The translations under genes and the position numbers were made by a program. Below are positions 1-64,000 of a stretch of 64,000 bases of DNA, in pieces; position 1 is the stretch's first letter, and each line of letters opens with the position of its first letter. Origin of the DNA: Streptomyces cacaoi (GTDB taxonomy: Bacteria; Actinomycetota; Actinomycetes; Streptomycetales; Streptomycetaceae). The stretch covers positions 1-64,000 of the forward strand of contig NZ_BJMM01000020.1 of the NCBI RefSeq assembly GCF_006539165.1, in the 5' to 3' direction. The notes beneath the pieces are model-generated. The model was not told the origin of the DNA. It saw only the letters and a program-made list of their open reading frames with translations, and did no database searches.

Positions 1-170
1 GGAACGTGAGGGGCCCCGGACCGGGCAGGTCACAGGCGGGGCGCGAGGCCGTGAGCATCGTGAGGACGAGCGCCCGGCGCGAGCCGGAACGCGAGGGACC
101 CCCGACCGGGCAGGTCACAGCTTGGCGGGCCCCGAGCCCTTCAGCATCTTGAGGTCGAGGGCCTGGGCCA
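1..170. repeat. Degenerate tandem copy of a gene 3' end
   Basis: Bases 1-35 and 86-120 match at 32 of 35 positions, and similarity continues more weakly through 36-85 against 121-170. The second copy holds the stop codon and last codons of the GDSL hydrolase gene on the minus strand. Read on the minus strand the first copy still gives a related peptide (RALVLTMLTASRPAC against QALDLKMLKGSGPAKL), but the stop is out of frame. It is a decayed partial duplication of the 3' end, or the tail of a diverged paralogue lying left of the window. Confidence 0.6.
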
Positions 171-1425
171 TCGCGCGGTAGCCGTTGTCGCTGGGGTGCA
201 GATGGTCGCCGGAGTCGTAGGCGGCGAGCAGCCGTTCGGGGTGCGCCGGGTCGCGGAGGGCCGCGTCGAAGTCGACGTAGGCGTCGAAGACCTTGCCGGA
301 GCGGATCTGTTCGTTCACGCCCTGCCGTACGGCGTCCATCCGCGGTGTGTAGCCGCGGTGCCCGCCGAACGGGGTGAGCGTGGAGCCGACGACCTTCAGC
401 CCGCGCGCGTGCGCCTGCCGCACCAGGTCCCGCAGGCCCTTCACGATCTTCTGCGGGTCGCGCTGCCGCGGCGGCTTGATGATGTCGTTGAGCCCCATCT
501 CGATGATGACGCTCTTCACACCCGTCCTGGAGAGCACGTCGCGGTTCATCCGGCCGAGCGCGCTGGGGCCGTTGTTGGGCGAGAACTTGCTGCCGTCGAC
601 GAGGACGCGGTTGCCGCTGATGCCGCCGTTGAGCACGCTCAGCCGCGGCGCGTCCCGCTCGGTGCGCAGCCGTTCGGCGAGGAAGTCCGTCCAGCGGCGG
701 TTGGCGCCGGGGCTGGAGGTGATGCCGTCCGTGATCGAGTCGCCGAGCACGGCGACGGCGCCCTCGGTCTCGGCGCTCCACACGTCGACACCGCTGAGGT
801 AACGCCAGTACGGGCTCTGCTTGTTGAAGGCGGTGCCCGAGGTGTCCTCGGCGCGGTCGCCCTCGGCGACGTAGCTGGTCTGGCGTGCGTACGGGTGGTA
901 CGTGACGGGCCCGGACGGGGTGGGGGAGTAGGTGGTGATCAGCAGGTCGGCGGCGTGCGGGACGTTCAGCCGGACGGAGTCGCTGGTGACCTCGCCGCCG
1001 GCCGGGATGGTGACGGTCGGCTTGTTGCCGAAGGTCAGCCTGCGCATGGTGCCGGCCGCCGCCGTGGGGTTGCTGGGCGCGGCGGCGAGCGCGATCGTCG
1101 CGTGCGAGATCGTCAGCGGGCGGTTGCCGAACAGGTTGGACAGCTGGATACGGGCGCCGGTGCCGCCGACCGAGGTGTGCACCACGTTCCGTATCGACAT
1201 GTTGGAGAAGCCGTCGGAGGTGTGCGGTTCCGCCGCCGCCGGGGACGCCGACCAGGTGCCGACCCAGTTGCCCGAGGAGGCGGGCGCGGCCGAGTTGCGT
1301 GCCTGCGGGGCTCCGTCGTCGAAGCCGCTGTCGCCGCTGCCCACGCCGATGAATATGGCGGTGGAGACGAGGACCACGATCGCCGCTAGACCGGCGAGCA
1401 GGGCATAACCCATGTTCCTGGTCAT
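115..1425 (-). CDS. Membrane-anchored SGNH/GDSL hydrolase
   Basis: A 436-residue esterase/lipase-type hydrolase of the SGNH fold, probably displayed outside the membrane. Residues 6-28 form one hydrophobic N-terminal segment that can serve as signal anchor, followed by a low-complexity linker. Block I is GDSITDG with nucleophile Ser230, block II is GGISGN, block III is GLNDI, and the C-terminal Asp-His pair is in DHLHPSDNGY, so all catalytic blocks are present. The N-terminal 200 residues before block I form an extra beta-rich domain, as in many actinobacterial members of this family. The substrate cannot be inferred. The ATG has a GAGGAG about 12 nt upstream; an in-frame ATG four codons later is possible. 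Confidence 0.85.
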   Translation of the reverse strand: MTRNMGYALLAGLAAIVVLVSTAIFIGVGSGDSGFDDGAPQARNSAAPASSGNWVGTWSASPAAAEPHTSDGFSNMSIRNVVHTSVGGTGARIQLSNLFGNRPLTISHATIALAAAPSNPTAAAGTMRRLTFGNKPTVTIPAGGEVTSDSVRLNVPHAADLLITTYSPTPSGPVTYHPYARQTSYVAEGDRAEDTSGTAFNKQSPYWRYLSGVDVWSAETEGAVAVLGDSITDGITSSPGANRRWTDFLAERLRTERDAPRLSVLNGGISGNRVLVDGSKFSPNNGPSALGRMNRDVLSRTGVKSVIIEMGLNDIIKPPRQRDPQKIVKGLRDLVRQAHARGLKVVGSTLTPFGGHRGYTPRMDAVRQGVNEQIRSGKVFDAYVDFDAALRDPAHPERLLAAYDSGDHLHPSDNGYRAMAQALDLKMLKGSGPAKL

Positions 1426-1820
1426 GCGGGTTGTTTCTCCTCGGGCTGACGGAGCCCGGGGCTCCGAGTGGTCGGCGATCTCATGATCCCACGATCGAGG
1501 TGCGGGCCGTCCTCGGGGGCTTCGCGGGAAGCGGGGCGGACGATGGTGCGGCCCGGTCCGACCGTGCCGCGAGGAACATCTGTGCCGCCCTCACACACAG
1601 ACGTCCCCACGGCATGATCCGTTCCACTCGGGGTGCCGCGAGGGACAATGGCCACTGATGCTCCTCACGAGCGGGCGCACGGGGTCGAAAGCGGTGTGAG
1701 CCGGCCCGCGGTCACGCGGTTGACCTGGTGCTTCACCCGGGTTCGCGGAGCGTCGTGCGAGGTGTTTCCCGGTGCTGCGCGGCCGGGGCGGGGGCGGCGT
1801 CCAGGGAGCGGTGGGAGCGG
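1426..1820. other. Divergent intergenic region
   Basis: About 395 bases between the minus-strand GDSL gene and the plus-strand DUF445 gene, expected to hold both promoters. Short open frames here have no recognisable protein features or codon bias. I see no strong inverted repeat. Confidence 0.5.
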
Positions 1821-3176
1821 ATGGAACGGACAAACGAGGGTGAAAACCCCCGTCGCGGGGCCCGGCGCGTGAGAGCGATCACATCCGGCGCGGGCCCGGC
1901 CGGGCCCGGGGGGCCGGGCGTGTTCACGGCGGCCGACGAGGAGCGGCGGCGCGGGGTGCGCCGGATGAAGGCCATCGCGACCGGCGCCCTGCTGTTCATG
2001 GCCGTCGTCTTCGCACTGGCCACCTGGGGCGAGCACGCCGGGGCCGGGGCCTGGACGTCCTATGTCGCGGCAGCGGCCGAGGCCGGGATGGTGGGCGCGC
2101 TGGCCGACTGGTTCGCCGTCACGGCGCTGTTCCGGCATCCGCTGGGCCTGCCGATCCCGCACACGGCCATCATCCCGACGAAGAAGAACCAACTCGGCCG
2201 CAGCCTGGGCGACTTCGTGGGGGAGAACTTCCTCGCCGCCGACGTGGTGCGCTCCCGGCTCAAGGCCGTCGGCATCGGACAGCGGCTGGGCGCCTGGCTC
2301 GCGGAGCCCGCACACGCCGACCGGGTCACCGCCGAACTCGCCACCGCGCTGCGCGGCACGCTCACCGTGCTGCGCGACTCCGATGTGCAGGCCGTCGTCG
2401 GCGAGGCCATCACCCGTCGCGCGCACGCGCAGGAGGTCGCGCCGGGGCTCGGGACGATGCTGGAGAAGGTCGTCGCCGACGGCGGCCACCGGAGGGTCGT
2501 GGACCTGGTGTGCGTGCGCGCCGCCGACTGGCTCGACGAGCACCGGGACGCGGTCATGGACGCGGTCGCCGGGGGCGCGCCCGGGTGGACGCCCCGGTTC
2601 GTCGACCGCAAGGTGGGCGAGCGCGTCTACCGCGAACTGCTGCGCTTCGTCACCGAGATGCGCGACATGCCGGATCACCCGGCGCGCGGTGCCGTCGACC
2701 GTTTCCTCACGGACTTCGCCGCCGAACTGCGCTCCGACCCGGCCACCCGGGGCCGCGTCGAGCGGCTGAAGAACGACCTCCTCGACCGGCCCGAGGTCCA
2801 GGACCTGATCGCCTCCGCCTGGGGCGCGGTGCGCGCGATGCTGGTCGCGGCGGCGGAGGACGAACACAGCCAGCTGCGGCGGCGCGCCCGTGAAGCGCTG
2901 CTGTCCCTGGGCCGCCGGATGTCCGAGGACGACCGGCTCCAGGGCAAGGTCGACGGCTGGGCCGAGGGCGCGGCCGGCTATCTGGTGACGACCTACCGGG
3001 ACGAGATCACCTCGCTGATCACCGAGACCGTCGCCTCCTGGGACGCCGAGCACACCTCCCGCAAGATCGAGGCGCACATCGGCAGGGATCTCCAGTTCAT
3101 CCGCATCAACGGCACCGTCGTCGGCGCGCTCGCCGGCCTCGCCATCCACACGGTGGCCCGGCTCTCGGGCGCCTGA
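1821..3176 (+). CDS. DUF445 family membrane protein
   Basis: A 451-residue protein of the DUF445 family. After a Gly/Pro-rich N-terminus there is a hydrophobic segment (about residues 55-75), then the family's conserved stretch with EAGMVGALADWFAVTALF and the following HPLGLPIPHTAIIP element. The long middle is charged and probably helical, and a short hydrophobic C-terminal segment (VVGALAGLAIHTV) suggests a second membrane contact. The molecular function of the family is unknown. The ATG at 1821 is chosen because GGGAG lies just upstream; a GTG at 1869 is an alternative. It appears monocistronic. Confidence 0.85.
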   Translation: MERTNEGENPRRGARRVRAITSGAGPAGPGGPGVFTAADEERRRGVRRMKAIATGALLFMAVVFALATWGEHAGAGAWTSYVAAAAEAGMVGALADWFAVTALFRHPLGLPIPHTAIIPTKKNQLGRSLGDFVGENFLAADVVRSRLKAVGIGQRLGAWLAEPAHADRVTAELATALRGTLTVLRDSDVQAVVGEAITRRAHAQEVAPGLGTMLEKVVADGGHRRVVDLVCVRAADWLDEHRDAVMDAVAGGAPGWTPRFVDRKVGERVYRELLRFVTEMRDMPDHPARGAVDRFLTDFAAELRSDPATRGRVERLKNDLLDRPEVQDLIASAWGAVRAMLVAAAEDEHSQLRRRAREALLSLGRRMSEDDRLQGKVDGWAEGAAGYLVTTYRDEITSLITETVASWDAEHTSRKIEAHIGRDLQFIRINGTVVGALAGLAIHTVARLSGA

Positions 3177-3274
3177 CGGGCCGGCACCGCCCCGCCACCG
3201 GGGGCCGGGTTTCCCGGTGTCCCGCGCCGGTCCTAGGCTCGGCACCCACCGGGCGAAGGGGGGCGGGTGACGGC

Positions 3275-3745
3275 ATGCCGACGTGGGGGCTGATCGTCGA
3301 GACCACGGTGGGCATCGGACAGCGCAAGCGCACCGAAACGTATGTGCTGGCCCATATGACGGGCGACCGCGAGGAGGCGATGGCGGAACTCGAACGCCGG
3401 GCCAAGGTCGCGCAGCCCGAGCATCCGCGTACCCGGCGGCGCCGCCGGCTCTTCCGGCACGGCGACGGCTTCCTGCTCGTCCTGGACGGCAGTTGGGAGT
3501 CCTACAGCTCCCGGTTCACGCTCGCCGAACTCCTGGAGGACTCCGACGCGCCCGCCCCCGAGCCGGTGCCGCAGCCGGAAGACGACCCCACCGAGCGGTG
3601 GTTGGCGTCCGAGCCGCTCGCCGGGGACGGGCCCGGCGAGGCGGACGGAGCCGGCGGTGGCACGGGCGCGGGCGCCGCCCCGGAGCTGGACGAGGACGGC
3701 ATCCCCGTGAAGCCGTCCTGGCTGGGGCGCACCGACATCTCCTGA
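3275..3745 (+). CDS. Conserved hypothetical protein
   Basis: A 156-residue soluble protein I cannot assign to a named family, though its style is typical of conserved streptomycete hypotheticals. The N-terminal 85 residues are compact and look folded (VETTVGIGQRKRTETYVLAHM, an Arg-rich patch RTRRRRR, then GDGFLLVLDGSWESYSSRF). The C-terminal 70 residues are acidic, Pro/Gly-rich and probably disordered, ending in KPSWLGRTDIS. A purine-rich stretch (GAAGGGGGG) precedes the ATG. It lies about 100 bases downstream of the DUF445 gene on the same strand and could be co-transcribed. Confidence 0.7.
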   Translation: MPTWGLIVETTVGIGQRKRTETYVLAHMTGDREEAMAELERRAKVAQPEHPRTRRRRRLFRHGDGFLLVLDGSWESYSSRFTLAELLEDSDAPAPEPVPQPEDDPTERWLASEPLAGDGPGEADGAGGGTGAGAAPELDEDGIPVKPSWLGRTDIS

Positions 3746-3849
3746 CCCCGCGACGACCGATCCCGCCGCCGCGCCCGGGAACTCCCGTGTCGGTGGCGCA
3801 CGTTACGGTGGTGTGCACCGTCGGGCGGCCGGACGGTGCGCAGGACGGA

Positions 3850-3905
3850 CACTGCCAGTGCGCTGCCAGTGCGCTGTCACTGCACCAGCACCAGCGAGTG
3901 CACTG
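3850..3905 (+). promoter_or_regulatory. Repeat-rich presumptive operator region
   Basis: An 11-base unit TGCCAGTGCGC occurs twice in perfect tandem (3853-3863, 3864-3874), followed by a degenerate third copy (3875-3885). CACTG-C-CAGTG forms an inverted repeat at 3850-3860, CAGTG-N6-CACTG one at 3867-3882, and AGTGCACT is a perfect palindrome at 3897-3904. The cluster ends about 100 bases before the small membrane protein gene. Binding by a dimeric repressor is an inference. Confidence 0.5.
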
Positions 3906-4003
3906 CCGCCGGACTGCCACCGCGCAGCCACCGGGCGCGCTCCGGCTCCCGCGGAGCGCACACGGAGGACGAACACGGAGGGGAAGAGGGGGGAAGCACC
4001 GGC

Positions 4004-4348
4004 ATGCTGTACCGCACCGTCAGCACCTGGCGGATGTACCTCGTCTCGCTTCTCCTGCTCGCCGCCGGGGCGCTGTTGGCGTACACGGGGGCGAACTCCG
4101 GCTTCGTCGTGGTCGCCGCGACCGCCGCCGTCGCCGCGCTCTCCCTGCTGCTCGCCTGCTCCGACGCCGCCCCCGGGCTCGCTCCCGGGCGCGTCCGCAC
4201 GGCGATACGTGATCGTGAGCGGCGCACCGCCTTCCTGCCGCAACGGGATCCCGACGCCGCGGGCCGCCCGCGCCCCCGAGCGCCCGGCCACCCGCCACGG
4301 ACGACCACACGGGTGCCCCGCATACGCATACCCGCCGCCGTGAGCTGA
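4004..4348 (+). CDS. Small membrane protein (DUF6412-like)
   Basis: A 114-residue protein beginning MLYRTVSTWRMYL, with two adjacent hydrophobic segments (about residues 12-30 and 33-52) and then an Arg/Pro-rich, probably cytoplasmic tail. I associate it with the small actinobacterial DUF6412 family that sits upstream of YidC-like insertase genes, which matches its position here. The ATG at 4004 follows a long purine-rich stretch (GGAGGGGAAGAGGGGGGAAG); an upstream extension in the same frame has no membrane-protein character and covers the operator repeats. Its role is unknown; helping or regulating the downstream insertase is an inference. Confidence 0.65.
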   Translation: MLYRTVSTWRMYLVSLLLLAAGALLAYTGANSGFVVVAATAAVAALSLLLACSDAAPGLAPGRVRTAIRDRERRTAFLPQRDPDAAGRPRPRAPGHPPRTTTRVPRIRIPAAVS

Positions 4349-4720
4349 CCCGACGGCCGAGCGGCCCGCGAACCCGGGCGTGGCTCTCCTGCCGCGACGC
4401 TCCTGCTGCGACGCGCTGTGCCGTGCCGTGACCGCGGTGCTGCCGCGCCACGCCGTCGGCAGCCCCCGGGCCCTCGCCGGCCGCCTTCCCGCCGTCGTGA
4501 CGGACGCGCCGTGTGCCGACGCGCTTCCGTCGAGGGCGAGTTGCTGCCCCGGGTGAGCCGCCGCAGGTGAGCTGCCGCCGCAGGGATCTGCCGCTGTCTG
4601 CGCACCGCTGCCGTATGCGCCCGCCGTGCCCGTGTGCCTCGTCACGCCGACCGTTCACCGCGCCCCCTCCTCGCCAGGGGGCCACCCGGCTCGACGAGAC
4701 CCGTGGAGGGCTCAGCAACC
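4349..4720. other. Long spacer between small membrane protein and insertase
   Basis: About 370 bases without a convincing gene on either strand. It is rich in CTGCCG/GCCGTG runs but shows no strong terminator. A GGAGGG ribosome binding site for the next gene lies at 4705-4710. Confidence 0.45.
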
Positions 4721-5452
4721 ATGTCCGTACCCGCGACAGTCGTGGCGTCCGTCTCCGACGTCCTCGAACCCGTCTTCCAGCACTCGGCCACCGCCGCCGC
4801 CATCGTCCTGCTCACCCTGTGCGTCCGCCTCGCCCTGCACCCCCTGGCGCGGGCCGCCGTACGGGGCGAGCGGACCCGCGCCGAACTGGCGCCGCGGATG
4901 GGCGAGTTGCAGCGCAAGTACCGGGGCGACCCCGAGCGGCTGCGGCGCGAGATGCAGCAGCTCTACACGAAGGAGGGGGCCTCGCCGGCCGCCGGCTGTG
5001 CGCCGATGCTGCTCCAACTCCCCGTCTTCTTCATGGTGTACCACCTGTTCACCACCGACGACGGGCTGCTGGGGCACACCCTGCTCGGTGCCCCGCTCGG
5101 CGGGCGGTGGACGGACGCCCTCGCACACGGCGGGCTGCTCGGCGGCCACGGGCTGGTGTACCTGGCGCTGTTCGCGCTGACCGGCGCCGTCGCCACCTGG
5201 ACCTGTCTGCGGAACCGCCGCAACGCCGCCCGCACCCCCGCCGCCTCCGGGCAGCCGCCGATGATGCGGTTCCTGCCGCTGCTGTCCTTCGGAACGCTGG
5301 TCACCGTGGCCGTGGTGCCGCTGGCCGCCGCGCTGTACGTGGTGACCTCCACGACCTGGACGGCCGTCGAGCGGGCCGCACTCGGTGCCGGGCTGCCGCC
5401 GCGCCCCGAGGCCGGACAGCCGCCCCGGCGCGGGGCGCGGTCCACCAGGTGA
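4721..5452 (+). CDS. YidC/Oxa1 family membrane protein insertase
   Basis: A 243-residue polytopic membrane protein that inserts or folds membrane proteins. The first transmembrane segment carries a conserved basic residue (Arg36 in LLTLCVRLALHPL), equivalent to the essential Arg in the hydrophilic groove of Gram-positive YidC. The charged hairpin follows (RMGELQRKYRGDPERLRREMQQLY), then KEGASPAAGCAPMLLQLPVFF and three more hydrophobic segments. It is shorter than the yidC of the rnpA locus and lies outside that locus, so it is a specialised paralogue. GGAGGG lies 10 nt before the ATG. It is probably expressed with the small membrane protein upstream. Confidence 0.88.
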   Translation: MSVPATVVASVSDVLEPVFQHSATAAAIVLLTLCVRLALHPLARAAVRGERTRAELAPRMGELQRKYRGDPERLRREMQQLYTKEGASPAAGCAPMLLQLPVFFMVYHLFTTDDGLLGHTLLGAPLGGRWTDALAHGGLLGGHGLVYLALFALTGAVATWTCLRNRRNAARTPAASGQPPMMRFLPLLSFGTLVTVAVVPLAAALYVVTSTTWTAVERAALGAGLPPRPEAGQPPRRGARSTR

Positions 5453-5518
5453 ACCAGGTCTTGTGATTCTGAACACGCTCTTGGAGGATCATCTGAATTC
5501 GGCTGGAGGGAGAGCGAC

Positions 5519-6418
5519 GTGAAACTGCTGCGCGTCGGATCGGTAGGAGCTGAACGACCCGCACTGCTCGACGAGTCCGGGACACTGCGCGACCTGTCGG
5601 AGATCGTCCCCGACATCGACGGTGACCTGCTCGGGAACGCCGCCCTGCTCGACCGCGTCCGCCGGGCCGCCGCGGACGGCGCGCTGCCCGCGCTGCCCCG
5701 CGCGGCGGCGGACGCCGGAACCACCGGCGCCGGCGCCGAGCCGGAGAGCCTGCGCATCGGCCCGCCCGTCGCCCGGATCGGCAAGATCGTGTGCATCGGG
5801 CTGAACTACCACGACCACGCGCGGGAGACCGGCGCCGCCGTCCCCGAGGAGCCCATCGTCTTCCTCAAGGCGCCGGACACCGTCGTCGGCCCGCACGACA
5901 CGGTGCTCATCCCGCGCGGCAGCACCAAGACCGACTGGGAGGTCGAACTCGCCGTCGTCATCGGGCGGACCGCGCGGTATCTGGAGACCGAGGAGGAGGC
6001 GCTCGCCGCCGTCGCCGGCTACACCGTCGCCAACGACGTCTCCGAGCGGGAGTTCCAGATCGAGCGCGGCGGCCAGTGGGACAAGGGCAAGAACTGCGAG
6101 ACGTTCAGCCCGCTCGGCCCCTGGCTCGTCACCGCCGACGAGGTGCCCGACCCGCAGGCGCTGCCGCTGCGGCTGTGGGTCAACGGCCAGGTGCGGCAGG
6201 ACGGGAGCACGGCCGACCAGATCTTCTCCGTCGCCCACGTCGTGCGGTACCTCAGCCGGTTCGTGACGCTGCGGCCCGGTGACGTCGTCTGCACCGGGAC
6301 GCCGGCCGGGGTCGCCATGGGGATGGCGGAGCCGAAGCCGTATCTGCGGGACGGGGACGTGGTCGAGCTGGAGGTCGCCGGGTTGGGGCGGCAGCGGCAG
6401 GTGCTGAAGTCCGCCTGA
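5519..6418 (+). CDS. Fumarylacetoacetate hydrolase family protein
   Basis: A 299-residue enzyme of the FAH fold, which contains metal-dependent C-C hydrolases, decarboxylases and isomerases acting on 2-oxo acids. The metal ligands are visible as Glu141, Glu143 (DWEVELAVV) and Asp173 (ANDVSER), and the KGKNCETFSPLGPW stretch and the CTGTPAGV turn are typical. The first 80 residues form the usual N-terminal domain. GGAGGG precedes the GTG start. It stands alone between the insertase and a terminator, so the pathway (aromatic meta-cleavage, ureidoglycolate-like or other) cannot be decided. Confidence 0.88.
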   Translation: MKLLRVGSVGAERPALLDESGTLRDLSEIVPDIDGDLLGNAALLDRVRRAAADGALPALPRAAADAGTTGAGAEPESLRIGPPVARIGKIVCIGLNYHDHARETGAAVPEEPIVFLKAPDTVVGPHDTVLIPRGSTKTDWEVELAVVIGRTARYLETEEEALAAVAGYTVANDVSEREFQIERGGQWDKGKNCETFSPLGPWLVTADEVPDPQALPLRLWVNGQVRQDGSTADQIFSVAHVVRYLSRFVTLRPGDVVCTGTPAGVAMGMAEPKPYLRDGDVVELEVAGLGRQRQVLKSA

Positions 6419-6434
6419 GCAGCGCGGTTTCGAT

Positions 6435-6472
6435 GGGCCGGGCACCGGGAGGTTTCTCCTTGTGCCCGGCCC
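6435..6472 (+). terminator. Stem-loop after FAH-family gene
   Basis: Perfect 11-bp arms 6435-6445 and 6462-6472 (GGGCCGGGCAC with GTGCCCGGCCC), 16-nt loop, between convergent genes. It may serve both strands. Confidence 0.65.
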
Positions 6473-6546
6473 TTCGGCGGTGTGCCGCTGGGGGCGGACC
6501 GCCCCAGCTCGGGGTGCCAGGGGAGTGGGTTGCTCCTGGGCCCGGG

Positions 6547-7617
6547 TCAGAGGGAGCGGGCGGTTTCCAGGACCTGGAGGGTGGCGGCGGCCTCGTGGGC
6601 GGTGACCGGGGGCGGGGTGCCCTCGCGGAGGGCGAGGGCGACGGCGTCGTAGAAGGCGGGGTAGTCGCCGTCCAGGGTGGGCACGGGCCGGGTGTCCTCC
6701 AGGGCGCCGAGTCTGCCCCAGGCGGACTCCGGCTCCACGCCCCAGCGCACGCCCTCCGCCGGCCGGGACCCCTGCCGCAGCGCGGCCTCCTGGGGGTCGA
6801 GCCCGTATTTGACGTAGGCGGCCTCGCTGCCCAGCACCCGGAAGCGCGGGCCGAGTTGGGCGGCGGTGGCGCTCATCCACAGATGTGAGCGGACGCCGCT
6901 CTCGTGGGTGATGGCGATGAAGGTGTCGTCGTCGGCCTCGGCACCGGCGCGCCGCACATCGTGCTCGGCGTAGACGGAGGCGGCGGGTCCGAAGAGGGTG
7001 AGCGCCTGGTCGACCAGGTGGCTGCCCAGGTCGTAGAGGAGGCCGCCGATCTGCTCCGGGTCGCCGGACTCGCGCCAGCCGCCCTTGGGCGTGGGACGCC
7101 ACCGCTCGAAGCGGGACTCGAAGCGGTGGACCGTGCCGAGGCGGTCCTCGGCGAGCAGCGAGCGGAGGGTGAGGAAGTCGTTGTCCCAGCGGCGGTTCTG
7201 GAACGGCACGAGCAGCAGGCCGCGCTCGTCGGCGAGCCGGGCCAGTTCGCGGGCCTCGGCGGCGGTGCCGGCCAGCGGCTTGTCGACGACCACGGGCAGC
7301 CCGGCCTCCAAGGCCCGCCGGGCGAGCGGCACATGGGTGCGGTTCGGGGTGGCGACGACGACGAGGTCGATCCGTTCGGGCTCGGCGAACAGCTCGTCCG
7401 CCGTGGCGACCGTACGGACCTCGCCGCCGCCCGGTCCCGCGGCGGCGCGTGCCTGCTCCTGGCGCCCGGGGTCGGAGGTGACGACGGTGTCGAGCGTGAG
7501 CCCCGGCGTGGTGGCGATCAACGGGGCGTGGAAGACGGATCCGGCCAGGCCGTAGCCGAGCAGGCCGACGCGTACCGGGTCCGCGGGGGAGTCCATACGG
7601 TTCATGGGGGTGGTCAT
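6547..7617 (-). CDS. Gfo/Idh/MocA family oxidoreductase
   Basis: A 356-residue NAD(P)-dependent dehydrogenase of the Gfo/Idh/MocA type, which usually oxidises sugars, inositols or amino sugars. The Rossmann glycines are in LLGYGLAGSVFH (residues 19-30), VVVATPNRTH ends the nucleotide-binding part, and the catalytic lysine motif is VVDKPLAG. The C-terminal alpha/beta domain includes LYDLGSHLVDQAL with a conserved His. The ATG at 7617 is preferred over an upstream in-frame ATG that would reach into the divergent gene's leader. It faces away from a GntR/UTRA regulator 106 bases away, a common regulator-target arrangement, so the regulator may control it. Confidence 0.88.
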   Translation of the reverse strand: MTTPMNRMDSPADPVRVGLLGYGLAGSVFHAPLIATTPGLTLDTVVTSDPGRQEQARAAAGPGGGEVRTVATADELFAEPERIDLVVVATPNRTHVPLARRALEAGLPVVVDKPLAGTAAEARELARLADERGLLLVPFQNRRWDNDFLTLRSLLAEDRLGTVHRFESRFERWRPTPKGGWRESGDPEQIGGLLYDLGSHLVDQALTLFGPAASVYAEHDVRRAGAEADDDTFIAITHESGVRSHLWMSATAAQLGPRFRVLGSEAAYVKYGLDPQEAALRQGSRPAEGVRWGVEPESAWGRLGALEDTRPVPTLDGDYPAFYDAVALALREGTPPPVTAHEAAATLQVLETARSL

Positions 7618-7723
7618 GGGGGACAGCCTCGCAAAACGGTGTTGCCGGGTCACACAGCCGGTCCGAACGGGTCGCGTACCGGTGCCGGTCCGCCGCGGCC
7701 CGAAGCCCTGGCAGGATGCCGAG

Positions 7724-8506
7724 GTGGCTACCTCCCGCGAAAGCAGCGTGCCCTACGAGATCCCCGACGACGGGGCGGCGCCCGTGCGCGCCGGCATCCC
7801 CGAGCACGGCCGGGTGCCCCGCTACTACTGGCTCAAGGCGCGACTCGTCCCGCTCCTGGAGGGGCTGGGCGAGGGCGGGGCGCTGCCGACCGAACGTGAA
7901 CTCGCCGAGCGGTACTCGGTGTCCCGCGAGACCGTGCGGCAGGCCCTGCGGGAACTGCTGCTCGAAGGGCGGCTGCGCAGGTCCGGGCGGGGCACGGTCG
8001 TCGCCGGGCCGAAGCTGGAACAGCCGCTCGCGCTGGCCAGTTACACCGAGGGCGTGCGGCGGCAGGGGCGGGTGCCGGGGCGCACGCTCATCGGGCTGAC
8101 CCGGCATCCCGCGCCCGCCGGGCTCGCGGCGGACCTCGGTGTCGCCGCCGGGGAGCCGATGTGGCATCTGGAGCGGGTGCTGTTCGCCGACGACGAGCGG
8201 GTCGGTCTGGAGAGCACGTACCTCGCGGTGGAGCGGGCGCCCGCCCTCGACCGGGAGTTCGAGCCGGACTCGTCGTTCTACGCGTATCTGCGGGAGCGGT
8301 TGGGGGTGCGGTTCGGGGAGGCCACCGAGCGGCTGGAGACCGTGCTGGCCACGCCACGGGAGGCGTTGCTCGTGGGGACGCCGCCGGGGCTGCCGATGCT
8401 GTTGATCCACCGGGCGTCGCGGGACGGGGACGGGGTGCCGCTGGAGCGGGTGCGGGTGCTGTACCGCGGCGACCGCTTCAGCTTCACCGTCCACCTGGAC
8501 GGCTGA
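7724..8506 (+). CDS. GntR/HutC-type regulator with UTRA domain
   Basis: A 260-residue transcription factor. The winged helix covers about residues 30-95 with the GntR signature LPTERELAERYSVSRETVRQ, and the UTRA effector domain (about 115-255) contains WHLERVLFADDERVGLESTY and RVLYRGDRFSF. Members sense small ligands such as sugars, amino acids or phosphonates. A GTG at 7724 fits the family's length. Its position between a dehydrogenase gene (divergent) and the phosphonate operon (downstream, same strand) leaves two candidate targets. A strong stem-loop separates it from the operon. Confidence 0.88.
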   Translation: MATSRESSVPYEIPDDGAAPVRAGIPEHGRVPRYYWLKARLVPLLEGLGEGGALPTERELAERYSVSRETVRQALRELLLEGRLRRSGRGTVVAGPKLEQPLALASYTEGVRRQGRVPGRTLIGLTRHPAPAGLAADLGVAAGEPMWHLERVLFADDERVGLESTYLAVERAPALDREFEPDSSFYAYLRERLGVRFGEATERLETVLATPREALLVGTPPGLPMLLIHRASRDGDGVPLERVRVLYRGDRFSFTVHLDG

Positions 8507-8574
8507 CGCCCCCTGACCTGCTCTGCCTCCCCTGCCTCGGACTCCCCTGCCTTCCTGTTCAGGCCGGCACCGGA

Positions 8575-8636
8575 GCGCTCGCCTCAAGCGCCGGACGGGC
8601 CGAACCCCAGCCCGTCCGGCACTTGAGGACGAGCGC
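8575..8636 (+). terminator. Long stem-loop of dispersed Streptomyces type
   Basis: Arms 8582-8600 and 8610-8628 (CTCAAGCGCCGGACGGGC against GCCCGTCCGGCACTTGAG, one mismatch, closed by an outer C-G pair), 9-nt loop. They extend outward through GCGCTCG/CGAGCGC with a single bulged A. From memory, this GCCGGACGGGC / CCCGTCCGGC hairpin recurs in many intergenic regions of Streptomyces. It probably terminates the GntR transcript. Confidence 0.75.
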
Positions 8637-8763
8637 GAGCGATACCCCGCGACGGCGGAAAAGAAAAAAGGATCACGGAAGTGTAACGGGTCTGGGCCAG
8701 AGTTGAGCCCGGGTTCACCTGGGCGTTGCCGAGGGGACATCGCCCACCGCGAAGGTGCGGGGC

Positions 8764-9903
8764 ATGCGAGTCATAGTTGTCGGAGCAGGCGTGCTGGGCA
8801 CGATGCACGCCTGGCACGCGGTGGAGCGGGGCCACGAGGTCCTCCACATCGAGCGCGAGGAGCAGGCGCGCGGCGCCTCGGTACGCAATTTCGGCCTGGT
8901 CTGGGTGGGCGGCCGGGCGGACGGCCCGGAGCTGCGGGCGGCCCTGCGCGCACGGGAGTTGTGGGAGGAGATCGGCGACCGGGTGCCGGGCCTCGGCTTC
9001 CGGGCGGGCGGTTCGCTCACCGCGGTCACGACGGAGGCGGAGCTGGCGGTGGCCCGCGAGGCGGCGGCCCGCCCGGACGCCGCGATCCGCGGCTACCGGC
9101 TGCTGGACCGGGACGAGGTGCGGGACCTCAATCCGGCGCTGCGCGGCGAGGCGCTGCTGGGCGGCCTGTGGTGTGAGCGGGACGCGCTCGTCGAACCGCG
9201 CACGGCGCAGCGGGAGTTGCAGTCGGCGCTGCGGGCCCGCGCCGGCGGCCGGTACACGTTCCTGGGCGGGCGCGAGGTGCGCGAGGTGCCCACGGGGCGC
9301 CCGGCCGTCCGGGACGAGACGGGCGAGGTGCACGAGGGCGACGTGGTCGTGCTGTGCACGGGCGCCTGGCTGGGCGGGCTGGCGCGCGAGCTGGTGCCGG
9401 AGATGCCGGTGCGGCGGGTGCGGTTGCAGATGATGCAGACCGAGCCGCTGGGCGAGCGGTTGACCACGTCGGTCGCCGACGCCGACAGCTTCCGCTACTA
9501 CCCGGCGTACCGGGGCGCGGCCCTGGACGCGCTGGCCGCGGAGCAGCCGCAGCCGCCGGTGGCGCGGGCGCACGGTATGCAGCTGCTGATGGCGCAGCGT
9601 CTCGACGGTTCGCTGACGATCGGCGACACCCACGCGTACGAGACCCCCTTCGCCTTCGACGTGGACGAGGAGCCGTACGGCCATCTGGAGCGGGTGGCGA
9701 GCGGGTTGCTGGGCCGGGAGCTGCCGCCGGTGCGCCGTCGCTGGGCGGGGGTGTACGCGCAGTGCACCGAGCCGGGCCGGGTCGTGCTGCGGCAGGAGGC
9801 GGCCGGGCGCGACGGCGTGTGGCTGGTGACGGGCCCGGGCGGGCGCGGGATGACGTGTTCTCCCGCGATCGCCGAGGCGACGGCGGACGAGCTGGGCTGG
9901 TGA
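8764..9903 (+). CDS. FAD-dependent oxidoreductase, phosphonate-associated
   Basis: A 379-residue DAO-family flavoprotein. The dinucleotide-binding motif is at the N-terminus (VVGAGVLGTMHAWHAVERG, residues 4-22), then the acidic end of beta2 (HIERE). The C-terminal GPGGRGMTCSPAIAEATADE closes the FAD site. It fits the TIGR03364-type family found with phosphonate hydrolases. In this operon it is best placed to oxidise aminoethylphosphonate or an N-methyl or hydroxy derivative to phosphonoacetaldehyde or a related aldehyde, doing the job of the missing PhnW transaminase. That substrate is inferred from context. The ATG at 8764 is preferred over the in-frame ATG three codons earlier because of GAAGGTGCGGGG upstream. 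Confidence 0.8.
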   Translation: MRVIVVGAGVLGTMHAWHAVERGHEVLHIEREEQARGASVRNFGLVWVGGRADGPELRAALRARELWEEIGDRVPGLGFRAGGSLTAVTTEAELAVAREAAARPDAAIRGYRLLDRDEVRDLNPALRGEALLGGLWCERDALVEPRTAQRELQSALRARAGGRYTFLGGREVREVPTGRPAVRDETGEVHEGDVVVLCTGAWLGGLARELVPEMPVRRVRLQMMQTEPLGERLTTSVADADSFRYYPAYRGAALDALAAEQPQPPVARAHGMQLLMAQRLDGSLTIGDTHAYETPFAFDVDEEPYGHLERVASGLLGRELPPVRRRWAGVYAQCTEPGRVVLRQEAAGRDGVWLVTGPGGRGMTCSPAIAEATADELGW

Positions 9904-10850
9904 GCGGAGTGACACGGCACGACGGGATGCACACAGCGGAGCGCGACGGTGCGCACCGCGTCGGGACGCACGACGGGACGCACGGAAGGCGTGACGTGGG
10001 GCGCGTCGGAAGGCACGGCGGGGGCGAACCGCCCGCCGGCGAGCCGCACTTCGGGCTGGTGGTGCTGGACATGGCGGGCACGACCGTCGCGGACGACGGG
10101 CTCGTCGAGCGGGCGTTCGCGGGCGCGGCCCGGGTGCTGGGCGCCGGGCCCGGCACCCCGGCGCACCACCGGATGCTGGAGCATGTGCGCGCCACGATGG
10201 GCGAGTCCAAGATCTCCGTGTTCCGGCATCTGGCCGACGGCGACGAGGAGTTGGCCCGGCACGCGAACGCCGCGTTCGAGCGCGAGTACGGGGAGCTGGT
10301 GGCGCAGGGGCACTGCGCGCCGGTGCCGGGCGCCCGCGAGGCCGTCGAGGAACTGTGCGCGGCCGGCCGCACGGTGGTGCTCACCACCGGCTTCGCCCGG
10401 GCCACCCAGGACGCGATCCTGGACGCGCTGGGCTGGCGTGCGCTCGTCGCGCTCACGCTGTGCCCGGTGGACACCGGCCCGGCCGGGCGGGGCCGCCCCT
10501 ACCCGGACCTGGTGCTGGCGGCGCTGCTGCGGACCGGCGCCGTGGACGACGTACGCCGGGTCGCGGTGGCCGGGGACACCGCGTACGACATGCGGACCGG
10601 GGTGCGTGCCGGCGCCGGCGCGGTCGTGGGGGTGCTGACCGGGGCGCACGGCGCGCGGGAGCTGCGCGGCGCGGGCGCGAGCGCGGTACTGGACTCGGTG
10701 GCCGGGCTGCCCGCCCTGCTGAACGGTCTGGAGACGGACGGGCCGCAGCCGGGCGAACCGGGTTCGGACGAGCGGCAGTCCGGCGGGGCCGGGGCGGGGC
10801 GTCCGGAGCCGGGCGGGTCGGGGCCGGGCGGTCCGGTGACGCCGTCGTGA
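9900..10850 (+). CDS. PhnX-like HAD hydrolase (phosphonatase-like)
   Basis: A 316-residue HAD-superfamily enzyme likely to cleave the C-P bond of phosphonoacetaldehyde or a relative. Motif I is LDMAGTTVADDG with nucleophile Asp57 and, two residues on, the Ala that marks phosphonatases rather than the usual Asp. A cap lysine, Lys104 in TMGESKISVFRH, lines up with the Schiff-base lysine of PhnX. Motif II is VLTTGFAR and motif III/IV is VAVAGDTAYDM. The GTG start overlaps the previous stop as GTGA. The first 48 residues are His/Arg/Gly-rich and not part of the fold; GTG 9909 or ATG 9927 could be the real start. A low-complexity tail of about 40 residues follows. Confidence 0.85.
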   Translation: MSGVTRHDGMHTAERDGAHRVGTHDGTHGRRDVGRVGRHGGGEPPAGEPHFGLVVLDMAGTTVADDGLVERAFAGAARVLGAGPGTPAHHRMLEHVRATMGESKISVFRHLADGDEELARHANAAFEREYGELVAQGHCAPVPGAREAVEELCAAGRTVVLTTGFARATQDAILDALGWRALVALTLCPVDTGPAGRGRPYPDLVLAALLRTGAVDDVRRVAVAGDTAYDMRTGVRAGAGAVVGVLTGAHGARELRGAGASAVLDSVAGLPALLNGLETDGPQPGEPGSDERQSGGAGAGRPEPGGSGPGGPVTPS

Positions 10851-11959
10851 CGGGCGGACGCGGCCCCGGCACGGGCATACGGTTCGACGAGGTGACCGTC
10901 GCCTACGGCGGCACCGTCGCCCTCGACACCCTGGATCTCACCGTCCGGCCGGGCGAGGTGCTGGCGCTGCTGGGCCCCTCCGGGTCCGGCAAGACGACCG
11001 CGCTGCGTACCGTCGCCGGCTTCGTCCGGCCCACCGGCGGCCGGGTGTGGATCGGCGGGCGGGACGTGACGGATCTGCCGCCGCACGCGCGGGACGTGGG
11101 CATGGTCGTGCAGAGCTATGCGCTCTTCCCGCACATGCGCGTCGAGGACAACGTCGCGTTCGGCCTGAAGGCGCGGAAGGCGCCGAAGATGCCGCGGGCC
11201 GAGATCGCGGCGCGGGTCGGCGAGGCGCTGGAGACGACCGGGATGAGCGGCTACGCGCGCCGCTACCCGCGCGAGCTGTCCGGCGGCCAGCAGCAGCGGG
11301 TCGCCATCGCGCGGGCGCTGGCCGTGCGGCCCGGCGTGCTGCTGCTGGACGAGCCGCTGTCCGCGCTGGACGCCCGGCTGCGCTCCGGCATGCTGGCCGA
11401 ACTCGCCCGGCTGCACCGGGAGTTGCCCGAGGTGCCGATGGTGTACGTCACCCACGACCAGGTGGAGGCGCTCACCCTGGCCGACCGGGTGGCCGTCATG
11501 GACCGGGCGCGGCTGCGTGCGCTGGGCACCCCGCGGGAGCTGTACCGCAGCCCGGCCGACACCTTCACCGCCTCGTTCGTGGGCAGCGCCAATCTGCTCC
11601 CGGTGACCTGCGCGGCCGAGGGCACCGTCCGGTTCGGCGGGACGGCGCTGACCGTCGGGCTCGGTGCGGCCGGGGCTTCCCGCGCGGGGGAGGAGCGCAC
11701 GCTGTGCGTCCGGCCGCACCGGATCGTCCTCGGCGAGGACGGGCCGAACGTGCTGCGGGGCACCGTCACCGCCGTGCAGTGGCGGGGCGCCACCCACCGC
11801 GTCGCGATCGAGGCGGAGGGGCACGAGGTGCGCGCGGACGTGCCCGAACTGGACACGGTCCCCGCGCCCGGCGAGCGGCTCGCACTGAGCTTCGCCCCCG
11901 GTGACGCCGCGCTGCTGCCCGCCCGGACCGGAGCGAACGGAGCGCAGGACCATGACTGA
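10847..11959 (+). CDS. ABC transporter ATPase, aminoethylphosphonate type
   Basis: A 370-residue ABC ATPase of the PotA/PhnT class. Walker A is GPSGSGKTT, the Q-loop is in VVQSYALFPHM, the signature is LSGGQQQRVAIARAL, Walker B is VLLLDEPLSALD, and the switch His is in VTHDQVEALTLADR. A TOBE-like C-terminal domain occupies about residues 260-370 (CVRPHRIVLGEDG). The GTG start overlaps the HAD stop as GTGA, and the 3' end overlaps the next start by 8 nt, so the genes are translationally coupled. With the two permeases and the lipoprotein it forms a complete importer, placed by context as a 2-aminoethylphosphonate importer. Confidence 0.88.
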   Translation: MTGGRGPGTGIRFDEVTVAYGGTVALDTLDLTVRPGEVLALLGPSGSGKTTALRTVAGFVRPTGGRVWIGGRDVTDLPPHARDVGMVVQSYALFPHMRVEDNVAFGLKARKAPKMPRAEIAARVGEALETTGMSGYARRYPRELSGGQQQRVAIARALAVRPGVLLLDEPLSALDARLRSGMLAELARLHRELPEVPMVYVTHDQVEALTLADRVAVMDRARLRALGTPRELYRSPADTFTASFVGSANLLPVTCAAEGTVRFGGTALTVGLGAAGASRAGEERTLCVRPHRIVLGEDGPNVLRGTVTAVQWRGATHRVAIEAEGHEVRADVPELDTVPAPGERLALSFAPGDAALLPARTGANGAQDHD

Positions 11960-13193
11960 GCCCGACACCCGGACGCCGCCGCACCCGCCCGCGACCGGTG
12001 CGGCCGGTGCGACCGAGGCCCGTTCTTCCGCGCCGGGTGCGCCGGAGGCTCGTTCCGCCGCGCCCGGTGCGCGCGAGCCCGGTGCCGCCGGATCCGGTGC
12101 CGCCGGATCCGGTGGGGGCGAGCCCGGTGGCGTCCGGCCGGGGGCCGTCCGGCCGGGGGCGGCCTCGTCCGGTTCCGGCCCGCCCGGTGCGGCCGCGTCC
12201 GCCGGGGAGACCGGGGAAACCGGAAAGACCGAGGAGACCGGGGAGGCCGGGAAGACCGAGGAGACCGGGGAGACCGGGAAGGCCCGCGCGGCCGGGCGCG
12301 GACGCCGGGGTGCCGCGTGGCTGTGGGCGCTGCCGCCGGTGGCCGTGCTCGGCGTCGTCTTCCTCTATCCGCTGGGCCTCGTGGTGGCCCAGAGCCTCAC
12401 CGGCGAGGCCGGAGTGGGCGCGTACGCCGAGGTGTTCGGCTCGGCGGCGTTCCGGGAGGCGCTGACCACCACCGTGCTGCTCGCGGTCGGCGCGACCGTC
12501 GGCTGTGTGGTGCTGGGGTTCGTGCTGGCGCTGATCGTGGCCTTCGTGCCGTTCCCCGGCAGCAGGGGCGTCGCCCGCTTCATCGACGTCTTCCTCTCCT
12601 TCCCGTCCTTCCTGATCACGCTGGCCCTGCTGTTCGTCTACGGCACGGTCGGCATGGCCAACGGGCTGTGGACGGATGTGACGGGCGCCGCGCACGGGCC
12701 GTTCGACTTCCTCACCACGCCGTGGGGGGTGCTCCTCGCGGAGATCACCTACTTCACGCCCTTCGTGATGCGGCCCCTGCTGGCCGCTTTCGGACAGCTG
12801 GAGACCGCACAGCTGGAGGTGGCCTCGTCGTTGGGCGCCCGTCCGGCGCGGATCGTGCGGCAGGTGGTGCTGCCGGAGGCGTACCCGGCGCTGATGGCCG
12901 GCGGCAGCCTCGTCCTGGTGCTGTGCCTGAACGAGTTCGCGATCGTCCTGTTCACCGGCGCGAAGGACGTCGTGACCCTGCCGATGCTCATCTACAGCAC
13001 GGCGATCCTCGAATCGGACTACGGCACGGCGTGCGTCGTCGCGACCGTCAACATCGTCCTCTCGGTCGGCCTGTACGGGCTCTACCGGGTGCTGACCGCC
13101 CGGGCCGCACCGGCGCGGCGGCACCGCGGGCGCGCGCCCGGGCGCGCGGGGACCGGCGGAAAGGAGAGTGCCCGTGCTGGTGCACACGTGTAA
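11952..13193 (+). CDS. ABC permease with long low-complexity N-terminus
   Basis: A 413-residue inner-membrane permease of the phosphonate importer. The first 115 residues are not membrane protein: an Ala/Gly/Pro/Glu-rich stretch containing tandem GAAGSGAAGSG and ETGETGKTEETGEAGKTEE units. Transmembrane segments then begin (WLWALPPVAVLGVVFLYPL) and about six can be counted. The EAA loop that docks on the ATPase is EVASSLGARPARIVRQVVLP. The ATG overlaps the ATPase stop by 8 nt. The N-terminal extension encoded by a repeat-rich tract is unusual for a permease; an internal GTG start nearer the first membrane segment cannot be excluded. Confidence 0.85.
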   Translation: MTEPDTRTPPHPPATGAAGATEARSSAPGAPEARSAAPGAREPGAAGSGAAGSGGGEPGGVRPGAVRPGAASSGSGPPGAAASAGETGETGKTEETGEAGKTEETGETGKARAAGRGRRGAAWLWALPPVAVLGVVFLYPLGLVVAQSLTGEAGVGAYAEVFGSAAFREALTTTVLLAVGATVGCVVLGFVLALIVAFVPFPGSRGVARFIDVFLSFPSFLITLALLFVYGTVGMANGLWTDVTGAAHGPFDFLTTPWGVLLAEITYFTPFVMRPLLAAFGQLETAQLEVASSLGARPARIVRQVVLPEAYPALMAGGSLVLVLCLNEFAIVLFTGAKDVVTLPMLIYSTAILESDYGTACVVATVNIVLSVGLYGLYRVLTARAAPARRHRGRAPGRAGTGGKESARAGAHV

Positions 13194-13971
13194 GGGGCGC
13201 TGGGCGGCGTGGGCCGTCTTCGCGGTGCTGTTCGTGCCGCTGTTCGCGCTGCCGCTGCTGGTGATCGCCGTCGCCTCGCTGTCCACCCACTGGAGCGGAG
13301 CGTTCCCCTCCGGGCCGACGGTGGAGCACTACGCCGCCGCCACCCGCGGCGAATCCCTCGCCGCGCTGAGCGTCAGCCTCCAGACCGCCGTCGGCGCGGG
13401 GCTGCTCGCGCTGGCCCTGGGTACCTGGGCCGCGCTGGCCGCCGCCTCGCTCGGGCCACGGCTGAAACGGGTGCTGGACGCGCTGTTCGTGCTGCCCGTC
13501 GCCGTGCCGTCCGTCGTGGTCGGGCTCGCGGTACTGGTCGCCTTCAGCCGGCCGCCGCTGCTGCTCAACGGCACCCGGTGGATCGTCTTCGTGGCGCACA
13601 CGGTGCTGGTCACCGCGTTCGCCTACCAGTCGGTCTCGGCCGCGCTCACCCGGCTCGACCCCGCCTACGCACAGATGGCCGCCTCACTCGGCGCCCGCCC
13701 CTGGTACGTCCTGTGGCGGGTCAAGCTGCCGCTGCTGCTGCCCTCGCTCACGGCCGCGGCCGGGCTCTGCTTCGCCCTGTCCATGGGGGAGCTGAGCGCG
13801 ACGATGATGCTCTACCCGCCGGACTGGATGCCGCTCCCGGTGAAGATCTTCGCCGCGACCGACCGGGGCTCGCTGTTCGTCGGCTCCGCGCTCGCGGTCG
13901 TCCTGATGGCGGCCACCCTGTGCGTGCTGCTCGCCGTCGCGCGCGTCCGGACGAGAGCCGCCTACCGCTGA
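13168..13971 (+). CDS. ABC permease, aminoethylphosphonate type
   Basis: A 267-residue membrane permease, the second of the pair. About six hydrophobic segments are visible, starting with WAAWAVFAVLFVPLFALPLLV, and the EAA loop is QMAASLGARPWYVLWRVKLP. It overlaps the upstream permease by 26 nt. GAAAGGAGA lies immediately before three closely spaced GTG codons (13168, 13174, 13180); 13174 has the better ribosome spacing, so the start is uncertain by two to four residues. It acts with the preceding ATPase and permease in the same importer. Confidence 0.88.
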   Translation: MPVLVHTCKGRWAAWAVFAVLFVPLFALPLLVIAVASLSTHWSGAFPSGPTVEHYAAATRGESLAALSVSLQTAVGAGLLALALGTWAALAAASLGPRLKRVLDALFVLPVAVPSVVVGLAVLVAFSRPPLLLNGTRWIVFVAHTVLVTAFAYQSVSAALTRLDPAYAQMAASLGARPWYVLWRVKLPLLLPSLTAAAGLCFALSMGELSATMMLYPPDWMPLPVKIFAATDRGSLFVGSALAVVLMAATLCVLLAVARVRTRAAYR

Positions 13972-14026
13972 GCCCCGCCCCTCCCCCTTCTTCCCCTCTC
14001 TTCCTGCACTGCGAAAGGTCCCCGTC

Positions 14027-15094
14027 ATGTCCTCCTCCCACCGCGGGCGCTCCGCCGTCGCCGCCGCCGGTGCGCTCGTTCTGGCGCTCGTCCTCACCGG
14101 CTGCGGCGGTACCGGAACCGCGTCCTCCGGCGACGAGGTCGTCACCGTCTACAGCGCCGACGGCCTCAAGGGCGAGAACGGCGACGGCTGGTACGACGAA
14201 CAGTTCGCCGCCTTCGAACGCAAGACCGGAATCAAGGTCGAGTACGTCGAGGGCGGCTCCGGCGAGATGGTGCAGCGCACCGAACGCGAGAAGGCCAACA
14301 CCCAGGCCGACGTCCTCGTCACGCTGCCGCCCTTCATCCAGCAGGCCGACAGCAAGGGACTGCTGACCGCCTACCGGCCCGAACACGCCGAGCACATCCC
14401 CGCCGGGGAGCGCCCCGGGAACGCCCACTGGACGCCGGTCGTCAACAACTACTTCGGGTTCGTGCACAACACCGCGCAGCCGCCCGCGCCCACCGCCTGG
14501 CAGGACCTGCTGAAGCCCCGCTACCGCGACAAGGTGCAGTACTCGACGCCCGGCGTCGCCGGGGACGGCACCGCGCTGGTGATCCAGGCGATCCACGACT
14601 TCGGCGGGCGCGAGGCCGCCATGGAGTACCTCGGCAAGCTCCAGAAGAACAACGTCGGGCCCTCGTCCTCGACCAGCAAGCTCGCACCCAAGGTCGACAA
14701 GGGCGAGCTGCTCGCGGCCAACGGCGATGTCCAGATGAACTACGCCCAGTCCCGGACCATGCCGCACCTCGGGCTCTGGTTCCCGGCGGCGAAGAAGGGC
14801 GCCGCGCCCTCCACCTTCGCGCTGCCGTACACCGCCGGGCTGGTCAAGGGCGCCCCGCACGGCGAGAACGGCAAGAAGCTGCTGGACTTCCTGCTCAGCA
14901 GGCGGGCCCAGGAACAGGTCTCGTCCGTGGGCGGCGGCTTCACCGTGCGCGAGGACATCACGGCGGACGACGCGAACGCCCAGGACCTCCGCAAGCTGAT
15001 GAAGGGTGTGAAGGTCTTCCGGCCCGACTGGAGCGAGGTCGCCCGGAACCTCGACTCCTACATCGACGACTGGAAGAAGGCCACCGGGAGCTGA
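14027..15094 (+). CDS. Phosphonate-type substrate-binding lipoprotein
   Basis: A 355-residue extracellular binding protein for the importer. The signal peptide ends in the lipobox LVLTGC with Cys26 as lipid anchor. The mature part is a type 2 periplasmic-binding fold (VVTVYSADGLKGENGDGWYDEQF; TYSTPGV-like and LPYTAGLVKGAPH blocks), similar to the PhnS/iron-binding class of cluster D proteins. It is the last gene of the set, 55 bases after the second permease with a GAAAGG ribosome site. Preference for 2-aminoethylphosphonate is inferred from the neighbouring phosphonatase-like enzyme. Confidence 0.87.
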   Translation: MSSSHRGRSAVAAAGALVLALVLTGCGGTGTASSGDEVVTVYSADGLKGENGDGWYDEQFAAFERKTGIKVEYVEGGSGEMVQRTEREKANTQADVLVTLPPFIQQADSKGLLTAYRPEHAEHIPAGERPGNAHWTPVVNNYFGFVHNTAQPPAPTAWQDLLKPRYRDKVQYSTPGVAGDGTALVIQAIHDFGGREAAMEYLGKLQKNNVGPSSSTSKLAPKVDKGELLAANGDVQMNYAQSRTMPHLGLWFPAAKKGAAPSTFALPYTAGLVKGAPHGENGKKLLDFLLSRRAQEQVSSVGGGFTVREDITADDANAQDLRKLMKGVKVFRPDWSEVARNLDSYIDDWKKATGS

Positions 15095-15304
15095 CCCGGG
15101 CGTACGCCTGTACGGCCGCTCCGGCTGCCCCGGCCGGCAACGGGCGGCGCCCTCCGGGGCGGTCAGCCGGGCCCTCGACGCCGTACGCTCCGGCTGACCA
15201 GCCGCCCACCTCCGGTTAGGCTGACGGCGGCGGCCGGTGCCGTGCACCGCTGCATGGCCACGGCCCCGCCGGCCGGATACACGACCCCTGGCAGGAGCTG
15301 TCAC

Positions 15305-16084
15305 GTGGCAGAGCGCAAGCCCATCGAGTCCTGGCTCACCGACATGGACGGTGTGCTGATGCACGAGGGGATCCCGGTCCCCGGAGCGGACGCCTTCATC
15401 AAGCGGCTCAAGGAGTCCGGCCGCCCCTTCCTGGTGCTCACCAACAACTCGATGTACACGCCCCGCGACCTGCACGCCCGGCTCGCACGCATCGGGCTGG
15501 AGGTGCCCACGGAGAACATCTGGACCTCCGCGCTGGCCACCGCCCAGTTCCTCGACGACCAGCGGCCCGGCGGCACCGCCTACGTCATCGGCGAGGCCGG
15601 GCTCACCACGGCGCTGCACGACATCGGCTACGTCCTGTCCGACTCCGACCCGGACTACGTCGTCCTCGGCGAGACCCGCACCTACAGCTTCGAGGCGCTG
15701 ACCCGGGCCATCCGGCTCATCAACGACGGGGCCCGGTTCATCGCCACCAACCCCGACGAGACGGGGCCCTCCACCGAGGGGGCGCTGCCCGCCACCGGGT
15801 CCGTCGCCGCGCTCATCACCAAGGCCACCGGGCGCAAGCCGTACTTCGTCGGAAAGCCGAACCCGCTGATGATGCGGGCCGGACTGAACGCGATCGGGGC
15901 GCACTCGGAGACGAGCGCCATGATCGGGGACCGGATGGACACCGATGTGCGGGCTGGCATGGAGGCCGGCCTGGAGACGTTCCTGGTCCTCACCGGGCTG
16001 ACGACACCGGACGAGATCGACCGGTATCCGTACCGCCCCACGACCGTCGTCGACTCGATCGCGGACCTCGTCGAACGCGTCTGA
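15305..16084 (+). CDS. HAD-IIA (NagD-like) phosphatase
   Basis: A 259-residue HAD hydrolase of subclass IIA. Motif I is WLTDMDGVLMH, motif II is LVLTNNSMY, the motif III lysine is in FVGKPNPLMM, and motif IV is MIGDRMDTDVRAGMEAG. A C2-type cap lies between motifs II and III. Family members dephosphorylate small metabolites such as nucleotides or sugar phosphates; the substrate here is unknown. AGGAGCTG is positioned for the GTG at 15305. It follows the phosphonate operon by 210 bases and need not belong to it. Confidence 0.87.
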   Translation: MAERKPIESWLTDMDGVLMHEGIPVPGADAFIKRLKESGRPFLVLTNNSMYTPRDLHARLARIGLEVPTENIWTSALATAQFLDDQRPGGTAYVIGEAGLTTALHDIGYVLSDSDPDYVVLGETRTYSFEALTRAIRLINDGARFIATNPDETGPSTEGALPATGSVAALITKATGRKPYFVGKPNPLMMRAGLNAIGAHSETSAMIGDRMDTDVRAGMEAGLETFLVLTGLTTPDEIDRYPYRPTTVVDSIADLVERV

Positions 16085-16249
16085 CCCGCCCTTTCCCGGG
16101 CCCCGGCGGGGGCGCGGAGGCCCGGTGCCGGGGCGTAACAGTACATCGACAGCTCGGCGGGGCGAGGGCGGCCGTGTGACACGATGGTCAGCGGATTTGT
16201 CCCATCGGGGGGTCCGGGCCCGGCCCGGAGTACAGCCAAGGGGGAGTGG

Positions 16250-17299
16250 ATGTACGGCAGTCACGACGGCCGCGGCCGGACCGCTGCCCGCCTCGCAGCG
16301 GGCGGCGCGACCGTGGGCGCGATGCTGTTGCTCGCCGGTTGTTTCTCGTCGTCGGACGATGGCAAGGACGGCGGGGACGCCGGCGCGGCCATCCGGCAGC
16401 GCCCCAAGTCGCAGACCCCGTACTGGGTGAACCCGGAGGGCAACGCGGCCCGGCAGATGGCCGAGTACCGCAAGGACGACAAGTCCGCCCAGGCCGAGCA
16501 GATCAAGAAGATCGCCGGCCAGCCGGTCGCCGAGTGGATCGGCACCGAGGACCCGCAGGGCCAGACGGAGAAGCTCACCCGGGCCGCCGACAAGGCGGAC
16601 CGCAGCGCCCTGCTCGTGCTCTACAACCTGCCGCACCGCGACTGCGGCCAGTACAGCAAGGGCGGCGCGGCGGACGCGAACGCCTACCGGGCCTGGCTGG
16701 ACAAGGTCGTCAAGGGCATCGGTGACCGCGCGGCGACCGTCGTCGTCGAACCGGACGCCATCCCGCACCTGCTGGCCGAGGGCTGCACCCCGAAGGAGTT
16801 CCACGACGAGCGGTACGCGCTGCTGAACGAGGCCGTCACCAAGCTCAAGGAACTCCCGGAGACGAAGGTGTACCTGGACGCCGGCAACCCCGACTGGGTG
16901 CGCGACCCGGGCGGCCTCGTGGAGCCGCTGAACCGGGCGGGCATCGCGAAGGCCGACGGCTTCGCGCTGAACGTCTCCAACTACCAGACGACGAAGTCGA
17001 ACATCGCCTACGGCAAGAAGGTCTCGCCGATGGTGGGCAACAAGCCGTTCGTGATCGACACCAGCCGGAACGGCAACGGCCCGGTGGAGGGCGCACACGC
17101 CGACGAGGAGGCGTGGTGCAACCCCTCCGGCCGGGCACTCGGCGAGCCCCCGACGACGAAGACGGGGGACGAGCAGGTGGACGCCTACCTGTGGATCAAA
17201 CGGCCCGGCGAGTCCGACGGCGAGTGCAAGGGCGGCCCGAAGGCCGGCCAGTGGTGGCCCAAGTACGCCCTGGAACTGGCCCACAACACCAAACACTGA
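16250..17299 (+). CDS. GH6 endoglucanase-like lipoprotein (CslZ-like)
   Basis: A 349-residue glycoside hydrolase family 6 protein. The signal peptide ends in LLLAGC with lipobox Cys31, so it should be tethered to the outer face of the membrane. GH6 hallmarks are intact: LVLYNLPHRDCGQYS (Asp131), VVVEPDAIPH (Asp169, catalytic acid position), LDAGNPDW, and VIDTSRNGNG (Asp270, base region). Its size and lipoprotein nature match CslZ, the endoglucanase linked to cslA-glxA in Streptomyces, although two genes separate it from glxA here. Trimming beta-1,4-glucan made by CslA is the likely role. AGGGGGAG precedes the ATG. Confidence 0.88.
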   Translation: MYGSHDGRGRTAARLAAGGATVGAMLLLAGCFSSSDDGKDGGDAGAAIRQRPKSQTPYWVNPEGNAARQMAEYRKDDKSAQAEQIKKIAGQPVAEWIGTEDPQGQTEKLTRAADKADRSALLVLYNLPHRDCGQYSKGGAADANAYRAWLDKVVKGIGDRAATVVVEPDAIPHLLAEGCTPKEFHDERYALLNEAVTKLKELPETKVYLDAGNPDWVRDPGGLVEPLNRAGIAKADGFALNVSNYQTTKSNIAYGKKVSPMVGNKPFVIDTSRNGNGPVEGAHADEEAWCNPSGRALGEPPTTKTGDEQVDAYLWIKRPGESDGECKGGPKAGQWWPKYALELAHNTKH

Positions 17300-17320
17300 C
17301 CCGTTCCGCGCCCGTACCGT

Positions 17321-17359
17321 CCCCCGCCCCTGCCGTGGCAACAGCCGCCGGGGCGGGGG
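17321..17359 (+). terminator. Stem-loop after GH6 gene
   Basis: Perfect 10-bp arms 17321-17330 and 17350-17359 (CCCCCGCCCC with GGGGCGGGGG), followed by CTTTCTGTTGT. Confidence 0.75.
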
Positions 17360-17494
17360 CTTTCTGTTGTGCCGCGCGCCGGTGGTCCGGCAGTTCCGCT
17401 GTTCCGGGCCGTCCGGGGGGAGGCGCCGGCACCGAGGCTGCCTGCATGCTGGCGACTCGACCGTCGAGGACCGAACCGGAAGGCAGTGCTGCGG

Positions 17495-18031
17495 GTGCGT
17501 TTCCAGCTCACGACGACCGGCCGTCTCATGGCGATTGCTGCCTGTGCGACGGCACTTGGTGCAGGAGGTTGCATGTCGGAGAAGGCGGAGATCAACAAGC
17601 CGCTGCCGAAGATGAGTAAAGAGGAAGCAGAGAGCCGAGCCCGGGATGTCACGCACTCCATGGCGCGGAGCGCGCAGGTGGAGATCGACGAGAAGACCGT
17701 GAAGCCGAACTACACCAAATGCGTGGGAAAGAACGACGAGGTGTCCGATGACGGCCGCTTCGTCCTCCAGTACGACGCGCGGGCTCCGCTCGACGGGGCC
17801 CAGCACGAGCGTGCCGTCCGGCGGATCAGAGCGGCCCTGGAAAGACGCGGTTACGACATCGGCACCCACCAGGTGGCCAAGGGCCCCGATGCGACCGTCA
17901 CGCTCACCGCGAAGGGCCCCACGAAGAGGTTCACCGTGGCCGTCGACGGTTTCAGGAAGCGGGACGAGATGGTCCTCACCGTGATGACGCCGTGCCTGCT
18001 GCCTCACGGCAGGCAACAGCAGCAGCACTGA
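17495..18031 (+). CDS. Small lipoprotein of unknown function
   Basis: A 178-residue probable lipoprotein. From the GTG at 17495 the N-terminus reads VRFQLTTTGRLMAIAACATA, then LGAGGC gives a lipobox-like site. The mature part is Lys/Glu-rich with no family I recognise; a conserved-looking core holds NYTKCVGKNDE and YDARAPLDGAQH, and it ends in a Gln/His tail. Codon use is less GC-biased at third positions than in neighbouring genes, compatible with low selection or recent arrival. An upstream open extension in the same frame lacks a signal peptide, so the later start is preferred. Confidence 0.6.
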   Translation: MRFQLTTTGRLMAIAACATALGAGGCMSEKAEINKPLPKMSKEEAESRARDVTHSMARSAQVEIDEKTVKPNYTKCVGKNDEVSDDGRFVLQYDARAPLDGAQHERAVRRIRAALERRGYDIGTHQVAKGPDATVTLTAKGPTKRFTVAVDGFRKRDEMVLTVMTPCLLPHGRQQQQH

Positions 18032-18135
18032 GCCGTGCGCGCCGGTGCGGATCGCTCGGTGGGACGGGGCCCATCCCGCCCGGGGGAATTCCGGGCGGTC
18101 GCACGGCTCTCGGGGTCCGGCGTGAGAATGGTGGT

Positions 18136-19119
18136 ATGTATGCCGCCTACATCGAAGAGCGTGGGCCGGTGGAGGGTATCCGGTACGGGTGCCTCCCCGA
18201 GCCGCGGCCGGGGCCCTCGGATGTGCTGGTGCGCACCGTGGTGACGGCCGTCAACCCCGTGGACACCTTTGTGCGTTCGGGCGTGTACCGCACGCCGTTG
18301 CCCTTTCCCTTCGTGCTCGGCAGGGATCTCGTGGGCACGGTCGTGGAAGCGGGGCCCGGTGCGGCGGAGTTCCGGCCGGGGGACCGGGTGTGGTGCAACA
18401 GCCTGGGGCACGCGGGGCGGCAGGGCGCGGCGGCCGAGTCGGCCGTCGTGCCGGCGGACCGGCTCTACCGGCTGCCCGACGGCGTCCGGCCCGAGGACGC
18501 GGTCGCCGTCGTCCACCCGGGCGCGACCGCCTATCTGGCGCTGTTCACCCACGGCGGGCTGCGGCCCGGCGAGACGGTGCTGGTGCGGGGCGCGGCCGGC
18601 AACGTCGGCAGCGCCGTGACGGTGTTCGCCGCGCAGGCCGGTGCGACGGTGGTGGCCACCGCCTCCGCGCGGGACACGGGCCGGGTGCGGGAGCTGGGCG
18701 CCGCCGAGGTGCTCGACCACCACGCGCCGGAACTGACGGAGCGGATACGCCGGGTGGCGCCCGGGGGCGTGGACGTGTGTGTCGACACCTCGGGCCGCAA
18801 CGACCTCGCGGCGGATGTCGAGCTGCTCGCGCCGCGCGGCCGGATCGTGCTGCTCGCCGGGGTGGCGGCGCGTCCTGAGCTGCCGGTCGGGCCGCTCTAC
18901 ATGAAGAACGGCTCGCTGCGGGGCTTCGTCATCTCGCGGGCCACCTCGTCCGAACTGGCCGAGGCCGCACAGGCGTTGAACCGCCAGTTGGCCGCCGGGC
19001 GGCTGCGGCCCCGACAGGTGGAGGAGCTGCCGCTGAGCGAGGCCGCCGAGGCGCACCGGTGGCTGGAGGAGGGCCGGCTGCACGGGAAGCGGGTGCTGCT
19101 GCGGCCCTCCGGCCCCTAG
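18136..19119 (+). CDS. Quinone-oxidoreductase-like zinc-free MDR enzyme
   Basis: A 327-residue medium-chain dehydrogenase/reductase. The GroES-like N-terminal half contains VLGRDLVGTVVEAGP and the nucleotide-binding half has VLVRGAAGNVGSAVTVFAAQAGATVVATA (the AAGNVGS loop binds NADPH). The structural and catalytic zinc ligands of alcohol dehydrogenases are missing, as in quinone oxidoreductases and zeta-crystallins. The ATG at 18136 gives the usual family length; the ribosome site is weak. It converges on glxA across a strong terminator, so despite lying in the glucan region it is probably unrelated to it. Confidence 0.87.
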   Translation: MYAAYIEERGPVEGIRYGCLPEPRPGPSDVLVRTVVTAVNPVDTFVRSGVYRTPLPFPFVLGRDLVGTVVEAGPGAAEFRPGDRVWCNSLGHAGRQGAAAESAVVPADRLYRLPDGVRPEDAVAVVHPGATAYLALFTHGGLRPGETVLVRGAAGNVGSAVTVFAAQAGATVVATASARDTGRVRELGAAEVLDHHAPELTERIRRVAPGGVDVCVDTSGRNDLAADVELLAPRGRIVLLAGVAARPELPVGPLYMKNGSLRGFVISRATSSELAEAAQALNRQLAAGRLRPRQVEELPLSEAAEAHRWLEEGRLHGKRVLLRPSGP

Positions 19120-19135
19120 CCGGCAGAGCGGTGTG

Positions 19136-19188
19136 ACGGCGCGGACCCCCGGCCGCCGCCGAGCGGGCGTGCCGGGGGTCCGCGCCGT
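19136..19188. terminator. Bidirectional terminator
   Basis: Perfect 18-bp arms 19136-19153 and 19171-19188 (ACGGCGCGGACCCCCGGC and its complement), 17-nt loop, between the convergent MDR and glxA genes. Confidence 0.85.
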
Positions 19189-19209
19189 CTGCCGGGAGCC
19201 GGGGACGGC

Positions 19210-21216
19210 TCAGTCGGGTCCGACCTTCGGGTCCTGCGTGGTGACGGTGGTGTGCTGGGCGCCGGGGTCGACGTTCACCTTGACCCACTTGGCCTTGGAG
19301 GGGATGCCGTCCTTGTCGACGGCGAAGACCATCCACCAGCCGGGGGTGACCAGCGAGGCGTCGTCCGGGATGGCGGTGCTGAGCGTGCCGTCGGCGGACT
19401 TCTTCATCTTCAGCGCCACCGAGGACTGTTCGACGTTGGTGACGTGGGTGAAGGAGCCGGGCCGCACCAGCCGCAGCTTCTCGATCCTGTCGGCGTCCTG
19501 GCTCCGGAAGGACACCCGGTCGCCCAGCGAGAGCGTCTTACGGCTCTGGCCGACGTCCTTCAGATCGGGCTGTTTCTTGTCCTTGTTCAGATAGGGCGGG
19601 GTGTAGATCTCGATGCGCTGTTCGAACTCGCCCGGCTTGGTGTTGGCCTTGTCCGCGAAGAGCGAGTCCGAGCCGAAGGTCATCACGCGTCCGTCGGGCA
19701 GCAGCAGCCCGCCGGAGTGGTAGTTGCGGCCGACCAGCGGTTCGGCGGCGTCCTTGTACGCGTTCTTCTTCGGGTCGTAGAGGGCCGCCTTGAGGATGTT
19801 GCTGTCGTCCTTGCCGCGGTAGCGCGCGGAGCCGTTGGTGGTCAGCACGGTGTCGTCGGGCAGGATGACGCTGCTGGGGTAGCGGACCTTGTCGTACAGG
19901 TCGGGGCCGTCGTAGAAGCGCGGCTGGTCCTGCTTGAGGTCGACGATGCGGGTCTTCTCGGTGGACTTCTCCGACTCACCGACACCGCCGCCGCCCTGGA
20001 CCATGTACTTGCGCGACTGGGTCGGCGGCAGCGGCACCGACATCGAGGTCTCCAGGGTGTCCGGGTCGCTCATGCCGGGGATCTTGGTGAACTCGTTGGT
20101 CTCGATGTTCCACACGCCCGGCACCCGGCCCTTGTCGGCCGGTCCGTAGCCGGCCGTGGTGCCGCTGAAGAAGATCTTGTTCTCGCCGATCAGGTGCAGC
20201 CCCGGATACGTCGGGAAGAAGCGCGTCCTGGGCAGGTAGTGCCACTTCTTGGTCCGCGGGTCGAAGATCTCGTTCTTGCCCGGCACGACCTGGCCGATGT
20301 CGTCCAGCCCGGAGACGGTGAGCACCCGGCCGTCCTGGAGCGTCACCTGCGTCGGGTACCAGCGGGCCTCGTGCATCGGGTCGACGGTGATGTAGCGCTC
20401 GGCGACCGGGTCGAACTCGTAGGCGTCCTTGATGCCCTGGAAGTCCTTCTTGTCGAAGGACATCTTCTGGGCGATGCCGTAGACGTTCTCCTTGTCCTGG
20501 CCGGTCAGCCCGGACACCGTGTACTGGTCCTGGGTGCCGGTCGCGTACTTGCGGCCCTTCCGGTCGGCCTCGGAGTACACCCGTGCCAGGCTCGGCTCGG
20601 TGGTCACCTCGCCGGTCGCCGGATCCTTCTTCTTCTTGGCCCGCTTGACGAGGGTGGTGTTCTGGGCGACGAAGGTCTTGCCGGTCTTCCGGCCGGTGAA
20701 CCGCGTCCCCTTCTTGATCGTCATGGCCTTGTCGGGGTTCTCGTTGTAGACGAACATCAGCCCGCCGGCCTTCTTGACGTCACCCTTGAGCGTCTCGTAG
20801 CGCTGGGTGCCGCCCGCGACCAGGAGCTTGCCGTCCGGGAGCTGGTTGTGCCCCGAGCAGAACAGGTCGTTGGGGGTCGGGATGTTCTTGAAGGTGTTCT
20901 CGACCGGGTCCCACAGCACGGTGCGGAAGCTCTTCGCCTCGAAGTTCTTCGCGTCGTTGCCCGAACCGGCGACCAGCAGCACCTTGCCGGTGTTCAGCAG
21001 CGCCGCGTGGATCGTGTTGATCCGGTATTCCTTCGGGATGTCGACGATCTGCCAGTGGCCCTTCTCGGCCTTGTACTCCGGCTGATTGATCTTGTAGTCG
21101 TGGTACGTCTCCGAGGCGTAGCCGTACAGCGCGGGCCCGTTGAAGCCCGCGATCACGAGCACGACCGCCGTACCGATGGCTATGCGCCGGGCACGACGGC
21201 TCGGTCGGTAGCTCAT
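19210..21216 (-). CDS. glxA: GlxA copper-radical oxidase
   Basis: A 668-residue mononuclear copper oxidase with a galactose-oxidase-like kelch propeller, needed in Streptomyces for glucan deposition at hyphal tips and for development. Residues 11-30 form one membrane anchor. Aligning by eye to galactose oxidase, Cys120 (DLFCSGH) and Tyr287 (ARWYPTQ) would make the thioether-linked cofactor with Trp286 beside it; Tyr499-His500 (GRNYHSGG) and His591 (GSFTHVTN) complete the copper site. The C-terminal Ig-like domain is DUF1929 type. The ATG overlaps the cslA stop as ATGA, so the two are translationally coupled. All predicted copper ligands are present. Confidence 0.93.
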   Translation of the reverse strand: MSYRPSRRARRIAIGTAVVLVIAGFNGPALYGYASETYHDYKINQPEYKAEKGHWQIVDIPKEYRINTIHAALLNTGKVLLVAGSGNDAKNFEAKSFRTVLWDPVENTFKNIPTPNDLFCSGHNQLPDGKLLVAGGTQRYETLKGDVKKAGGLMFVYNENPDKAMTIKKGTRFTGRKTGKTFVAQNTTLVKRAKKKKDPATGEVTTEPSLARVYSEADRKGRKYATGTQDQYTVSGLTGQDKENVYGIAQKMSFDKKDFQGIKDAYEFDPVAERYITVDPMHEARWYPTQVTLQDGRVLTVSGLDDIGQVVPGKNEIFDPRTKKWHYLPRTRFFPTYPGLHLIGENKIFFSGTTAGYGPADKGRVPGVWNIETNEFTKIPGMSDPDTLETSMSVPLPPTQSRKYMVQGGGGVGESEKSTEKTRIVDLKQDQPRFYDGPDLYDKVRYPSSVILPDDTVLTTNGSARYRGKDDSNILKAALYDPKKNAYKDAAEPLVGRNYHSGGLLLPDGRVMTFGSDSLFADKANTKPGEFEQRIEIYTPPYLNKDKKQPDLKDVGQSRKTLSLGDRVSFRSQDADRIEKLRLVRPGSFTHVTNVEQSSVALKMKKSADGTLSTAIPDDASLVTPGWWMVFAVDKDGIPSKAKWVKVNVDPGAQHTTVTTQDPKVGPD

Positions 21217-23237
21217 TGTTTCCGTCCCCCAAGGGCGATCTGCATGGTCTCGTCAGGCGAGCCGGACCGGTGCCCACGGCCCTGACCCGGGGCCGGAGTC
21301 ACGGGGAGCACGGCGGTGGCGGCGCCTGCCGCATCGCCCGTGCCGGGCCCCGCGGCCGGCGGCTCCTGTACGGAACCACGGTGTTTCCTTTGCTGCTTGC
21401 GCTTCTTCTTCTCCGCGCGGACGGTGAAGCGCCATCCGATGATGGGCGCCGCCGTGATCAGCAGAGCCAGCGCGGCCCAGGTGAGCATGGCCGGGTGGTC
21501 GTGCCCGAGGAAGAGCGAGCCGACGAAGGATCCGCCGAAGACGAGGATGAAGAAGAGGTGCACCCGGAAGGTGCCGAAGAGGGTGTCCGGGCTCGCCGAG
21601 TTGCCCTTCGGGGTGACCACGAACTTGCTCTTGCGGCGCAGCACGGTGTCGAACAGGGAACGGGCGTAGATCGGTGCGGAGAGCGCGGACATCAGCATGC
21701 CGGCCAGTCCGCCGGAGCCCTCGGGCTCGTGGGGGGAGACGTTGTGCCGGCGGTTCCAGATGTACAGGCCGATCTGGAGGGCCGAGGCGTTGCCGTACAG
21801 CGCCATCCAGATGGTGGGGTCGATCTGGACACCGGAGGCGCCCATACCGAGGAAGAGCGCGCAGGAGAGCGCGGCCAGGATCCAGTTCAGCGCCGAGATC
21901 GGGTAGAAGATCATCAACATCGTGTAGTTGAAGAGCTTCCCGACGGGCAGCGTGAACAGGCCCCGCCAGTACTGCTTGAGGATCGTCTCGTAGGTGCCGC
22001 GCGACCAGCGCAGCTGCTGGGTGAAGAAGTCCGTCCAGGCGTTCGGGCCCTCGCCCACCGCGAGCACGTCCGGGGTGTAGACCGAGCGCCACTTGCGGCC
22101 GGTCTCCGGGTTCCTGGCGCGGTGCATCTCGAAGCCGGTGGCCATGTCCTCCGTGATGGAGTCGTACAGGCCGCCGATGGCCTTGATCGCCTTGATCCGG
22201 ACGGCGTTGCTGGTGCCGACGAACATCGGTGCGTCGTAGCGGTTGCCGGCGCGCTGGATCAGCGCGTGGAAGAGGAACTGCTGGCTCTCGGCCGCCTTCG
22301 TGACGAAGTTGTCGTAGTTGCCGTAGACCTGCGGGCCGATGACGAACCCGACATCCGGGTCGCGGAAGTAACCGAGCATCCGCTCCAGGTAGTTGGGCAG
22401 CGGTACATGGTCGGTGTCGACCCCGGCGAAGAAGTCGTAGTCGTCGCCGTGCGCGTCCAGCCAGGCGTTGTAGTTGCCGTGCTTGGTCTTGGCCCGGAAC
22501 GCGCCCTTCTTGGTGTTCCACCGGGCGACGCCCTTACGGGAGAAGTGGTGCACCCCCAGCCGGCGGCACACCTCCTTGACCTCGGGGTCGTCGCCCTCGT
22601 CCAGCAGCCACACGTGCATGGTGCCGCGGTGCCGGATCTTCACGGCCGCTTCCAGGGTCTTGGTGACCATCCCGATCGGCTCCTTGCCGGGCACGAACGA
22701 GGTGAGGAAGGCGACGCGGGTGCCGGCTTCGGGCACCACGGGAACCGGGTCCCGGGCGACGAGCGTGGCATGGGCGTTCGAGATGACGTTCAGGGTGCGG
22801 AACAGCTCGATGAGCCCGATGGCGACGAGCATCACGATGTCCAGCTTGAGGACCAGGTCGGAGACCTCGCCGTCGTCCCGCTGGGTCCAGTGCTGCGGCT
22901 GCATCAGCCAGATGAGCAGTCCGGCGGAGAGCACCGGCGCCAGGCAGAGCAGGAACCCCGCCCGTATTCGGTGCGGTTCGTCCGCCAGGAGGCTGCGGTA
23001 GCGCACGCGGTAGGGCTTGCCGGGCTCCGGCTGGGTGAGCGGGCCGGCCAGCCTGCTGTAGTGCTCGTAGTCGTACCGGGGCAGGTTCTTGCGCGTCCAG
23101 CGGTTGCCCCTCTCGCCCCGGGCTCCCGTCTCGCGCCTGCGGCCCTGCCGGGGGATGCGCAGCTGCGTCGTCTGCGTCGGGTCCTGGCCGGGCTGTTCGT
23201 ACGGCTGTCGTGCGCCCGTCGGTGGCGTCGACGTCAT
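21213..23237 (-). CDS. cslA: CslA cellulose synthase-like glycosyltransferase
   Basis: A 674-residue family 2 processive glycosyltransferase that polymerises a beta-glucan across the membrane. Two N-terminal transmembrane segments flank residues 90-145. The catalytic domain has LLDEGDD (211-217), DTDHVPLPN (DXD, about 274-277), TEDMATGFEMH (362-364) and QQLRWSRG (the QxxRW motif, 407-411). Several transmembrane helices follow, with a basic C-terminal tail. The ATG at 23237 starts MTSTPPTGARQ after a GGGGGGATGG stretch; a longer frame upstream is unlikely coding. It forms an operon with glxA, as in other streptomycetes. Confidence 0.92.
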   Translation of the reverse strand: MTSTPPTGARQPYEQPGQDPTQTTQLRIPRQGRRRETGARGERGNRWTRKNLPRYDYEHYSRLAGPLTQPEPGKPYRVRYRSLLADEPHRIRAGFLLCLAPVLSAGLLIWLMQPQHWTQRDDGEVSDLVLKLDIVMLVAIGLIELFRTLNVISNAHATLVARDPVPVVPEAGTRVAFLTSFVPGKEPIGMVTKTLEAAVKIRHRGTMHVWLLDEGDDPEVKEVCRRLGVHHFSRKGVARWNTKKGAFRAKTKHGNYNAWLDAHGDDYDFFAGVDTDHVPLPNYLERMLGYFRDPDVGFVIGPQVYGNYDNFVTKAAESQQFLFHALIQRAGNRYDAPMFVGTSNAVRIKAIKAIGGLYDSITEDMATGFEMHRARNPETGRKWRSVYTPDVLAVGEGPNAWTDFFTQQLRWSRGTYETILKQYWRGLFTLPVGKLFNYTMLMIFYPISALNWILAALSCALFLGMGASGVQIDPTIWMALYGNASALQIGLYIWNRRHNVSPHEPEGSGGLAGMLMSALSAPIYARSLFDTVLRRKSKFVVTPKGNSASPDTLFGTFRVHLFFILVFGGSFVGSLFLGHDHPAMLTWAALALLITAAPIIGWRFTVRAEKKKRKQQRKHRGSVQEPPAAGPGTGDAAGAATAVLPVTPAPGQGRGHRSGSPDETMQIALGGRKQ

Positions 23238-23546
23238 GTGTCCATCCCCCCGCACGCAGCGCACTGCGTGACCTCGTGCTGACCCGCGACCTGCCCCCGA
23301 CGCGGGCGCGGCATACTCCTCCGCCGGAGTCCTAGACAGGCACCGGCCGACATCCGGTTCCATGATGACGGTCACTGGTTCCCCACGCCCTGGAGCCCCC
23401 CGTCGCGTGGGGCACGGCCGCCACGAGGCGGTGCCCGTGCACCCGTGCACACCGTGTGCAGGTGGTGTTCGCCTCACCGTCGCGGAGCCGCAACCACGAC
23501 AGGTTCCCGGACTCCCGGCGTGATCGCAAGACCGATTGGGACGGGT
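23238..23546. other. cslA upstream region
   Basis: About 309 bases between the FadR-type gene and cslA, both on the minus strand. It should hold the cslA promoter. Apart from the palindrome at 23446-23460 I see no gene-like content. Confidence 0.5.
23446..23460. promoter_or_regulatory. Palindrome upstream of cslA
   Basis: TGCACA-CCG-TGTGCA, perfect 6-bp arms, about 210 bases before the cslA start. An overlapping TGCACCCGTGCA lies just left. A dimeric regulator site is plausible but inferred. Confidence 0.35.
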
Positions 23547-24329
23547 TCAGCTCCGTTGTGGCGGTATGGGCGATACGGATGTGACAGATGCGTCATCGAA
23601 GTGCGGGGTTTGTGTGGACACTTCGGGGGCGGTCGAGCGCAGCCGCTCCCTGACGTTGTCGAAGTGCCGGCGAACGGCCTGCTCAGCGCGGTGCGCATCG
23701 CCCGCCTCCAGGGCCGCGAGGATCTCCGCGTGCTGGCGCCAGGTCGTCATCGGGTCCTGGAGCGGTTCGGCCAGATCCGTGCGCACCCGGTGGAAGGCGT
23801 CCCAGAACGCGTCCAGCACCTCGCTCAGCAGCCCGTTGCCGAGGCCGGCGTAGAGCGCGGCGTGGAACGCCCGGTCGGTCTCGGCACGTACCTCGCCCTC
23901 CGCCGCCTCCTCCCTCATCTGTGCGACCAGCGCGGACAGTTCGGCCGAGCGCTCCCGCGAACCGGCGACGACCCGCGCCATCAGCCCCGTCTCGATCGCC
24001 TCGCGCAGCTGGAGGAGCTGCAACAGGCTGTCCTCGCCCCGGTAGTGGCCCGCGACCGTACGGAAGGACAGCCCCTCGGTCATCGGCGCCAGCGACATCG
24101 CCCCCACATAGGTGCCGAAGCCGTGCCGGATCTCCACGATGCCCATGGCTTGCAGGGCCTTGAGCGCCTCCCGGACGGAGTTGCGGCTCACCCCCAGCCG
24201 CTCCATCAGCTCCGACTCCGTCGGCAACGCCGCGCCCGGAGGCAGCCGTTGATCGATGATCAGCCGCTTGATCCGCTCCTGGAGCTCCCGCTGCCTGCCC
24301 TGGATCCCCAGTCCGTCCTGGCTGCGCAC
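23547..24329 (-). CDS. FadR-type GntR regulator (FCD domain)
   Basis: A 260-residue GntR-family repressor of the FadR class. The winged helix spans about residues 10-75 (LPTESELMERLGVSRNSVRE) with wing GFGTYVG. The all-helical FCD effector domain covers about 95-235 and carries typical metal-binding positions (DRAFHAAL; WRQHAEILAAL; VRRHFDNVRERL). FCD regulators usually bind carboxylic acids such as lactate, gluconate or citrate. GGAGGAGG precedes the GTG. It lies upstream of cslA on the same strand with a 309-base gap, so control of cslA-glxA is possible but unproven. Confidence 0.87.
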   Translation of the reverse strand: MRSQDGLGIQGRQRELQERIKRLIIDQRLPPGAALPTESELMERLGVSRNSVREALKALQAMGIVEIRHGFGTYVGAMSLAPMTEGLSFRTVAGHYRGEDSLLQLLQLREAIETGLMARVVAGSRERSAELSALVAQMREEAAEGEVRAETDRAFHAALYAGLGNGLLSEVLDAFWDAFHRVRTDLAEPLQDPMTTWRQHAEILAALEAGDAHRAEQAVRRHFDNVRERLRSTAPEVSTQTPHFDDASVTSVSPIPPQRS

Positions 24330-24401
24330 CCCTGTGCCTCCTCCCGGCCTCGGCTCCCGCCCCGGCCCCTGGTCCGTACCGGAACCGGCGGCGGCGCGCG
24401 G

Positions 24402-25580
24402 TCAGTCAGCGTACGACGCGCGGGGCCCGGCCGCCGCCGTCGCGGACGGTGCCGCCGGCGGTGCGAAGGTCACCGTGTGCGGCCCCGGTGCGCCGTCCGA
24501 CAGGAACGCCAGCAGCCGCTCGCCCTCGACGGACAGCTCCCGCTGCTCCTCGTCGGTCAGCGTCCGCAGCGGGGACAGCTCCAGCCCGGCGGGCGCCTTC
24601 CCCTTCTTCCGCCCCTTGACCGGCGGGAGCGTCCGCCAGGTCCCGCTGACCCGGCCGTCCAGCAGAAAGGTCCCCGGCACCTGCCCGTTGCGGGAGACCA
24701 GCGCGCGGCGGGTGGCCTCGTCCATGAGCCGGGTGCGGTCGGCGTGTGCGAGGACGAGGCTGTCGTACTCGGCGAGGAACCGGGCGGGGAGCGGCAGATC
24801 CGCGTCCGGCCGGGGCGCGTCCGGCAGGTCGAACAGCTCCCGGCCCGCCTCGTCCGTGAAGACCCGCAGCTGCGGACGGAGCCGCTCCACCACCTCGGCC
24901 AGCCGGGTCAGCCCCGACCAGGTCTGCGCGTCCTGGACGGAGGCCGGCCCGAAGGCGCCGAGATAGCGCAGAAGGAGCGTCTCGACACACGGTTCGGACG
25001 TCAGGCTCCGGCCGATCCGGCGTTCGACGTCGTCGAGGACGGGCCGGCCCGAGCGCCCCCACAGCCCCCGCGGCGGCAGCTGCACCAGCGGCAGCAGATA
25101 CCGCGCCGCCATGGACAGCGCGTGCGGATCCGTCCCCGGCCACCGCTCGTGGAGCGCCGCGCCCAGCTCGCCCGGGGTGCGCGGCCCGTCGGCGAGCACC
25201 TCGCGGGCCGCGCGGACGACCGCCGCGACGTCCGTATCCGCCAGCCGTGCCCCGTAGTTCGCGCGGAGCGTCCGCTCGAACACCGGCTGCGTCAGCGGGC
25301 GCAGCTGGACGGCGTCCCGGTCGGTGACCAGATGGAGGGTCCCGCGCATCAGCCCGATCCGGACCGCTCCGTACCCCTCCACCAGCGCGGAGAGGGCGTG
25401 CGGGGCGAAGCCGTCCAGCCGGGTCCACAGCGCCACGTACGGCGGAAGCGGCGCCTGCGCCTGGAGCCCGACGAGGTGTTCGAGGGCGTCCCGTACGGGC
25501 ATCCGGGCGCGCCGGACGAGCAGCTGCCGGGCGAGCAGGGCGCGCCCCAGGGCACGGGAGGTCAGCGGTGCGGGAGCCAT
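24402..25580 (-). CDS. AlkZ-like winged-helix DNA glycosylase
   Basis: A 392-residue protein of the HTH_42 (AlkZ/YcaQ) family, DNA glycosylases that remove bulky alkyl or crosslink lesions. The N-terminal part contains HLVGLQAQAPLPPYVALW; the Q-hydrophobic-Q triad (Gln40-Ala41-Gln42) matches the AlkZ catalytic motif rather than the QxD of YcaQ. Tandem winged helices follow (RGTLHLVTDRDA; GRSLTSEPCVETLLLRYLGAFGPASVQD), then LLAEYD-like and RTLPPVKGRKK elements. The ATG at 25580 gives the expected length, with only a weak ribosome site. No biosynthetic gene cluster is visible nearby, so a housekeeping repair role is more likely than self-resistance. Confidence 0.82.
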   Translation of the reverse strand: MAPAPLTSRALGRALLARQLLVRRARMPVRDALEHLVGLQAQAPLPPYVALWTRLDGFAPHALSALVEGYGAVRIGLMRGTLHLVTDRDAVQLRPLTQPVFERTLRANYGARLADTDVAAVVRAAREVLADGPRTPGELGAALHERWPGTDPHALSMAARYLLPLVQLPPRGLWGRSGRPVLDDVERRIGRSLTSEPCVETLLLRYLGAFGPASVQDAQTWSGLTRLAEVVERLRPQLRVFTDEAGRELFDLPDAPRPDADLPLPARFLAEYDSLVLAHADRTRLMDEATRRALVSRNGQVPGTFLLDGRVSGTWRTLPPVKGRKKGKAPAGLELSPLRTLTDEEQRELSVEGERLLAFLSDGAPGPHTVTFAPPAAPSATAAAGPRASYAD

Positions 25581-25729
25581 GGCCAGGAGTCTGGCCGATG
25601 GGGCGGCCCCGCGCCACGGGACGTACGGGCCCGGTCGAGGTGCGGGGCGTGCCCTGCTCGGGCGCGCGAGGGCCGGGCCGCAGGTGGCACGGCCCGGCCC
25701 TCGGTGTGTGGGGGGTGGCGCGTCCGGGG

Positions 25730-26323
25730 TCAGAACTCCACGTCGGCGCAGGAGTAGAAGGCGTTGGCGGTGTCGTCGATCGTCCAGACGCCGACGATCA
25801 GGTGGCGCCCGCTCTTGCCCTCGGGCAGCTTGCCGTCGGCCGTCCACTCGGCGGGCGGCTGCTCGCCGTTCATCGGCACCGTGAGGAACGGCTCGGACTC
25901 CAGGTCGGCGCGGGTGAGCGGCTTGCTCGGGTCCCAGCCGTCCTTGGTGATGTAGTACGAGAAGTCCGTCGTCGCGTGCCGGGCCGTCAGGTTCCACTTG
26001 AAGGTGAAGTTCTGCCCGGCCTGGAGCTTGGTCGTGGGCCACTTGCCGTCGCGCGGGTCGTCGAGCTGCTTGAAGCCCTCGTTGCCGCCGGAGCAGATGG
26101 CGCCGTCCTTCGGCCCGGCCTCGGGGAAGCCCTTGGGGCCCTCGACGCTCTGCGGCTCGTGCTGGATGGCGCCGCAGTCCTTGACGGTGCCCTCGGCGCA
26201 GTACGCCTGCCGGCTCATCGGGTCCTGGCTGTAGCCGTGGCCCTGGGCGGTACCGCCGGTGAACAGTATGGCCGCCCCGCCGAGTCCGAGTCCGACGGCG
26301 GCAGCGGCGATCTTCTTGCGCAT
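25730..26323 (-). CDS. AA10 lytic polysaccharide monooxygenase
   Basis: A 197-residue secreted copper monooxygenase that cleaves crystalline chitin or cellulose. The Sec signal peptide ends in TAQG and leaves His29 (HGYSQDP) as the new N-terminus. His29 and His116 (LTARHATTDF) form the histidine brace, and a Phe lies near the C-terminus in ANAFYSCADVEF. There is no carbohydrate-binding module. In Streptomyces a small LPMO (LpmP) is encoded near cslA-glxA and acts in glucan deposition; the position 2.5 kb from cslA suggests the same role. Chitin as substrate is the alternative. Confidence 0.9.
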   Translation of the reverse strand: MRKKIAAAAVGLGLGGAAILFTGGTAQGHGYSQDPMSRQAYCAEGTVKDCGAIQHEPQSVEGPKGFPEAGPKDGAICSGGNEGFKQLDDPRDGKWPTTKLQAGQNFTFKWNLTARHATTDFSYYITKDGWDPSKPLTRADLESEPFLTVPMNGEQPPAEWTADGKLPEGKSGRHLIVGVWTIDDTANAFYSCADVEF

Positions 26324-26509
26324 GGTGCTCCTGGAAGTGGGGGGAAGGAGGTGCCGTGCGGTCTAGACCATGCGGGGAATCTAGTGCTGCCTCCCGGTCA
26401 TGTCCAGACCAATGCAAGGAGAACTTCTGCCTCTCGGGCGGCAGTCCGATCGCGAGGGGGTCCGGCATGCGGTATGGATGAGGAAACCCGCACAAAAGGG
26501 ACGGGAGCC

Positions 26510-27529
26510 ATGTATCACTCCAGCCTCGGCACTCCGGACCGCGGCCCGCGCACCCCGGGCCGTACCGGCATGCTGGTCCTCGTCGTCGGCGTGCTGCTCG
26601 TCCAACTCGGCTTCCTGCTCAGCTACATCGGCTCCTTCCACCACCCCGAGCCGCAGCGCATCCCGCTCGCCGTCGCCGGACCGCAGCAGGCCGCCCAGAA
26701 GCTCGACGCGCTGCCCGGCGAGCCCGTACGGACCACGGTCGTCAAGGACGAGGCCGCCGCCCGGAAACGCATCATGGAGCGGGACGCCGAGGGCGCCTAC
26801 GTCATGGACCCCCGCGGCTCCACGGACACCCTCCTCGTCGCCTCCGGCGCCGGCGGCCCGCAGGCCCAGGCGCTGCGCAGGGCCGGCGAACGGGTCGCCG
26901 CCGAGGAGGACCGCACGGTGCGGGTGCGGGACGTCGCCCCGTCGGGCGATCAGGACTACGAGAGCCTCACCGCCTTCTACCTCATCGTCGGCTGGCTCGT
27001 CGGCGGCTACCTCGTGGCCTCCCTGCTGGGCGTGACGGCCGGCACCCGCCCCGCCTCCACCGGCAGGGCCGGGCTGCGGCTGGCGGGTATCGCGCTGTAC
27101 TCGGTGCTCTCCGGGCTGGGCGGAGCGATCATCGTGGACACCGTGCTCGGCGCGCTGCCGGGGCACTTCGTCCAGCTGTGGTGGCTCGGGGCGCTCCTCG
27201 TCTTCGGCACGGCGGCCGTCACGATGGCGCTGGAGGCGTTCTTCGGCATCGTCGGCATCGGGCTGGCCGTCGTCCTGTTCGTCGTCCTCGGCAACCCGAG
27301 CGCGGGCGGCGCCTTCCAGAAGCACCTCGTGCCACCGTTCTGGCGCGCCATCGGGGACTGGATCCCGACCGGAGCCGGCACCACCGCCGTCCGCAACATC
27401 GTCTACTTCTCCGGCAACGCCCTGGCGACCCCGCTCGTCGTCCTCGCCGTCTGGGCCGCCGCCGGGACCCTCCTGCTGCTGGCCGGGTCGGTCCGCCGCC
27501 GCGAGCCGGTCATGCCGCTGCCGCTGTGA
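26510..27529 (+). CDS. Multi-pass membrane protein (DUF3533/YhgE-like)
   Basis: A 339-residue membrane protein resembling ABC-2-like/YhgE-Pip (DUF3533) proteins. One transmembrane helix near residues 20-42 leads to an extracellular domain of about 110 residues, then five helices fill residues 150-330. The domain plan (TM, soluble domain, TM bundle) matches small-molecule or protein-export permeases without their own ATPase, but no motif names a substrate. The ATG at 26510 follows ACGGGAG; an in-frame ATG twelve codons earlier (MDEETRT) is possible. It is divergent from the LPMO gene, 186 bases away. Confidence 0.7.
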   Translation: MYHSSLGTPDRGPRTPGRTGMLVLVVGVLLVQLGFLLSYIGSFHHPEPQRIPLAVAGPQQAAQKLDALPGEPVRTTVVKDEAAARKRIMERDAEGAYVMDPRGSTDTLLVASGAGGPQAQALRRAGERVAAEEDRTVRVRDVAPSGDQDYESLTAFYLIVGWLVGGYLVASLLGVTAGTRPASTGRAGLRLAGIALYSVLSGLGGAIIVDTVLGALPGHFVQLWWLGALLVFGTAAVTMALEAFFGIVGIGLAVVLFVVLGNPSAGGAFQKHLVPPFWRAIGDWIPTGAGTTAVRNIVYFSGNALATPLVVLAVWAAAGTLLLLAGSVRRREPVMPLPL

Positions 27530-27634
27530 GCGCCCGCCTCCCGCTGTGCGTGCGCCCGGGGGCGCACGGGCACGGGCCCGGGGGCGCACGGCACGGGCGC
27601 GGTGGGGCGGACGCGGTGTGGGCACACGAAAAGA

Positions 27635-27666
27635 CCGAGGCCCTCGGATTTCTCCGAGGGCCTCGG
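27635..27666 (-). terminator. Terminator of tRNA-Lys copy 1
   Basis: Perfect 13-bp arms 27635-27647 and 27654-27666 (CCGAGGCCCTCGG and complement), 6-nt loop, with a TTTTCG run beyond it on the minus strand, directly after the tRNA. Confidence 0.85.
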
Positions 27667-27675
27667 CCTGTGCTG

Positions 27676-27749
27676 TACGCCGCCAGGGACTCGAACCCCG
27701 GACCCGCTGATTAAGAGTCAGCTGCTCTAACCAACTGAGCTAGCGGCGC
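27676..27749 (-). tRNA. tRNA-Lys (anticodon CTT), copy 1
   Basis: A cloverleaf folds on the minus strand: acceptor GCGCCGC with GCGGCGT, D-loop AGCTCAGTTGGTTAGAGC, anticodon stem-loop CTGACTCTTAATCAG with anticodon CTT, T-loop GGTTCGAGTCC, discriminator A, no encoded CCA. The acceptor starts with a G1-U72 wobble. The second copy at 42416-42489 has C72 instead. Confidence 0.97.
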
Positions 27750-27881
27750 CCGTCTGCCGTTTCCGGCTGACGACAGAAATACTACCCCCTTTCCGGGGGT
27801 GCTCGTGACCACCCGGGGACGCTGCTCGGCCCCGGCCCGCTCCAGGAGGGAAAAGCCCAGGTCGGCGCGGGGCTGACGGCC

Positions 27882-28673
27882 TCAGAGCGCCAGCGAGAGC
27901 ATCACGGGAGCGGCCTTCTTGCTCAGCGTCTCGGCGGCCCGGCGCAGCCGGTGGGCCTGGTCGACCGGCAGCGACAGCCCCAGGCAGCTGACCGCCGAGC
28001 CCGCCGTGACGGGCACCGCGGCGCACACCGTGCCGACCGCGTACTCCTGGAGATCGAGCGTGGGCACCGTCGGCGGCTGGCGGTCCAGCGCGTTGAGCAG
28101 CAGCCGCTCGTCGGTGATCGTCCGGGAGGTGAGCCGGGCCGTCTTGTGCCGGGTGAGGTGATCCATCCGGCCGTCGTGGTCCAGCTGGCTGAGCAGGCAC
28201 TTTCCGATGGCCGTGGCGTGCACGGCGGACCGGAAGTCCACCCACTGGTTGACGGCCGGGGTGCGCGGACCGTCGGCGACCTGCGTCGTCTCCAGCTCGC
28301 CGTTGTGGTACCGGCTGAAGTAGACGGCCGCGCCGACGGTGTCGCGCAGCTCGCCGAGGGTGCGCTGGAGCTTGTCCTGGAGCGCGTGGTCACGGTTGGT
28401 GCCCGAGCTGAGCAGCATCAGGGCCTCGCCGACGACATAGGCGCCGTCGGTGAGGCGCTGGAGGTACTGCTCGCGGCACAGCATGCGCAGCAGATGGTTC
28501 AGCTGCCCGGGCGGGAGCCCGGTGTCCCGCGAGATCGCGTCCTCCTGCGCGCCGTCCCGGTGCCGGGCGACCGACTCCAGCACGCGCAGCGCGTACTGCA
28601 CGGAGTGGAACGGCGCGGTCGGTTCTCGACCGGACTCCGGAGAGGGGTCTCCGGGTGGTTGGAACAACGCCAC
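27882..28673 (-). CDS. IclR-type transcriptional regulator
   Basis: A 263-residue IclR-family regulator. The winged helix lies at about residues 24-90 (SVQYALRVLESVARH; ISRDTGLPPGQLNHLLRML), and the effector domain at 95-260 (AVHATAIGKCLLSQL; QEYAVGTVCAAVPV) has the usual GAF-like fold. IclR proteins commonly control uptake and catabolism of aromatic or small organic acids. It sits downstream of the ehuBCDA genes on the same strand, 257 bases and a terminator away, and is the nearest regulator to the whole catabolic neighbourhood. The start is GTG after GGGGGA. Confidence 0.86.
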   Translation of the reverse strand: MALFQPPGDPSPESGREPTAPFHSVQYALRVLESVARHRDGAQEDAISRDTGLPPGQLNHLLRMLCREQYLQRLTDGAYVVGEALMLLSSGTNRDHALQDKLQRTLGELRDTVGAAVYFSRYHNGELETTQVADGPRTPAVNQWVDFRSAVHATAIGKCLLSQLDHDGRMDHLTRHKTARLTSRTITDERLLLNALDRQPPTVPTLDLQEYAVGTVCAAVPVTAGSAVSCLGLSLPVDQAHRLRRAAETLSKKAAPVMLSLAL

Positions 28674-28826
28674 GGTGTCCCCCTGAAGGTCGTGACCATC
28701 TGCGCCGTGGATACCCCGGGGTGACCACGGCAGTGCCTATCACGATAGCCGTCGGGGCGCTGCCGGAACCGGGCGATCGCTGTGATCGGCATATGCCGGG
28801 TGTGTGGCGTGCGCCCCTGGGCGCGC

Positions 28827-28856
28827 GCGAGCCCGCGCCGGGTGGCGCGGGCTCGC
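28827..28856 (-). terminator. Terminator after ehuA
   Basis: Perfect 13-bp arms 28827-28839 and 28844-28856 (GCGAGCCCGCGCC and complement), 4-nt loop GGGT, 75 bases beyond the ehuA stop. Confidence 0.75.
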
Positions 28857-28930
28857 CGGGTGCGCCGGGCATGCGACCGCACCCGACCGTGCACGGCACC
28901 GGCCTCCACGGGCGCACACCGCGCCGCCGT

Positions 28931-29749
28931 TCACAGCACCGCGCTGAGGAACTCCCTGGTGCGCTCGTGCTCGGGGTCGCTGAAGATCTTCTCCGGCGCA
29001 CCCGACTCGATGACCCGGCCGGCGTCGAACATCAGGACGTCGTCCGAGATGTCCCGGGCGAAGTTCATCTCGTGCGTGACGCACAGCATGGTGATGTCCG
29101 TGCTGTGCGCGATGTCCCGCAGCACGTCCAGCACCCCGGCCACCAGCTCCGGGTCGAGCGCCGAGGTGACCTCGTCCAGCAGCAGCACCTGGGGGCGCAT
29201 GGCCAGCGCGCGGGCTATGGCCACCCGCTGCTGCTGGCCGCCGGAGAGCTGGCTGGGGTACTTGTCGAGGTGGTCGGTCAGGCCCACCAGCTCCAGCAGC
29301 TCCCTGGCCCGCTGCTCCGCCTCGTCCTTGGACAGGCCGAGCACGTGCACCGGGGCCTCGGTGATGTTCCGCAGCACCTTCATGTTGGGGAACAGGTTGA
29401 ACTGCTGGAAGACCATGCCGATGTTCTTGCGGACCTCGCGCGAGTGCTTCTCGCCCGCCGGGACGAGCTTGCCGCCGCGCTCCTCGTGCGAGAGGTAGTC
29501 GCCCGCCACCTTGATGGTGCCCTCGTCCGGCTTCACCAGCGTCATCAGCAGCCGCAGGATCGTCGTCTTGCCGGAGCCGGACGGGCCTATGAGGGTCACG
29601 TGCTTGCCGGACGCCACGTCGAAACACAGGTTGTCCAGCACCACGTTGCTGCCGTAGCGCTTGGTGACCTTGTCGAACCTGATCAGCTCGCTGCCGTCCA
29701 CGGCCGGGTTCACGTGCTCGTTTCCGTTCGGTGTGCTCTCAGCGGACAA
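28931..29749 (-). CDS. ehuA: Polar amino acid/ectoine ABC transporter ATPase EhuA
   Basis: A 272-residue ABC ATPase of the PAAT family. Walker A is GPSGSGKTT, the Q-loop is in VFQQFNLFPNM, the signature is LSGGQQQRVAIARAL, Walker B is VLLLDEVTSALD, and the switch His is in VTHEMNFARD. The likely start is TTG at 29749, with GGAG eight bases upstream and an 11-nt overlap with ehuD; a GTG twelve codons later is the alternative. It is the last gene of ehuB-ehuC-ehuD-ehuA. The Ehu name follows gene order and similarity to ectoine importers, but PAAT systems vary in substrate. Confidence 0.78.
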   Translation of the reverse strand: MSAESTPNGNEHVNPAVDGSELIRFDKVTKRYGSNVVLDNLCFDVASGKHVTLIGPSGSGKTTILRLLMTLVKPDEGTIKVAGDYLSHEERGGKLVPAGEKHSREVRKNIGMVFQQFNLFPNMKVLRNITEAPVHVLGLSKDEAEQRARELLELVGLTDHLDKYPSQLSGGQQQRVAIARALAMRPQVLLLDEVTSALDPELVAGVLDVLRDIAHSTDITMLCVTHEMNFARDISDDVLMFDAGRVIESGAPEKIFSDPEHERTREFLSAVL

Positions 29750-30389
29750 GACGACGCTCCAGTGCTCGCATCAGCAGGGACGCGGGGTAGGCGATGAGGA
29801 TGAAGGCGATGCCGACCACGGTGATCGGCTCGGTGGGCAGGAAGGTGATGGCGCTGAACTGCCGGGCCTGGCCCAGCATGTCGAGGGCGCCGATCGTCGC
29901 GATCATCGGAGAGTCCTTCAGCATCGCGATCACGTAGTTGCCCAGCGCCGGCACCACACGGCGGATCGCCTGCGGCAGGATCACGGCGAGCCAGGTACGC
30001 GCACGCGGCAGGCTGAGCGCCGTGCACGCCTCCCACTGCCCCGCGGGCACACCGTCGATACCGGCGCGGTACACCTCGGCCGTGTACGTCGAGTAGTGCA
30101 GGCCGAGCCCGATGATGCCGGTCGTCAGCGCGGAGAAGGTGACGTTCCACTCCGGCAGCACGAAGTAGAGGAAGAACAGCTGCACCAGCAGCGGGGTGTT
30201 GCGGATGAACTCGGTGACGGCCGTGACCGGCCAGCGCACCACCTTCAGCGAGGAGCGCTGCGCCAGGGCCCACACCAGGCCGAGCGCGAAGGCGATCAGC
30301 GAACCGAACACCAGCGCCTGGAGCGTGGTGAGCACCCCGTCCCAGAAGCGGGGCATGAAGTCACCGACTGCGGACCAGTCCCACTGCAT
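29739..30389 (-). CDS. ehuD: PAAT permease EhuD
   Basis: A 216-residue membrane permease with about five transmembrane segments. The PAAT signature region is YTAEVYRAGIDGVPAGQWEACTALSLP followed by LPQAIRRVVPALGNYVIAMLKDSP, the coupling-helix area that contacts the ATPase. TGATG joins it to ehuC with a one-base overlap. It pairs with the next permease as a heterodimer for import of a polar zwitterionic substrate. Confidence 0.82.
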   Translation of the reverse strand: MQWDWSAVGDFMPRFWDGVLTTLQALVFGSLIAFALGLVWALAQRSSLKVVRWPVTAVTEFIRNTPLLVQLFFLYFVLPEWNVTFSALTTGIIGLGLHYSTYTAEVYRAGIDGVPAGQWEACTALSLPRARTWLAVILPQAIRRVVPALGNYVIAMLKDSPMIATIGALDMLGQARQFSAITFLPTEPITVVGIAFILIAYPASLLMRALERRLVR

Positions 30390-31135
30390 CAGGCACCCCC
30401 GGCGCTGGAGAGGTCACGCGAGACCTCGGACTGCTGACGGCCGGAGAGCTTGCGCAGCACGCCGGCACCCTTCTCGGGCTTCTGCCCCAGGCCCGCCTTG
30501 GCCTGCCGCTCCAGGGCCCGCATCCCGCGGGTGATCAGGAACGCCAGGACGAAGTACATGACGAGGATGATCGTGTAGACGGGGGCGCTGTCACCGAGCG
30601 CGTTGCGCACCAGCGAGGCACCGAAGGCGATGTCGCCGACGCCGAGCACGGACACCAGCGCGGTGCCCTTCAGCAGCTCGATCAGCAGGTTGTTGGCCGG
30701 CGGGATCATCCCGGGCCACGCCTGCGGCAGGGTGATCTTCACCAGTCGCTGCCAGGGGGAGAAGCTCAGCGCGATACCCGCCTCGTGCTGCGCGGCGGGT
30801 ACCGCCGCGATGGCACCGCGCACGATCTCCGAGCCGTAGGCGCCGTAGGTCAGTCCGAGTGCGAGGACCGCCGCCCACATCGGCACCAACTGCCAGCCGA
30901 AGGCGACGGGCAGCACGAAGAACACCCAGAACATCAGCACCAGCGCCGAGGTTCCCCGGAATATCTCCATGTAGAGCCCGGAGAGGAACCGGACCACCCA
31001 CAACCGGTTGGTCCGGGCGACGCCGACGACGAAGGCGACGAAAGCGCCGAGTGCCGCGCCGAAGACGGTCAACTGCACCGTCACCCAGACGCCTTTGAAG
31101 AGGAGTTCCCACAGACCCCCGGTGAGCTCTGTCAT
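30389..31135 (-). CDS. ehuC: PAAT permease EhuC
   Basis: A 248-residue permease with about five transmembrane helices. The signature region is YGSEIVRGAIAAVPAAQHEAGIALSFS then LPQAWPGMIPPANNLLIELLKGTALVS. Compared with EhuD it carries an extra basic cytoplasmic C-terminus of about 40 residues. The ATG overlaps the ehuB stop by four bases (ATGA), and an AAGGAGCG site lies inside the end of ehuB. Confidence 0.82.
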   Translation of the reverse strand: MTELTGGLWELLFKGVWVTVQLTVFGAALGAFVAFVVGVARTNRLWVVRFLSGLYMEIFRGTSALVLMFWVFFVLPVAFGWQLVPMWAAVLALGLTYGAYGSEIVRGAIAAVPAAQHEAGIALSFSPWQRLVKITLPQAWPGMIPPANNLLIELLKGTALVSVLGVGDIAFGASLVRNALGDSAPVYTIILVMYFVLAFLITRGMRALERQAKAGLGQKPEKGAGVLRKLSGRQQSEVSRDLSSAGGA

Positions 31136-32058
31136 TTGCAGCGCTCCTTCGCGGTGATCGTGGTCATCTCCTGCTCCAGGAATCCGAACGGCCGCATGAC
31201 GCGCAACAGTTCACCGCTCTTCTTCATCTTGTGCAGTTCACGGTTGAAGGCGTCCCGCAGCCTTTCCTCGCTCTTGCGGAAGGCGAAGGCGCCGGTGCCC
31301 AGTTCGGGCTTTCCGTCCACCTCGGGTATGAGGGACTTGGTGTACTCCACCTTCTTGCTCTTCGTCTGCCGAACGACATTGCGGACGGTGACCGCCGTGC
31401 CCGTGAACACGTCGGCACGTCCCTGCTCGACCGCCAGCAGTCCGGCGAGCTGGTCGGGCAGGAGCAGCATCTCCTTCTCCGAGATCCCGACTTCCTCCGC
31501 ATAGCCGATCTCGGCGTACCCCGTACCGGTCGCCAGCTTCGCGCCGCTCTTCTTGATGTCCTCGTAGGTGTGCAGGTTCTTGGGATTTCCCTTGCGTACG
31601 ATGAAGGCGTCCCGCATCTCGTACTCGGGGTCGGCGAAGAGCACCTGGCGGCACCGGTCCGCGTTGATGTACATGCCGGCCGCGACGACGTCGAACTGCA
31701 TCGAATTCAAGCCCGCGATGAGCGAGTTGAACTCGGTCGGGAAGGGCTGCACATTCGGTACACCGAGCCGCTTGAAGATGACGCGGGCGATCGCCGGTGA
31801 ACTCCCCGTGAGCTCACCGTTCTTGTCGATGTAGCTGTACGGCTGCTCCCCGGCGAGGCCGAGCCGGACGGTGCCCTGGGCCCTCAACCGCTCCAGCAGA
31901 TCACCGCCGTCGGAGGTTCCGGCGCTGGACACCCGGCTGCACGCGGTGGTCGCCCCGAGCGCACCGAGCGCGCCGAAAGATGCCGCACCGGCGAGCATCG
32001 AGCGGCGGCTGAAACGTCTTCCGGTAGTTCCGGTGTTGTTCCTTTGTGGTGGAGCCAT
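31132..32058 (-). CDS. ehuB: Substrate-binding protein EhuB-like
   Basis: A 308-residue solute-binding protein. The N-terminus has a twin-arginine-like start (RRFSRRSMLAGAASFGALGALG) and a lipobox-like TTAC, so export by Tat with lipid anchoring is possible. The mature fold is PBP type 2 of the glutamine/ectoine kind (GTVRLGLAGEQPYSYIDKNGELTGSSPAIA). Residue pairs for zwitterion binding are plausible (Arg in INADRCRQV; Asp in ADVFTG) but ligand specificity cannot be read. It is the first gene of the transporter operon and is divergent from DUF3830, 125 bases away. No strong ribosome site precedes the ATG. Confidence 0.78.
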   Translation of the reverse strand: MAPPQRNNTGTTGRRFSRRSMLAGAASFGALGALGATTACSRVSSAGTSDGGDLLERLRAQGTVRLGLAGEQPYSYIDKNGELTGSSPAIARVIFKRLGVPNVQPFPTEFNSLIAGLNSMQFDVVAAGMYINADRCRQVLFADPEYEMRDAFIVRKGNPKNLHTYEDIKKSGAKLATGTGYAEIGYAEEVGISEKEMLLLPDQLAGLLAVEQGRADVFTGTAVTVRNVVRQTKSKKVEYTKSLIPEVDGKPELGTGAFAFRKSEERLRDAFNRELHKMKKSGELLRVMRPFGFLEQEMTTITAKERCK

Positions 32059-32092
32059 GGGCGCGCCGCTACCCAGGTCCAGTCAAGTTATG

Positions 32093-32105
32093 CGGATCGA
32101 TTCCG
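32093..32105. promoter_or_regulatory. Near-palindrome in ehuB/DUF3830 divergent promoter
   Basis: CGGATCGATTCCG is almost self-complementary and sits in the 125-base divergent region. A TTGACA at 32147-32152 resembles a -35 box for the plus-strand gene, but I see no good -10 partner. Weak evidence for an operator. Confidence 0.3.
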
Positions 32106-32183
32106 GCCCTTACGGGGTCGCGTCCGTACTGTCCTCTGCGCCACCATTGACAGGCAAATGACCAATCGGTGTGCGGAGGCACG

Positions 32184-32705
32184 ATGGCTGATCGCTTCAT
32201 TCACGTCTCGTTGGACAAGCGCGGAGTGCGCTGCACCGCCAAGCTGCTCGACGACCGGGCCCCGATCACCTGTGCCGCCGTGTGGGACGCGCTTCCGCTC
32301 GGCGGCGACGTGTATCACGCGAAGTACGCGCGCAACGAGATCTATGCGCTTGTTCCGCCGTTCGCTCCCCAGGAGCCGCCGCTGGAGAATCCCACCATCA
32401 CGCCCATTCCCGGAGACCTCTGCTATTTCACCTTCTCCGACACGCAGTTGAGCACCGCGTCCTACGGGTACGAGGCGGCGGCCGAACAGCAGGGCACAGC
32501 GGCCGCGCACGCCGAACGCTCCACCGTCGTCGACCTCGCGCTGTTCTACGAGCGCAACAACCTGCTCATCAACGGGGACGCCGGCTGGGTGCCCGGCATC
32601 GTGTGGGGCCAGGTCGTGGAGGGGCTCGACGCCATGGCCGAGGCGTGCCAGGACCTGTGGCGCGCGGGAGCGCTCGGCGAGAGCCTCAGCTTCCGCAGGG
32701 CGTGA
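32184..32705 (+). CDS. DUF3830 family protein
   Basis: A 173-residue protein of the DUF3830 family, which adopts a cyclophilin-like fold and is usually encoded beside catabolic hydrolases and racemase-like enzymes. The core motif is YALVPPFAPQEPPLENPTIT, followed by PIPGDLCYFTFSDTQ and DLALFYERNNLLINGDAGWVPG. The biochemical role is unknown. GGAGG at 32175-32179 fixes the ATG at 32184 rather than an upstream GTG. It is transcribed away from ehuB across a shared promoter region and ends at a strong terminator facing the amidase gene. Confidence 0.82.
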   Translation: MADRFIHVSLDKRGVRCTAKLLDDRAPITCAAVWDALPLGGDVYHAKYARNEIYALVPPFAPQEPPLENPTITPIPGDLCYFTFSDTQLSTASYGYEAAAEQQGTAAAHAERSTVVDLALFYERNNLLINGDAGWVPGIVWGQVVEGLDAMAEACQDLWRAGALGESLSFRRA

Positions 32706-32710
32706 ACCGT

Positions 32711-32747
32711 CCGGTGCCCCGCCCCACCCGCGCGGGCGGGGCACCGG
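32711..32747. terminator. Terminator between convergent DUF3830 and amidase genes
   Basis: Perfect 14-bp arms 32711-32724 and 32734-32747 (CCGGTGCCCCGCCC and complement), 9-nt loop. Confidence 0.8.
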
Positions 32748-32774
32748 CCGCGCGGGCGGGGCGCGTGCGCACGG

Positions 32775-34187
32775 TCAACTCACCGGCGAGGGAACGCGGT
32801 TGGCGACGCCCGCCTCGAACAGAGCGTGCGAGGCGGCCAGGACGCGGGCGTCCGCGTGCCGGGGGCCGACGAGTTGCAGCCCCACCGGCAGCCCGTCGCC
32901 GTCCACCCCGCAGGGCACCGAGGCCGCCGGCTGCTGCGTCAGATTGAACGGATAGGTGAACGGCGTCCAGCCCGTCCAGCGGGTGTGTGCCGAACCCGCC
33001 GGCACCTCGGCGCCCGCCTCGAACGCGGTGATCGGCATCGTCGGCGTGGCCAGCAGGTCGTAGCGCTCGTGCAGCGCGCCCATCCGCCGGCCGAGCGCCA
33101 TCCGGTCGTCGACGGCCGCCAGATAGTCCAACGCGCTGTAGGCGGCGCCCTGTTCGCACACCTCGCGCAGCCCGGGGTCCAGCCGCTCGCGCTGCTCCGG
33201 CCGCAGGGACTGGGTGACCCGGGCCGCGCCGCTGAACCACAGGACGTGGAAGGACTCCACGGGATCGTCGAAGCCCGGGTCCACCTCCTCGACGTGCGCG
33301 CCCAGCTCCTCCAGCAGCGCGACCGCGGCGCGCACGGCCGCCGCCACCTGCCCGTCCACCGCGACGCGGCCGCCGAGGTCCGGCGAGAAGCCGATCCGCA
33401 GCCCCCGCACCCCCTCCGTGCCCGCGGCCAGCGCGGCGCGGAAGCTGTCGGCCACCGGCGCCAGTTGCGACCAGTCCCGCGCGTCCGGCCCGCTGATCAC
33501 ATCCAGCAGCAGCGCCGCGTCCCGCGCGTCCCGCGTCATCGGGCCGACGTGGGCGAGCGTGCCGAACGCGCTCGCCGGGTACAGCGGCACCCGCCCGTAC
33601 GTCGGCTTCAGCGCGTAGATCCCGCTGAACGCGGCCGGGATCCGCACCGAGCCGCCGCCGTCGGTGCCCAGCGACAGCGGCCCGGCGCCGAGCGCGACCG
33701 CCGCCGCGCTGCCGCCGCTGGAGCCGCCCGCCGTCCGGCCGGGCGCGTGCGGATTGCCGGTCGTCCCGTGCCGGGGGCTGTCGGTGACGCCCTTCCAGCC
33801 GAACTCCGGGGTGGTCGTCTTGCCGAGGAAGACCGCGCCGCTCTCCCGCAGCCGGGCCACCGAGGGCGAGTCCTCGTCCCAGGGCCCGGCCTCGTCCACC
33901 GTCCAGGAGCCCTTGAACGAGGGGCCGCCGCGCTGGAGCAGGATGTCCTTCACCGTGACGGGCACGCCGTCCACGGGCCCCGCCGGCTCGCCGCGCCGCC
34001 ACCGCCCGGCGGAGGCGTCCGCCCGGCGCAGCGCGTCCTCCTCGTCGATCCGGACGAAGGCGCCGGTGCGCTCCTGCGCAGCCGCCGCACGCTCCAGTGC
34101 CGCGCGGGTGACTTCCAGCGGGGTGAAATCGCCCGCCCCGTAGCCGGCGACGAGCTGGGCTGCGGTGAGGGCGGTGAGATCGGCCAT
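32775..34187 (-). CDS. Amidase signature family enzyme
   Basis: A 470-residue amidase. The Ser-cisSer-Lys triad is readable: the lysine in GVPVTVKDILLQRGG, the cis-Ser in RTAGGSSGGSAAAVALG, and the nucleophile Ser in LGTDGGGSVRIPAAFSG. The rest matches full-length amidases such as those acting on aliphatic or aromatic amides. GGGAGG lies eight bases before the ATG. It ends facing DUF3830 and lies in the same neighbourhood as an Ehu-type importer, a 2-hydroxyacid dehydrogenase and two racemase-like proteins, so a role hydrolysing an imported amide or a pathway intermediate is an inference. Confidence 0.9.
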   Translation of the reverse strand: MADLTALTAAQLVAGYGAGDFTPLEVTRAALERAAAAQERTGAFVRIDEEDALRRADASAGRWRRGEPAGPVDGVPVTVKDILLQRGGPSFKGSWTVDEAGPWDEDSPSVARLRESGAVFLGKTTTPEFGWKGVTDSPRHGTTGNPHAPGRTAGGSSGGSAAAVALGAGPLSLGTDGGGSVRIPAAFSGIYALKPTYGRVPLYPASAFGTLAHVGPMTRDARDAALLLDVISGPDARDWSQLAPVADSFRAALAAGTEGVRGLRIGFSPDLGGRVAVDGQVAAAVRAAVALLEELGAHVEEVDPGFDDPVESFHVLWFSGAARVTQSLRPEQRERLDPGLREVCEQGAAYSALDYLAAVDDRMALGRRMGALHERYDLLATPTMPITAFEAGAEVPAGSAHTRWTGWTPFTYPFNLTQQPAASVPCGVDGDGLPVGLQLVGPRHADARVLAASHALFEAGVANRVPSPVS

Positions 34188-34435
34188 GGCGAAACCTCCC
34201 GAGGACGGTCCGTTGCGGACCTGCGGAGCGGAACCGGAGGCCCCCGCCGCGGTACCCGCGGCCGGGGTGGTGAACGGCCCGGCGGCGGGGCCGGGACGGT
34301 GAGCGGGTGCGGCAGCGGCGGAACGCCACGGCCGCCGGGACCGCGGTGGACGCGGCGGGCGCGGGTGCGGTGGTTGCGGGAGGTGCGCCGGGGAGCCGTC
34401 GGCGGGGCCGGTGCGGCGGGCGTCCGGCCTGCCCG

Positions 34436-35425
34436 TCAGGCGCCGGGCGCGGGCTCGCGCGGGGCGGTCGGCACGTAACCGAGCCGTTTGTCGACGACGT
34501 TGACCAGCGGTTCGCCTGCCTCCCAGCGGTCGAAGTTGTCCAGGAACTGCTCCGCCAGATCGTCCCGCCAGCCGACCGTGTCCCCGCTCATGTGCGGGGA
34601 GATCAGCAGGCCGGGGACGTCCCACAGGCGGCTGGTGGTGGGCAGCGGCTCCTCCTCCAGGACGTCCAGCGCGGCGCCCTTGATCCGGTGTGCCAGCAGC
34701 GCGTCGACCAGATCGTCCTCGACGACGTGCTGCCCCCGGCCGACGTTCACGAAGTGCGCCGTGCGCTTCATCCGCGCGAACATCTCCGCATCGAACATGC
34801 CGGCGGATTCGGCGGTGAGCGGGGCGACGCACACGACCCAGTCGGCGTCCGGCACCAGGACGGGCAACGCGTCGATGGAATGCACCCTTCCGAATTCCGC
34901 GTCGCTATCCCGTGCGGTACGCCCCACGAGATCGATCCTGACACCGAGTGCCAGGAGTGCCCGGCTGATTTCCCGGCCGATTGGACCGGACCCCACAACG
35001 GTCGCTCGACTTCCACTCAAACGGAATGTCTCCCGGTGCCGCCAACGGCGCTGTCGTTGCAATTCCCAGGTTCCGTGAAAATCCTTGGCCATGGCCAGTA
35101 CGAGTCCCACGACGTATTCCGCGATGGGCCGGTCGAAGATTCCGCGGGCATTCGTGACGACCGTTCCGCGCCCGTCGTCCAGCTCCGGGAGCAGCCGGTC
35201 GACACCCGCGCTCGGCGTGTGCACCCAGCGCGGGCGCGGGCCCTCGCCGGGCCACGCCAGGCGGACCGCGTCCGAGAGGAAGTCCCACGCCAACAGGACG
35301 TCGGCGTAGGGGAGTTGATCTTTGAGCGTGCGCGCGTCGGCATGGCGCACCCGGGCCCGGCCCGCCAGCCGGTCGAGCCGGGGCAGCGGCTCCGCATCGA
35401 GGACGAGGACGCAGGTCTCGGACAT
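34436..35425 (-). CDS. D-2-hydroxyacid dehydrogenase
   Basis: A 329-residue NAD(P)-dependent dehydrogenase reducing 2-oxo acids to D-2-hydroxy acids, or the reverse. The nucleotide loop is VVGSGPIGREISRALLALG. Catalytic residues are Arg in FVNVGRGQ, Glu in LDVLEEEPLP, and His in LISPHMSGD. The usual GxGxxG is GSGPIG. The ATG at 35425 (MSETCVLVLD) is at the normal family start but lacks a clear ribosome site. It is divergent from the first racemase-like gene across a region with a striking inverted repeat, so both may share an operator. Confidence 0.87.
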   Translation of the reverse strand: MSETCVLVLDAEPLPRLDRLAGRARVRHADARTLKDQLPYADVLLAWDFLSDAVRLAWPGEGPRPRWVHTPSAGVDRLLPELDDGRGTVVTNARGIFDRPIAEYVVGLVLAMAKDFHGTWELQRQRRWRHRETFRLSGSRATVVGSGPIGREISRALLALGVRIDLVGRTARDSDAEFGRVHSIDALPVLVPDADWVVCVAPLTAESAGMFDAEMFARMKRTAHFVNVGRGQHVVEDDLVDALLAHRIKGAALDVLEEEPLPTTSRLWDVPGLLISPHMSGDTVGWRDDLAEQFLDNFDRWEAGEPLVNVVDKRLGYVPTAPREPAPGA

Positions 35426-35507
35426 AGGCAGGAAACCGTTTCGCAACGTGGGGACGGTTGGCTGGGAGCGGTCGGCGGACCGGGCGCGCATGCCTCAGAT
35501 GGAAGGA

Positions 35508-35543
35508 TTGACCACGGTAGGGAGCAGAAACTACCTTCGTCAA
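35508..35543. promoter_or_regulatory. Inverted repeat in divergent promoter
   Basis: TTGAC-N3-GGTAG-N10-CTACC-N3-GTCAA: the ten outer and inner arm bases pair perfectly, with only the three-base spacers mismatched. It lies between the hydroxyacid dehydrogenase (minus) and racemase-like gene (plus), 82 bases and 124 bases from their starts. The locally AT-richer sequence fits a promoter, and the symmetry suggests binding of a dimeric regulator. Confidence 0.55.
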
Positions 35544-35666
35544 CAAAGACATCTGCCCCGGCGTCCCGGCTTCTGACCGGCTTTGCAGTTCTTGAGTTCC
35601 TCTGCCTTCCCTCGACTCAGGGGCCTTCTGGCCATGAGCCTTCCCCTCCGTTCTTTGGGGCCCGAA

Positions 35667-36617
35667 ATGGACGTCTCCTTCCTCGGCGGACCGCTGCCGC
35701 AACACGGCGTGGGAATCGTCGCGCCCTTCGACTTCGCGCTGGACCGAGAGCTGTGGCGCTGGGTGCCGGACGACGTGTCGCTGCACGTGACGCGCACCCC
35801 CTTCGTGCCCGTCGAGGTCAGCCTCGACCTCGCACGCCTGGTCAGTGAGCACGAGACGCTGCGCGAGGCGGTACGGGCGCTGTCGGCCGTGGCGCCCGAA
35901 GTGGTGGCCTACGCCTGCACCTCCGGAAGCTTCGTGGGCGGGGGCGCCGGTGAACGGGCCATGGTCGCCGCCATGGCCCAGGCCGGCGAGGTGCCCTCGC
36001 TGACGACCTCGGGCGCGCTCCTCGACGCCCTGCACGAGATCGAGGCCCGCCGCGTCGCCATCGTCACCCCGTACACCAAGTCGGTCACCGACTCGCTGGA
36101 GGACTACCTCGACGAGTCCGGCATCACCATCACCGGACGCAGCTATCTCGGCCTCACCCGGGAGATCTGGCGCGTCCCCTACCGGGACGTCGTCGACATG
36201 GCCAGGGAAGCGGCCGGCGACGCACCCGACGCCCTGTTCATCTCCTGCACCAACCTGCCCACCTACGACGTCATCCCCCAGCTGGAGGCCGAGCTGCGGA
36301 TGCCCGTGCTCTCGGCGAACCAGGTCACCATGTGGGCCGCGCTGCGTGCCGTCGGCAAGGAGGCCGTCGGGCCGTACCAGGCGCTGCTCGACCCCGTCGC
36401 CAGACGCGGCCCCGCCGCGATGACGCCCTCCCCGCCGCCGCCGACGGCCGACGAGACCGGCGGCCTGCACGAGCCGGGCGGCTCCGAACCCGGCCCCGAG
36501 CCCGAGGCCGCGCTGGCCGGCGCGGGCACCGAGGCGGCCGAGCCGCTGGAGAGCGCCGGCGAACTCGGCGCGGGGCCGCCCGCCGCCGACGAATGGGGCG
36601 GCCAGCCCCCGCTCTGA
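35667..36617 (+). CDS. Maleate isomerase/Asp-Glu racemase family, two-Cys member
   Basis: A 316-residue protein of the Asp/Glu/hydantoin racemase superfamily, nearest to maleate cis-trans isomerase and EutA-like proteins. Both catalytic cysteines are present: VVAYACTSGSFVGG and ALFISCTNLPTYDVIP. The conserved VAIVTPYTKSVTDSLEDYL lies between. The last 75 residues are an acidic Pro/Gly/Ala tail not seen in the fold. The start is uncertain: ATG 35667 gives the normal N-terminus, but in-frame ATG 35634 or TTG 35583 are possible and none has a strong ribosome site. It is followed by a paralogue missing one cysteine. Confidence 0.82.
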   Translation: MDVSFLGGPLPQHGVGIVAPFDFALDRELWRWVPDDVSLHVTRTPFVPVEVSLDLARLVSEHETLREAVRALSAVAPEVVAYACTSGSFVGGGAGERAMVAAMAQAGEVPSLTTSGALLDALHEIEARRVAIVTPYTKSVTDSLEDYLDESGITITGRSYLGLTREIWRVPYRDVVDMAREAAGDAPDALFISCTNLPTYDVIPQLEAELRMPVLSANQVTMWAALRAVGKEAVGPYQALLDPVARRGPAAMTPSPPPPTADETGGLHEPGGSEPGPEPEAALAGAGTEAAEPLESAGELGAGPPAADEWGGQPPL

Positions 36618-36678
36618 GCCACCGCACACCCCACCTGAGACGACGTTCCGCGATTCCCGCGATCCCCGCGATCCCCGT

Positions 36679-36766
36679 GTTCCGCCGTGCGCCCGCACGC
36701 CCGCACGCCCGCACGCCCGCGCGGGCGCACGGCGGAACGCAGCGGTACCGGCGTGCACCGGTACCG
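36679..36766. repeat. Two hairpins between the racemase-like genes
   Basis: The first hairpin has perfect 18-bp arms 36679-36696 and 36721-36738 with a 24-nt loop that is exactly three copies of ACGCCCGC. The second has 9-bp arms CGGTACCGG / CCGGTACCG (36743-36751, 36758-36766) and a 6-nt loop. Neither is followed by a T run, and both lie 60-190 bases after one gene and before the next on the same strand. They may attenuate or stabilise the transcript. Confidence 0.7.
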
Positions 36767-36803
36767 GACGGCCCAGCACCCCCACGCACGACAGGAGACC
36801 CAG

Positions 36804-37538
36804 ATGGCACAGGCGGCACCCGCGGCCGGATTCCTCTACCCCGGCCACTCGGCCGAGGACGACTACCCGCGGCTGGAGCGGATCCTGGCCGACGCGGGAG
36901 TCGACGTCCGGCTGCCGCTCGTCCACACCGACATCGGCGAGGACGCCCACCGCGTCGACGCCCTCCTGGAGATGGGCTCGGCCGCACGGCTCGCCGCCAA
37001 GGTCGACGAGGTGAAGCAGCACGGCGTCCAGGCCGTCGTCTGGGCCTGCACCAGCGCCAGCTTCGTCTACGGCTGGGACGGCGCACAGCGGCAGGTCCGC
37101 GAGCTGTCCGCCACCGCCGGGCTGCCCGCCTCCAGCACGTCGTTCGCGTTCGCCGCCGCCGTGCGGGAACTCGGCGTCGAGCGGGTCAGCATCGCCGCCA
37201 CCTACCCCGAGGACGTCGCCGAACTGTTCACCGGGTTCCTCAAGGCGGCGGGCGCCGAGGTCGTCGGTATGCGCGGCAGCGGCATCATCACCGCCGCCGA
37301 GGTCGGCACCTGGGGCGAGGCCGAGGTGCTGGCGCTCGCGCGCGGCGGCGACCACCCCGAGGCCCAGGCCGTGCTGCTGCCCGACACCGCGCTGCACACC
37401 GCCGCGTACCTTCCCGCGCTGGAGGCGGAGCTGGGCAAGCCGGTCCTCACCGCGAACCAGGTGACGGTGCGGGAGGGGCTGCGCCTACTCGGACTGCCTG
37501 CCCACTGCCCGGCACTGGGAGCGCTCTTCACCCGCTGA
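36804..37538 (+). CDS. Maleate isomerase/Asp-Glu racemase family, one-Cys member
   Basis: A 244-residue paralogue of the preceding protein. The first cysteine motif is intact (VVWACTSASFVYGW), but where the family has Cys-Thr in the second motif this protein reads LLPDTALHTAAYLP, so the second catalytic cysteine is absent. One-cysteine members of the superfamily include arylmalonate decarboxylase-like enzymes, although those keep the other cysteine; so a lyase, a binding role or a heteromeric partner are all possible. AGGAGA is well placed for the ATG at 36804. It is probably co-transcribed with the two-Cys gene, subject to the hairpins between. Confidence 0.8.
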   Translation: MAQAAPAAGFLYPGHSAEDDYPRLERILADAGVDVRLPLVHTDIGEDAHRVDALLEMGSAARLAAKVDEVKQHGVQAVVWACTSASFVYGWDGAQRQVRELSATAGLPASSTSFAFAAAVRELGVERVSIAATYPEDVAELFTGFLKAAGAEVVGMRGSGIITAAEVGTWGEAEVLALARGGDHPEAQAVLLPDTALHTAAYLPALEAELGKPVLTANQVTVREGLRLLGLPAHCPALGALFTR

Positions 37539-37563
37539 CCCCCGCTCCCCCTTCCGCGTTCCA

Positions 37564-37609
37564 CCTTCCCTCCGGGCCGGGGCGCTCGTTCCCCGGCCCG
37601 GAGGGAAGG
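37564..37609 (+). terminator. Strong terminator after racemase-like pair
   Basis: Perfect 19-bp arms 37564-37582 and 37591-37609 (CCTTCCCTCCGGGCCGGGG and complement), 8-nt loop. Confidence 0.85.
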
Positions 37610-37692
37610 GCCGGGGCCGGGAAGGAAGAAAGCCGGGGCGCACGGTGTTGGACCGAGCCGGAAGCGAGAAACCGGCAGCAAGGGCGGCACCC

Positions 37693-38835
37693 GTGAGCGA
37701 GGACGAGAAGGCAACCGGTACGCGGATCAGGGGCGAGGCCAGGGGCACGGCCCCGGTTCCCCTGTCGGTGCTGGATCTGGTCAACGTCGGCCAGGGCTAC
37801 ACGGCGACGGACGCCCTGACGGCCGCCGCCCGCACCGCGGCACTGGCCGACGCCCGCGGCTTCACCCGGTACTGGGTGGCCGAGCACCACTCGATGCCGG
37901 GCGTGGCCAGCAGCTCCCCGGCGGTGATCCTCGCCCATCTGGCGCACCACACCACCCGCCTCCGGCTGGGCTCGGGCGGTGTGATGCTGCCCAACCACGC
38001 CCCGCTGGTGATCGCGGAGCAGTTCGGCACGCTGGAGGCCCTCGCGCCGGGCCGTATCGATCTGGGCCTGGGCCGCGCCCCCGGCACCGACGGCGCGACG
38101 GCCGCGGCCCTGCGCCGGACGGACCGTCTGCGGGAGGGCGCCGAGGACTTCCCGCAGCAGCTCGCCGAGTTGATCCGGTTCCTGGACGACGACTTCCCCG
38201 AGGGGCACCGGTACTCCCGGATCCACGCCGTGCCCGGCCCGGTGCAGGCCCGCAGCCAGGACGCCGAGGCGGACCGCGCGGCCGTGCACCGCCCGTCGGT
38301 GTGGCTGCTGGGCTCCTCCGGCTTCAGCGCGCAGCTGGCCGGTCAGCTGGGCCTGCCCTTCGCCTTCGCGCACCACTTCTCGGCCGCGAACACGCTGCCG
38401 GCGCTGGAGCTGTACCGCGAGACGTTCCGCCCGTCGGCCGTGCTGGACGAGCCGTATGCGCTGATCGGTGCGGCGGCGCTGGCCGCCGAGGACGAGAAGG
38501 AGGCGCACCGTCAGGTGCTGACGGGCGCCCTGTCGATGCTGCGGCTGCGCACGGGCCGCCCGGGTCTGATACCGACACCGGAGGAGGCCGAGGCGTACTC
38601 CTTCAGCCCGGTGGAGCGGGACTTCGTGGACAGTTGGCTCGGCAATGTCACCTACGGGACGCCGGACGCCGTGCGTGAGGGGCTGGACGCCCTGGTGAAG
38701 CGGACCGGGGCCGACGAGCTGATGCTCACCGCGAACGCGCACACGCCCGAGGTCCGGGTCCGCTCCTACGAGCTGATCGCCGACGCCTACGCGCTCCCGC
38801 GGGAGGGCGCGGACGCGGGCGACGGGACGGACTGA
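37693..38835 (+). CDS. LLM-class flavin-dependent oxidoreductase
   Basis: A 380-residue luciferase-like monooxygenase of the MsnO8-type subgroup. Recognisable are SVLDLVNVGQGYTATDAL, RYWVAEHHSMPGVASSSP, RLRLGSGGVMLPNHAPLVIAEQFGTLEALAPGRIDLGLGR and the late WLLGSSGFSAQLAGQLGLPFAFAHH, which form the FMN pocket. The substrate is unknown. The GTG at 37693 after AAGGGCGG is preferred over a GTG at 37645. Its last 49 bases overlap the 3' end of the convergent c-di-GMP gene, with no terminator between. Confidence 0.87.
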   Translation: MSEDEKATGTRIRGEARGTAPVPLSVLDLVNVGQGYTATDALTAAARTAALADARGFTRYWVAEHHSMPGVASSSPAVILAHLAHHTTRLRLGSGGVMLPNHAPLVIAEQFGTLEALAPGRIDLGLGRAPGTDGATAAALRRTDRLREGAEDFPQQLAELIRFLDDDFPEGHRYSRIHAVPGPVQARSQDAEADRAAVHRPSVWLLGSSGFSAQLAGQLGLPFAFAHHFSAANTLPALELYRETFRPSAVLDEPYALIGAAALAAEDEKEAHRQVLTGALSMLRLRTGRPGLIPTPEEAEAYSFSPVERDFVDSWLGNVTYGTPDAVREGLDALVKRTGADELMLTANAHTPEVRVRSYELIADAYALPREGADAGDGTD

Positions 38836-40637
38836 CCCGCCGGGGGCCAGGAGAGCAGTTCGGTGATGCGTTCGGCCGGCATGGGCTTGGCGTAGTGCCA
38901 GCCCTGGCCGGTGTCGCAGCCGATCCTGCGGAGCCGTTCGGCCTGCGCCGGGCCCTCGACGCACTCGGCGGTCACGGTGAGGCCGAGCTTGTGCGCCAGC
39001 TGCACCAGCGCGGCCACGATCGTCTCGTCGGCCGGGTTCTGGTGCCGTGCCGTGCGGAAGCCGCGGACGAACGTGCCGTCGAGCTTGAGCGCCCGCACGG
39101 GGAGCCGGCTGAGGTAGGCGAGGTTGGAGTAGCCGGTGCCGAAGTCGTCGATGGCGATGCGCACGCCCATCTCCGAGAGCGCCTGGAGCGCCTGGAGGGG
39201 GCGTCCGGCGGAGCCCATCACGGCGGATTCGGTCAGCTCCAGCTGAAGCAGTCCGGACGGCAGCCCGGTCTCCTCCAGGATCTCGGCGACGTCGCGCACG
39301 AGGTCGGAGTCCCACACCTGGCGCACCGCGACGTTGACGCTCACATACAGCGGGGGCCCGGTGTGCTGGTCCATCCAGCGCCGGGCCTGCCGGCAGGACT
39401 CCTGGAGGACCCAGCGGCCGAGCGGGACGATGGCGCCGTTCTCCTCGGCCAGCCCGATGAACCGGTCGGGCCCCAGCGTCCCGAACTGCGGGTGCCGCCA
39501 GCGCACCAGGGCCTCGACGCCGCGCAGCGCGTCGTCGGCGAAGCCCACGATGGGCTGGTACTCCAGCACGAACTCGCCGCGTTCGACCGCGCGGCGCAGG
39601 GTGCTGGAGAGGGCCTGGCGGGTCATGCGGTGCGCGTTGCGCTCGGGGTCGAAGAGCGTCCAGCGGGCCTTGCCGTCGGCCTTGGCCCAGTAGAGCGTGG
39701 TGTCGGCGTCCTGCATCAGCTCGGTCGGGCCGGTGCCGGCGGTCTCGCGTTCGACGACGCCGATGCTGGCGGAGACCGTCAGCCGCTGCCCGGCCAGGTC
39801 GAACGGCCGCTGGAGCGCGGAGAGCACGGACTGGGCGAGTTCGGTGAGCTGGTCGGTGCCGGTGGAGGACTCCACGAGCACCGCGAACTCGTCCCCGCCG
39901 AGCCGGGCCACCAGATGTCCGCCGCACTCCGGTGAGCCCGTCTCGGCGCACTGGGTGAGCCGTTGGGCGACGGCGTCCAGCAGGCTGTCGCCGACGCGGT
40001 GGCCGAGGGTGTCGTTGACGGCCTTGAAGCCGTCGAGGTCGATGTAGCACAGCCCGGTCCGGCCCGTCGCGGAGTCGGCGAGCGCCCCGGCCAGCCGCTC
40101 GAAGAACAGGGTGCGGTTGGGGAGCCGGGTGACCGGGTCGTGCATCTGGAGGTGCCGCAGCCGTTCCTGGAGGTCGCGCCGTTCGCTGATGTCGGAGACG
40201 GACAGCAGCGCCTCGCCGCCGCGCGCGGTCGGCGTCACGGTGATCTCGGCCCAGAGGGTGTGCCCGTCGGCGTGCTTGAGGCGCCGGGTGCAGGACATCC
40301 GGTCGGCGCGGCCCTGGAGGGCCTCGTGGTAGGCGCTGCGTACGCGTCCGTCCAGCCCGAGCCCGGCGAGTTCGGCGAGGGGACGGGCGGTGAGCCGGCG
40401 CGGGTCGATCCCGAGCAGGGCGCCCAGCGCGCGGTTGGCCGTGAGGATCCGGCCGTTGCGGTCGACGATGGCCATCGGCAGTTGGGCCGCGTGGAAGGCG
40501 GCGCGGAAGTCGCTCTCGCTGTGCCCGTGGTGTGCGCGGCGTCGCCAGCGCTTGTGGTTACTTTCCGTGAAGATCTGCGGTTGCGTTACGAGGGCTTCGC
40601 CGGAGTCTTTGCCCGGTCCTTCGAGGGGTCCGTTCAC
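38787..40637 (-). CDS. PAS-GGDEF-EAL cyclic-di-GMP enzyme (RmdA-like)
   Basis: A 616-residue cytoplasmic signalling protein. A PAS domain (about residues 40-160) precedes a GGDEF domain with an intact LGGDEFAVLV active site and an EAL domain with GVEALVRWRHP, TESAVMG, IDDFGTGYSNL and KLDGTFVRG, so both synthesis and breakdown of c-di-GMP are chemically possible. No membrane segments are present. The architecture matches RmdA of Streptomyces, where c-di-GMP controls BldD and development. GTG 40637 with GGAG seven bases upstream is preferred to a longer frame. A TATGAT at 40733-40728 on the minus strand could be its -10 element. Confidence 0.88.
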   Translation of the reverse strand: MNGPLEGPGKDSGEALVTQPQIFTESNHKRWRRRAHHGHSESDFRAAFHAAQLPMAIVDRNGRILTANRALGALLGIDPRRLTARPLAELAGLGLDGRVRSAYHEALQGRADRMSCTRRLKHADGHTLWAEITVTPTARGGEALLSVSDISERRDLQERLRHLQMHDPVTRLPNRTLFFERLAGALADSATGRTGLCYIDLDGFKAVNDTLGHRVGDSLLDAVAQRLTQCAETGSPECGGHLVARLGGDEFAVLVESSTGTDQLTELAQSVLSALQRPFDLAGQRLTVSASIGVVERETAGTGPTELMQDADTTLYWAKADGKARWTLFDPERNAHRMTRQALSSTLRRAVERGEFVLEYQPIVGFADDALRGVEALVRWRHPQFGTLGPDRFIGLAEENGAIVPLGRWVLQESCRQARRWMDQHTGPPLYVSVNVAVRQVWDSDLVRDVAEILEETGLPSGLLQLELTESAVMGSAGRPLQALQALSEMGVRIAIDDFGTGYSNLAYLSRLPVRALKLDGTFVRGFRTARHQNPADETIVAALVQLAHKLGLTVTAECVEGPAQAERLRRIGCDTGQGWHYAKPMPAERITELLSWPPAGQSVPSPASAPSRGSA

Positions 40638-40982
40638 CGATCGCTCCGCGGGGGCTCGTCTCGTGCGGATCGGGCGGCGGGCTGCCTGTGGGCCGCCCAA
40701 GGGGGGATCCGCGCTGGAAATGTGCCGATCATAGAGGTTGGCGCAAGAGCGGAGCCAGTGTCTCCGCTGCCGTTGCCGGTCACTGTGCCGCCCGGGGTGC
40801 GGGTGCGGGTGCGAGGGTGACCGTTTCTGCACCGGGGCTGAGAACGCGCTGACCGCTTACGACCAAGCATTACAAAGAGTAGTCATATTGCGCTTGCCTC
40901 GGCCGGCTCAGCAGAACAGGACAAATGCGCACTGATCGCCACAGGGTGGAGACGGTCCGCACTCCTTTTCCGGTGAGGTCGC
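40638..40982. other. Divergent promoter region
   Basis: About 345 bases between the c-di-GMP enzyme (minus) and protease (plus) genes. The 40855-40925 part is the most AT-rich stretch nearby (TTACAAAGAGTAGTCATATTG) and probably carries the promoters. No gene is evident. Confidence 0.5.
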
Positions 40983-42332
40983 ATGGTGGCGCAGCCGTCT
41001 GTACCCGACGGGGTGGACGACCGGCGCACCGGGCGTGGCGTGAGCCCGCTCGGGCTTCGGACGCGGCACCGGGTGGGCGCCGTGCTGGCGGCGCTCGCCG
41101 CCTTCATGAGTGTGGGGCTGGTCGCGGGCCCGCTGCGGGCCGCGGCGACGGGAACGCCCTGTGCGCTGCCGCGCACCGACGCCCACCACTCGCTGGGTCT
41201 GGACACCTGGAACGCCTCCTATCCGCGCCCCGAAGGGACGCTGGATGCCGCCCTTCTCTTTCTCTCTTTCCCCGATGCGGAGCCCATGGCCACTCCGCGG
41301 GAGCTCACAAAGGACCATTTCCCGGCCACATCCGACTTCTTCGAGCGCGCCTCGTACGGAAAGTTCCGGCTTCGGCCGCACACGGTGGACCGCTGGATCG
41401 AGATGCCGTCACCGGCCGGCAGCTACCGGATCCAGCGGGACTGGGACTCCGGGCATCGCACGTCCTACCTGCGGGACGCCGTCGCGGCGGCCGATCCGTA
41501 TGTGGACTTCGGCGCCTACGACGTCGTCTATGTCGTCGCCGATCCGGACGCTCCCGGGGTGAACTCGGACGCGACAAAGGTGGTCAACCTCGAAGACCCG
41601 ATCAAGGCCGACGGGACGGACATCAAGCGGCTGGTCACGGTGTTCGAGCAGAGCCCACCGGACCGGAACGTCCTCGCGCACGAGACCGGACACCTCTTCG
41701 ACCTCCCCGACCTGTACCAACGTCCGACGGACGGCGGGGCCGACTGGGACACCAGGGTCGGCGACTGGGACCTCATGGGCAGCCAGTTCGGACTGGCGCC
41801 CGAACCGTTCGCCTGGCACAAGTGGAAGCTGGGATGGCTGGATCGCGCCCAGGTGACCTGCCTGAGCAACACCGACAGCACGCCCGCGCAGTCCGTCCAC
41901 ACCCTGCGCCCCCTCGCCGCGCCACCACGCGGCGGCGCGGGGGCCGGGGGCGCCGGGGCCTCCGGTGGCACCGCTGGCACCGCCGGGGACAAGCGACTGC
42001 TGGTGCTGCGCACCGGGGAGAACGAGGCGCTCGCGATCGAGGCCCGGGACCGGGAGGGCAACGACGAGACGCTCTGCCGGCAGGGCGTGCTGCTGTACCG
42101 GGTGCGCAGCGACACCGCCTCCACCGAGGGGCCCGTGGAGGTGGTCGACGCCCACCCCGGCACCTCCGGCTGCCTCGACCGCTCCGTGCACGCCGAACTG
42201 GCGGACGCGCCGCTGGGCGTCGGCGAGAGCTACGCGGACCCGCGCAACGCACTGCGCGTCGAGGTGCTGGGGCGCACCGCGGAGGGGGACTGGAACATCG
42301 AGATCACCCGGGGGACGACGGAGCCGGGGTGA
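40983..42332 (+). CDS. Secreted M6-type metalloprotease
   Basis: A 449-residue probable secreted zinc peptidase. The N-terminus is Arg-rich followed by a hydrophobic core (VGAVLAALAAFMSVGLVAGP), a signal peptide. The zinc motif is LAHETGHLFDLPDLY (His233, Glu234, His237), and the following GDWDLMG block is typical of M6/immune-inhibitor-A-like proteases. The early FLSFPD and FFERASYGKFRL stretches also match that family. A Gly/Ala-rich insertion (GGAGAGGAGASGGTAG) lies near residue 320. It is shorter than InhA proteins and lacks their C-terminal domains. It may process extracellular proteins during growth or sporulation. Confidence 0.83.
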   Translation: MVAQPSVPDGVDDRRTGRGVSPLGLRTRHRVGAVLAALAAFMSVGLVAGPLRAAATGTPCALPRTDAHHSLGLDTWNASYPRPEGTLDAALLFLSFPDAEPMATPRELTKDHFPATSDFFERASYGKFRLRPHTVDRWIEMPSPAGSYRIQRDWDSGHRTSYLRDAVAAADPYVDFGAYDVVYVVADPDAPGVNSDATKVVNLEDPIKADGTDIKRLVTVFEQSPPDRNVLAHETGHLFDLPDLYQRPTDGGADWDTRVGDWDLMGSQFGLAPEPFAWHKWKLGWLDRAQVTCLSNTDSTPAQSVHTLRPLAAPPRGGAGAGGAGASGGTAGTAGDKRLLVLRTGENEALAIEARDREGNDETLCRQGVLLYRVRSDTASTEGPVEVVDAHPGTSGCLDRSVHAELADAPLGVGESYADPRNALRVEVLGRTAEGDWNIEITRGTTEPG

Positions 42333-42374
42333 GGGAGCGCCGGGCCCGAAGGAGCGCACAAGAGCACGGAAACG

Positions 42375-42408
42375 CCGGAGGCCCCCCGCTCGCGCGAGGG
42401 GCCTCCGG
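42375..42408 (-). terminator. Terminator of tRNA-Lys copy 2
   Basis: Perfect 11-bp arms 42375-42385 and 42398-42408 (CCGGAGGCCCC and complement), 12-nt loop, immediately after the tRNA on the minus strand. Confidence 0.82.
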
Positions 42409-42415
42409 TTGTCTG

Positions 42416-42489
42416 TGCGCCGCCAGGGACTCGAACCCCGGACCCGCTGATTAAGAGTCAGCTGCTCTAACCAACTGAGCTAGCGGCGC
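42416..42489 (-). tRNA. tRNA-Lys (anticodon CTT), copy 2
   Basis: Identical to the copy at 27676-27749 except for C72, so the acceptor stem GCGCCGC/GCGGCGC pairs fully. Anticodon loop CTCTTAA, discriminator A, no encoded CCA. The two genes point the same way and flank 14.7 kb. Confidence 0.97.
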
Positions 42490-42608
42490 CTGCTGACGTC
42501 GTAGACCTTAGCACCCCGGTCGGCCCCACCGGAAATCGACCGTACGAGCGGGGAACCCGCCCGGACCTGCGCCGTCGGCCGCCACGCCCCTCCGGGGAAG
42601 GGGCGCTG

Positions 42609-43004
42609 TCAGGGGGTGTGCGGGGGCTCACCGTCCGTCCGCCGGTCCTTCAGCAGGCTCCGGCCGAACTCGACCATCTTGCGGGTGTAGTCCTCGCTCC
42701 ACCGCCCGCGGTCGGCGATGGCGGCGTCGTCCAGCTTGTCGAAGCGGCCCGGGTCGGCCAGCTGTGCCGCGGCCATCGCCTGGAACTCCATGGCCCGGTC
42801 GGCGGCGGCGCGGAAGGCCAGGACCAGCTCCGTGGAGCGGTCCAGCAGTTCACGGGGGTCGGTGAGGGACTCCAGACCGAAGAAGTGCTCGTCGTCGGGC
42901 TGGGCCTCGGTGGGCTCGAACAGCAGCGGTGCCGGCCGCTTGGGGCGCGGTGCTCCGTCGCCGTGTCCGCCGGACGGGCCGGAAGCCGCGTGCGGCTCGG
43001 ACAT
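42609..43004 (-). CDS. Conserved hypothetical protein
   Basis: A 131-residue soluble acidic protein with a disordered N-terminus and a helical core, HFFGLESLTDPRELLDRSTELVLAFRAAADR followed by MEFQAMAAAQLADPGRFDKLDD. I recognise no family or motif. GGAGG eight bases before the ATG at 43004 supports the start. It follows the helicase operon by 195 bases on the same strand and might be its last cistron, although the gap is larger than any inside that operon. Confidence 0.65.
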   Translation of the reverse strand: MSEPHAASGPSGGHGDGAPRPKRPAPLLFEPTEAQPDDEHFFGLESLTDPRELLDRSTELVLAFRAAADRAMEFQAMAAAQLADPGRFDKLDDAAIADRGRWSEDYTRKMVEFGRSLLKDRRTDGEPPHTP

Positions 43005-43199
43005 GCAGGTACCTCCAAAGTCGTCGGCCGCCCCCATTGTGCGCCCGGGCGCCCCGGTGCCGCACGGCCCGTGCGGCCGCACCGGCGCCCGGAGCCGGGC
43101 GCGGGGGCGCGGACGCCCGGGTACCCGGGGGTGCGCGGGCCGTGGACCGCGGTGACACCGGGAGAGCGGGGGCGCGGGGTCCGGCGCGGGCGCCGGGGT

Positions 43200-44639
43200 T
43201 CAGCGCAGGCGCACGGTATGGCCGGCCAGCCGGGCGAGTACCGCCTGGTGGGCCTCCCAGCCGTCCGGCGCCGGGGACCAGGTGCCCAGCCGGGCCGGCT
43301 CGGTCGCCGGGTGGTCGTCCAGCAGTTCGGGCACACCCGCCCGGCACACCACCAGACAGGCGTGCCGGTGCCGGGAGGTGAGCACGCACAGCCGGCCCGT
43401 CTCCAGATGGAACTCGGTGGCGTCCGGGCGGCCGGAGAGCGGGTGCAGCATCACCGTGACGTCGAACTCCCGGCCCTGGAGCCGGTTCGCGGTGTCCACC
43501 GTGACCCCGGGCCCGCCGCCCTCCCCGCTTTCACCGCTCTCCCGGTCGCCCTCGTGGTCGCCGGACCGCCCGGCCCCCGGGCCGCCCTCGGCGAGGGGAC
43601 CGAGTGCGGCGCGGACGGCGGCGGCCTGATCGCGGTGCGCGGTGCCCACCGCGACGCGGTCCGCGGTCAGCGGCGCCGGTCCGTCGCCGCGCTCGCTGCG
43701 GGTGACGCCCTCGCGCTCCAGCAGCCGGCGCACCAGCGCGGCCACGGCGGCCACGGCCTCCGGGTCGGTGCGGGGCGTACGGGCCGCCGGCAGCTCCAGC
43801 AGGCCCCAGCCCGAGGCGGCGGCGACATCCAGCACCTCGTCCACGGCGGAGCCGTCCGCGGGCCCGGTGAACTCCAGACTCCTGTCGCCCGGCCCGGTGC
43901 CGCTGCGGAACGGGGTGTACGGGTAGAACGCCTCGGAGACCAGCGGTGCAGCGGAGGCGGGAAGCCGCCAGGAGACGGGCAGCCGGTGCTGCGGCAGGCC
44001 CGGGTTGTGCGCCAGGAGCGTGCTGACCGCGCTGGCCGCCGGATCGTGTGCCTGGCCCGCCCACTGGGTGGCGTCCGCCTGGCTGAACGGGTCCAGCTGC
44101 CCGGGGTCGCCCACGAACAGGGCGCGCTCGAACAGCCCGGCGACGGCGAGCAGCGCGTCCGAGCGCATCTGGTACGCCTCGTCGACGATCGCGCAGCGCC
44201 ACTGCTCGCCCGGCTTGACCCACGCCCACTTCGCCGCCGTCGAGACGACGATGTCCATGCCCGCCAGATCGGCCGACTTCGCCGAGGTGCGGACCGCCGG
44301 GTGCCGGTCGAGCGCCGGGTCGTAGGCGTGTGCGTCGCTGCTGTGCAGCCGGCCGACGGGCAGGTCGGGGTCGGCGCTGGCGAGCCGGTCCACCAGATCG
44401 TCGACCTGCGCGTTCGTCTGTGCGATCACCATCAGCGGCCGGCCCGCGGCGGCCAGTTCGCGGGCAGCGCGGACCACCAGCGTGGACTTGCCGGCGCCCG
44501 GCGGCGAGTCCACGACGACGCCCGGGACGCTCTCGTCCAGTGTGTCGGCCAGGATCCGTTCGGTGGCCAGCGCGGCCGCGGCACCGGGATCGCCGACGGC
44601 GGCCTCCGCCTGGCGCGGGAGATGTACGGACGCGGTCAC
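43200..44639 (-). CDS. SF1 DNA/RNA helicase-like ATPase
   Basis: A 479-residue superfamily 1 helicase-type protein. Motif I (Walker A) is VDSPPGAGKSTLV, motif II is AIVDEAYQM (Asp153-Glu154), motif III is FVGDPGQLDPF, motif V is TANRLQGREFDVTVML, and motif VI is VLTSRHRHACLVV. The arrangement resembles the Dna2/Upf1 group, but the protein is compact with little accessory domain. A Gly/Glu-rich insertion precedes motif V. GTG 44639 overlaps the stop of a 53-codon cistron as GTGA, with AAGGAG inside that cistron. As the last gene of the nuclease operon it is the likely motor partner of the Fe-S nuclease. Confidence 0.85.
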   Translation of the reverse strand: MTASVHLPRQAEAAVGDPGAAAALATERILADTLDESVPGVVVDSPPGAGKSTLVVRAARELAAAGRPLMVIAQTNAQVDDLVDRLASADPDLPVGRLHSSDAHAYDPALDRHPAVRTSAKSADLAGMDIVVSTAAKWAWVKPGEQWRCAIVDEAYQMRSDALLAVAGLFERALFVGDPGQLDPFSQADATQWAGQAHDPAASAVSTLLAHNPGLPQHRLPVSWRLPASAAPLVSEAFYPYTPFRSGTGPGDRSLEFTGPADGSAVDEVLDVAAASGWGLLELPAARTPRTDPEAVAAVAALVRRLLEREGVTRSERGDGPAPLTADRVAVGTAHRDQAAAVRAALGPLAEGGPGAGRSGDHEGDRESGESGEGGGPGVTVDTANRLQGREFDVTVMLHPLSGRPDATEFHLETGRLCVLTSRHRHACLVVCRAGVPELLDDHPATEPARLGTWSPAPDGWEAHQAVLARLAGHTVRLR

Positions 44640-44797
44640 GCTGCGGCTCCTTCCGGGACGCACACGGCTCCCGCCGCGGGCTCGTCCTCGGTTTCCGGTG
44701 CGGGCGGGTCGGCCTCCGGTGCGGGCCCGGCCCCGGTTCCCGGCGGGGACGGAGCCGGTGGTGCCGGTCCTCCGGCCGGCAGGTGGGCGGGTGTCAC
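44636..44797 (-). CDS. Coupled 53-residue Pro/Ala-rich peptide
   Basis: A 53-codon frame that starts with GTG overlapping the stop of the upstream gene (GTGA) and whose TGA overlaps the GTG of the helicase (GTGA again). GGAGG lies eight bases before its start. The peptide begins VTPAHLPAGG, is rich in Pro, Ala, Gly and Glu, and contains a single Cys (GAVCVPEG). It has no fold signature and may be disordered. Its value may lie in passing ribosomes to the helicase, or it may be a small partner. It is short enough to be missed by routine gene calling. Confidence 0.6.
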   Translation of the reverse strand: MTPAHLPAGGPAPPAPSPPGTGAGPAPEADPPAPETEDEPAAGAVCVPEGAAA

Positions 44798-46335
44798 AGG
44801 AGGTCCTCCGGGGTGGTCGGGTCCGGGGGCTCGGCGGTGGCCTCCGGCGGGGGGCCGCCGTGGGTCCACGGCGTCTCCTCCGGCTCCGGCAGCGCGGGCC
44901 CGCCGCGCGGCGCGTGTTCGAACAGCGTCCAGCAGTCGCGGTCGCCGGGCTCCGGCACCGTCCCCGGCGCCGGCTCCTTGCCCCGCCCCATGCCGTTGAC
45001 CAGGCGCAGCACGTACACTCCCGGCTCGGGGGCGCCGACCACCTCGGCGCGCTGCCCGCCGCCCTCGGGCAGCGCCCGGTACACCGCGTCGCCCTCGGCG
45101 AGCAGCGGCCGGTCGTGCTCCTCGGCGCGGACCGTCACCAGCGGGCGCGGGGTGGGCCGCTTGCCCTCCGACACGGCCGGTTCGACGTGTGCCGCACGTG
45201 CCGCGAACGCCTCGCCCGCCAGCCGCCGTACGGCCATCACCAGCGGATCGTCCAGCGCCTCCTGGGCGTCCAGCTCCGCCTGGCGCTGCTCGCGCATGGC
45301 GAGCTTGCGTGCCGCCGTCACCGCGTCGTCCCGGCGCGGCTGCGGGGGTTCCGCCGAGCGCAGCCGGTCCCTGTGGTGGGTGTAGGACTGGCGGTCGCGC
45401 CGCCAGCGGTCCGCGGTATGGGCGCCCTCGGGCAGGGAGCGCAGCAGGTCGACGCCCTGCCACATGGCCTCCCAGGTGGGCCGCAGCTGCGAGGCGATCA
45501 GCTCGTGGACCTCCTCGGCCGCGCCGGGGACGCCCTTGTCGTGGCGGGCGAGGGCCGGCGCGAGCAGCCGGTTGTCGAACGCGGGATCGGTGGCGGGCCC
45601 GGCCGGCGGCACCAGCAGCTGCCCGTGCTCGTCCCGTGCCAGCTCGGCGCGGCGGGCCGCCTCGGCCCCGGGGATGCCGTCCGGCGGGGCGATCCAGGCC
45701 AGCAGTGCGCCCAGGTGCTGGTCCTCCAGCCGGCTCTGGCCGGTCGCCCAGTGCCGGGTGAGCAGGTCCGTCATCGACAGCAGCAGGGACGAGCCGGGCA
45801 CCCGTGCGCGCTCGGCGTAGTGCGTCAGCCAGCGGCCCAGCAGCGGCACCCGGGGCGGGGCGGGGTGCGGTGCTTCGGGGTCCTCCTCGGCCGTGCGGCG
45901 GAACCGCATCGAGCGGCCGAGCAGCCGTACGACGTCGATGCCGGGGCCGGTCGGCACGAGCACCTGCGGCGCGTCCGTGCACAGTTCGGCCTGCACCGTG
46001 ACGCGCTTGCCGGTGTCCGGGTCGGTCTCCTTGCGCTCGACGAACTCCACCTCGTCCTGGCAGGACTCCAGGTGCGGCAGCAGCGCCTCGGCGAGCCGTT
46101 CCAGGAAGGTGAACCGCAGGTCGCGGTCGCGCGGCTGCGGCACGGTGAACAGCTCGGGCGCCGCCCGGTCGGTGCCCAGCATCGCGCCGAGCGGCGCGCC
46201 GGTCTCGCCCGCCGTCGTGAGCGGGACGAGGACGAGGGGGCGCGCGGCCAGATGCCGGTGGCGGACCGTCGCCAGCGGGCGTGCCGCGCCGGTGGCCGCG
46301 GCCTCCATCCGGGCCAGGGCGTCGATCAGCGACAT
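44794..46335 (-). CDS. Unrecognised 513-residue protein of nuclease-helicase operon
   Basis: I do not recognise this family. The protein is 513 residues, soluble and charged, with no signal peptide or membrane segment. The N-terminal half has beta-like stretches (RPLVLVPLTTAG, QVLVPTGPGIDVVRLLGRSMRFRR); the middle is helical with Arg-rich parts (DRWRRDRQSYTHHRDRLR); a beta segment near the C-terminus (GQRAEVVGAPEPGVYVLRLVNGMGRG) is followed by an acidic Pro-rich tail. No nuclease or ATPase motif is visible. It overlaps the nuclease gene by 10 nt and the small peptide by 4 nt, with GGGAGG before the ATG, so it is an obligate operon member and probably a structural or DNA-binding subunit. Confidence 0.75.
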   Translation of the reverse strand: MSLIDALARMEAAATGAARPLATVRHRHLAARPLVLVPLTTAGETGAPLGAMLGTDRAAPELFTVPQPRDRDLRFTFLERLAEALLPHLESCQDEVEFVERKETDPDTGKRVTVQAELCTDAPQVLVPTGPGIDVVRLLGRSMRFRRTAEEDPEAPHPAPPRVPLLGRWLTHYAERARVPGSSLLLSMTDLLTRHWATGQSRLEDQHLGALLAWIAPPDGIPGAEAARRAELARDEHGQLLVPPAGPATDPAFDNRLLAPALARHDKGVPGAAEEVHELIASQLRPTWEAMWQGVDLLRSLPEGAHTADRWRRDRQSYTHHRDRLRSAEPPQPRRDDAVTAARKLAMREQRQAELDAQEALDDPLVMAVRRLAGEAFAARAAHVEPAVSEGKRPTPRPLVTVRAEEHDRPLLAEGDAVYRALPEGGGQRAEVVGAPEPGVYVLRLVNGMGRGKEPAPGTVPEPGDRDCWTLFEHAPRGGPALPEPEETPWTHGGPPPEATAEPPDPTTPEDLL

Positions 46336-47516
46336 GCGAGGCCTCCCTCGGTGCCGCCGCCCGCGGGCGGCGCGGGGGTCCCGGCCTGTGCGGGGGCCGG
46401 CGCAGCGGTGGCGAGCGCCTCGGCGCGCAGTGCCGCCGCGCGCCGCAGCGCTTCGGCGGCCGGGTCCCGGGCGGCGGGGTCGTCGGCGTCGGCACGGGCG
46501 GCGGCCAGCACCTCGTGCACCGTCCGCAGTCCGCCCAGCTCGCCGCGCACCGAGCGGCCGAGCGCCTCGACGGCGCCGGCCTCGCGGGCCCGCTCGCGGC
46601 AGTGGAACGCCAGCTCGCAGGTGGCCAGGCACTCCGGCGCGTAGGCGGCGGGCACGGACTCGACGGCGGCGGTGAGCGCGGCGCGGTCCTGCTCGGTGCC
46701 GAAGTGGGCGCCCTCGGGCAGCAGGTCGGCGATCGCGTCGAGGTCGGTGAGCCGGGCGAGCTGGCGGCGGCAGGCGGCGAGCGGTTTGCGCAGGTCGAGC
46801 AGGCCGCCGGCGGGCTGGTTGCCGAAGTCCTTCGGGCACACCAGCAGGGCCTGTTCGCGGACGGGGACGCTGCCGGTCAGCGCGAGGGCGTAGACGGCGG
46901 CCTGCCGGGCGGCGCCCCCGGCCTTCGTCGGGTCGACGGTGCCGTCCAGGACGGGGAAGGACTTGATCTCGATCACCGTGACGCCGCCGTCCGGATGCAC
47001 CGCCAGCGCGTCCGGCTCCAGATACGCCGTCGCCCCGGCGACCTCCAGGGTGAGCAGCGGATGGTCCAGCAGGGCCCACTGCCCGGCGGGGACCTCGGCC
47101 AGCGCGAGGCCGGTGCGGGCCGCGCGGCCGGCGGGGCCGTCGGCCGTCAGATCGGGGACGAGCACGGCGGAGGGCTCCGGGCGCTCCTCGCCGGTGCTCT
47201 CGCACAGCAGCGCGAGCAGGGCCTCGCCGCCGTCCGCCTTCACCCGGGCCTCGAAGGCGTTGCCGCGGACGAAGGCGAACTGCGACTGGCCGAAGGGCGC
47301 GGGGGCGCCGAGCGCCTGGGCGACGGCTGCCTTGTCCACACCGGCGCCGTCGAGCAGCGCGCGGCGGCGGCAGCCGGGGTTCGCGGCGAGCGCGGACAGC
47401 GCACGGGCGTCGAGGGGGCGCTGCGGCACTTCGGGTCCGCCGCGCAGCGCGTCGAGCCGCCGGCTGCGGGGCGGGGCCGCCGTCGAGGGGGCCCCGGGGG
47501 GCGGGGAGGGTGTCAT
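46326..47516 (-). CDS. Cas4/AddB-like Fe-S PD-(D/E)XK nuclease
   Basis: A 396-residue RecB-family nuclease. Motif I is RGNAFEARV (Gly85-x3-Glu89), motif II Asp169 (LEPDALAV), motif III Glu183-x-Lys185 (VTVIEIKSF), and the Q-x3-Y motif is Gln205/Tyr209 (ARQAAVYA). Four cysteines are placed as in iron-sulphur nucleases of the Cas4, AddB and Dna2 type: Cys49 near the N-terminus and Cys296, Cys300, Cys306 in [15 protein letters not shown]. The C-terminus is Ala-rich. It is the first gene of a four-cistron operon ending in an SF1 helicase. There is no CRISPR array or cas1 nearby, so a repair or defence role is more likely than adaptation. Confidence 0.85.
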
Positions 47517-47866
47517 GGGCTGTGGCCTCAAGGGAGGGTGCGGTACCCGCCGCAGTCTGGCACCCCCGTCCGACACCGGCCGAGCCCCGTCCCCGACTGC
47601 TCGCCGCCCCGCCCCGGCGAGCAGGCGTTCGGGAAGTGGGGCGAAGATGGAGGGGCGGACACCGGACGAAGGAGCCCGGACCGCGGGCGACCGGAGCGCG
47701 GCAGCACTCCGCCGGGCCCGCGGGACCCGAGGCCCGCGGTGAGCCGACGAGCCCGGGGCCCCGGAGAGCGGCGGCGCGGTGCGGGCGCGGGCCGGCGCGG
47801 ACAACAGCACACACCGGGCCTTCCGCGCGGCGGGAGCACCCGGAGATCACGGTCGAGAGGTACCCC
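47517..47866. other. Divergent promoter region
   Basis: About 350 bases between the nuclease operon (minus) and the histidine phosphatase gene (plus). It should contain both promoters. It is GC-rich with no open frame of protein-like composition and no notable repeat that I can see. Confidence 0.45.
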
Positions 47867-48460
47867 ATGGCAGCGCGCATCCTGTTGGTCCGGCACGGTC
47901 AGACCGAGTGGTCGGTCACCGGACAGCACACCGGCCGGACGGACATCCCGTTGCTGGACGACGGCCGTCGGATGGCGAAGCTGCTGGGGGAGCGGCTGCA
48001 CCGGGCGCCGTGGTCCGGGCTGCCCGGCGTGGAGGTCCGCACCAGCCCGCTGTCCCGTGCGAAGGAGACCTGCGAGCTGGCGGGCTTCGCCGGGGCCGAG
48101 ACGTGGGACGCGCTGCTGGAGTGGGACTACGGGGACTACGAGGGCCTGGCGCCCGACCGGATCCGGGAGATCGCCGGCGACGACTGGTTCATCTGGCGGG
48201 ACGGTGTGCGCGGCGGTGAGCGGCTCGACGAGGTCGCGGCCCGCGCCGACGAGGTCGTCAGCTGGGCGCGCTCCGCCGACCGCGATGTGCTGGTGTTCGC
48301 GCACGGGCACATCCTGCGCGTCCTGGGCGCCCGCTGGCTGGGCTACGAGCCGGACTTCGCCGCCCGGCTGAAGCTGGACCCGGCCTCTCTCTCCGTCCTC
48401 GGCTGGGCCTACGGCGCCCCTGCCGTCGAACGCTGGAACGACACCGGGCACCTGGACTGA
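47867..48460 (+). CDS. Histidine phosphatase family protein
   Basis: A 197-residue phosphoglycerate-mutase-like phosphatase. The phospho-acceptor motif is [11 protein letters not shown] (His10 region), the second histidine is in [19 protein letters not shown], and the acid/base and phosphate pocket residues are present ([25 protein letters not shown]). This smaller group is annotated as broad phosphatases, sometimes acid phosphatases acting on phosphosugars. GAGAGG lies before the ATG. No neighbour reveals its substrate. Confidence 0.87.
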
Positions 48461-48668
48461 ACCGGGCGGCCGTACCGGCGCGTTCCCGCCCCCGTTCCCG
48501 CTCCCGTCCCCCGGGCGGTCTGCCGGTGTCCGCCGTGCGTGCGGCGGGGCCGCGGGAGGCCGGTGGTCCGGGCGGCCGGCAGCGGAGGCCGGCCGCCCGG
48601 AGGAACCGGAACCGGGCGGCACCGGGGCGGGCCGGGCAGGAGGCCGGTGGGCAACCGGTGGGCGGGGG

Positions 48669-50444
48669 TCAGGAGTTGGCCGCGTGCCGGGCGAGGAAGC
48701 CCGCGACGACCGGTTCGCGGCGGTGCCGGTGCAGCCGCGCCGCCGTGGTGTCCAGCATCGAGCGGATGCGCGGCGACTGCACGGGCCCGAGGAAGTCCAG
48801 CGCGCGCGAGCCGGCGGCGGCGGCCTCGTCGGCACGGCCGCGCGCGGCCAGATCGCCGGCCAGCTCCGCCGTGAACAGGGCCCGGTTGCGGGTGAAATGG
48901 GGGTCCTGGAGCCGGACGGCGCGCCCGGCGTGCCCGGCGGCGCGGTCCCAGTCCTCCAGCGCCGACCAGCACTGCGCCTCCAGGCCCTCCAGTTCGGCCT
49001 CGCCGAAGAAGCTCATCCACTCCGGGTCCGTGTCGCGGGGGCCGCGCCCGAACAGCCGGTGTGCGCGGGCCAGTGCCTGGCGGCAGCCGGTGTGGTCGCC
49101 GAGGCCGGCCCAGCCGCCGGCCTCGCGCAGCGCGAGCAGCGCCAGCAGATGGTCCGAGCCCAGGTGCCGGGCGGCCTGCTGGCCGGCCTGTGCGGCGCGG
49201 ACGGCCTCGCGGGGCCGCCCGGCGTCGCGGGCGAGGAACGAGGTGTTGCAGAAGGCGTGTGCCTCCAGCGCGGTGTCGCCCGCGACGCGGGCGGTCGCCA
49301 GGGCCTCGGCGTAGTGCGAGCGCGCGTCCTGGAACCGGCCTGAGTCGTGTGCCAACCAGCCCACGGAGATGGCCAGTTCACCGGCGCCGGTGTGCAGCCG
49401 CTCGGCGACGGACCGGCGCCTGGCGCCGCCGTCCAGCAGTGCGTAGGCGGCCTGCAACGCCGCGGTGGCACGGCGGTAGAGGCCGCCGCCGCCCTGCCGG
49501 TCGTCGAGCAGCCGGATGTGGCGTACGGCGTGTTCCACGGCGCGGGCCTCGGCGTCGCCGGCCGACCGGCCGCGGGAGCGGGCGGATGCGCGGGGCGCGG
49601 CCGCGGCGAAGGCGCCGCCGAAGGAGGCGGTCGCCGCCGTTGCGGGCCCTGCGGTCATGAAAGCACGACGGAGCACGTCGCTCTCCTCGTGGTGCTCGGG
49701 ACAGCGGAGCGTCCCGGCGGGTCCGCGGCTGTCCGGTCGGTCTGGGGGCTCGGTGAGTTCGGTGAGCTGGACGAGGCCCGCCGCGGCGGCGAGCCCCGCG
49801 AGTTCGGTGAGGTCCGCGAGCCCGCCCGGGTCGGACGCCGTGTCGGCCGGGGCGGCGGACGGGACGGTCGGGGAGTCGGGGGAGTTCGGGGAGTCGGGCG
49901 GGTCCGGCGTGTACGGAGCGGGTGGTGCCGCGGGGCCGAGGGGCCGGGGCCGCACGGTCGTCGGGGGGCGGTAGCGCTCCAGGTGTCCGGCGCCGCCGGG
50001 GACGAGGGGGCGCACGGCCCGTGCGGCCGGCGCCGGTTCCTCGGGCTCCTGGAGTCCGCGGGGGAGCACCGGGTCCCCGCAGCGCATCGAAGTCTGGTGC
50101 GGCGCCTCGCTCTTGGCGTGCGCCCCGCGGGAGCGCGCCGCGCGACCCCGCACGGTTTCCCGCGGTGCGAACCCCATGTCCGTCAGCGAATAGCCGGGGA
50201 ACATGTGCAGGAACACGCGCTCATAGGCGTAGTTGGGGCACCGGATCTCCCCGGACTCGACGCGGCCGATGTAGCGCGCGTCGCAGGAGACCTGCTCGCC
50301 GATCTCCCGCGCCGAGCGGCGTACGGCTGCCGCGAACTCGCCCGGCGACAGGAGCCCTCTGAGGGCGCGGAACGCCGTGTTCGGTGCGTGCGGGGGGAGT
50401 TGTGTTCCGGGAGGTGTTGAGCGTGACCGTGAAGATGACGCCAT
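48669..50444 (-). CDS. HTH-TPR regulator (NsdA-like)
   Basis: A 591-residue probable regulator. The N-terminal 80 residues look like a Cro/C1-type HTH variant (FAAAVRRSAREIGEQVSCDARYIGRVESGEI), residues 90-260 are a low-complexity Pro/Ala/Asp linker with DSPNSPDSPTVP-type runs, and residues 300-590 form helical repeats of TPR kind (ARSHYAEALATARVAGDTALEAHAFCNTS). This plan recalls NsdA, a TPR protein that negatively regulates Streptomyces differentiation, and Rap-like sensors, but I would not assert orthology. It is divergent from a hypothetical gene 171 bases away. Confidence 0.7.
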   Translation of the reverse strand: MASSSRSRSTPPGTQLPPHAPNTAFRALRGLLSPGEFAAAVRRSAREIGEQVSCDARYIGRVESGEIRCPNYAYERVFLHMFPGYSLTDMGFAPRETVRGRAARSRGAHAKSEAPHQTSMRCGDPVLPRGLQEPEEPAPAARAVRPLVPGGAGHLERYRPPTTVRPRPLGPAAPPAPYTPDPPDSPNSPDSPTVPSAAPADTASDPGGLADLTELAGLAAAAGLVQLTELTEPPDRPDSRGPAGTLRCPEHHEESDVLRRAFMTAGPATAATASFGGAFAAAAPRASARSRGRSAGDAEARAVEHAVRHIRLLDDRQGGGGLYRRATAALQAAYALLDGGARRRSVAERLHTGAGELAISVGWLAHDSGRFQDARSHYAEALATARVAGDTALEAHAFCNTSFLARDAGRPREAVRAAQAGQQAARHLGSDHLLALLALREAGGWAGLGDHTGCRQALARAHRLFGRGPRDTDPEWMSFFGEAELEGLEAQCWSALEDWDRAAGHAGRAVRLQDPHFTRNRALFTAELAGDLAARGRADEAAAAGSRALDFLGPVQSPRIRSMLDTTAARLHRHRREPVVAGFLARHAANS

Positions 50445-50615
50445 GGCGGAAACGTACCGTCCGTGACGGCGCCAACACCCTGGGTTTGCTTACAAACGGG
50501 ATATCTCACCCCCCTTCTGCCATGAACCGCCATCCCGCGCGGTGGTCCGCCGCCGTAGCCGGTGACCGGCCCGTCCGTTGGACCCGGCACAGCCACCGCG
50601 GAGGAGGGGTCTGAG

Positions 50616-51113
50616 TTGTTGGACACCGGAGCAGGAACCGGCACCCCGGCAGGCAGCACACACCCGGCAGCGCACACGGCGCAGCCGGGAACCGCTTCCC
50701 ACGCCGCCGCTTCCCGCCTCCCGCAGGACGGCGCACCGGCCGAGGGCCACGGCGCCGCGCAGGACCCCGACGAACCCCCCTGCGATCTGGTCACCGTCCC
50801 GGCCCGGCACGGTCTGGAGGCCCTGGACATCCTCCGCCTCCGCGACGGCATCGGCCCCGTCCTGCACGACCACGAGGGCGTCACCCTCGGCTTCCTCGTA
50901 CCGCCCGGCACCGCCGCCTGCTGGGATCTGCCCGGCAGCGCCTGCACCCAGACCCACCCGCGCCGCTCCGCCGGCGCCGAGCCGCCCGTCGCCGGGACCG
51001 GCTGGCTCGTACCGCCCGAGGTCGCCTACGCGCGGGCCACCGAGCCCGCCGAACTCCGCGCGGCCCTCGGCGAGGCGGCCCGCACCATCGAGGCCGCCGG
51101 CCGCCGCCTGTAG
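50616..51113 (+). CDS. Conserved hypothetical protein, TTG start
   Basis: A 165-residue protein. The probable start is TTG at 50616 because GGAGGAGGGG lies at 50599-50609; an upstream GTG at 50562 has no such site. The first 55 residues are low complexity, then comes a compact domain, DLVTVPARHGLEALDILRLRDGIGPVLHD followed by LGFLVPPGTAACWDLPGSACTQ and GTGWLVPPEVAYA. I recognise it as a style of conserved streptomycete protein found beside HTH regulators, without known function. It is divergent from the HTH-TPR regulator. Confidence 0.65.
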   Translation: MLDTGAGTGTPAGSTHPAAHTAQPGTASHAAASRLPQDGAPAEGHGAAQDPDEPPCDLVTVPARHGLEALDILRLRDGIGPVLHDHEGVTLGFLVPPGTAACWDLPGSACTQTHPRRSAGAEPPVAGTGWLVPPEVAYARATEPAELRAALGEAARTIEAAGRRL

Positions 51114-51211
51114 CGGCGCCCCTCGTTTTCCGCTGTCTCCCCACCGTTCGCGGCCGTCGGCGGCCCCCCCTCGCCGCGCCGTCGTCCGCTCCCGTGCCGG
51201 ATACTGGGCGT

Positions 51212-52084
51212 ATGGCACGGGACGGAAAGCGGCGCGCGGGGCGGCGCATGGTGCGCGAGTCCGTGACCGCGCCGGTCGCGGGCGGCACCGCGCGCCTGGA
51301 GCCCGACCCGGACCGGCCGCACGCCTGGGCCCTGTTGCTCGACGAGGCACCCCAGTCGCACGTCGACCTCGACGACCCCGCCCGTCTCGCCTTCCCCTAC
51401 CAGCGCCGGCTCGGCCACGTCGTCGATCTCGTCGCACCGCCGGGCCGTCCGGTGCACGCCGTGCACCTCGGCGGCGGGGCGCTCACCCTCGCCCGGTACA
51501 CCGCCGCCACCCGGCCCCGCTCCACCCAGCAGGCGGTCGAGGCCGACACGGAACTGACGCGGTTCGTGCGCGCCCATCTGCCCTGGGACCGGAACGCGCG
51601 GCTGCGGGTGCGCGGCGCCGACGCCCGGGAGGGGCTGGCGAGGATCCCGGACGGGTGGGCCGACCTCGTCATCGCGGACGTCTTCGCCGGAGCGCGCACC
51701 CCGGCGCACCTGACGAGCACGGAGTTCCTCGCCCAGGTGCGCAGGGTGCTGCGCCCGGAGGGCTGGTACGCGGCCAACATCGCCGACGGCCCTCCGCTGC
51801 ACCATCTGCGTGCCCAGATCGCCACGGCGGCCGCGGTGTTCGCGGAACGCTGTGTGCTGTCCGACCCGGCCGTGCTGCGCGGCCGCCGGTTCGGCAACAG
51901 CGTGCTGCTGGGCGCCGCCGTCCCGCTGCCCGTCGACGAGCTGACCCGGCGCACGGCAGGGGATCCGCACGCCGGCCGGGTCGTGCACGGCCGGGACCTG
52001 GACGACTGGACCGGCGGCGCCCGCCCGGTGACCGACGCGACGGCGCGGCCCTCACCGCAGCCGCCGCCCGGCACGTTCGGCTGA
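51212..52084 (+). CDS. Spermidine synthase-like methyltransferase-fold protein
   Basis: A 290-residue protein of the spermidine/spermine synthase superfamily (Rossmann methyltransferase fold). The glycine-rich loop is VHAVHLGGGALTLARYT, the acidic loop after beta2 is QQAVEADTELTRFVRAHL, and the post-motif region is LVIADVFAGARTPAHLTSTEFL; Asp in IADVF replaces the catalytic Asp position. Polyamine-binding residues are not clearly conserved, so methyltransferase or non-polyamine function is possible. The ATG at 51212 has a poor ribosome site; ATG 51248 is an alternative start. It converges with the next gene at 17 bases. Confidence 0.8.
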   Translation: MARDGKRRAGRRMVRESVTAPVAGGTARLEPDPDRPHAWALLLDEAPQSHVDLDDPARLAFPYQRRLGHVVDLVAPPGRPVHAVHLGGGALTLARYTAATRPRSTQQAVEADTELTRFVRAHLPWDRNARLRVRGADAREGLARIPDGWADLVIADVFAGARTPAHLTSTEFLAQVRRVLRPEGWYAANIADGPPLHHLRAQIATAAAVFAERCVLSDPAVLRGRRFGNSVLLGAAVPLPVDELTRRTAGDPHAGRVVHGRDLDDWTGGARPVTDATARPSPQPPPGTFG

Positions 52085-52100
52085 GCGGCGGCCGGCCGGG

Positions 52101-52655
52101 TCAGCCGGTGAACGTCTCGATGCGCGGCTGCGACGCGTCCCAGCGGCAGAAGACGGAGGACTGGGTGTCCCCGTTGGTGAAGGTGACCCGGATCCAGTCC
52201 GGGGTGTTCCAGATCCGCATGTTCCAGCCCTCGTCCGGGGTGGCGGACACCAGGCTCGCCGAGCTGCTGCCGAGGTCGAACACGGCCCGCCCGCCGGGCA
52301 CCGTCGCGCCCCGGACCGAGCCCGAGGAGGGTGGCGTCCGGCTCGGCGAGGGCGAGCGGGACGGCGGCGGTGCGGCCTCGTGCGTGCGGTTCTTCTTCTC
52401 GTCCCCGGCCGGTTTCCGCGGCTGTTCGCGGGTCGGTGTGGGCGTGGGCGAGGGCGGTTTCGGGCGGTGGGTGGAGGAGGACTGCGGGTCGGCGCGCGGC
52501 GAGGGCACGTCGTGGACGGGCAGCGCGCGGGGCGGATCGTAGGCGGTGCCGGCGAGGACGGTGTGCACGCCGAACCAGGAGAGCGTGACGGCGGCACCCG
52601 TGGCGAGCGTCCACGCGCCCGCGTGCACCCATCCCGGTCGCAGGAGCCGTTGCAT
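52101..52655 (-). CDS. Membrane-anchored hypothetical protein
   Basis: A 184-residue protein with one N-terminal hydrophobic segment (AWTLATGAAVTLSWFGVHTVLAG) that can be a signal anchor. A long Pro/Ser/Thr-rich linker spans about residues 45-110, as in wall-spanning stalks, and a C-terminal domain of about 65 residues (GWNMRIWNTPDWIRVTFTNGDTQSSVFCRW) is beta-rich. No family is recognised. It is divergent from the response regulator gene across 51 bases, so its expression may be tied to that two-component system, for example as a sensor accessory or target. Confidence 0.72.
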   Translation of the reverse strand: MQRLLRPGWVHAGAWTLATGAAVTLSWFGVHTVLAGTAYDPPRALPVHDVPSPRADPQSSSTHRPKPPSPTPTPTREQPRKPAGDEKKNRTHEAAPPPSRSPSPSRTPPSSGSVRGATVPGGRAVFDLGSSSASLVSATPDEGWNMRIWNTPDWIRVTFTNGDTQSSVFCRWDASQPRIETFTG

Positions 52656-52706
52656 CCCCGCAGCCTAGAGGTTCACGCCGCGTCGCGATGCCGTACGGTT
52701 CCGCCC

Positions 52707-53396
52707 ATGCCACGTGTGCTCGTTGTCGAGGACGACCAGTTCGTACGCACCGCCCTCATCCGGCATCTCACGGAGGCCGCGCACACCGTGCGCAGCGTGG
52801 GCACGGCCCTGGAGGCGCTGCGCGAGGTCGCCCAGGTCGGATTCGACGTCGTCGTGCTCGACCTCGGACTGCCGGACCTCGACGGGGCGGAGGCGCTGAA
52901 GATGCTGCGCGGGATCACCGACGTCCCGGTGATCATCGCCACGGCGCGGGACGACGAGGCGGAGATCGTACGGCTGTTGCACGCCGGCGCCGACGACTAC
53001 CTCGTCAAGCCGTTCTCCGTCGAGCACCTCTCGGCGCGGATGGCGGCGGTGCTGCGCAGGGCGCGCAGCGGCGGACCGGCGGACGGCGGGGAGGGGGTCC
53101 TGCGGGTCGGCGGACTGGCCATCGACCCGCTGCGGCGCCAGGCCGAGCTGGACGGGGTCGTCCTCGACCTCACCCGGCGGGAGTTCGACCTGCTGGCCTT
53201 CCTCGCGCAGCGGCCCGGGGTCGTCGTCGCGCGCCGGGAGCTGCTGGCCGAGGTGTGGCAGCAGTCCTACGGCGACGACCAGACGATCGACGTCCATCTG
53301 TCCTGGCTGCGCCGGAAGTTGGGCGAGACGGCGGCCAGCCCGCGCTATCTGCACACGCTGCGCGGGGTCGGGGTGAAGCTGGAGCCGCCCCGATGA
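52707..53396 (+). CDS. OmpR/PhoB-type response regulator
   Basis: A 229-residue response regulator. The receiver domain has the acidic pair in VVEDD, phospho-acceptor Asp52 (VVLDLGLPD), Thr in IIATARDD and Lys in YLVKPFS. The C-terminal winged helix (about residues 130-225) is of the OmpR type, with LTRREFDLLAFLAQRPG and TIDVHLSWLRRKLGE. The stop overlaps the kinase start as ATGA, so the pair is translationally coupled. The target genes are unknown; the divergent anchored protein is one candidate. Confidence 0.92.
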   Translation: MPRVLVVEDDQFVRTALIRHLTEAAHTVRSVGTALEALREVAQVGFDVVVLDLGLPDLDGAEALKMLRGITDVPVIIATARDDEAEIVRLLHAGADDYLVKPFSVEHLSARMAAVLRRARSGGPADGGEGVLRVGGLAIDPLRRQAELDGVVLDLTRREFDLLAFLAQRPGVVVARRELLAEVWQQSYGDDQTIDVHLSWLRRKLGETAASPRYLHTLRGVGVKLEPPR

Positions 53397-54838
53397 GATG
53401 GGCGCTGGTGAAGGTCTGCCTCGCCGTGACGGTGATGGTGGTGGTGGCTTTCGCCATTCCGCTGGCGCTCGTCGTCAAGGAGACCGCGCGCGACCGGGCG
53501 TTCGCCAACGCCGAGCGCCAGGTCTCCGCCATCGGCCCGGCGTTGGCCATCACCACCGACCGCAGGGAGCTGCAACGGGCCGTCGCCACCACGCAGGCCG
53601 GGGCGCAGGGCCGGATCGCCGTCCATGTGCCGGCCTCCGGCGACCGGGCCGGCGGCACCGGGGCGCGGCGGCGCGGCCCGCTGCGGGTGGGGCACGCGCG
53701 GGCCCCGCGCGAGGAGGTGGCGCGGGCCCGGCAGCGGGGGCGGACGGTCACGGTGCCGGGCGGTTTCGCGCTGCTCGGGCCGACGGCGGTGGCGGGCGGG
53801 AAGGTCGCCGTCGTGGAGGTGTTCGTCCCGGACGCGGAGGTCACCAACGGGGTCGCGACCTCCTGGTTCGTGCTGGCCGGGGTGGGCGTCGCGCTGATCG
53901 TGGGCTCCGTCGCGGTGGCGGACCGGCTCGGCACCCGGATGGTGCGCCCGGCGCGGCGGCTCGCGGACGCCGCGCACGATCTGGGCGAGGGGCGGCTCGG
54001 GGTGCGGGTGCCGGAGGAGGGCCCCACCGAACTGCGGTCGGCGGCGACGGCGTTCAATTCCATGGCCGACCAGGTCGTCCAACTCCTGGCCAACGAGCGG
54101 GAGCTGGCCGCCGACCTCTCGCACCGGCTGCGCACCCCGCTGACCGTGCTGCGGCTGAACGCCGCGTCGCTCGGCGAGGGCGACGCGGCGGAGCAGACCC
54201 GGCAGGCCGTGGCCCAGCTGGAGGGCGAGGTCGACGCGATCATCCGTACGGCGCGGGACCAGAAGAGCCAGCAGCAGGGCGCCGCGCCCGGCACGGCCTG
54301 CGACGCGGCCGAGGTGGTGCGCGAGCGTATGGCGTTCTGGTCGGCGCTCGCGGAGGACGAGGGCCGTGAGGCGCGGGTGGCCGGGGCCGACCGGCCGCTG
54401 CGGGTGCCGGTGGCGCGGGCCGAACTGGCCGCCGCCGTGGACGCGTTGCTCGGCAACGTCTTCCGGCACACCCCGGAGGGCACGGCGTTCTCCGTCGACC
54501 TGTACAGCGCGGGCCCGGCCAGCGAGGCGGTGATCGTCCTGGTGTCGGACGCCGGGCCCGGCATCCCGGACCCGGGCGCCGCGCTGCGCCGCGGCCACGG
54601 CGACGGCGGTCCCGGCTCGACGGGGCTCGGGCTGGACATCGTGCGCCGGGTCGCCGAGTCCACCGGGGGCGATGTGCGGCTGGGCCGCTCCGTGCTCGGC
54701 GGGACCGAGGTGCGGGTGTGGCTGGCGCTGGGGGAGCGGCCGGGCGGGCGCGGTGGCCGGGTGAGCCACCGGCTGCGCCGCCGCGGGGCGCGCCTCGTCC
54801 GCCCGCGCCCGGGTGCGCGCGGCAAGCGCGAGGCATGA
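53393..54838 (+). CDS. Sensor histidine kinase
   Basis: A 481-residue membrane sensor kinase, partner of the upstream regulator. Transmembrane helix 1 (about residues 7-28) and helix 2 (SWFVLAGVGVALIVGSVAV, about 160-180) flank an extracellular domain of roughly 130 residues. A HAMP segment follows, then the H-box ADLSHRLRTPLTVL, the N-box region LLGNVFRHTPEG, G1 VSDAGPGIP and G2 STGLGLDIV. The C-terminal tail is Arg-rich. The stimulus cannot be inferred. Confidence 0.92.
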   Translation: MRWALVKVCLAVTVMVVVAFAIPLALVVKETARDRAFANAERQVSAIGPALAITTDRRELQRAVATTQAGAQGRIAVHVPASGDRAGGTGARRRGPLRVGHARAPREEVARARQRGRTVTVPGGFALLGPTAVAGGKVAVVEVFVPDAEVTNGVATSWFVLAGVGVALIVGSVAVADRLGTRMVRPARRLADAAHDLGEGRLGVRVPEEGPTELRSAATAFNSMADQVVQLLANERELAADLSHRLRTPLTVLRLNAASLGEGDAAEQTRQAVAQLEGEVDAIIRTARDQKSQQQGAAPGTACDAAEVVRERMAFWSALAEDEGREARVAGADRPLRVPVARAELAAAVDALLGNVFRHTPEGTAFSVDLYSAGPASEAVIVLVSDAGPGIPDPGAALRRGHGDGGPGSTGLGLDIVRRVAESTGGDVRLGRSVLGGTEVRVWLALGERPGGRGGRVSHRLRRRGARLVRPRPGARGKREA

Positions 54839-55134
54839 GCGGCAGGCGCACGGCAGGTCCGCGGCACGCGCCGGAGTGTGCGGGGCGGCGGGAGAACCCG
54901 GCACGGGGCGACAGAGGTGTGAGGGGCGGGAGTGGCGGGAGGTCGGAGTGACGCGGGAGGGGCGAGAGGTGCGGGAGGGGCGCCCGGGAGGCGGCGGTGA
55001 ACTCCCGGCTGAGCGGGCCCTTTTGGCTTCCTTAAGCGCACCATAAGGAGCGCGCTCGCCGCCCGTTGTGCGGCTTTTGCCGGAATCAGGACCAGTACCG
55101 TGCTGCGCGTCCCTCCCCCCACCGGATCGAGGCC

Positions 55135-56214
55135 ATGAGCACGATGACGAACTCCCCAGCAGGCGGCGCCCGCCCGGGCCACCGCCGCCGCGCCGGCCAC
55201 GGAACCAAGCTGATCACGGGCGCGGCAGCGGCGGCGCTCGTGGCGGGCGGCGGATTCCTCCTCGCGGGCAACGCGAGCGCGGGCGAGGAGGCGGCGGCGG
55301 GCGGCGGCGCGGGCACCGCGGGAGCGGGCACGGAGTTCGCGCCGTACGTCGACACCTCGCTCCAGCCCTCCTACGACCTGGTGGAGGCCGCCGGCAGGAC
55401 CGGCGTCAAGGAGTACACCCTCGCCTTCGTCACCAGCGCGGACGGCGCCTGCGTCCCCAAGTGGGGCGGCAGCCAGGAGCTGACCGGCAACCCGGTCGCC
55501 GCGCAGATCCCGAAGCTGCGCGAGAAGGGCGGCGACGTCCGGGTCTCCTTCGGCGGCGCCAACGGCTCCGAACTGGGCCTGGCCTGCAACTCCGCCGACG
55601 ATCTCGCCGCGGCCTACGGCAAGGTCGTCGACGCCTTCGACCTGAAGAAGATCGACCTGGACATCGAGGGCGCCGCGCTCCCCGACACACAGGCCAACGA
55701 CCGCCGCGCCAAGGCTGTCGCCGCCCTCCAGAAGAGCCACAAGGGCCTCGACGTCTCCTACACCCTGCCGGTCATGCCCGAGGGGCTCACCGCGCCGGGC
55801 ACCGCACTGCTGGAGAACGCCAAGAAGAACGGCGTACAGGTGTCCACCGTGAACCTCATGGCCATGGACTACGGCACCTCCTACGACGGCGACATGGGCG
55901 ACTACGCGATCCAGGCGGCCACCGCTGCCCACAAGCAGGTCGGCAGCGCGCTCGGGCTCGACGACGCGAAGGCGTGGCGCGCCCTGGCGATCACCCCCAT
56001 GATCGGCGTCAACGACGTCGCCGTGGAGGTGTTCGAGCCCTCCGACGCCGAGCAGGTCAGGAAGTTCGCCGACAAGAAGGGCCTCGGCGGGCTCTCCATG
56101 TGGTCGGCCACCCGGGACAGGCCCTGCCCGGACGGCCCCAAGAACGAGGCGGACCCCACCTGTTCCAGCATCGAGCAGGACGCCGACGCCTTCGCCACGG
56201 CGTTCGCCGGCTGA
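55135..56214 (+). CDS. GH18-type secreted chitinase
   Basis: A 359-residue secreted glycoside hydrolase of family 18. The signal peptide spans about residues 22-48 (hydrophobic GAAAAALVAGGGFLLAG after an Arg-rich start). The catalytic motif appears as KKIDLDIEG, with Glu178 as the acid and Asp174/Asp176 before it. Substrate and barrel elements VSFGGANGSELGLAC, NLMAMDYGTSY and GLSMWSATRD fit small actinobacterial endochitinases without binding modules. ATG 55135 or 55144 could start. It ends at a strong terminator. Confidence 0.86.
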   Translation: MSTMTNSPAGGARPGHRRRAGHGTKLITGAAAAALVAGGGFLLAGNASAGEEAAAGGGAGTAGAGTEFAPYVDTSLQPSYDLVEAAGRTGVKEYTLAFVTSADGACVPKWGGSQELTGNPVAAQIPKLREKGGDVRVSFGGANGSELGLACNSADDLAAAYGKVVDAFDLKKIDLDIEGAALPDTQANDRRAKAVAALQKSHKGLDVSYTLPVMPEGLTAPGTALLENAKKNGVQVSTVNLMAMDYGTSYDGDMGDYAIQAATAAHKQVGSALGLDDAKAWRALAITPMIGVNDVAVEVFEPSDAEQVRKFADKKGLGGLSMWSATRDRPCPDGPKNEADPTCSSIEQDADAFATAFAG

Positions 56215-56323
56215 CCAGCGCCACCGCGTCCGGCACCCCGCCGGACGCCTCGGCCCCGACGGCCCGGCCGCACACCGGGCCGCATCCCCGGCCGGGGGTC
56301 ACCCCCGATCCCCCGGCCCGGCA

Positions 56324-56371
56324 GGCGGGGCGCCGCGGCCTTCCATCCCCCCACACCCGCGGCGCCCCGCC
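56324..56371 (+). terminator. Terminator after chitinase gene
   Basis: Perfect 15-bp arms 56324-56338 and 56357-56371 (GGCGGGGCGCCGCGG and complement), 18-nt loop. Confidence 0.75.
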
Positions 56372-56442
56372 CTCGCCTCCACCGTCCCGCCCGGTACCGG
56401 CCCCGCACGCACGGCCCGGTACCGGGCGGGCGCCGTGTAGTT

Positions 56443-56460
56443 GAATGACCCCGGTCACTC
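56443..56460. promoter_or_regulatory. Operator-like palindrome before LacI gene
   Basis: GA-N-TGACC-CC-GGTCA-N-TC is symmetric over 18 bases and lies 100 bases before the LacI-family start. LacI proteins often autoregulate through such sites; binding here is inferred. Confidence 0.35.
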
Positions 56461-56560
56461 CGGGCGCCGACCGCGCCCGGGCTCGCGGCAACTTCGCGGG
56501 GCCTGCCGCAGCGGCGCACGGACCGCGCGGCGACGGCCCGCGACAACGGGGAGGTCTTCG

Positions 56561-57670
56561 ATGACAGCAGTGCGCGGCGGGCAGCCCGACAGCGGACGGC
56601 CGGCGGCCCCGCCGCCCGCGCCGGACGGCGCCGCATCCCGGCACGGCCGCGGGCCGACCCTGGAGCAGGTCGCCCGCAGGGCGGGGGTCGGCCGCGGGAC
56701 CGTCTCCCGCGTCGTCAACGGCTCACCGCGGGTCAGCGACCGCACCCGGGCGGCCGTGGAGGCGGCCATAGCCGAACTGGGGTACGTGCCCAACCGGGCG
56801 GCCCGCGCCCTCGCGGCGGGCAGCGCCGACGCCGTGGCGCTGGTCGTCCCCGAGCCGGAGTCCCGGTTCTTCGCCGAGCCGTACTTCTCCGCCGTCGTCC
56901 AGGGCGCCGGCGCCGAACTCTCCCGCGCCGACATGCAGATGCTGCTCACGCTGCTGCACGGCCGCAAGGAACAGGACCGGTTCGCGCAGTACGCGGCCTC
57001 GCAGCGGATCGACGGCGTACTGCTGGTCTCCGTGCACGCCGGCGACAGCCTCCCGGACGTCCTGGCCGCCGCCGGCATCCCCGCCGTCCTCAACGGCCGC
57101 CGGTACGCCGACGAGCCGCTGCCGTACGTGGACTGCGACAACACCGGCGGAGCACGCGCCGCCGTCGCCCACCTCGTCGCCCGCGGCCGCCGCGCCGTCG
57201 CCACCATCACCGGCCCCTCCGACATGTACGCGGCGCGCTGCCGCACCGAGGGCTACCGGCAGGCGCTCCGGGAGGCCGGTCTGGCCGCCGGCGAACATCT
57301 CGTCGAGGAGGGCGACTTCACCGAGGACGGCGGCCACGCGGCCATGCGTGCCCTGCTGGAGCGCGCCCCGGAGCTGGACGCCGTCTTCTGCGCCTCGGAC
57401 GTCATGGCCGCCGGCGCCCGGCTCGCCCTGCGCGAGTCCGGACGCACGGTCCCGGACGAGGTCGCGCTCGTCGGCTTCGACGACTCCGCCGTCGCCCGGC
57501 ACATGGATCCGCCGCTGACCACTGTGCGGCAGCCCACGGCCGAGATGGGCCGGGAGATGGCCCGCCTGCTCCTCGAACTGCTGGGCAGGAGCGCCCCCGG
57601 AACGCCCCCGGCCGACGGCGCCCACCACCGGGTACTGCCCACCGAACTGATCCACCGCGGCTCCTCCTGA
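56561..57670 (+). CDS. LacI-family transcriptional regulator
   Basis: A 369-residue regulator. After about 30 disordered residues the HTH reads TLEQVARRAGVGRGTVSRVVNGSPRVSDRTR with hinge helix NRAARALAAG. The periplasmic-binding-like effector domain follows (VALVVPEPESRFFAEPYFSAVVQGAG; VFCASDVMAAGARLALRESG; LVGFDDSAVARHMDPPLTTVRQP). GGGGAGG precedes the ATG. No sugar transport or hydrolase genes adjoin it except the chitinase upstream, so the regulon is unknown; a sugar ligand is typical. Confidence 0.9.
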   Translation: MTAVRGGQPDSGRPAAPPPAPDGAASRHGRGPTLEQVARRAGVGRGTVSRVVNGSPRVSDRTRAAVEAAIAELGYVPNRAARALAAGSADAVALVVPEPESRFFAEPYFSAVVQGAGAELSRADMQMLLTLLHGRKEQDRFAQYAASQRIDGVLLVSVHAGDSLPDVLAAAGIPAVLNGRRYADEPLPYVDCDNTGGARAAVAHLVARGRRAVATITGPSDMYAARCRTEGYRQALREAGLAAGEHLVEEGDFTEDGGHAAMRALLERAPELDAVFCASDVMAAGARLALRESGRTVPDEVALVGFDDSAVARHMDPPLTTVRQPTAEMGREMARLLLELLGRSAPGTPPADGAHHRVLPTELIHRGSS

Positions 57671-57939
57671 CCCGTCCCACGGCCCCGCCCGCCGCCCCGC
57701 GCCTGCGTACGCCGCCGCACGCCGTCGCACCGTGTCCCCGGGCCCGTCCCTCCGGCGTGCACCGGCGGCCCGGCGGGCGGCCCGGTGGAACGGCACGGGC
57801 CGGGACGGAACACGGCCGGCCGGTCCCGCTCCCCGTCCGGCCCCCGTGCTTCCGTACGACCCGTCCCACGGACGACGGGTCACCCTCTCGGACACCATCC
57901 GCGTGCGCTCGGTCACTCTCTGCTTTTACGTTCGGTGGT

Positions 57940-58602
57940 ATGGCTCGAACAGCGACCGCACCCGAAACCGGCCCCGTGCGGCACCGCCGTATAGCAGGCT
58001 CAGCACTCGCAACCGCCGCTCTCATAGCCGGGCTTGGCGCCACCGGCCCCTCGGCCTCCGGCGCCTCCCCGACAGCCCCGGCCGCCTCGGCGGCTCCGAC
58101 AGCCCCGACGGCCCCGGCATCCCCCGCCGCCGTCTCCTCCCGGGACGGCACGGCACACCGCCCGCCCGCCGCCGGCTCCGCCGCCCGCGCGCCCTGGGTC
58201 CGCCCGCTGACGGCGCGGAAGGTCCGGGTCTCGCAGAAGTACGGGATCAAGGGCAACTGGGCGGCCGGGCACCACACCGGTATCGACTTCGCCGTCCCCG
58301 TCGGCACCCCGGTGCGCTCCGTCGGAACCGGCACCGTCGTCTTCGCCGGCCGCTCCGGCGCCTACGGCAAGGCCGTCACGATCCGGATGACGGACGGGAA
58401 GTACACCCTCTTCGCGCATCTGTCCGCCATCTCCGTGCGCAAGGGCCAGCGGGTGCACGCCGGCACCTGGATCGGCAGATCCGGCAACTCGGGCCGCTCC
58501 ACGGGCCCCCACCTCCACTTCGAGGTGCGGGCCAAGCGCGGCTACGGCACCGACATCGACCCCGTGCGCTACATGGCCTCCCACGGGGTCCGGCTGCTGT
58601 GA
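57940..58602 (+). CDS. M23 family peptidase (LytM-like)
   Basis: A 220-residue secreted cell-wall endopeptidase. A signal peptide (RRIAGSALATAALIAGLGATG) is followed by a short Ala/Pro/Thr linker and the M23 domain: zinc ligands in HHTGIDFAVPVGTPV and HLHFEV, with the active-site His in LFAHLSAI. The family cleaves peptide crossbridges in peptidoglycan. The ATG at 57940 follows GGTGGT, a weak site. It ends shortly before the tRNA-His terminator and faces orn. Confidence 0.9.
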   Translation: MARTATAPETGPVRHRRIAGSALATAALIAGLGATGPSASGASPTAPAASAAPTAPTAPASPAAVSSRDGTAHRPPAAGSAARAPWVRPLTARKVRVSQKYGIKGNWAAGHHTGIDFAVPVGTPVRSVGTGTVVFAGRSGAYGKAVTIRMTDGKYTLFAHLSAISVRKGQRVHAGTWIGRSGNSGRSTGPHLHFEVRAKRGYGTDIDPVRYMASHGVRLL

Positions 58603-58633
58603 CCGGCCGGGCCGTGTGAGCGGGCACACACGC

Positions 58634-58670
58634 GTGAGGCCCCTCCCCGTTCCCCGGGGAGGGGCCTCAC
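58634..58670 (-). terminator. Terminator of tRNA-His
   Basis: Perfect 15-bp arms 58634-58648 and 58656-58670 (GTGAGGCCCCTCCCC and complement), 7-nt loop; it may also stop the convergent M23 transcript. Confidence 0.85.
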
Positions 58671-58678
58671 GCTCTGAG

Positions 58679-58752
58679 GGTGATCGACGGGACTTGAACC
58701 CGCGACATCCTGGACCACAACCAGGTGCTCTACCAACTGAGCTACGACCACC
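58679..58752 (-). tRNA. tRNA-His (anticodon GTG)
   Basis: The acceptor stem GTGGTCG pairs with CGATCAC. The extra G at position -1 (base 58752) opposite C73, the identity element of tRNA-His, is encoded. The anticodon stem-loop is CTGGTTGTGGTCCAG with anticodon GTG, and the T-loop is GGTTCAAGTCC. No CCA is encoded. Confidence 0.97.
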
Positions 58753-58842
58753 ACGACCGGGCTGTCACCGTCTCTGACAGGCGGTTTCCCGCACCGGCCG
58801 TTACGAGTGTACAGGGTCCGCGAGGGTGCTCGCGCACACGTT

Positions 58843-59454
58843 TCAGGTACGGGGCTCGGGCGGCAGCACGTGCCGGGCGGCGATCCGCTTGGCGGTGTCG
58901 GAGTCCGGGCCCGGCTGCGGCACGAACACGGCCTCGCGGTAGTAGCGCAGCTCGGCGATGGACTCGCGGATGTCGGCGAGCGCGCGGTGGTTCCCGTTCT
59001 TCTCGGGGCTGTTGTAGTAGGCGCGCGGATACCAGCGCCGGGCCAGCTCCTTGACGGAGGAGACGTCCACGATGCGGTAGTGCAGATGCCCTTCGAGCGC
59101 GGGCATGTCCCGGGCGAGGAAGCCGCGGTCGGTGCCGACGGAGTTGCCGCACAGCGGTGCGCGGCCCGGCTCGGGCACCCAGGCGCGGAGGTACTCCAGC
59201 ACCCGGGCCTCGGCGTCGGCGAGCGTCGTCCCGCCGTCCAGCTCCGCGAGCAGGCCGGAGGCGGTGTGCATCTCGCGCACCACCTCCGGCATGGCGTCGA
59301 GGGCCGGGGCGGGCGGGCGGATCACGATGTCCACGCCGTCGCCGAGTACGTTCAGCTCGGAGTCGGTCACCAGGGCGGCCACCTCGATGAGCGCGTCATC
59401 GGACAGCGAGAGGCCGGTCATCTCGCAGTCGATCCACACCATGCGATCGTTCAT
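58843..59454 (-). CDS. orn: Oligoribonuclease
   Basis: A 203-residue DEDDh exonuclease degrading short RNAs and the c-di-GMP product pGpG. Exo I is VWIDCEMTGLSL (Asp9, Glu11), Exo II contains NSVGTDRGFLARDMP, and Exo III is NHRALADIRESI with the His and Asp. Its neighbour is adpA, 28 bases upstream on the same strand, a pairing seen in other Streptomyces, where orn affects development. It connects with the PAS-GGDEF-EAL enzyme elsewhere in this window by acting on the same second-messenger route. Confidence 0.96.
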   Translation of the reverse strand: MNDRMVWIDCEMTGLSLSDDALIEVAALVTDSELNVLGDGVDIVIRPPAPALDAMPEVVREMHTASGLLAELDGGTTLADAEARVLEYLRAWVPEPGRAPLCGNSVGTDRGFLARDMPALEGHLHYRIVDVSSVKELARRWYPRAYYNSPEKNGNHRALADIRESIAELRYYREAVFVPQPGPDSDTAKRIAARHVLPPEPRT

Positions 59455-59482
59455 GCGCTTCACACTACGTGACGCATGCCGC

Positions 59483-60901
59483 TCAGCCCTGGCCCCGGCC
59501 TCGCTGCCCCGGCAGCCGCGGGGAAAACACGTCCGAATCCGGTTTCCCCGCTTCGCGCCGGCTGTTCCTCGGGTCCCAGGGCTCCCGGCTGTCCCGGCGG
59601 GCCAGCCGCTCGCGCTGTTCCCGGGCCTCCCTGCGGTCGCGGTACTCGGGGACGTCCCTGACCTCCCGCAGCTCCCGCTGGTCGGGGGAGCGGCGCTGCT
59701 CGGAGACCCGGGCCGGAGCACCGTCCCGCCCGCCGGCCGCCACCGCACCGCCCGCTCCCGCCTCGGCCGCGGCAGGCGCCGACTGCCCGGGCACCTGACC
59801 GGAGTGGCCGGAGTGACCGGGGCCCGGGTGGTGCGCCGAGCGGGCCGTACCGTCCGCGCTCTCCTCGCCCTCCGGGCGGCGGGCGCGGTACGCGGCGCGG
59901 TAGGCCGCCGGGGAGGCGCCGAGCTGGCGGCGGAAGTGGCCGCGCAGCGCCACCGGGGAGCGGAAGCCGCAGCGGCCGGCGACCTCGTCCACGGAGTAGT
60001 CGGAGGTCTCCAGCAGACGCTGCGCCTGGAGCACCCGCTGGGTGATGAGCCACTGCAATGGAGCGCTCCCAGTAAGAGAACGGAAGCGCCGGTCGAAGGT
60101 GCGGCGGCTCATGTAGGCGCGCGCGGCCAGCGTCTCCACGTCGAACTGTTCGTGGAGATGTTCCAGGGCCCAGGCGACGACCTCCGCGAGCGGGTCGGCG
60201 CCGATCTCCTCCGGTAAGGAGCGGTCCAGGTGGCGCGGGTGGCCCCCGGACTCCTGGTTGGTGCCTCGGCGGGGCGGGACGACGAGCCGCCGGGCGAGCG
60301 CGCTCGCGGCCTCAGCCCCGTGGTCGGTCCGGACGACGTGCAGGCACAGGTCTATGCCCGCCGCCGTGCCGGCGGAGGTGAGGATGTCGCCGTCGTCCAC
60401 GAAGAGTTCGCGGGGGTCGACGTGAACTGCCGGGTACCGCTTGGCGAGTGTCGGCGCGTACATCCAGTGTGTCGTCGCGGGACGGCCGTCGAGCAGGCCG
60501 GCGGCGGCGAGGACGAAGGCGCCCGTGCACAGCCCGATGACCCGGGCCCCCTCCTCGTGTGCACAGCGCAGCGCGTCCAGCGCGGCGGCGGGTGGCGGCT
60601 GGGTGATGGAGCGCCAGGCGGGGACGACGACGGTGCCGGCGCGCGACACCGCGTCCAGTCCGAACGGCGCGCTCAACTGGAGCCCGCCGGTGGTGCGCAG
60701 CGGTCCGTCCTCGCCCGCGCAGACCAGGAGCCGGTAGCGCGGAACTCCCGCGTCCTGGCGGTCGATTCCGAAGACGGAGAGCGGGATGGAACTCTCGAAG
60801 ATGGGACCACCGCTGAAGAGCAACACCGCCACGATCTCGCGCCGGCGGCGCGCGGCCAGCTTACGCGTCTCAACTGGGCCGTTCGTGGAGTCCTGGCTCA
60901 T
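59483..60901 (-). CDS. adpA: AdpA developmental master regulator
   Basis: A 472-residue AraC/XylS-type regulator of morphology and secondary metabolism. The N-terminal ThiJ/PfpI-like dimerisation domain (about residues 20-215) includes IVAVLLFSGGPIFESSIPLSVFG and GLCTGAFVLAAAGLLDG. The DNA-binding domain (about 245-345) has ARAYMSRRTFDRRFRSLTG and EVAGRCGFRSPVALRGHFR. Codon 229 (60217-60215, in LDRSLPEE) is TTA, the rare leucine codon that makes adpA depend on the bldA tRNA. The C-terminal 125 residues are Arg/Glu/Pro-rich low complexity, longer than in the AdpA proteins I remember. The start lies behind GAGGGGGG. Confidence 0.95.
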   Translation of the reverse strand: MSQDSTNGPVETRKLAARRRREIVAVLLFSGGPIFESSIPLSVFGIDRQDAGVPRYRLLVCAGEDGPLRTTGGLQLSAPFGLDAVSRAGTVVVPAWRSITQPPPAAALDALRCAHEEGARVIGLCTGAFVLAAAGLLDGRPATTHWMYAPTLAKRYPAVHVDPRELFVDDGDILTSAGTAAGIDLCLHVVRTDHGAEAASALARRLVVPPRRGTNQESGGHPRHLDRSLPEEIGADPLAEVVAWALEHLHEQFDVETLAARAYMSRRTFDRRFRSLTGSAPLQWLITQRVLQAQRLLETSDYSVDEVAGRCGFRSPVALRGHFRRQLGASPAAYRAAYRARRPEGEESADGTARSAHHPGPGHSGHSGQVPGQSAPAAAEAGAGGAVAAGGRDGAPARVSEQRRSPDQRELREVRDVPEYRDRREAREQRERLARRDSREPWDPRNSRREAGKPDSDVFSPRLPGQRGRGQG

Positions 60902-61361
60902 TGGAACTAAGCCCCCCTCAATCGTCTGGTTCCTCTCGGTCCATGCACATCTCCCCCGCTCTCCCCCGCAACGAAGCCAAGATCGAATCTACTGCGTCGG
61001 GTGTGGTGGGCGATGCAAGTTCGGCACCCGACGCCTTGTCGACAAGGCAACTTGGCGTGAAGCATTCGATCACGAAGCGTTTCACTCAAAGGCGCTGCTG
61101 GGAAGTACGCATGCCCTCTCTGCCCCGTCGCCGTAGGGTGCACACCCGCGCGGCGCTCCTTTCCGTGCTGGTGGCGCGGGGTGGGGGAGCGGGTGGGGCA
61201 GGGGGTGCGGGCCGGGTGCAACTTGGCCGAAAAACGTGGGGGAGCAGACGTGCGATCCGGTCACTCGCCAGGCGCACGCCGGTGCTGTGGAGGGGTGTGA
61301 GGTGCGCATGCTGCGCCCGGCCGTTCAGAGGTGTGCAGGACTGCCGGTACGTGAGTGACCG
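60902..61361. other. adpA upstream region
   Basis: About 460 bases upstream of adpA, ending at the stop of the small membrane protein gene (both on the minus strand). It contains a 16-bp palindrome and an AdpA-box-like sequence; otherwise I see no gene. Confidence 0.55.
61033..61062. promoter_or_regulatory. Palindrome and AdpA-box-like site in adpA promoter
   Basis: GCCTTGTCGACAAGGC at 61033-61048 is a perfect 16-bp palindrome. Five bases on, TGGCGTGAAG (61053-61062) matches nine of ten positions of the AdpA consensus TGGCSNGWWY. The site is 130-160 bases before the adpA start. Confidence 0.5.
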
Positions 61362-62093
61362 TCAGTGAAGCCATGGGTAGTCATGGGCGTTCCGAGGGGT
61401 CGTCTTTCGCCACTCCCCGCCCCGTTCCGCCGAGTTCCGCCTCGTACCGCCGTCCCGGCCGTCGCCCGCGCCCGGGCCCGGCCCCCGGCCCGCCTCCGGT
61501 GCCCCCGGCGCACCCGGGCGCGGACACCGCCGACGCCGCCCGCGCTGCCGGTCGGACCCGCCCCTGCCGCGCCGTGCCGCCCTGCTGTCGTGATCCCCGC
61601 GGTGCGCCCCCGAACCCGTACGGGCATGCCGCCCCCGGTGCGGCACCGCCCCCGGGGAACCCTGGGCGCCAGCGCCGCCGGTGACGTCCCCGGCGCCGTC
61701 GGCCGACCCGGCGCTCCCCGCGCTCCGCGGGCCCCCTGCCTTCCTCCTCGCGGTGCGGCTCGCCCCGGTGCTTCCGCCCTCTCCGGCCGCCCGCGCCTTA
61801 CCGGCCCCGCCGCCGTTCCGGGCCGGCCGGGTGCGTTCCGCCCGGCGCAGCAGAGCGCGGCACACGACCGTCACGGTGGCCAGCCCGGCCGCCGTCCCCA
61901 GCGCACCCGCCGGGGACGAACCGCACACCAGCAGGACGACGGGCACCAGTGCGCTGCTGAACGCGCCCCAGCGCACCACATCGGTCACGGCGTCGCGCGG
62001 GCGGGTGAGGCCCGTCGAGGAGTCGGGGTCCGTCCTGCGGGTGGTGCGCGAGGCGACGGACGGGGCACGGGAGGCGCGCGGGGTGACAGGCAC
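61362..62093 (-). CDS. Small membrane protein with disordered tail
   Basis: A 243-residue protein. Residues 38-85 contain two hydrophobic stretches, RWGAFSSALVPVVLLVCG and ALGTAAGLATVTVVCRALL, likely a helical hairpin; everything beyond residue 95 is Gly/Arg/Ala/Ser-rich and low complexity. I recall a protein of this type next to adpA in other Streptomyces, which supports it as a gene, but the function is unknown. The low-complexity tail could contain the true stop earlier or a frameshift that I cannot judge. Confidence 0.55.
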   Translation of the reverse strand: MPVTPRASRAPSVASRTTRRTDPDSSTGLTRPRDAVTDVVRWGAFSSALVPVVLLVCGSSPAGALGTAAGLATVTVVCRALLRRAERTRPARNGGGAGKARAAGEGGSTGASRTARRKAGGPRSAGSAGSADGAGDVTGGAGAQGSPGAVPHRGRHARTGSGAHRGDHDSRAARRGRGGSDRQRGRRRRCPRPGAPGAPEAGRGPGPGAGDGRDGGTRRNSAERGGEWRKTTPRNAHDYPWLH

Positions 62094-62495
62094 GGTGTGC
62101 TCAACGCCGTGGCCGGGTGCCGGTCACTGCCCCGGGTGTCGCCGGACGGCGCCGCCGCTGCCACACTGGTGCTCAACAGGCCGCCGCAGCAAGCCGGTTG
62201 AGCAGTGCGGGCGCGGCGTCACCCGGGCCGCGGTGGCGCGGTCCCGGCGCCGTGGCCGCGGGGGCGGACGGGCGTTATTGCGTTGCGCCGCATGCTCAGG
62301 CATGCTCCCGGGTCACAACGCGCGTCCCCGTGACCGCTGCTCCTCCGCCGGTAAGTGGGGGGAGTGCCGCCGTACCCTTGGGGTAAGGGACTTGGGAAGA
62401 CGATTCCCGGTCGTCATGCGTGCAGTTATCACACGAGAGAGCGCAAGCCGTCCGTCGTTCCTCCGCACAGAGGACTTCCTTCGCCGAGACAACTC
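62094..62495. other. Promoter region of universal stress protein gene
   Basis: About 402 bases between the membrane protein gene and usp, divergent. It has the direct repeat GCATGCTC at 62290-62297 and 62300-62307 and a weak CCCTT-GGGGT-AAGGG hairpin at 62375-62389. No gene is evident. Confidence 0.5.
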
Positions 62496-63017
62496 ATGGC
62501 TGGACACGAGATCCCCGACCCAGCGGACCGCAAGCAGATCGCCGACCCGACGGCGACTCCCGAAGCGGCGGACGAGGCGCGCCACGCGTGCGACCCGGCT
62601 TTCCAGCACGGCGTCGTCGTGGGGTTCGACGGCTCCCTGTCGAGCGAGCGTGCGCTCGCCTACGCGATCGGCATGGCCTACAGGTCGGGCTCAGGACTGA
62701 TCATCGTCCATGTGGCCAACAGGCTGCCCACCACGGTGTGGGCGGGCTGCGAGCCCCCCGTCTTCGTCGACGTGCCCGACCACCGCACCGAGGTGCTGGG
62801 CCTCGAACTCGCCTGCGCGGACCACCTGTCGGAGGTCCCGTGGATCCTCGTGGAGCGTGGCGGCGACATCTGCCACGAACTGGAGGAGGTCGGCCGGGAG
62901 TACGCCGCCGACGCGATCGTCGTCGGCTCCACGCACGGCCTCGTGGGCCGTCTCTTCGGCTCCGTCGCGGGGCGGTTGGCACGCCGGGCGCAGCGCCCCG
63001 TCGTGGTCGTCCCGTAG
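62496..63017 (+). CDS. Universal stress protein (UspA family)
   Basis: A 173-residue UspA-family protein. The domain starts at VVVGFDGSLSSERALAYAIGMA (residues 40-61) and ends with IVVGSTHGLVGRLFGSVAGRLARRAQRPVVVV, which contains a GSTHG...GSVA-like nucleotide loop. The first 38 residues are a charged extension beyond a standard single Usp domain. The ATG at 62496 lacks a strong ribosome site. Such proteins are induced under starvation and dormancy; no operon partner is seen. Confidence 0.86.
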   Translation: MAGHEIPDPADRKQIADPTATPEAADEARHACDPAFQHGVVVGFDGSLSSERALAYAIGMAYRSGSGLIIVHVANRLPTTVWAGCEPPVFVDVPDHRTEVLGLELACADHLSEVPWILVERGGDICHELEEVGREYAADAIVVGSTHGLVGRLFGSVAGRLARRAQRPVVVVP

Positions 63018-63272
63018 CGGCCGTCTCCTGCCGTCCGGGCGCCGAGTGTGCGGGCCCGGACGGCGCTCCGGTGCGCCGGTGCGGGCGGCCCGCGGCGGGC
63101 CCGGCGGCGGAACCCGTGGAATCTACCCGGGCGTAGGGGTGCATTGTGCGCTTGTGAGGGGCATACAGAAGACACGCGGGCCCGGTTCCCCACGGCGCGC
63201 TGCCGGACGGGAGGTGACGGTCCCCTCCGGTGGCCCACTGCCGGCGTAATGGGCGACGCCGGCAACAGGGGA

Positions 63273-63314
63273 GGCGGAATCCCGCGCGGTTGGTGGCCCG
63301 CGCGGGATTCCGCC
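63273..63314 (-). terminator. Terminator of glmS
   Basis: Perfect 16-bp arms 63273-63288 and 63299-63314 (GGCGGAATCCCGCGCG and complement), 10-nt loop, between convergent usp and glmS; it can serve both. Confidence 0.82.
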
Positions 63315-63431
63315 CATTCCCCGGGTGCCTGGCGTCCCGGAGCCCCGTGATTCCGGAGTCCCCGATGCTCCGGTTCCGTCGGTTCGCCGTCCGCTCCCGG
63401 ATCTCCGCCCGGTCCGGGACGACGAGGAGTC

Positions 63432-64000
63432 TCACTCCACGGTGACGGACTTGGCGAGGTTGCGCGGCTTGTCGATGTCGCGGCCGAGGGCGAGCGCCGT
63501 GTGGTAGGCGAGCAGCTGGAGCGGGATGCCCATCAGGATCGGGTCCAGCTCGTCCTCGTTCTTGGGCACGACGATGGTGCGGTCCGCCTTCTCCTGCTCC
63601 TGGTGCGCCACGGCGAGGATCCGGCCGCTGCGGGCCTTGATCTCCTCCAGCGCCGCACGGTTCTTCTCCAGCAGATCGTCGTCCGGGACGATCGCCACGG
63701 TCGGCATCGCCGGCTCGATCAGCGCCAGCGGACCGTGCTTCAACTCCGAGGCCGGGTACGCCTCGGCGTGGATGTAGGAGACCTCCTTGAGCTTGAGCGA
63801 AGCCTCCAGCGCCACCGGGTAGCCGCGCACCCGGCCGATGAACAGCATCGAGCGGGCGTCGGCGAACTCCTTGGCCAGCTTCTCGATCTGCGGCTCCTGC
63901 TCCAGGATCTCCGCGATCTGGCCGGGCAGCCGGCGCAGGCCCTCGATGATGCGCTTGCCGTCCTTCACCGACAGATCGCGGGTACGGCCGAGATGGAGCG
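63432..64000 (-). CDS. glmS: Glutamine-fructose-6-phosphate aminotransferase, C-terminal part
   Basis: The C-terminal 189 residues of GlmS, whose 5' part lies beyond the right edge. The visible part is the second SIS (isomerase) domain: LFIGRVRGYPVALEASLKLKEVSYIHAE, EAYPASELKHGPLALIEP and the family's C-terminal PRNLAKSVTVE, the segment that closes the active site. The frame remains open to base 64000 and reads LHLGRTRDLSVKDGKR before the domain, so it is partial at the 5' end. It makes glucosamine-6-phosphate for peptidoglycan precursors. Confidence 0.93.
   Translation of the reverse strand, partial: LHLGRTRDLSVKDGKRIIEGLRRLPGQIAEILEQEPQIEKLAKEFADARSMLFIGRVRGYPVALEASLKLKEVSYIHAEAYPASELKHGPLALIEPAMPTVAIVPDDDLLEKNRAALEEIKARSGRILAVAHQEQEKADRTIVVPKNEDELDPILMGIPLQLLAYHTALALGRDIDKPRNLAKSVTVE

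Follow-up and report, generated by a model that had tools for sequence, protein, structure and literature searches.

Genes at the locus

The window analysed here, a 64,000-nucleotide stretch of Streptomyces cacaoi DNA, carries on its minus strand a nuclease gene (NUC), a gene for a 513-residue protein (MID) and a helicase gene (HEL). All three frames, proposed in an earlier note on this DNA, were verified on that strand: NUC (46326..47516) encodes 396 aa, MID (44794..46335) 513 aa, and HEL (43200..44639) 479 aa. NUC and MID overlap by 10 nt, and the 154-nt spacing of MID and HEL is bridged solely by a 53-codon ORF (44636..44797, minus strand) that overlaps each of them by 4 nt. The earlier note had taken this ORF for a micro-peptide gene and the fourth cistron of the operon, a claim that was not borne out. 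Relatives of the peptide were found by tblastn in 0 of 34 loci, and MID overlaps HEL in L054, the nearest of the relatives examined (MID 82% identical), leaving no space for a micro-peptide. Furthermore, 23 loci (22 distinct) have a MID-HEL gap of 60 to 500 nt; a small ORF spans it in five of them, and these five sequences appear unrelated by eye. The tblastn result and these spanning ORFs led to the rejection of the micro-peptide as a probable operon component, and the non-conserved 53-codon ORF is most likely a Pro/Ala-rich spacer.

Beside HEL lies a gene for a 131-aa protein of unknown function (42609..43004, minus strand). This gene adjoins HEL in 25 of the 27 core-type loci, the type to which the window's copy belongs, with its orientation inverted in 5. 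It is a conserved neighbour and a candidate operon member.

Properties of NUC and HEL

Every residue attributed to NUC in the earlier note was found: G85 and E89 of motif I, D169, E183-x-K185, Q205 and Y209, together with the four cysteines C49, C296, C300 and C306. The catalytic-core motif E183-I-K185 (46962..46970, minus strand) was identified by a residue check and by comparison with relatives. D169, E183 and K185 are jointly kept in 119 of 124 NUC relatives, a set that retains two duplicate loci (L202, L214) and from which L077, L078, L167, L217 and L239 were dropped; E183/K185 have been lost in two related mobile copies (L075, L143). C296, C300 and C306 are kept in all 124, and C49 in 107 of the 107 relatives whose gene model covers it, the other 17 models being too short there. 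The AlphaFold model of NUC (pLDDT 90) has a RecB/Cas4/Exo5-type fold, and its matches include the nuclease domains of Cas4, RecE, MGME1, Exo5, AddB, AdnA and Dna2 (over residues 5-316, Z 10.9 for Cas4-Cas1, 8.6 for Exo5 and 7.2 for Dna2). By fold and residues, the cysteines are placed as in the iron-staple RecB-family nucleases of DNA2 and Bad; a four-cysteine nuclease is also present in AddB (PMC7430649, excerpt). The predicted fold and the motifs therefore support the assignment of NUC as a PD-(D/E)XK nuclease of the RecB fold that probably carries a 4Fe-4S cluster. A sequence search of the PDB with NUC returned only two engineered proteins, aligned across 32 residues and judged spurious.

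HEL has the SF1 motifs ascribed to it, and they are near-invariant among 113 relatives. It scored 41.1 bits against Pfam AAA_11 (cut-off 27) and also passed the AAA_30 cut-off. The best match of the HEL profile in the PDB was DNA2 (E 3e-13), and hhalign aligned HEL at 99.4% (E 2.7e-21) with the helicase end of RecB-like nuclease-helicases of the one-chain type. AAA_11, the DNA2 match and hhalign thus identify HEL as an SF1B Upf1/Dna2-like helicase core, as in DNA2 and Bad. AddAB, RecBCD and AdnAB are likewise helicase-nucleases of DNA ends, whose SF1A motors are UvrD-type and form part of large fused subunits; HEL is instead Upf1-like, and UvrD_C_2 gave it 13.9 bits against a cut-off of 27.4. 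Since its P-loop begins near residue 46, HEL leaves no room ahead of it for a barrel, and no barrel domain is present.

Neither NUC nor MID had a convincing match to a known family or defence system among the members scanned against Pfam, NCBIfam and PADLOC, so that the operon does not appear to be an ordinary part of a well-described system as far as these libraries reach. In PADLOC-DB 2023, 0 of 53 MID members were matched, two models each matched one weak NUC member of 45, and HEL gave partial helicase matches only (MkoA, 28.8 bits).

Distribution and genomic neighbourhood

The conservation of gene order, on which the earlier note had made its idea of a dedicated module depend, was borne out: 31 of the 34 loci fetched through a NUC or MID match hold all three genes together; of the other three, one is truncated where its contig stops and two were false leads. 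NUC overlaps MID in 74 of 121 loci and MID overlaps HEL in 67 of 107; genes outside annotated records were called by a G+C-based caller, and some start positions are wrong. The linkage of the three genes is not obligatory, since HEL lies about 36 kb away from NUC-MID in one genome (G257) and other Micromonospora loci have NUC-MID without HEL. Weak NUC matches were seen in G108 and at a second site of G009 (L079, L080), outside any operon. A single scan of viral contigs for phage carriage matched 11 stretches, none of them related.

In other lineages the operon is often joined by a further gene, X, which is missing from the window's genome. X is possibly DNA-binding, judged by eye, and members scanned against Pfam, NCBIfam and PADLOC gave no convincing match. 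Of 129 non-redundant loci, 22 have SbcD and SbcC next to the operon (divergent in 17, codirectional in 5); such loci are over-represented in this sample because 80 loci were picked as the best 80 of at least 544 confirmed stretches for the SbcCD-type MID. The 22 include L231, where no intact MID was called, and L233, where neither MID nor HEL was called. Jet (Wadjet) genes occur in 11 of these 22 loci versus 1 of the 107 others, the 11 including two weak calls (L142, 35%; L195, 30-40%). Before six duplicate rows (L077, L078, L167, L202, L214, L217) were removed, the figures were 135 rows, 24 with SbcD/SbcC (12 with Jet) and 111 others (1 with Jet). Two Streptomyces plasmids carry X-NUC-MID-HEL-JetABCD beside SbcCD, in intact form on one of the two. 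The defence neighbours of operon copies comprise Wadjet types I-III, Lamassu LmuB, HmaA/Ppr and restriction genes of types I, III and IV. The proximity to defence islands that the earlier note had suggested mapping is thus seen repeatedly in related copies, which recur on plasmids and near unrelated defence systems.

Neither SbcCD nor X nor Wadjet was found near any core-type locus (n = 27); the defence reading is therefore drawn from related copies and not from the window. The connection to repair and defence is more specific than the earlier note had proposed: SbcD-SbcC and Wadjet stand beside the mobile copies, and the window's core copy has no such neighbours.

The operon could be mainly a housekeeping end-resection repair complex of actinobacteria, its copies in defence islands being passengers or secondarily recruited, a reading that we consider possible but on balance doubtful. 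Defence systems are usually patchy in distribution, whereas 60 of the 61 genomes from the window's family (Streptomycetaceae) have MID, and its position is largely fixed across the core loci examined (n = 27). In the class, 71 of 394 genomes have HEL, and the helicase tree, whose final version left out a distant HEL-like gene of G731 (L141) with no NUC or MID in view there, tracks families for most rows. These data must be set against the rarity of MID over the phylum (16 of 396 genomes, including 4 from genera other than the window's) and the recurrence of related copies on plasmids and among unrelated defence systems. Furthermore, the main helicase-nuclease of Streptomyces is AdnAB (PMC5869714, excerpt).

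A rather unlikely explanation is that X, SbcCD and the operon form a Wadjet accessory, which would destroy the linear product of small circular plasmids cut by Wadjet or attack the linear DNA that Wadjet spares. The enrichment of Jet genes at SbcCD-type loci is consistent with such a role, as are the position of JetA 154-263 nt downstream of a codirectional HEL in five loci (types I and II) and that of Jet downstream of SbcC, on the strand of SbcC, in two loci of types II and III (L219, L231). Linear plasmids are described as evading Wadjet (PMC10586767, excerpt). Against this, half of the SbcCD-type loci have no Jet genes in the stretch examined, the 11 Jet calls include the two weak ones, and the association of SbcCD with Jet on phylogenetically independent pairs gave a median p of 1 from only 3 supported pairs, a test of low power. 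Defence genes, moreover, cluster even without cooperation.

Comparison with Dna2 and proposed role

The earlier note could not place the 513-residue MID, and this still holds for residues 1-372, to which no fold was assigned. By sequence, MID matched nothing in the PDB or in the libraries searched. Its model (pLDDT 90.9) comprises an N-terminal alpha/beta part, a helical middle and a C-terminal beta-barrel, and it is through the barrel (residues 375-473; 44917..45213, minus strand) that the previously unplaced family can be partly placed. The barrel resembles those of the Upf1-like helicases SETX (Z 9.5, rmsd 2.7, 86 aligned), Sen1 (Z 9.3) and UPF1 (Z 8.3), and MID from residue 320 matched residues 3-140 of IGHMBP2 with Z 8.3, but with an rmsd of 7.8. 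The top four of 50 fold rows are barrels from HEL's own helicase branch. Since unrelated barrels lie within 1 Z of the helicase barrels (lumazine protein 8.9, F1-ATPase 8.8), the modelled likeness to the Upf1/Dna2-type barrel that HEL lacks leans partly on context. The helices directly before the barrel are a candidate stalk.

In Dna2, the nuclease and the helicase are separated by a barrel on a two-helix stalk, like that of Upf1 relatives (PMC4716839, excerpt). Eukaryotic DNA2 combines an Fe-S RecB-fold nuclease, a barrel/stalk and an Upf1-like SF1B helicase, and the gene order NUC-MID-HEL equals this domain order, which led us to a three-chain Dna2-like reading. We thus consider it probable that NUC, MID and HEL form one Dna2-like complex, coupled to SbcCD for defence in the mobile copies; fold, motifs and gene order all support the split Dna2-like set recognised in the earlier note. 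The operon is not classed as a DNA2 member, because DNA2 is one chain whereas nuclease and helicase are separate genes here, with 0 fused frames among 386 matching any of the three. Further differences from DNA2 are the approximately 370 extra residues of MID, gene X in other lineages, the bacterial host and the related copies in defence islands.

Two one-chain families come close. Bad, a DNA2-like helicase-nuclease of Geobacillus, is bacterial and joins a four-cysteine iron-staple nuclease to an SF1B helicase, like NUC and HEL; its central domain, in the place that MID takes in the operon, is unexplained, and it differs in being one chain and of sporadic occurrence (PMC7430649, excerpt). The single-chain TM0106-family RecB-like nuclease/helicases (TIGR03491) have a helicase end homologous to HEL; hhalign gave no alignment of MID or NUC to six of them (prob 0.1-0.4%), one of the six, L320, being a 793-aa longest frame that is possibly not the gene. 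A reading in which MID is unrelated, a scaffold or specificity protein whose barrel is a coincidental common fold, and HEL acts alone would suit the tied Z scores and the lack of a sequence-level match, but is improbable given that the best four rows are barrels of HEL's branch and that HEL's missing domain, the gene order and the frequent MID-HEL overlap all fit the Dna2-like reading.

In the Dna2-like complex, HEL would be a 5′-3′ ssDNA motor of two RecA domains only, MID would supply the barrel/stalk that is in-chain in Upf1-like helicases and dock the motor to NUC, and NUC would be a single-strand nuclease with a 4Fe-4S staple holding its fold. Together they would trim or destroy DNA ends. 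The window's core copy would process the ends of chromosomal or foreign DNA, aided by an end-opening activity of the cell, serving repair or innate immunity. The mobile copies would add X and a dedicated SbcD-SbcC pair; SbcCD would open blocked ends, from which NUC-MID-HEL would degrade inward, in defence against foreign DNA and often beside Wadjet. The data show the genes, their motifs, predicted folds and conserved order, and the recurrent proximity to SbcCD and defence genes, whereas we infer the formation of the complex, its Fe-S cluster, its polarity, its substrates and its part in defence.

If this is right, an operon of unknown function in nearly all sampled Streptomyces-family genomes is a Dna2 made of three chains, whose nuclease, barrel and motor can be taken apart, recombined and mutated individually, as is impossible in single-chain enzymes. 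The SbcCD linkage would supply a bacterial gene-level counterpart of Mre11-Rad50 and Dna2 resection, and the Wadjet linkage opens a testable question, namely, the fate of foreign DNA once Wadjet has cut. Among the matches listed from open-licence papers, the openings of the abstracts do not contain this combination.

Mre11-Rad50 is a pathway partner of DNA2 in eukaryotes, and the archaeal HerA-NurA-Mre11-Rad50 operon encodes a nuclease-motor pair with Mre11-Rad50 for end resection, HerA and NurA being protein families other than those of the present operon. Tentatively, and with rather low confidence, SbcC-SbcD, X, NUC, MID and HEL might be an undescribed actinobacterial Mre11-Rad50 and split-Dna2 machine, a counterpart of the eukaryotic MRN/DNA2 resection pair that originated more than once through the joining of SbcCD to NUC-MID-HEL, is plasmid-mobile and serves immunity by destroying Wadjet-cut plasmids and linear foreign DNA invisible to Wadjet, the Streptomyces-family copy being domesticated or ancestral. 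The SbcCD (Mre11-Rad50) of the module is an extra copy joined to the operon. In L243, its SbcC falls below the TIGR00618 cut-off (185.4 bits against 478.5) and its SbcD passes that of TIGR00619 (128 bits against 77.65); the SbcC of L140 passes the Pfam cut-offs of AAA_23, SMC_N and SbcC_Walker_B. A second SbcD, located elsewhere, is present in each of five genomes that have a module SbcD.

Layout of the operon and its nuclease

The operon lies on the minus strand and begins with NUC, a 396-residue nuclease (46326-47516), which overlaps by 10 nt the gene of the 513-residue middle protein MID (44794-46335), followed by the 479-residue helicase HEL (43200-44639). An earlier note had described four overlapping cistrons at this site. 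The NUC/MID overlap stands, but MID and HEL are 154 nt apart in the window, bridged only by a small minus-strand ORF (44636-44797) that overlaps each of them by 4 nt. No relative of this ORF was found in 34 loci, and MID and HEL overlap in the closest relative examined (L054). Among 23 relatives (22 distinct) with a MID-HEL gap of 60 to 500 nt, an ORF spans the gap in five, and the sequences are seemingly unrelated. The ORF was not counted as part of the operon, and the micro-peptide proposed as a cistron is withdrawn. Among the loci fetched, the NUC/MID overlap recurs in 74 of 121 and a MID/HEL overlap occurs in 67 of 107; the set of nuclease, 513-residue protein and helicase is conserved in content and order among relatives.

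Profile library searches returned no significant family match for the window's NUC, and of 45 aligned members two reached PDDEXK_1 weakly. AlphaFold models NUC with confidence (pLDDT 90), and the model matched the nuclease domains of Cas4, RecE, MGME1, Exo5, AddB, AdnA and Dna2 in structure comparison. Of 124 relatives, 119 keep D169, E183 and K185 together and all 124 keep the three C-terminal cysteines, which agrees with the RecB-fold nuclease recognized earlier. In the NUC of L075 (9017-10135) and of L143, both beside HmaA and Ppr genes, the E-x-K motif is gone (L and R instead) and the C-terminal cysteines are retained; judged by these residues, it is probably an inactive nuclease still retained in the operon.

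MID, HEL and the comparison with Dna2

The MID model is likewise confident (pLDDT 90.9), and its residues 375-473 form a predicted barrel. The four best structural matches of this barrel are Senataxin and Sen1; IGHMBP2 and UPF1 rank lower, IGHMBP2 being aligned from MID residue 320 onward with an rmsd of 7.8. Because the scores of unrelated barrels come within one Z unit of the best matches, the likeness is taken as support, not proof. In Dna2, as described in PMC4716839, nuclease and helicase are separated by a barrel on a stalk of two helices, a barrel-stalk unit that Upf1, Ighmbp2 and Senataxin also have. MID, previously unplaceable, can now be likened to Upf1-like helicase barrels at its C terminus.

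Sequence comparison places HEL, as a small member, among the Upf1/Dna2-like SF1B helicases. It matches Pfam AAA_11, its best PDB relative in a profile search is DNA2, and its profile matches RecB-like one-chain nuclease-helicases at their helicase end, all in keeping with the original SF1 assignment. Its P-loop starts near residue 46, so that HEL has no barrel before it.

The order NUC-MID-HEL equals that of nuclease, barrel/stalk and helicase in Dna2. On the grounds of the predicted folds, the MID barrel likeness (shared with unrelated barrels) and this gene order, we consider it fairly probable that the operon represents these three parts of Dna2 spread over three chains, with MID carrying ~370 further residues; the relatives of HEL also fit the split Dna2-like set first suggested. 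Our trust is slightly tempered, since the window lacks the MID/HEL overlap and none of the core-type loci (Streptomyces-family copies at a largely fixed site, like the window's) has an SbcCD or defence context. A single chain is a defining feature of DNA2/Bad, whereas the operon encodes three; it is therefore not filed as DNA2, although it would work like DNA2. No PADLOC or NCBIfam model fitted NUC, MID or the additional gene X convincingly among the members scanned, and the gene set did not appear among the matches listed in searches of open-licence papers.

Distribution, neighbours and proposed mechanism

Of 61 genomes in the window's family, 60 have MID; a phylum sample of 396 genomes gave 16 with MID, four from outside the window's genus. 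In a class sample, 71 of 394 genomes have HEL. The window's genus accounts for 39 of these, five with a second copy; the misses listed include one genome of that genus (G643). In a scan of named genomes, the 80 loci, being the best 80 of at least 544 confirmed stretches, came from Streptomyces, Actinomadura, Micromonospora, Nocardia, Amycolatopsis, Streptosporangium, Frankia and others. Neighbours are largely constant across the 27 core-type loci: a 131-residue protein without family match (42609-43004, minus strand, in the window) adjoins HEL in 25, inverted in 5 (L070-L072, L083, L084), and a gene read as phosphatase-like lies 5' of NUC in 21, directly or a few genes away.

Gene X lies directly upstream of NUC in second copies and several other lineages, and the members scanned had no Pfam or NCBIfam match. 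It occurs in only 3 of the 61 family genomes, the three with a second operon copy, and a search of the window's genome found none. SbcD and/or SbcC (Mre11-Rad50) adjoin the operon in 22 of 129 non-redundant loci, among which the SbcCD type is over-represented, as they include many from the best 80 of at least 544 stretches matching an SbcCD-type MID; the core-type count is 0 of 27. SbcCD is divergent in 17 loci (Streptomyces, Nocardia, Trebonia, others), and in the other 5 it follows the operon in the same orientation (Amycolatopsis, Kibdelosporangium, one Micromonospora). Its presence requires six changes on the helicase tree by parsimony, gain and loss being indistinguishable; since two gene arrangements exist, we argue that SbcCD joined the operon separately at least twice. 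The module SbcD is an additional copy, as five genomes (G048, G652, G757, G042, G658) each hold another, distant one; in a sixth, G717, only one SbcD was found. Streptomyces cyaneochromogenes NZ_CP034539 has two copies of SbcCD-X-NUC-MID-HEL (L166/L167), one close to each end of the chromosome record; they probably belong to terminal inverted repeats.

Around non-core copies lie defence genes such as Wadjet JetA/B/C/D (types I, II and III), HmaA, Ppr, Lamassu LmuB and restriction genes of types I, III and IV. In two Streptomyces plasmid records, X-NUC-MID-HEL is followed by JetA-JetB-JetC-JetD-like genes, the final one annotated as a JetD-domain protein in both, and the divergent SbcD-SbcC pair is intact in one and reduced to remnants in the other. 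In five loci JetA shares the strand of HEL, at a distance of 154-263 nt. Jet genes are present in 11 of 22 SbcCD-type loci versus 1 of 107 others; an independent-pairs test of SbcCD against Jet gave 3 supported pairs (median p 1), too few for much power. Because of this low power, and because defence genes cluster anyway, cooperation of the module with Wadjet is offered as a hypothesis.

What the analysis shows is the gene set with its predicted folds, the conservation of catalytic residues and of gene order, and the recurrence of SbcCD and defence genes beside related copies. Beyond this, we propose that MID would bridge NUC and HEL, completing the helicase. The complex would load onto DNA ends opened by SbcCD, travel 5' to 3' and cut the strand in front of the motor, by analogy with the account of DNA2-like enzymes in the Bad paper (PMC7430649). 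For the core copy, a role in repair or innate immunity is possible. The main helicase-nuclease of Streptomyces is AdnAB, according to an excerpt of PMC5869714; a second, specialised machine could therefore have a place beside it.

Variant loci

NUC-MID occurs without HEL in view in many Micromonospora-type loci (L134/L135 in G257, L137 in G605, L189, L190, L207-L212 and similar); in G257, HEL lies ~36 kb away. A large gene separates MID from HEL in two Micromonospora species (L169:11579-13915 and L174), the one in L169 matching PADLOC HEC-05 models, and a different 350-residue gene takes this position in L168. Immediately 3' of HEL in a distant operon form (L136:6058-7752, G304) is an RNase_H_2 protein that matches PDDEXK_1 weakly, resembling a one-chain nuclease-helicase minus its helicase part. 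Another distant form (L154, G221) stands beside a UvrD/PDDEXK helicase-nuclease, a type III methyltransferase and genes that by eye are integrase-like, probably a mobile island. A shortened HEL-like gene at L141 (G731) stands amid AAA- and VWA-like genes (by eye) with neither NUC nor MID, perhaps a different system drawing on HEL's helicase branch.
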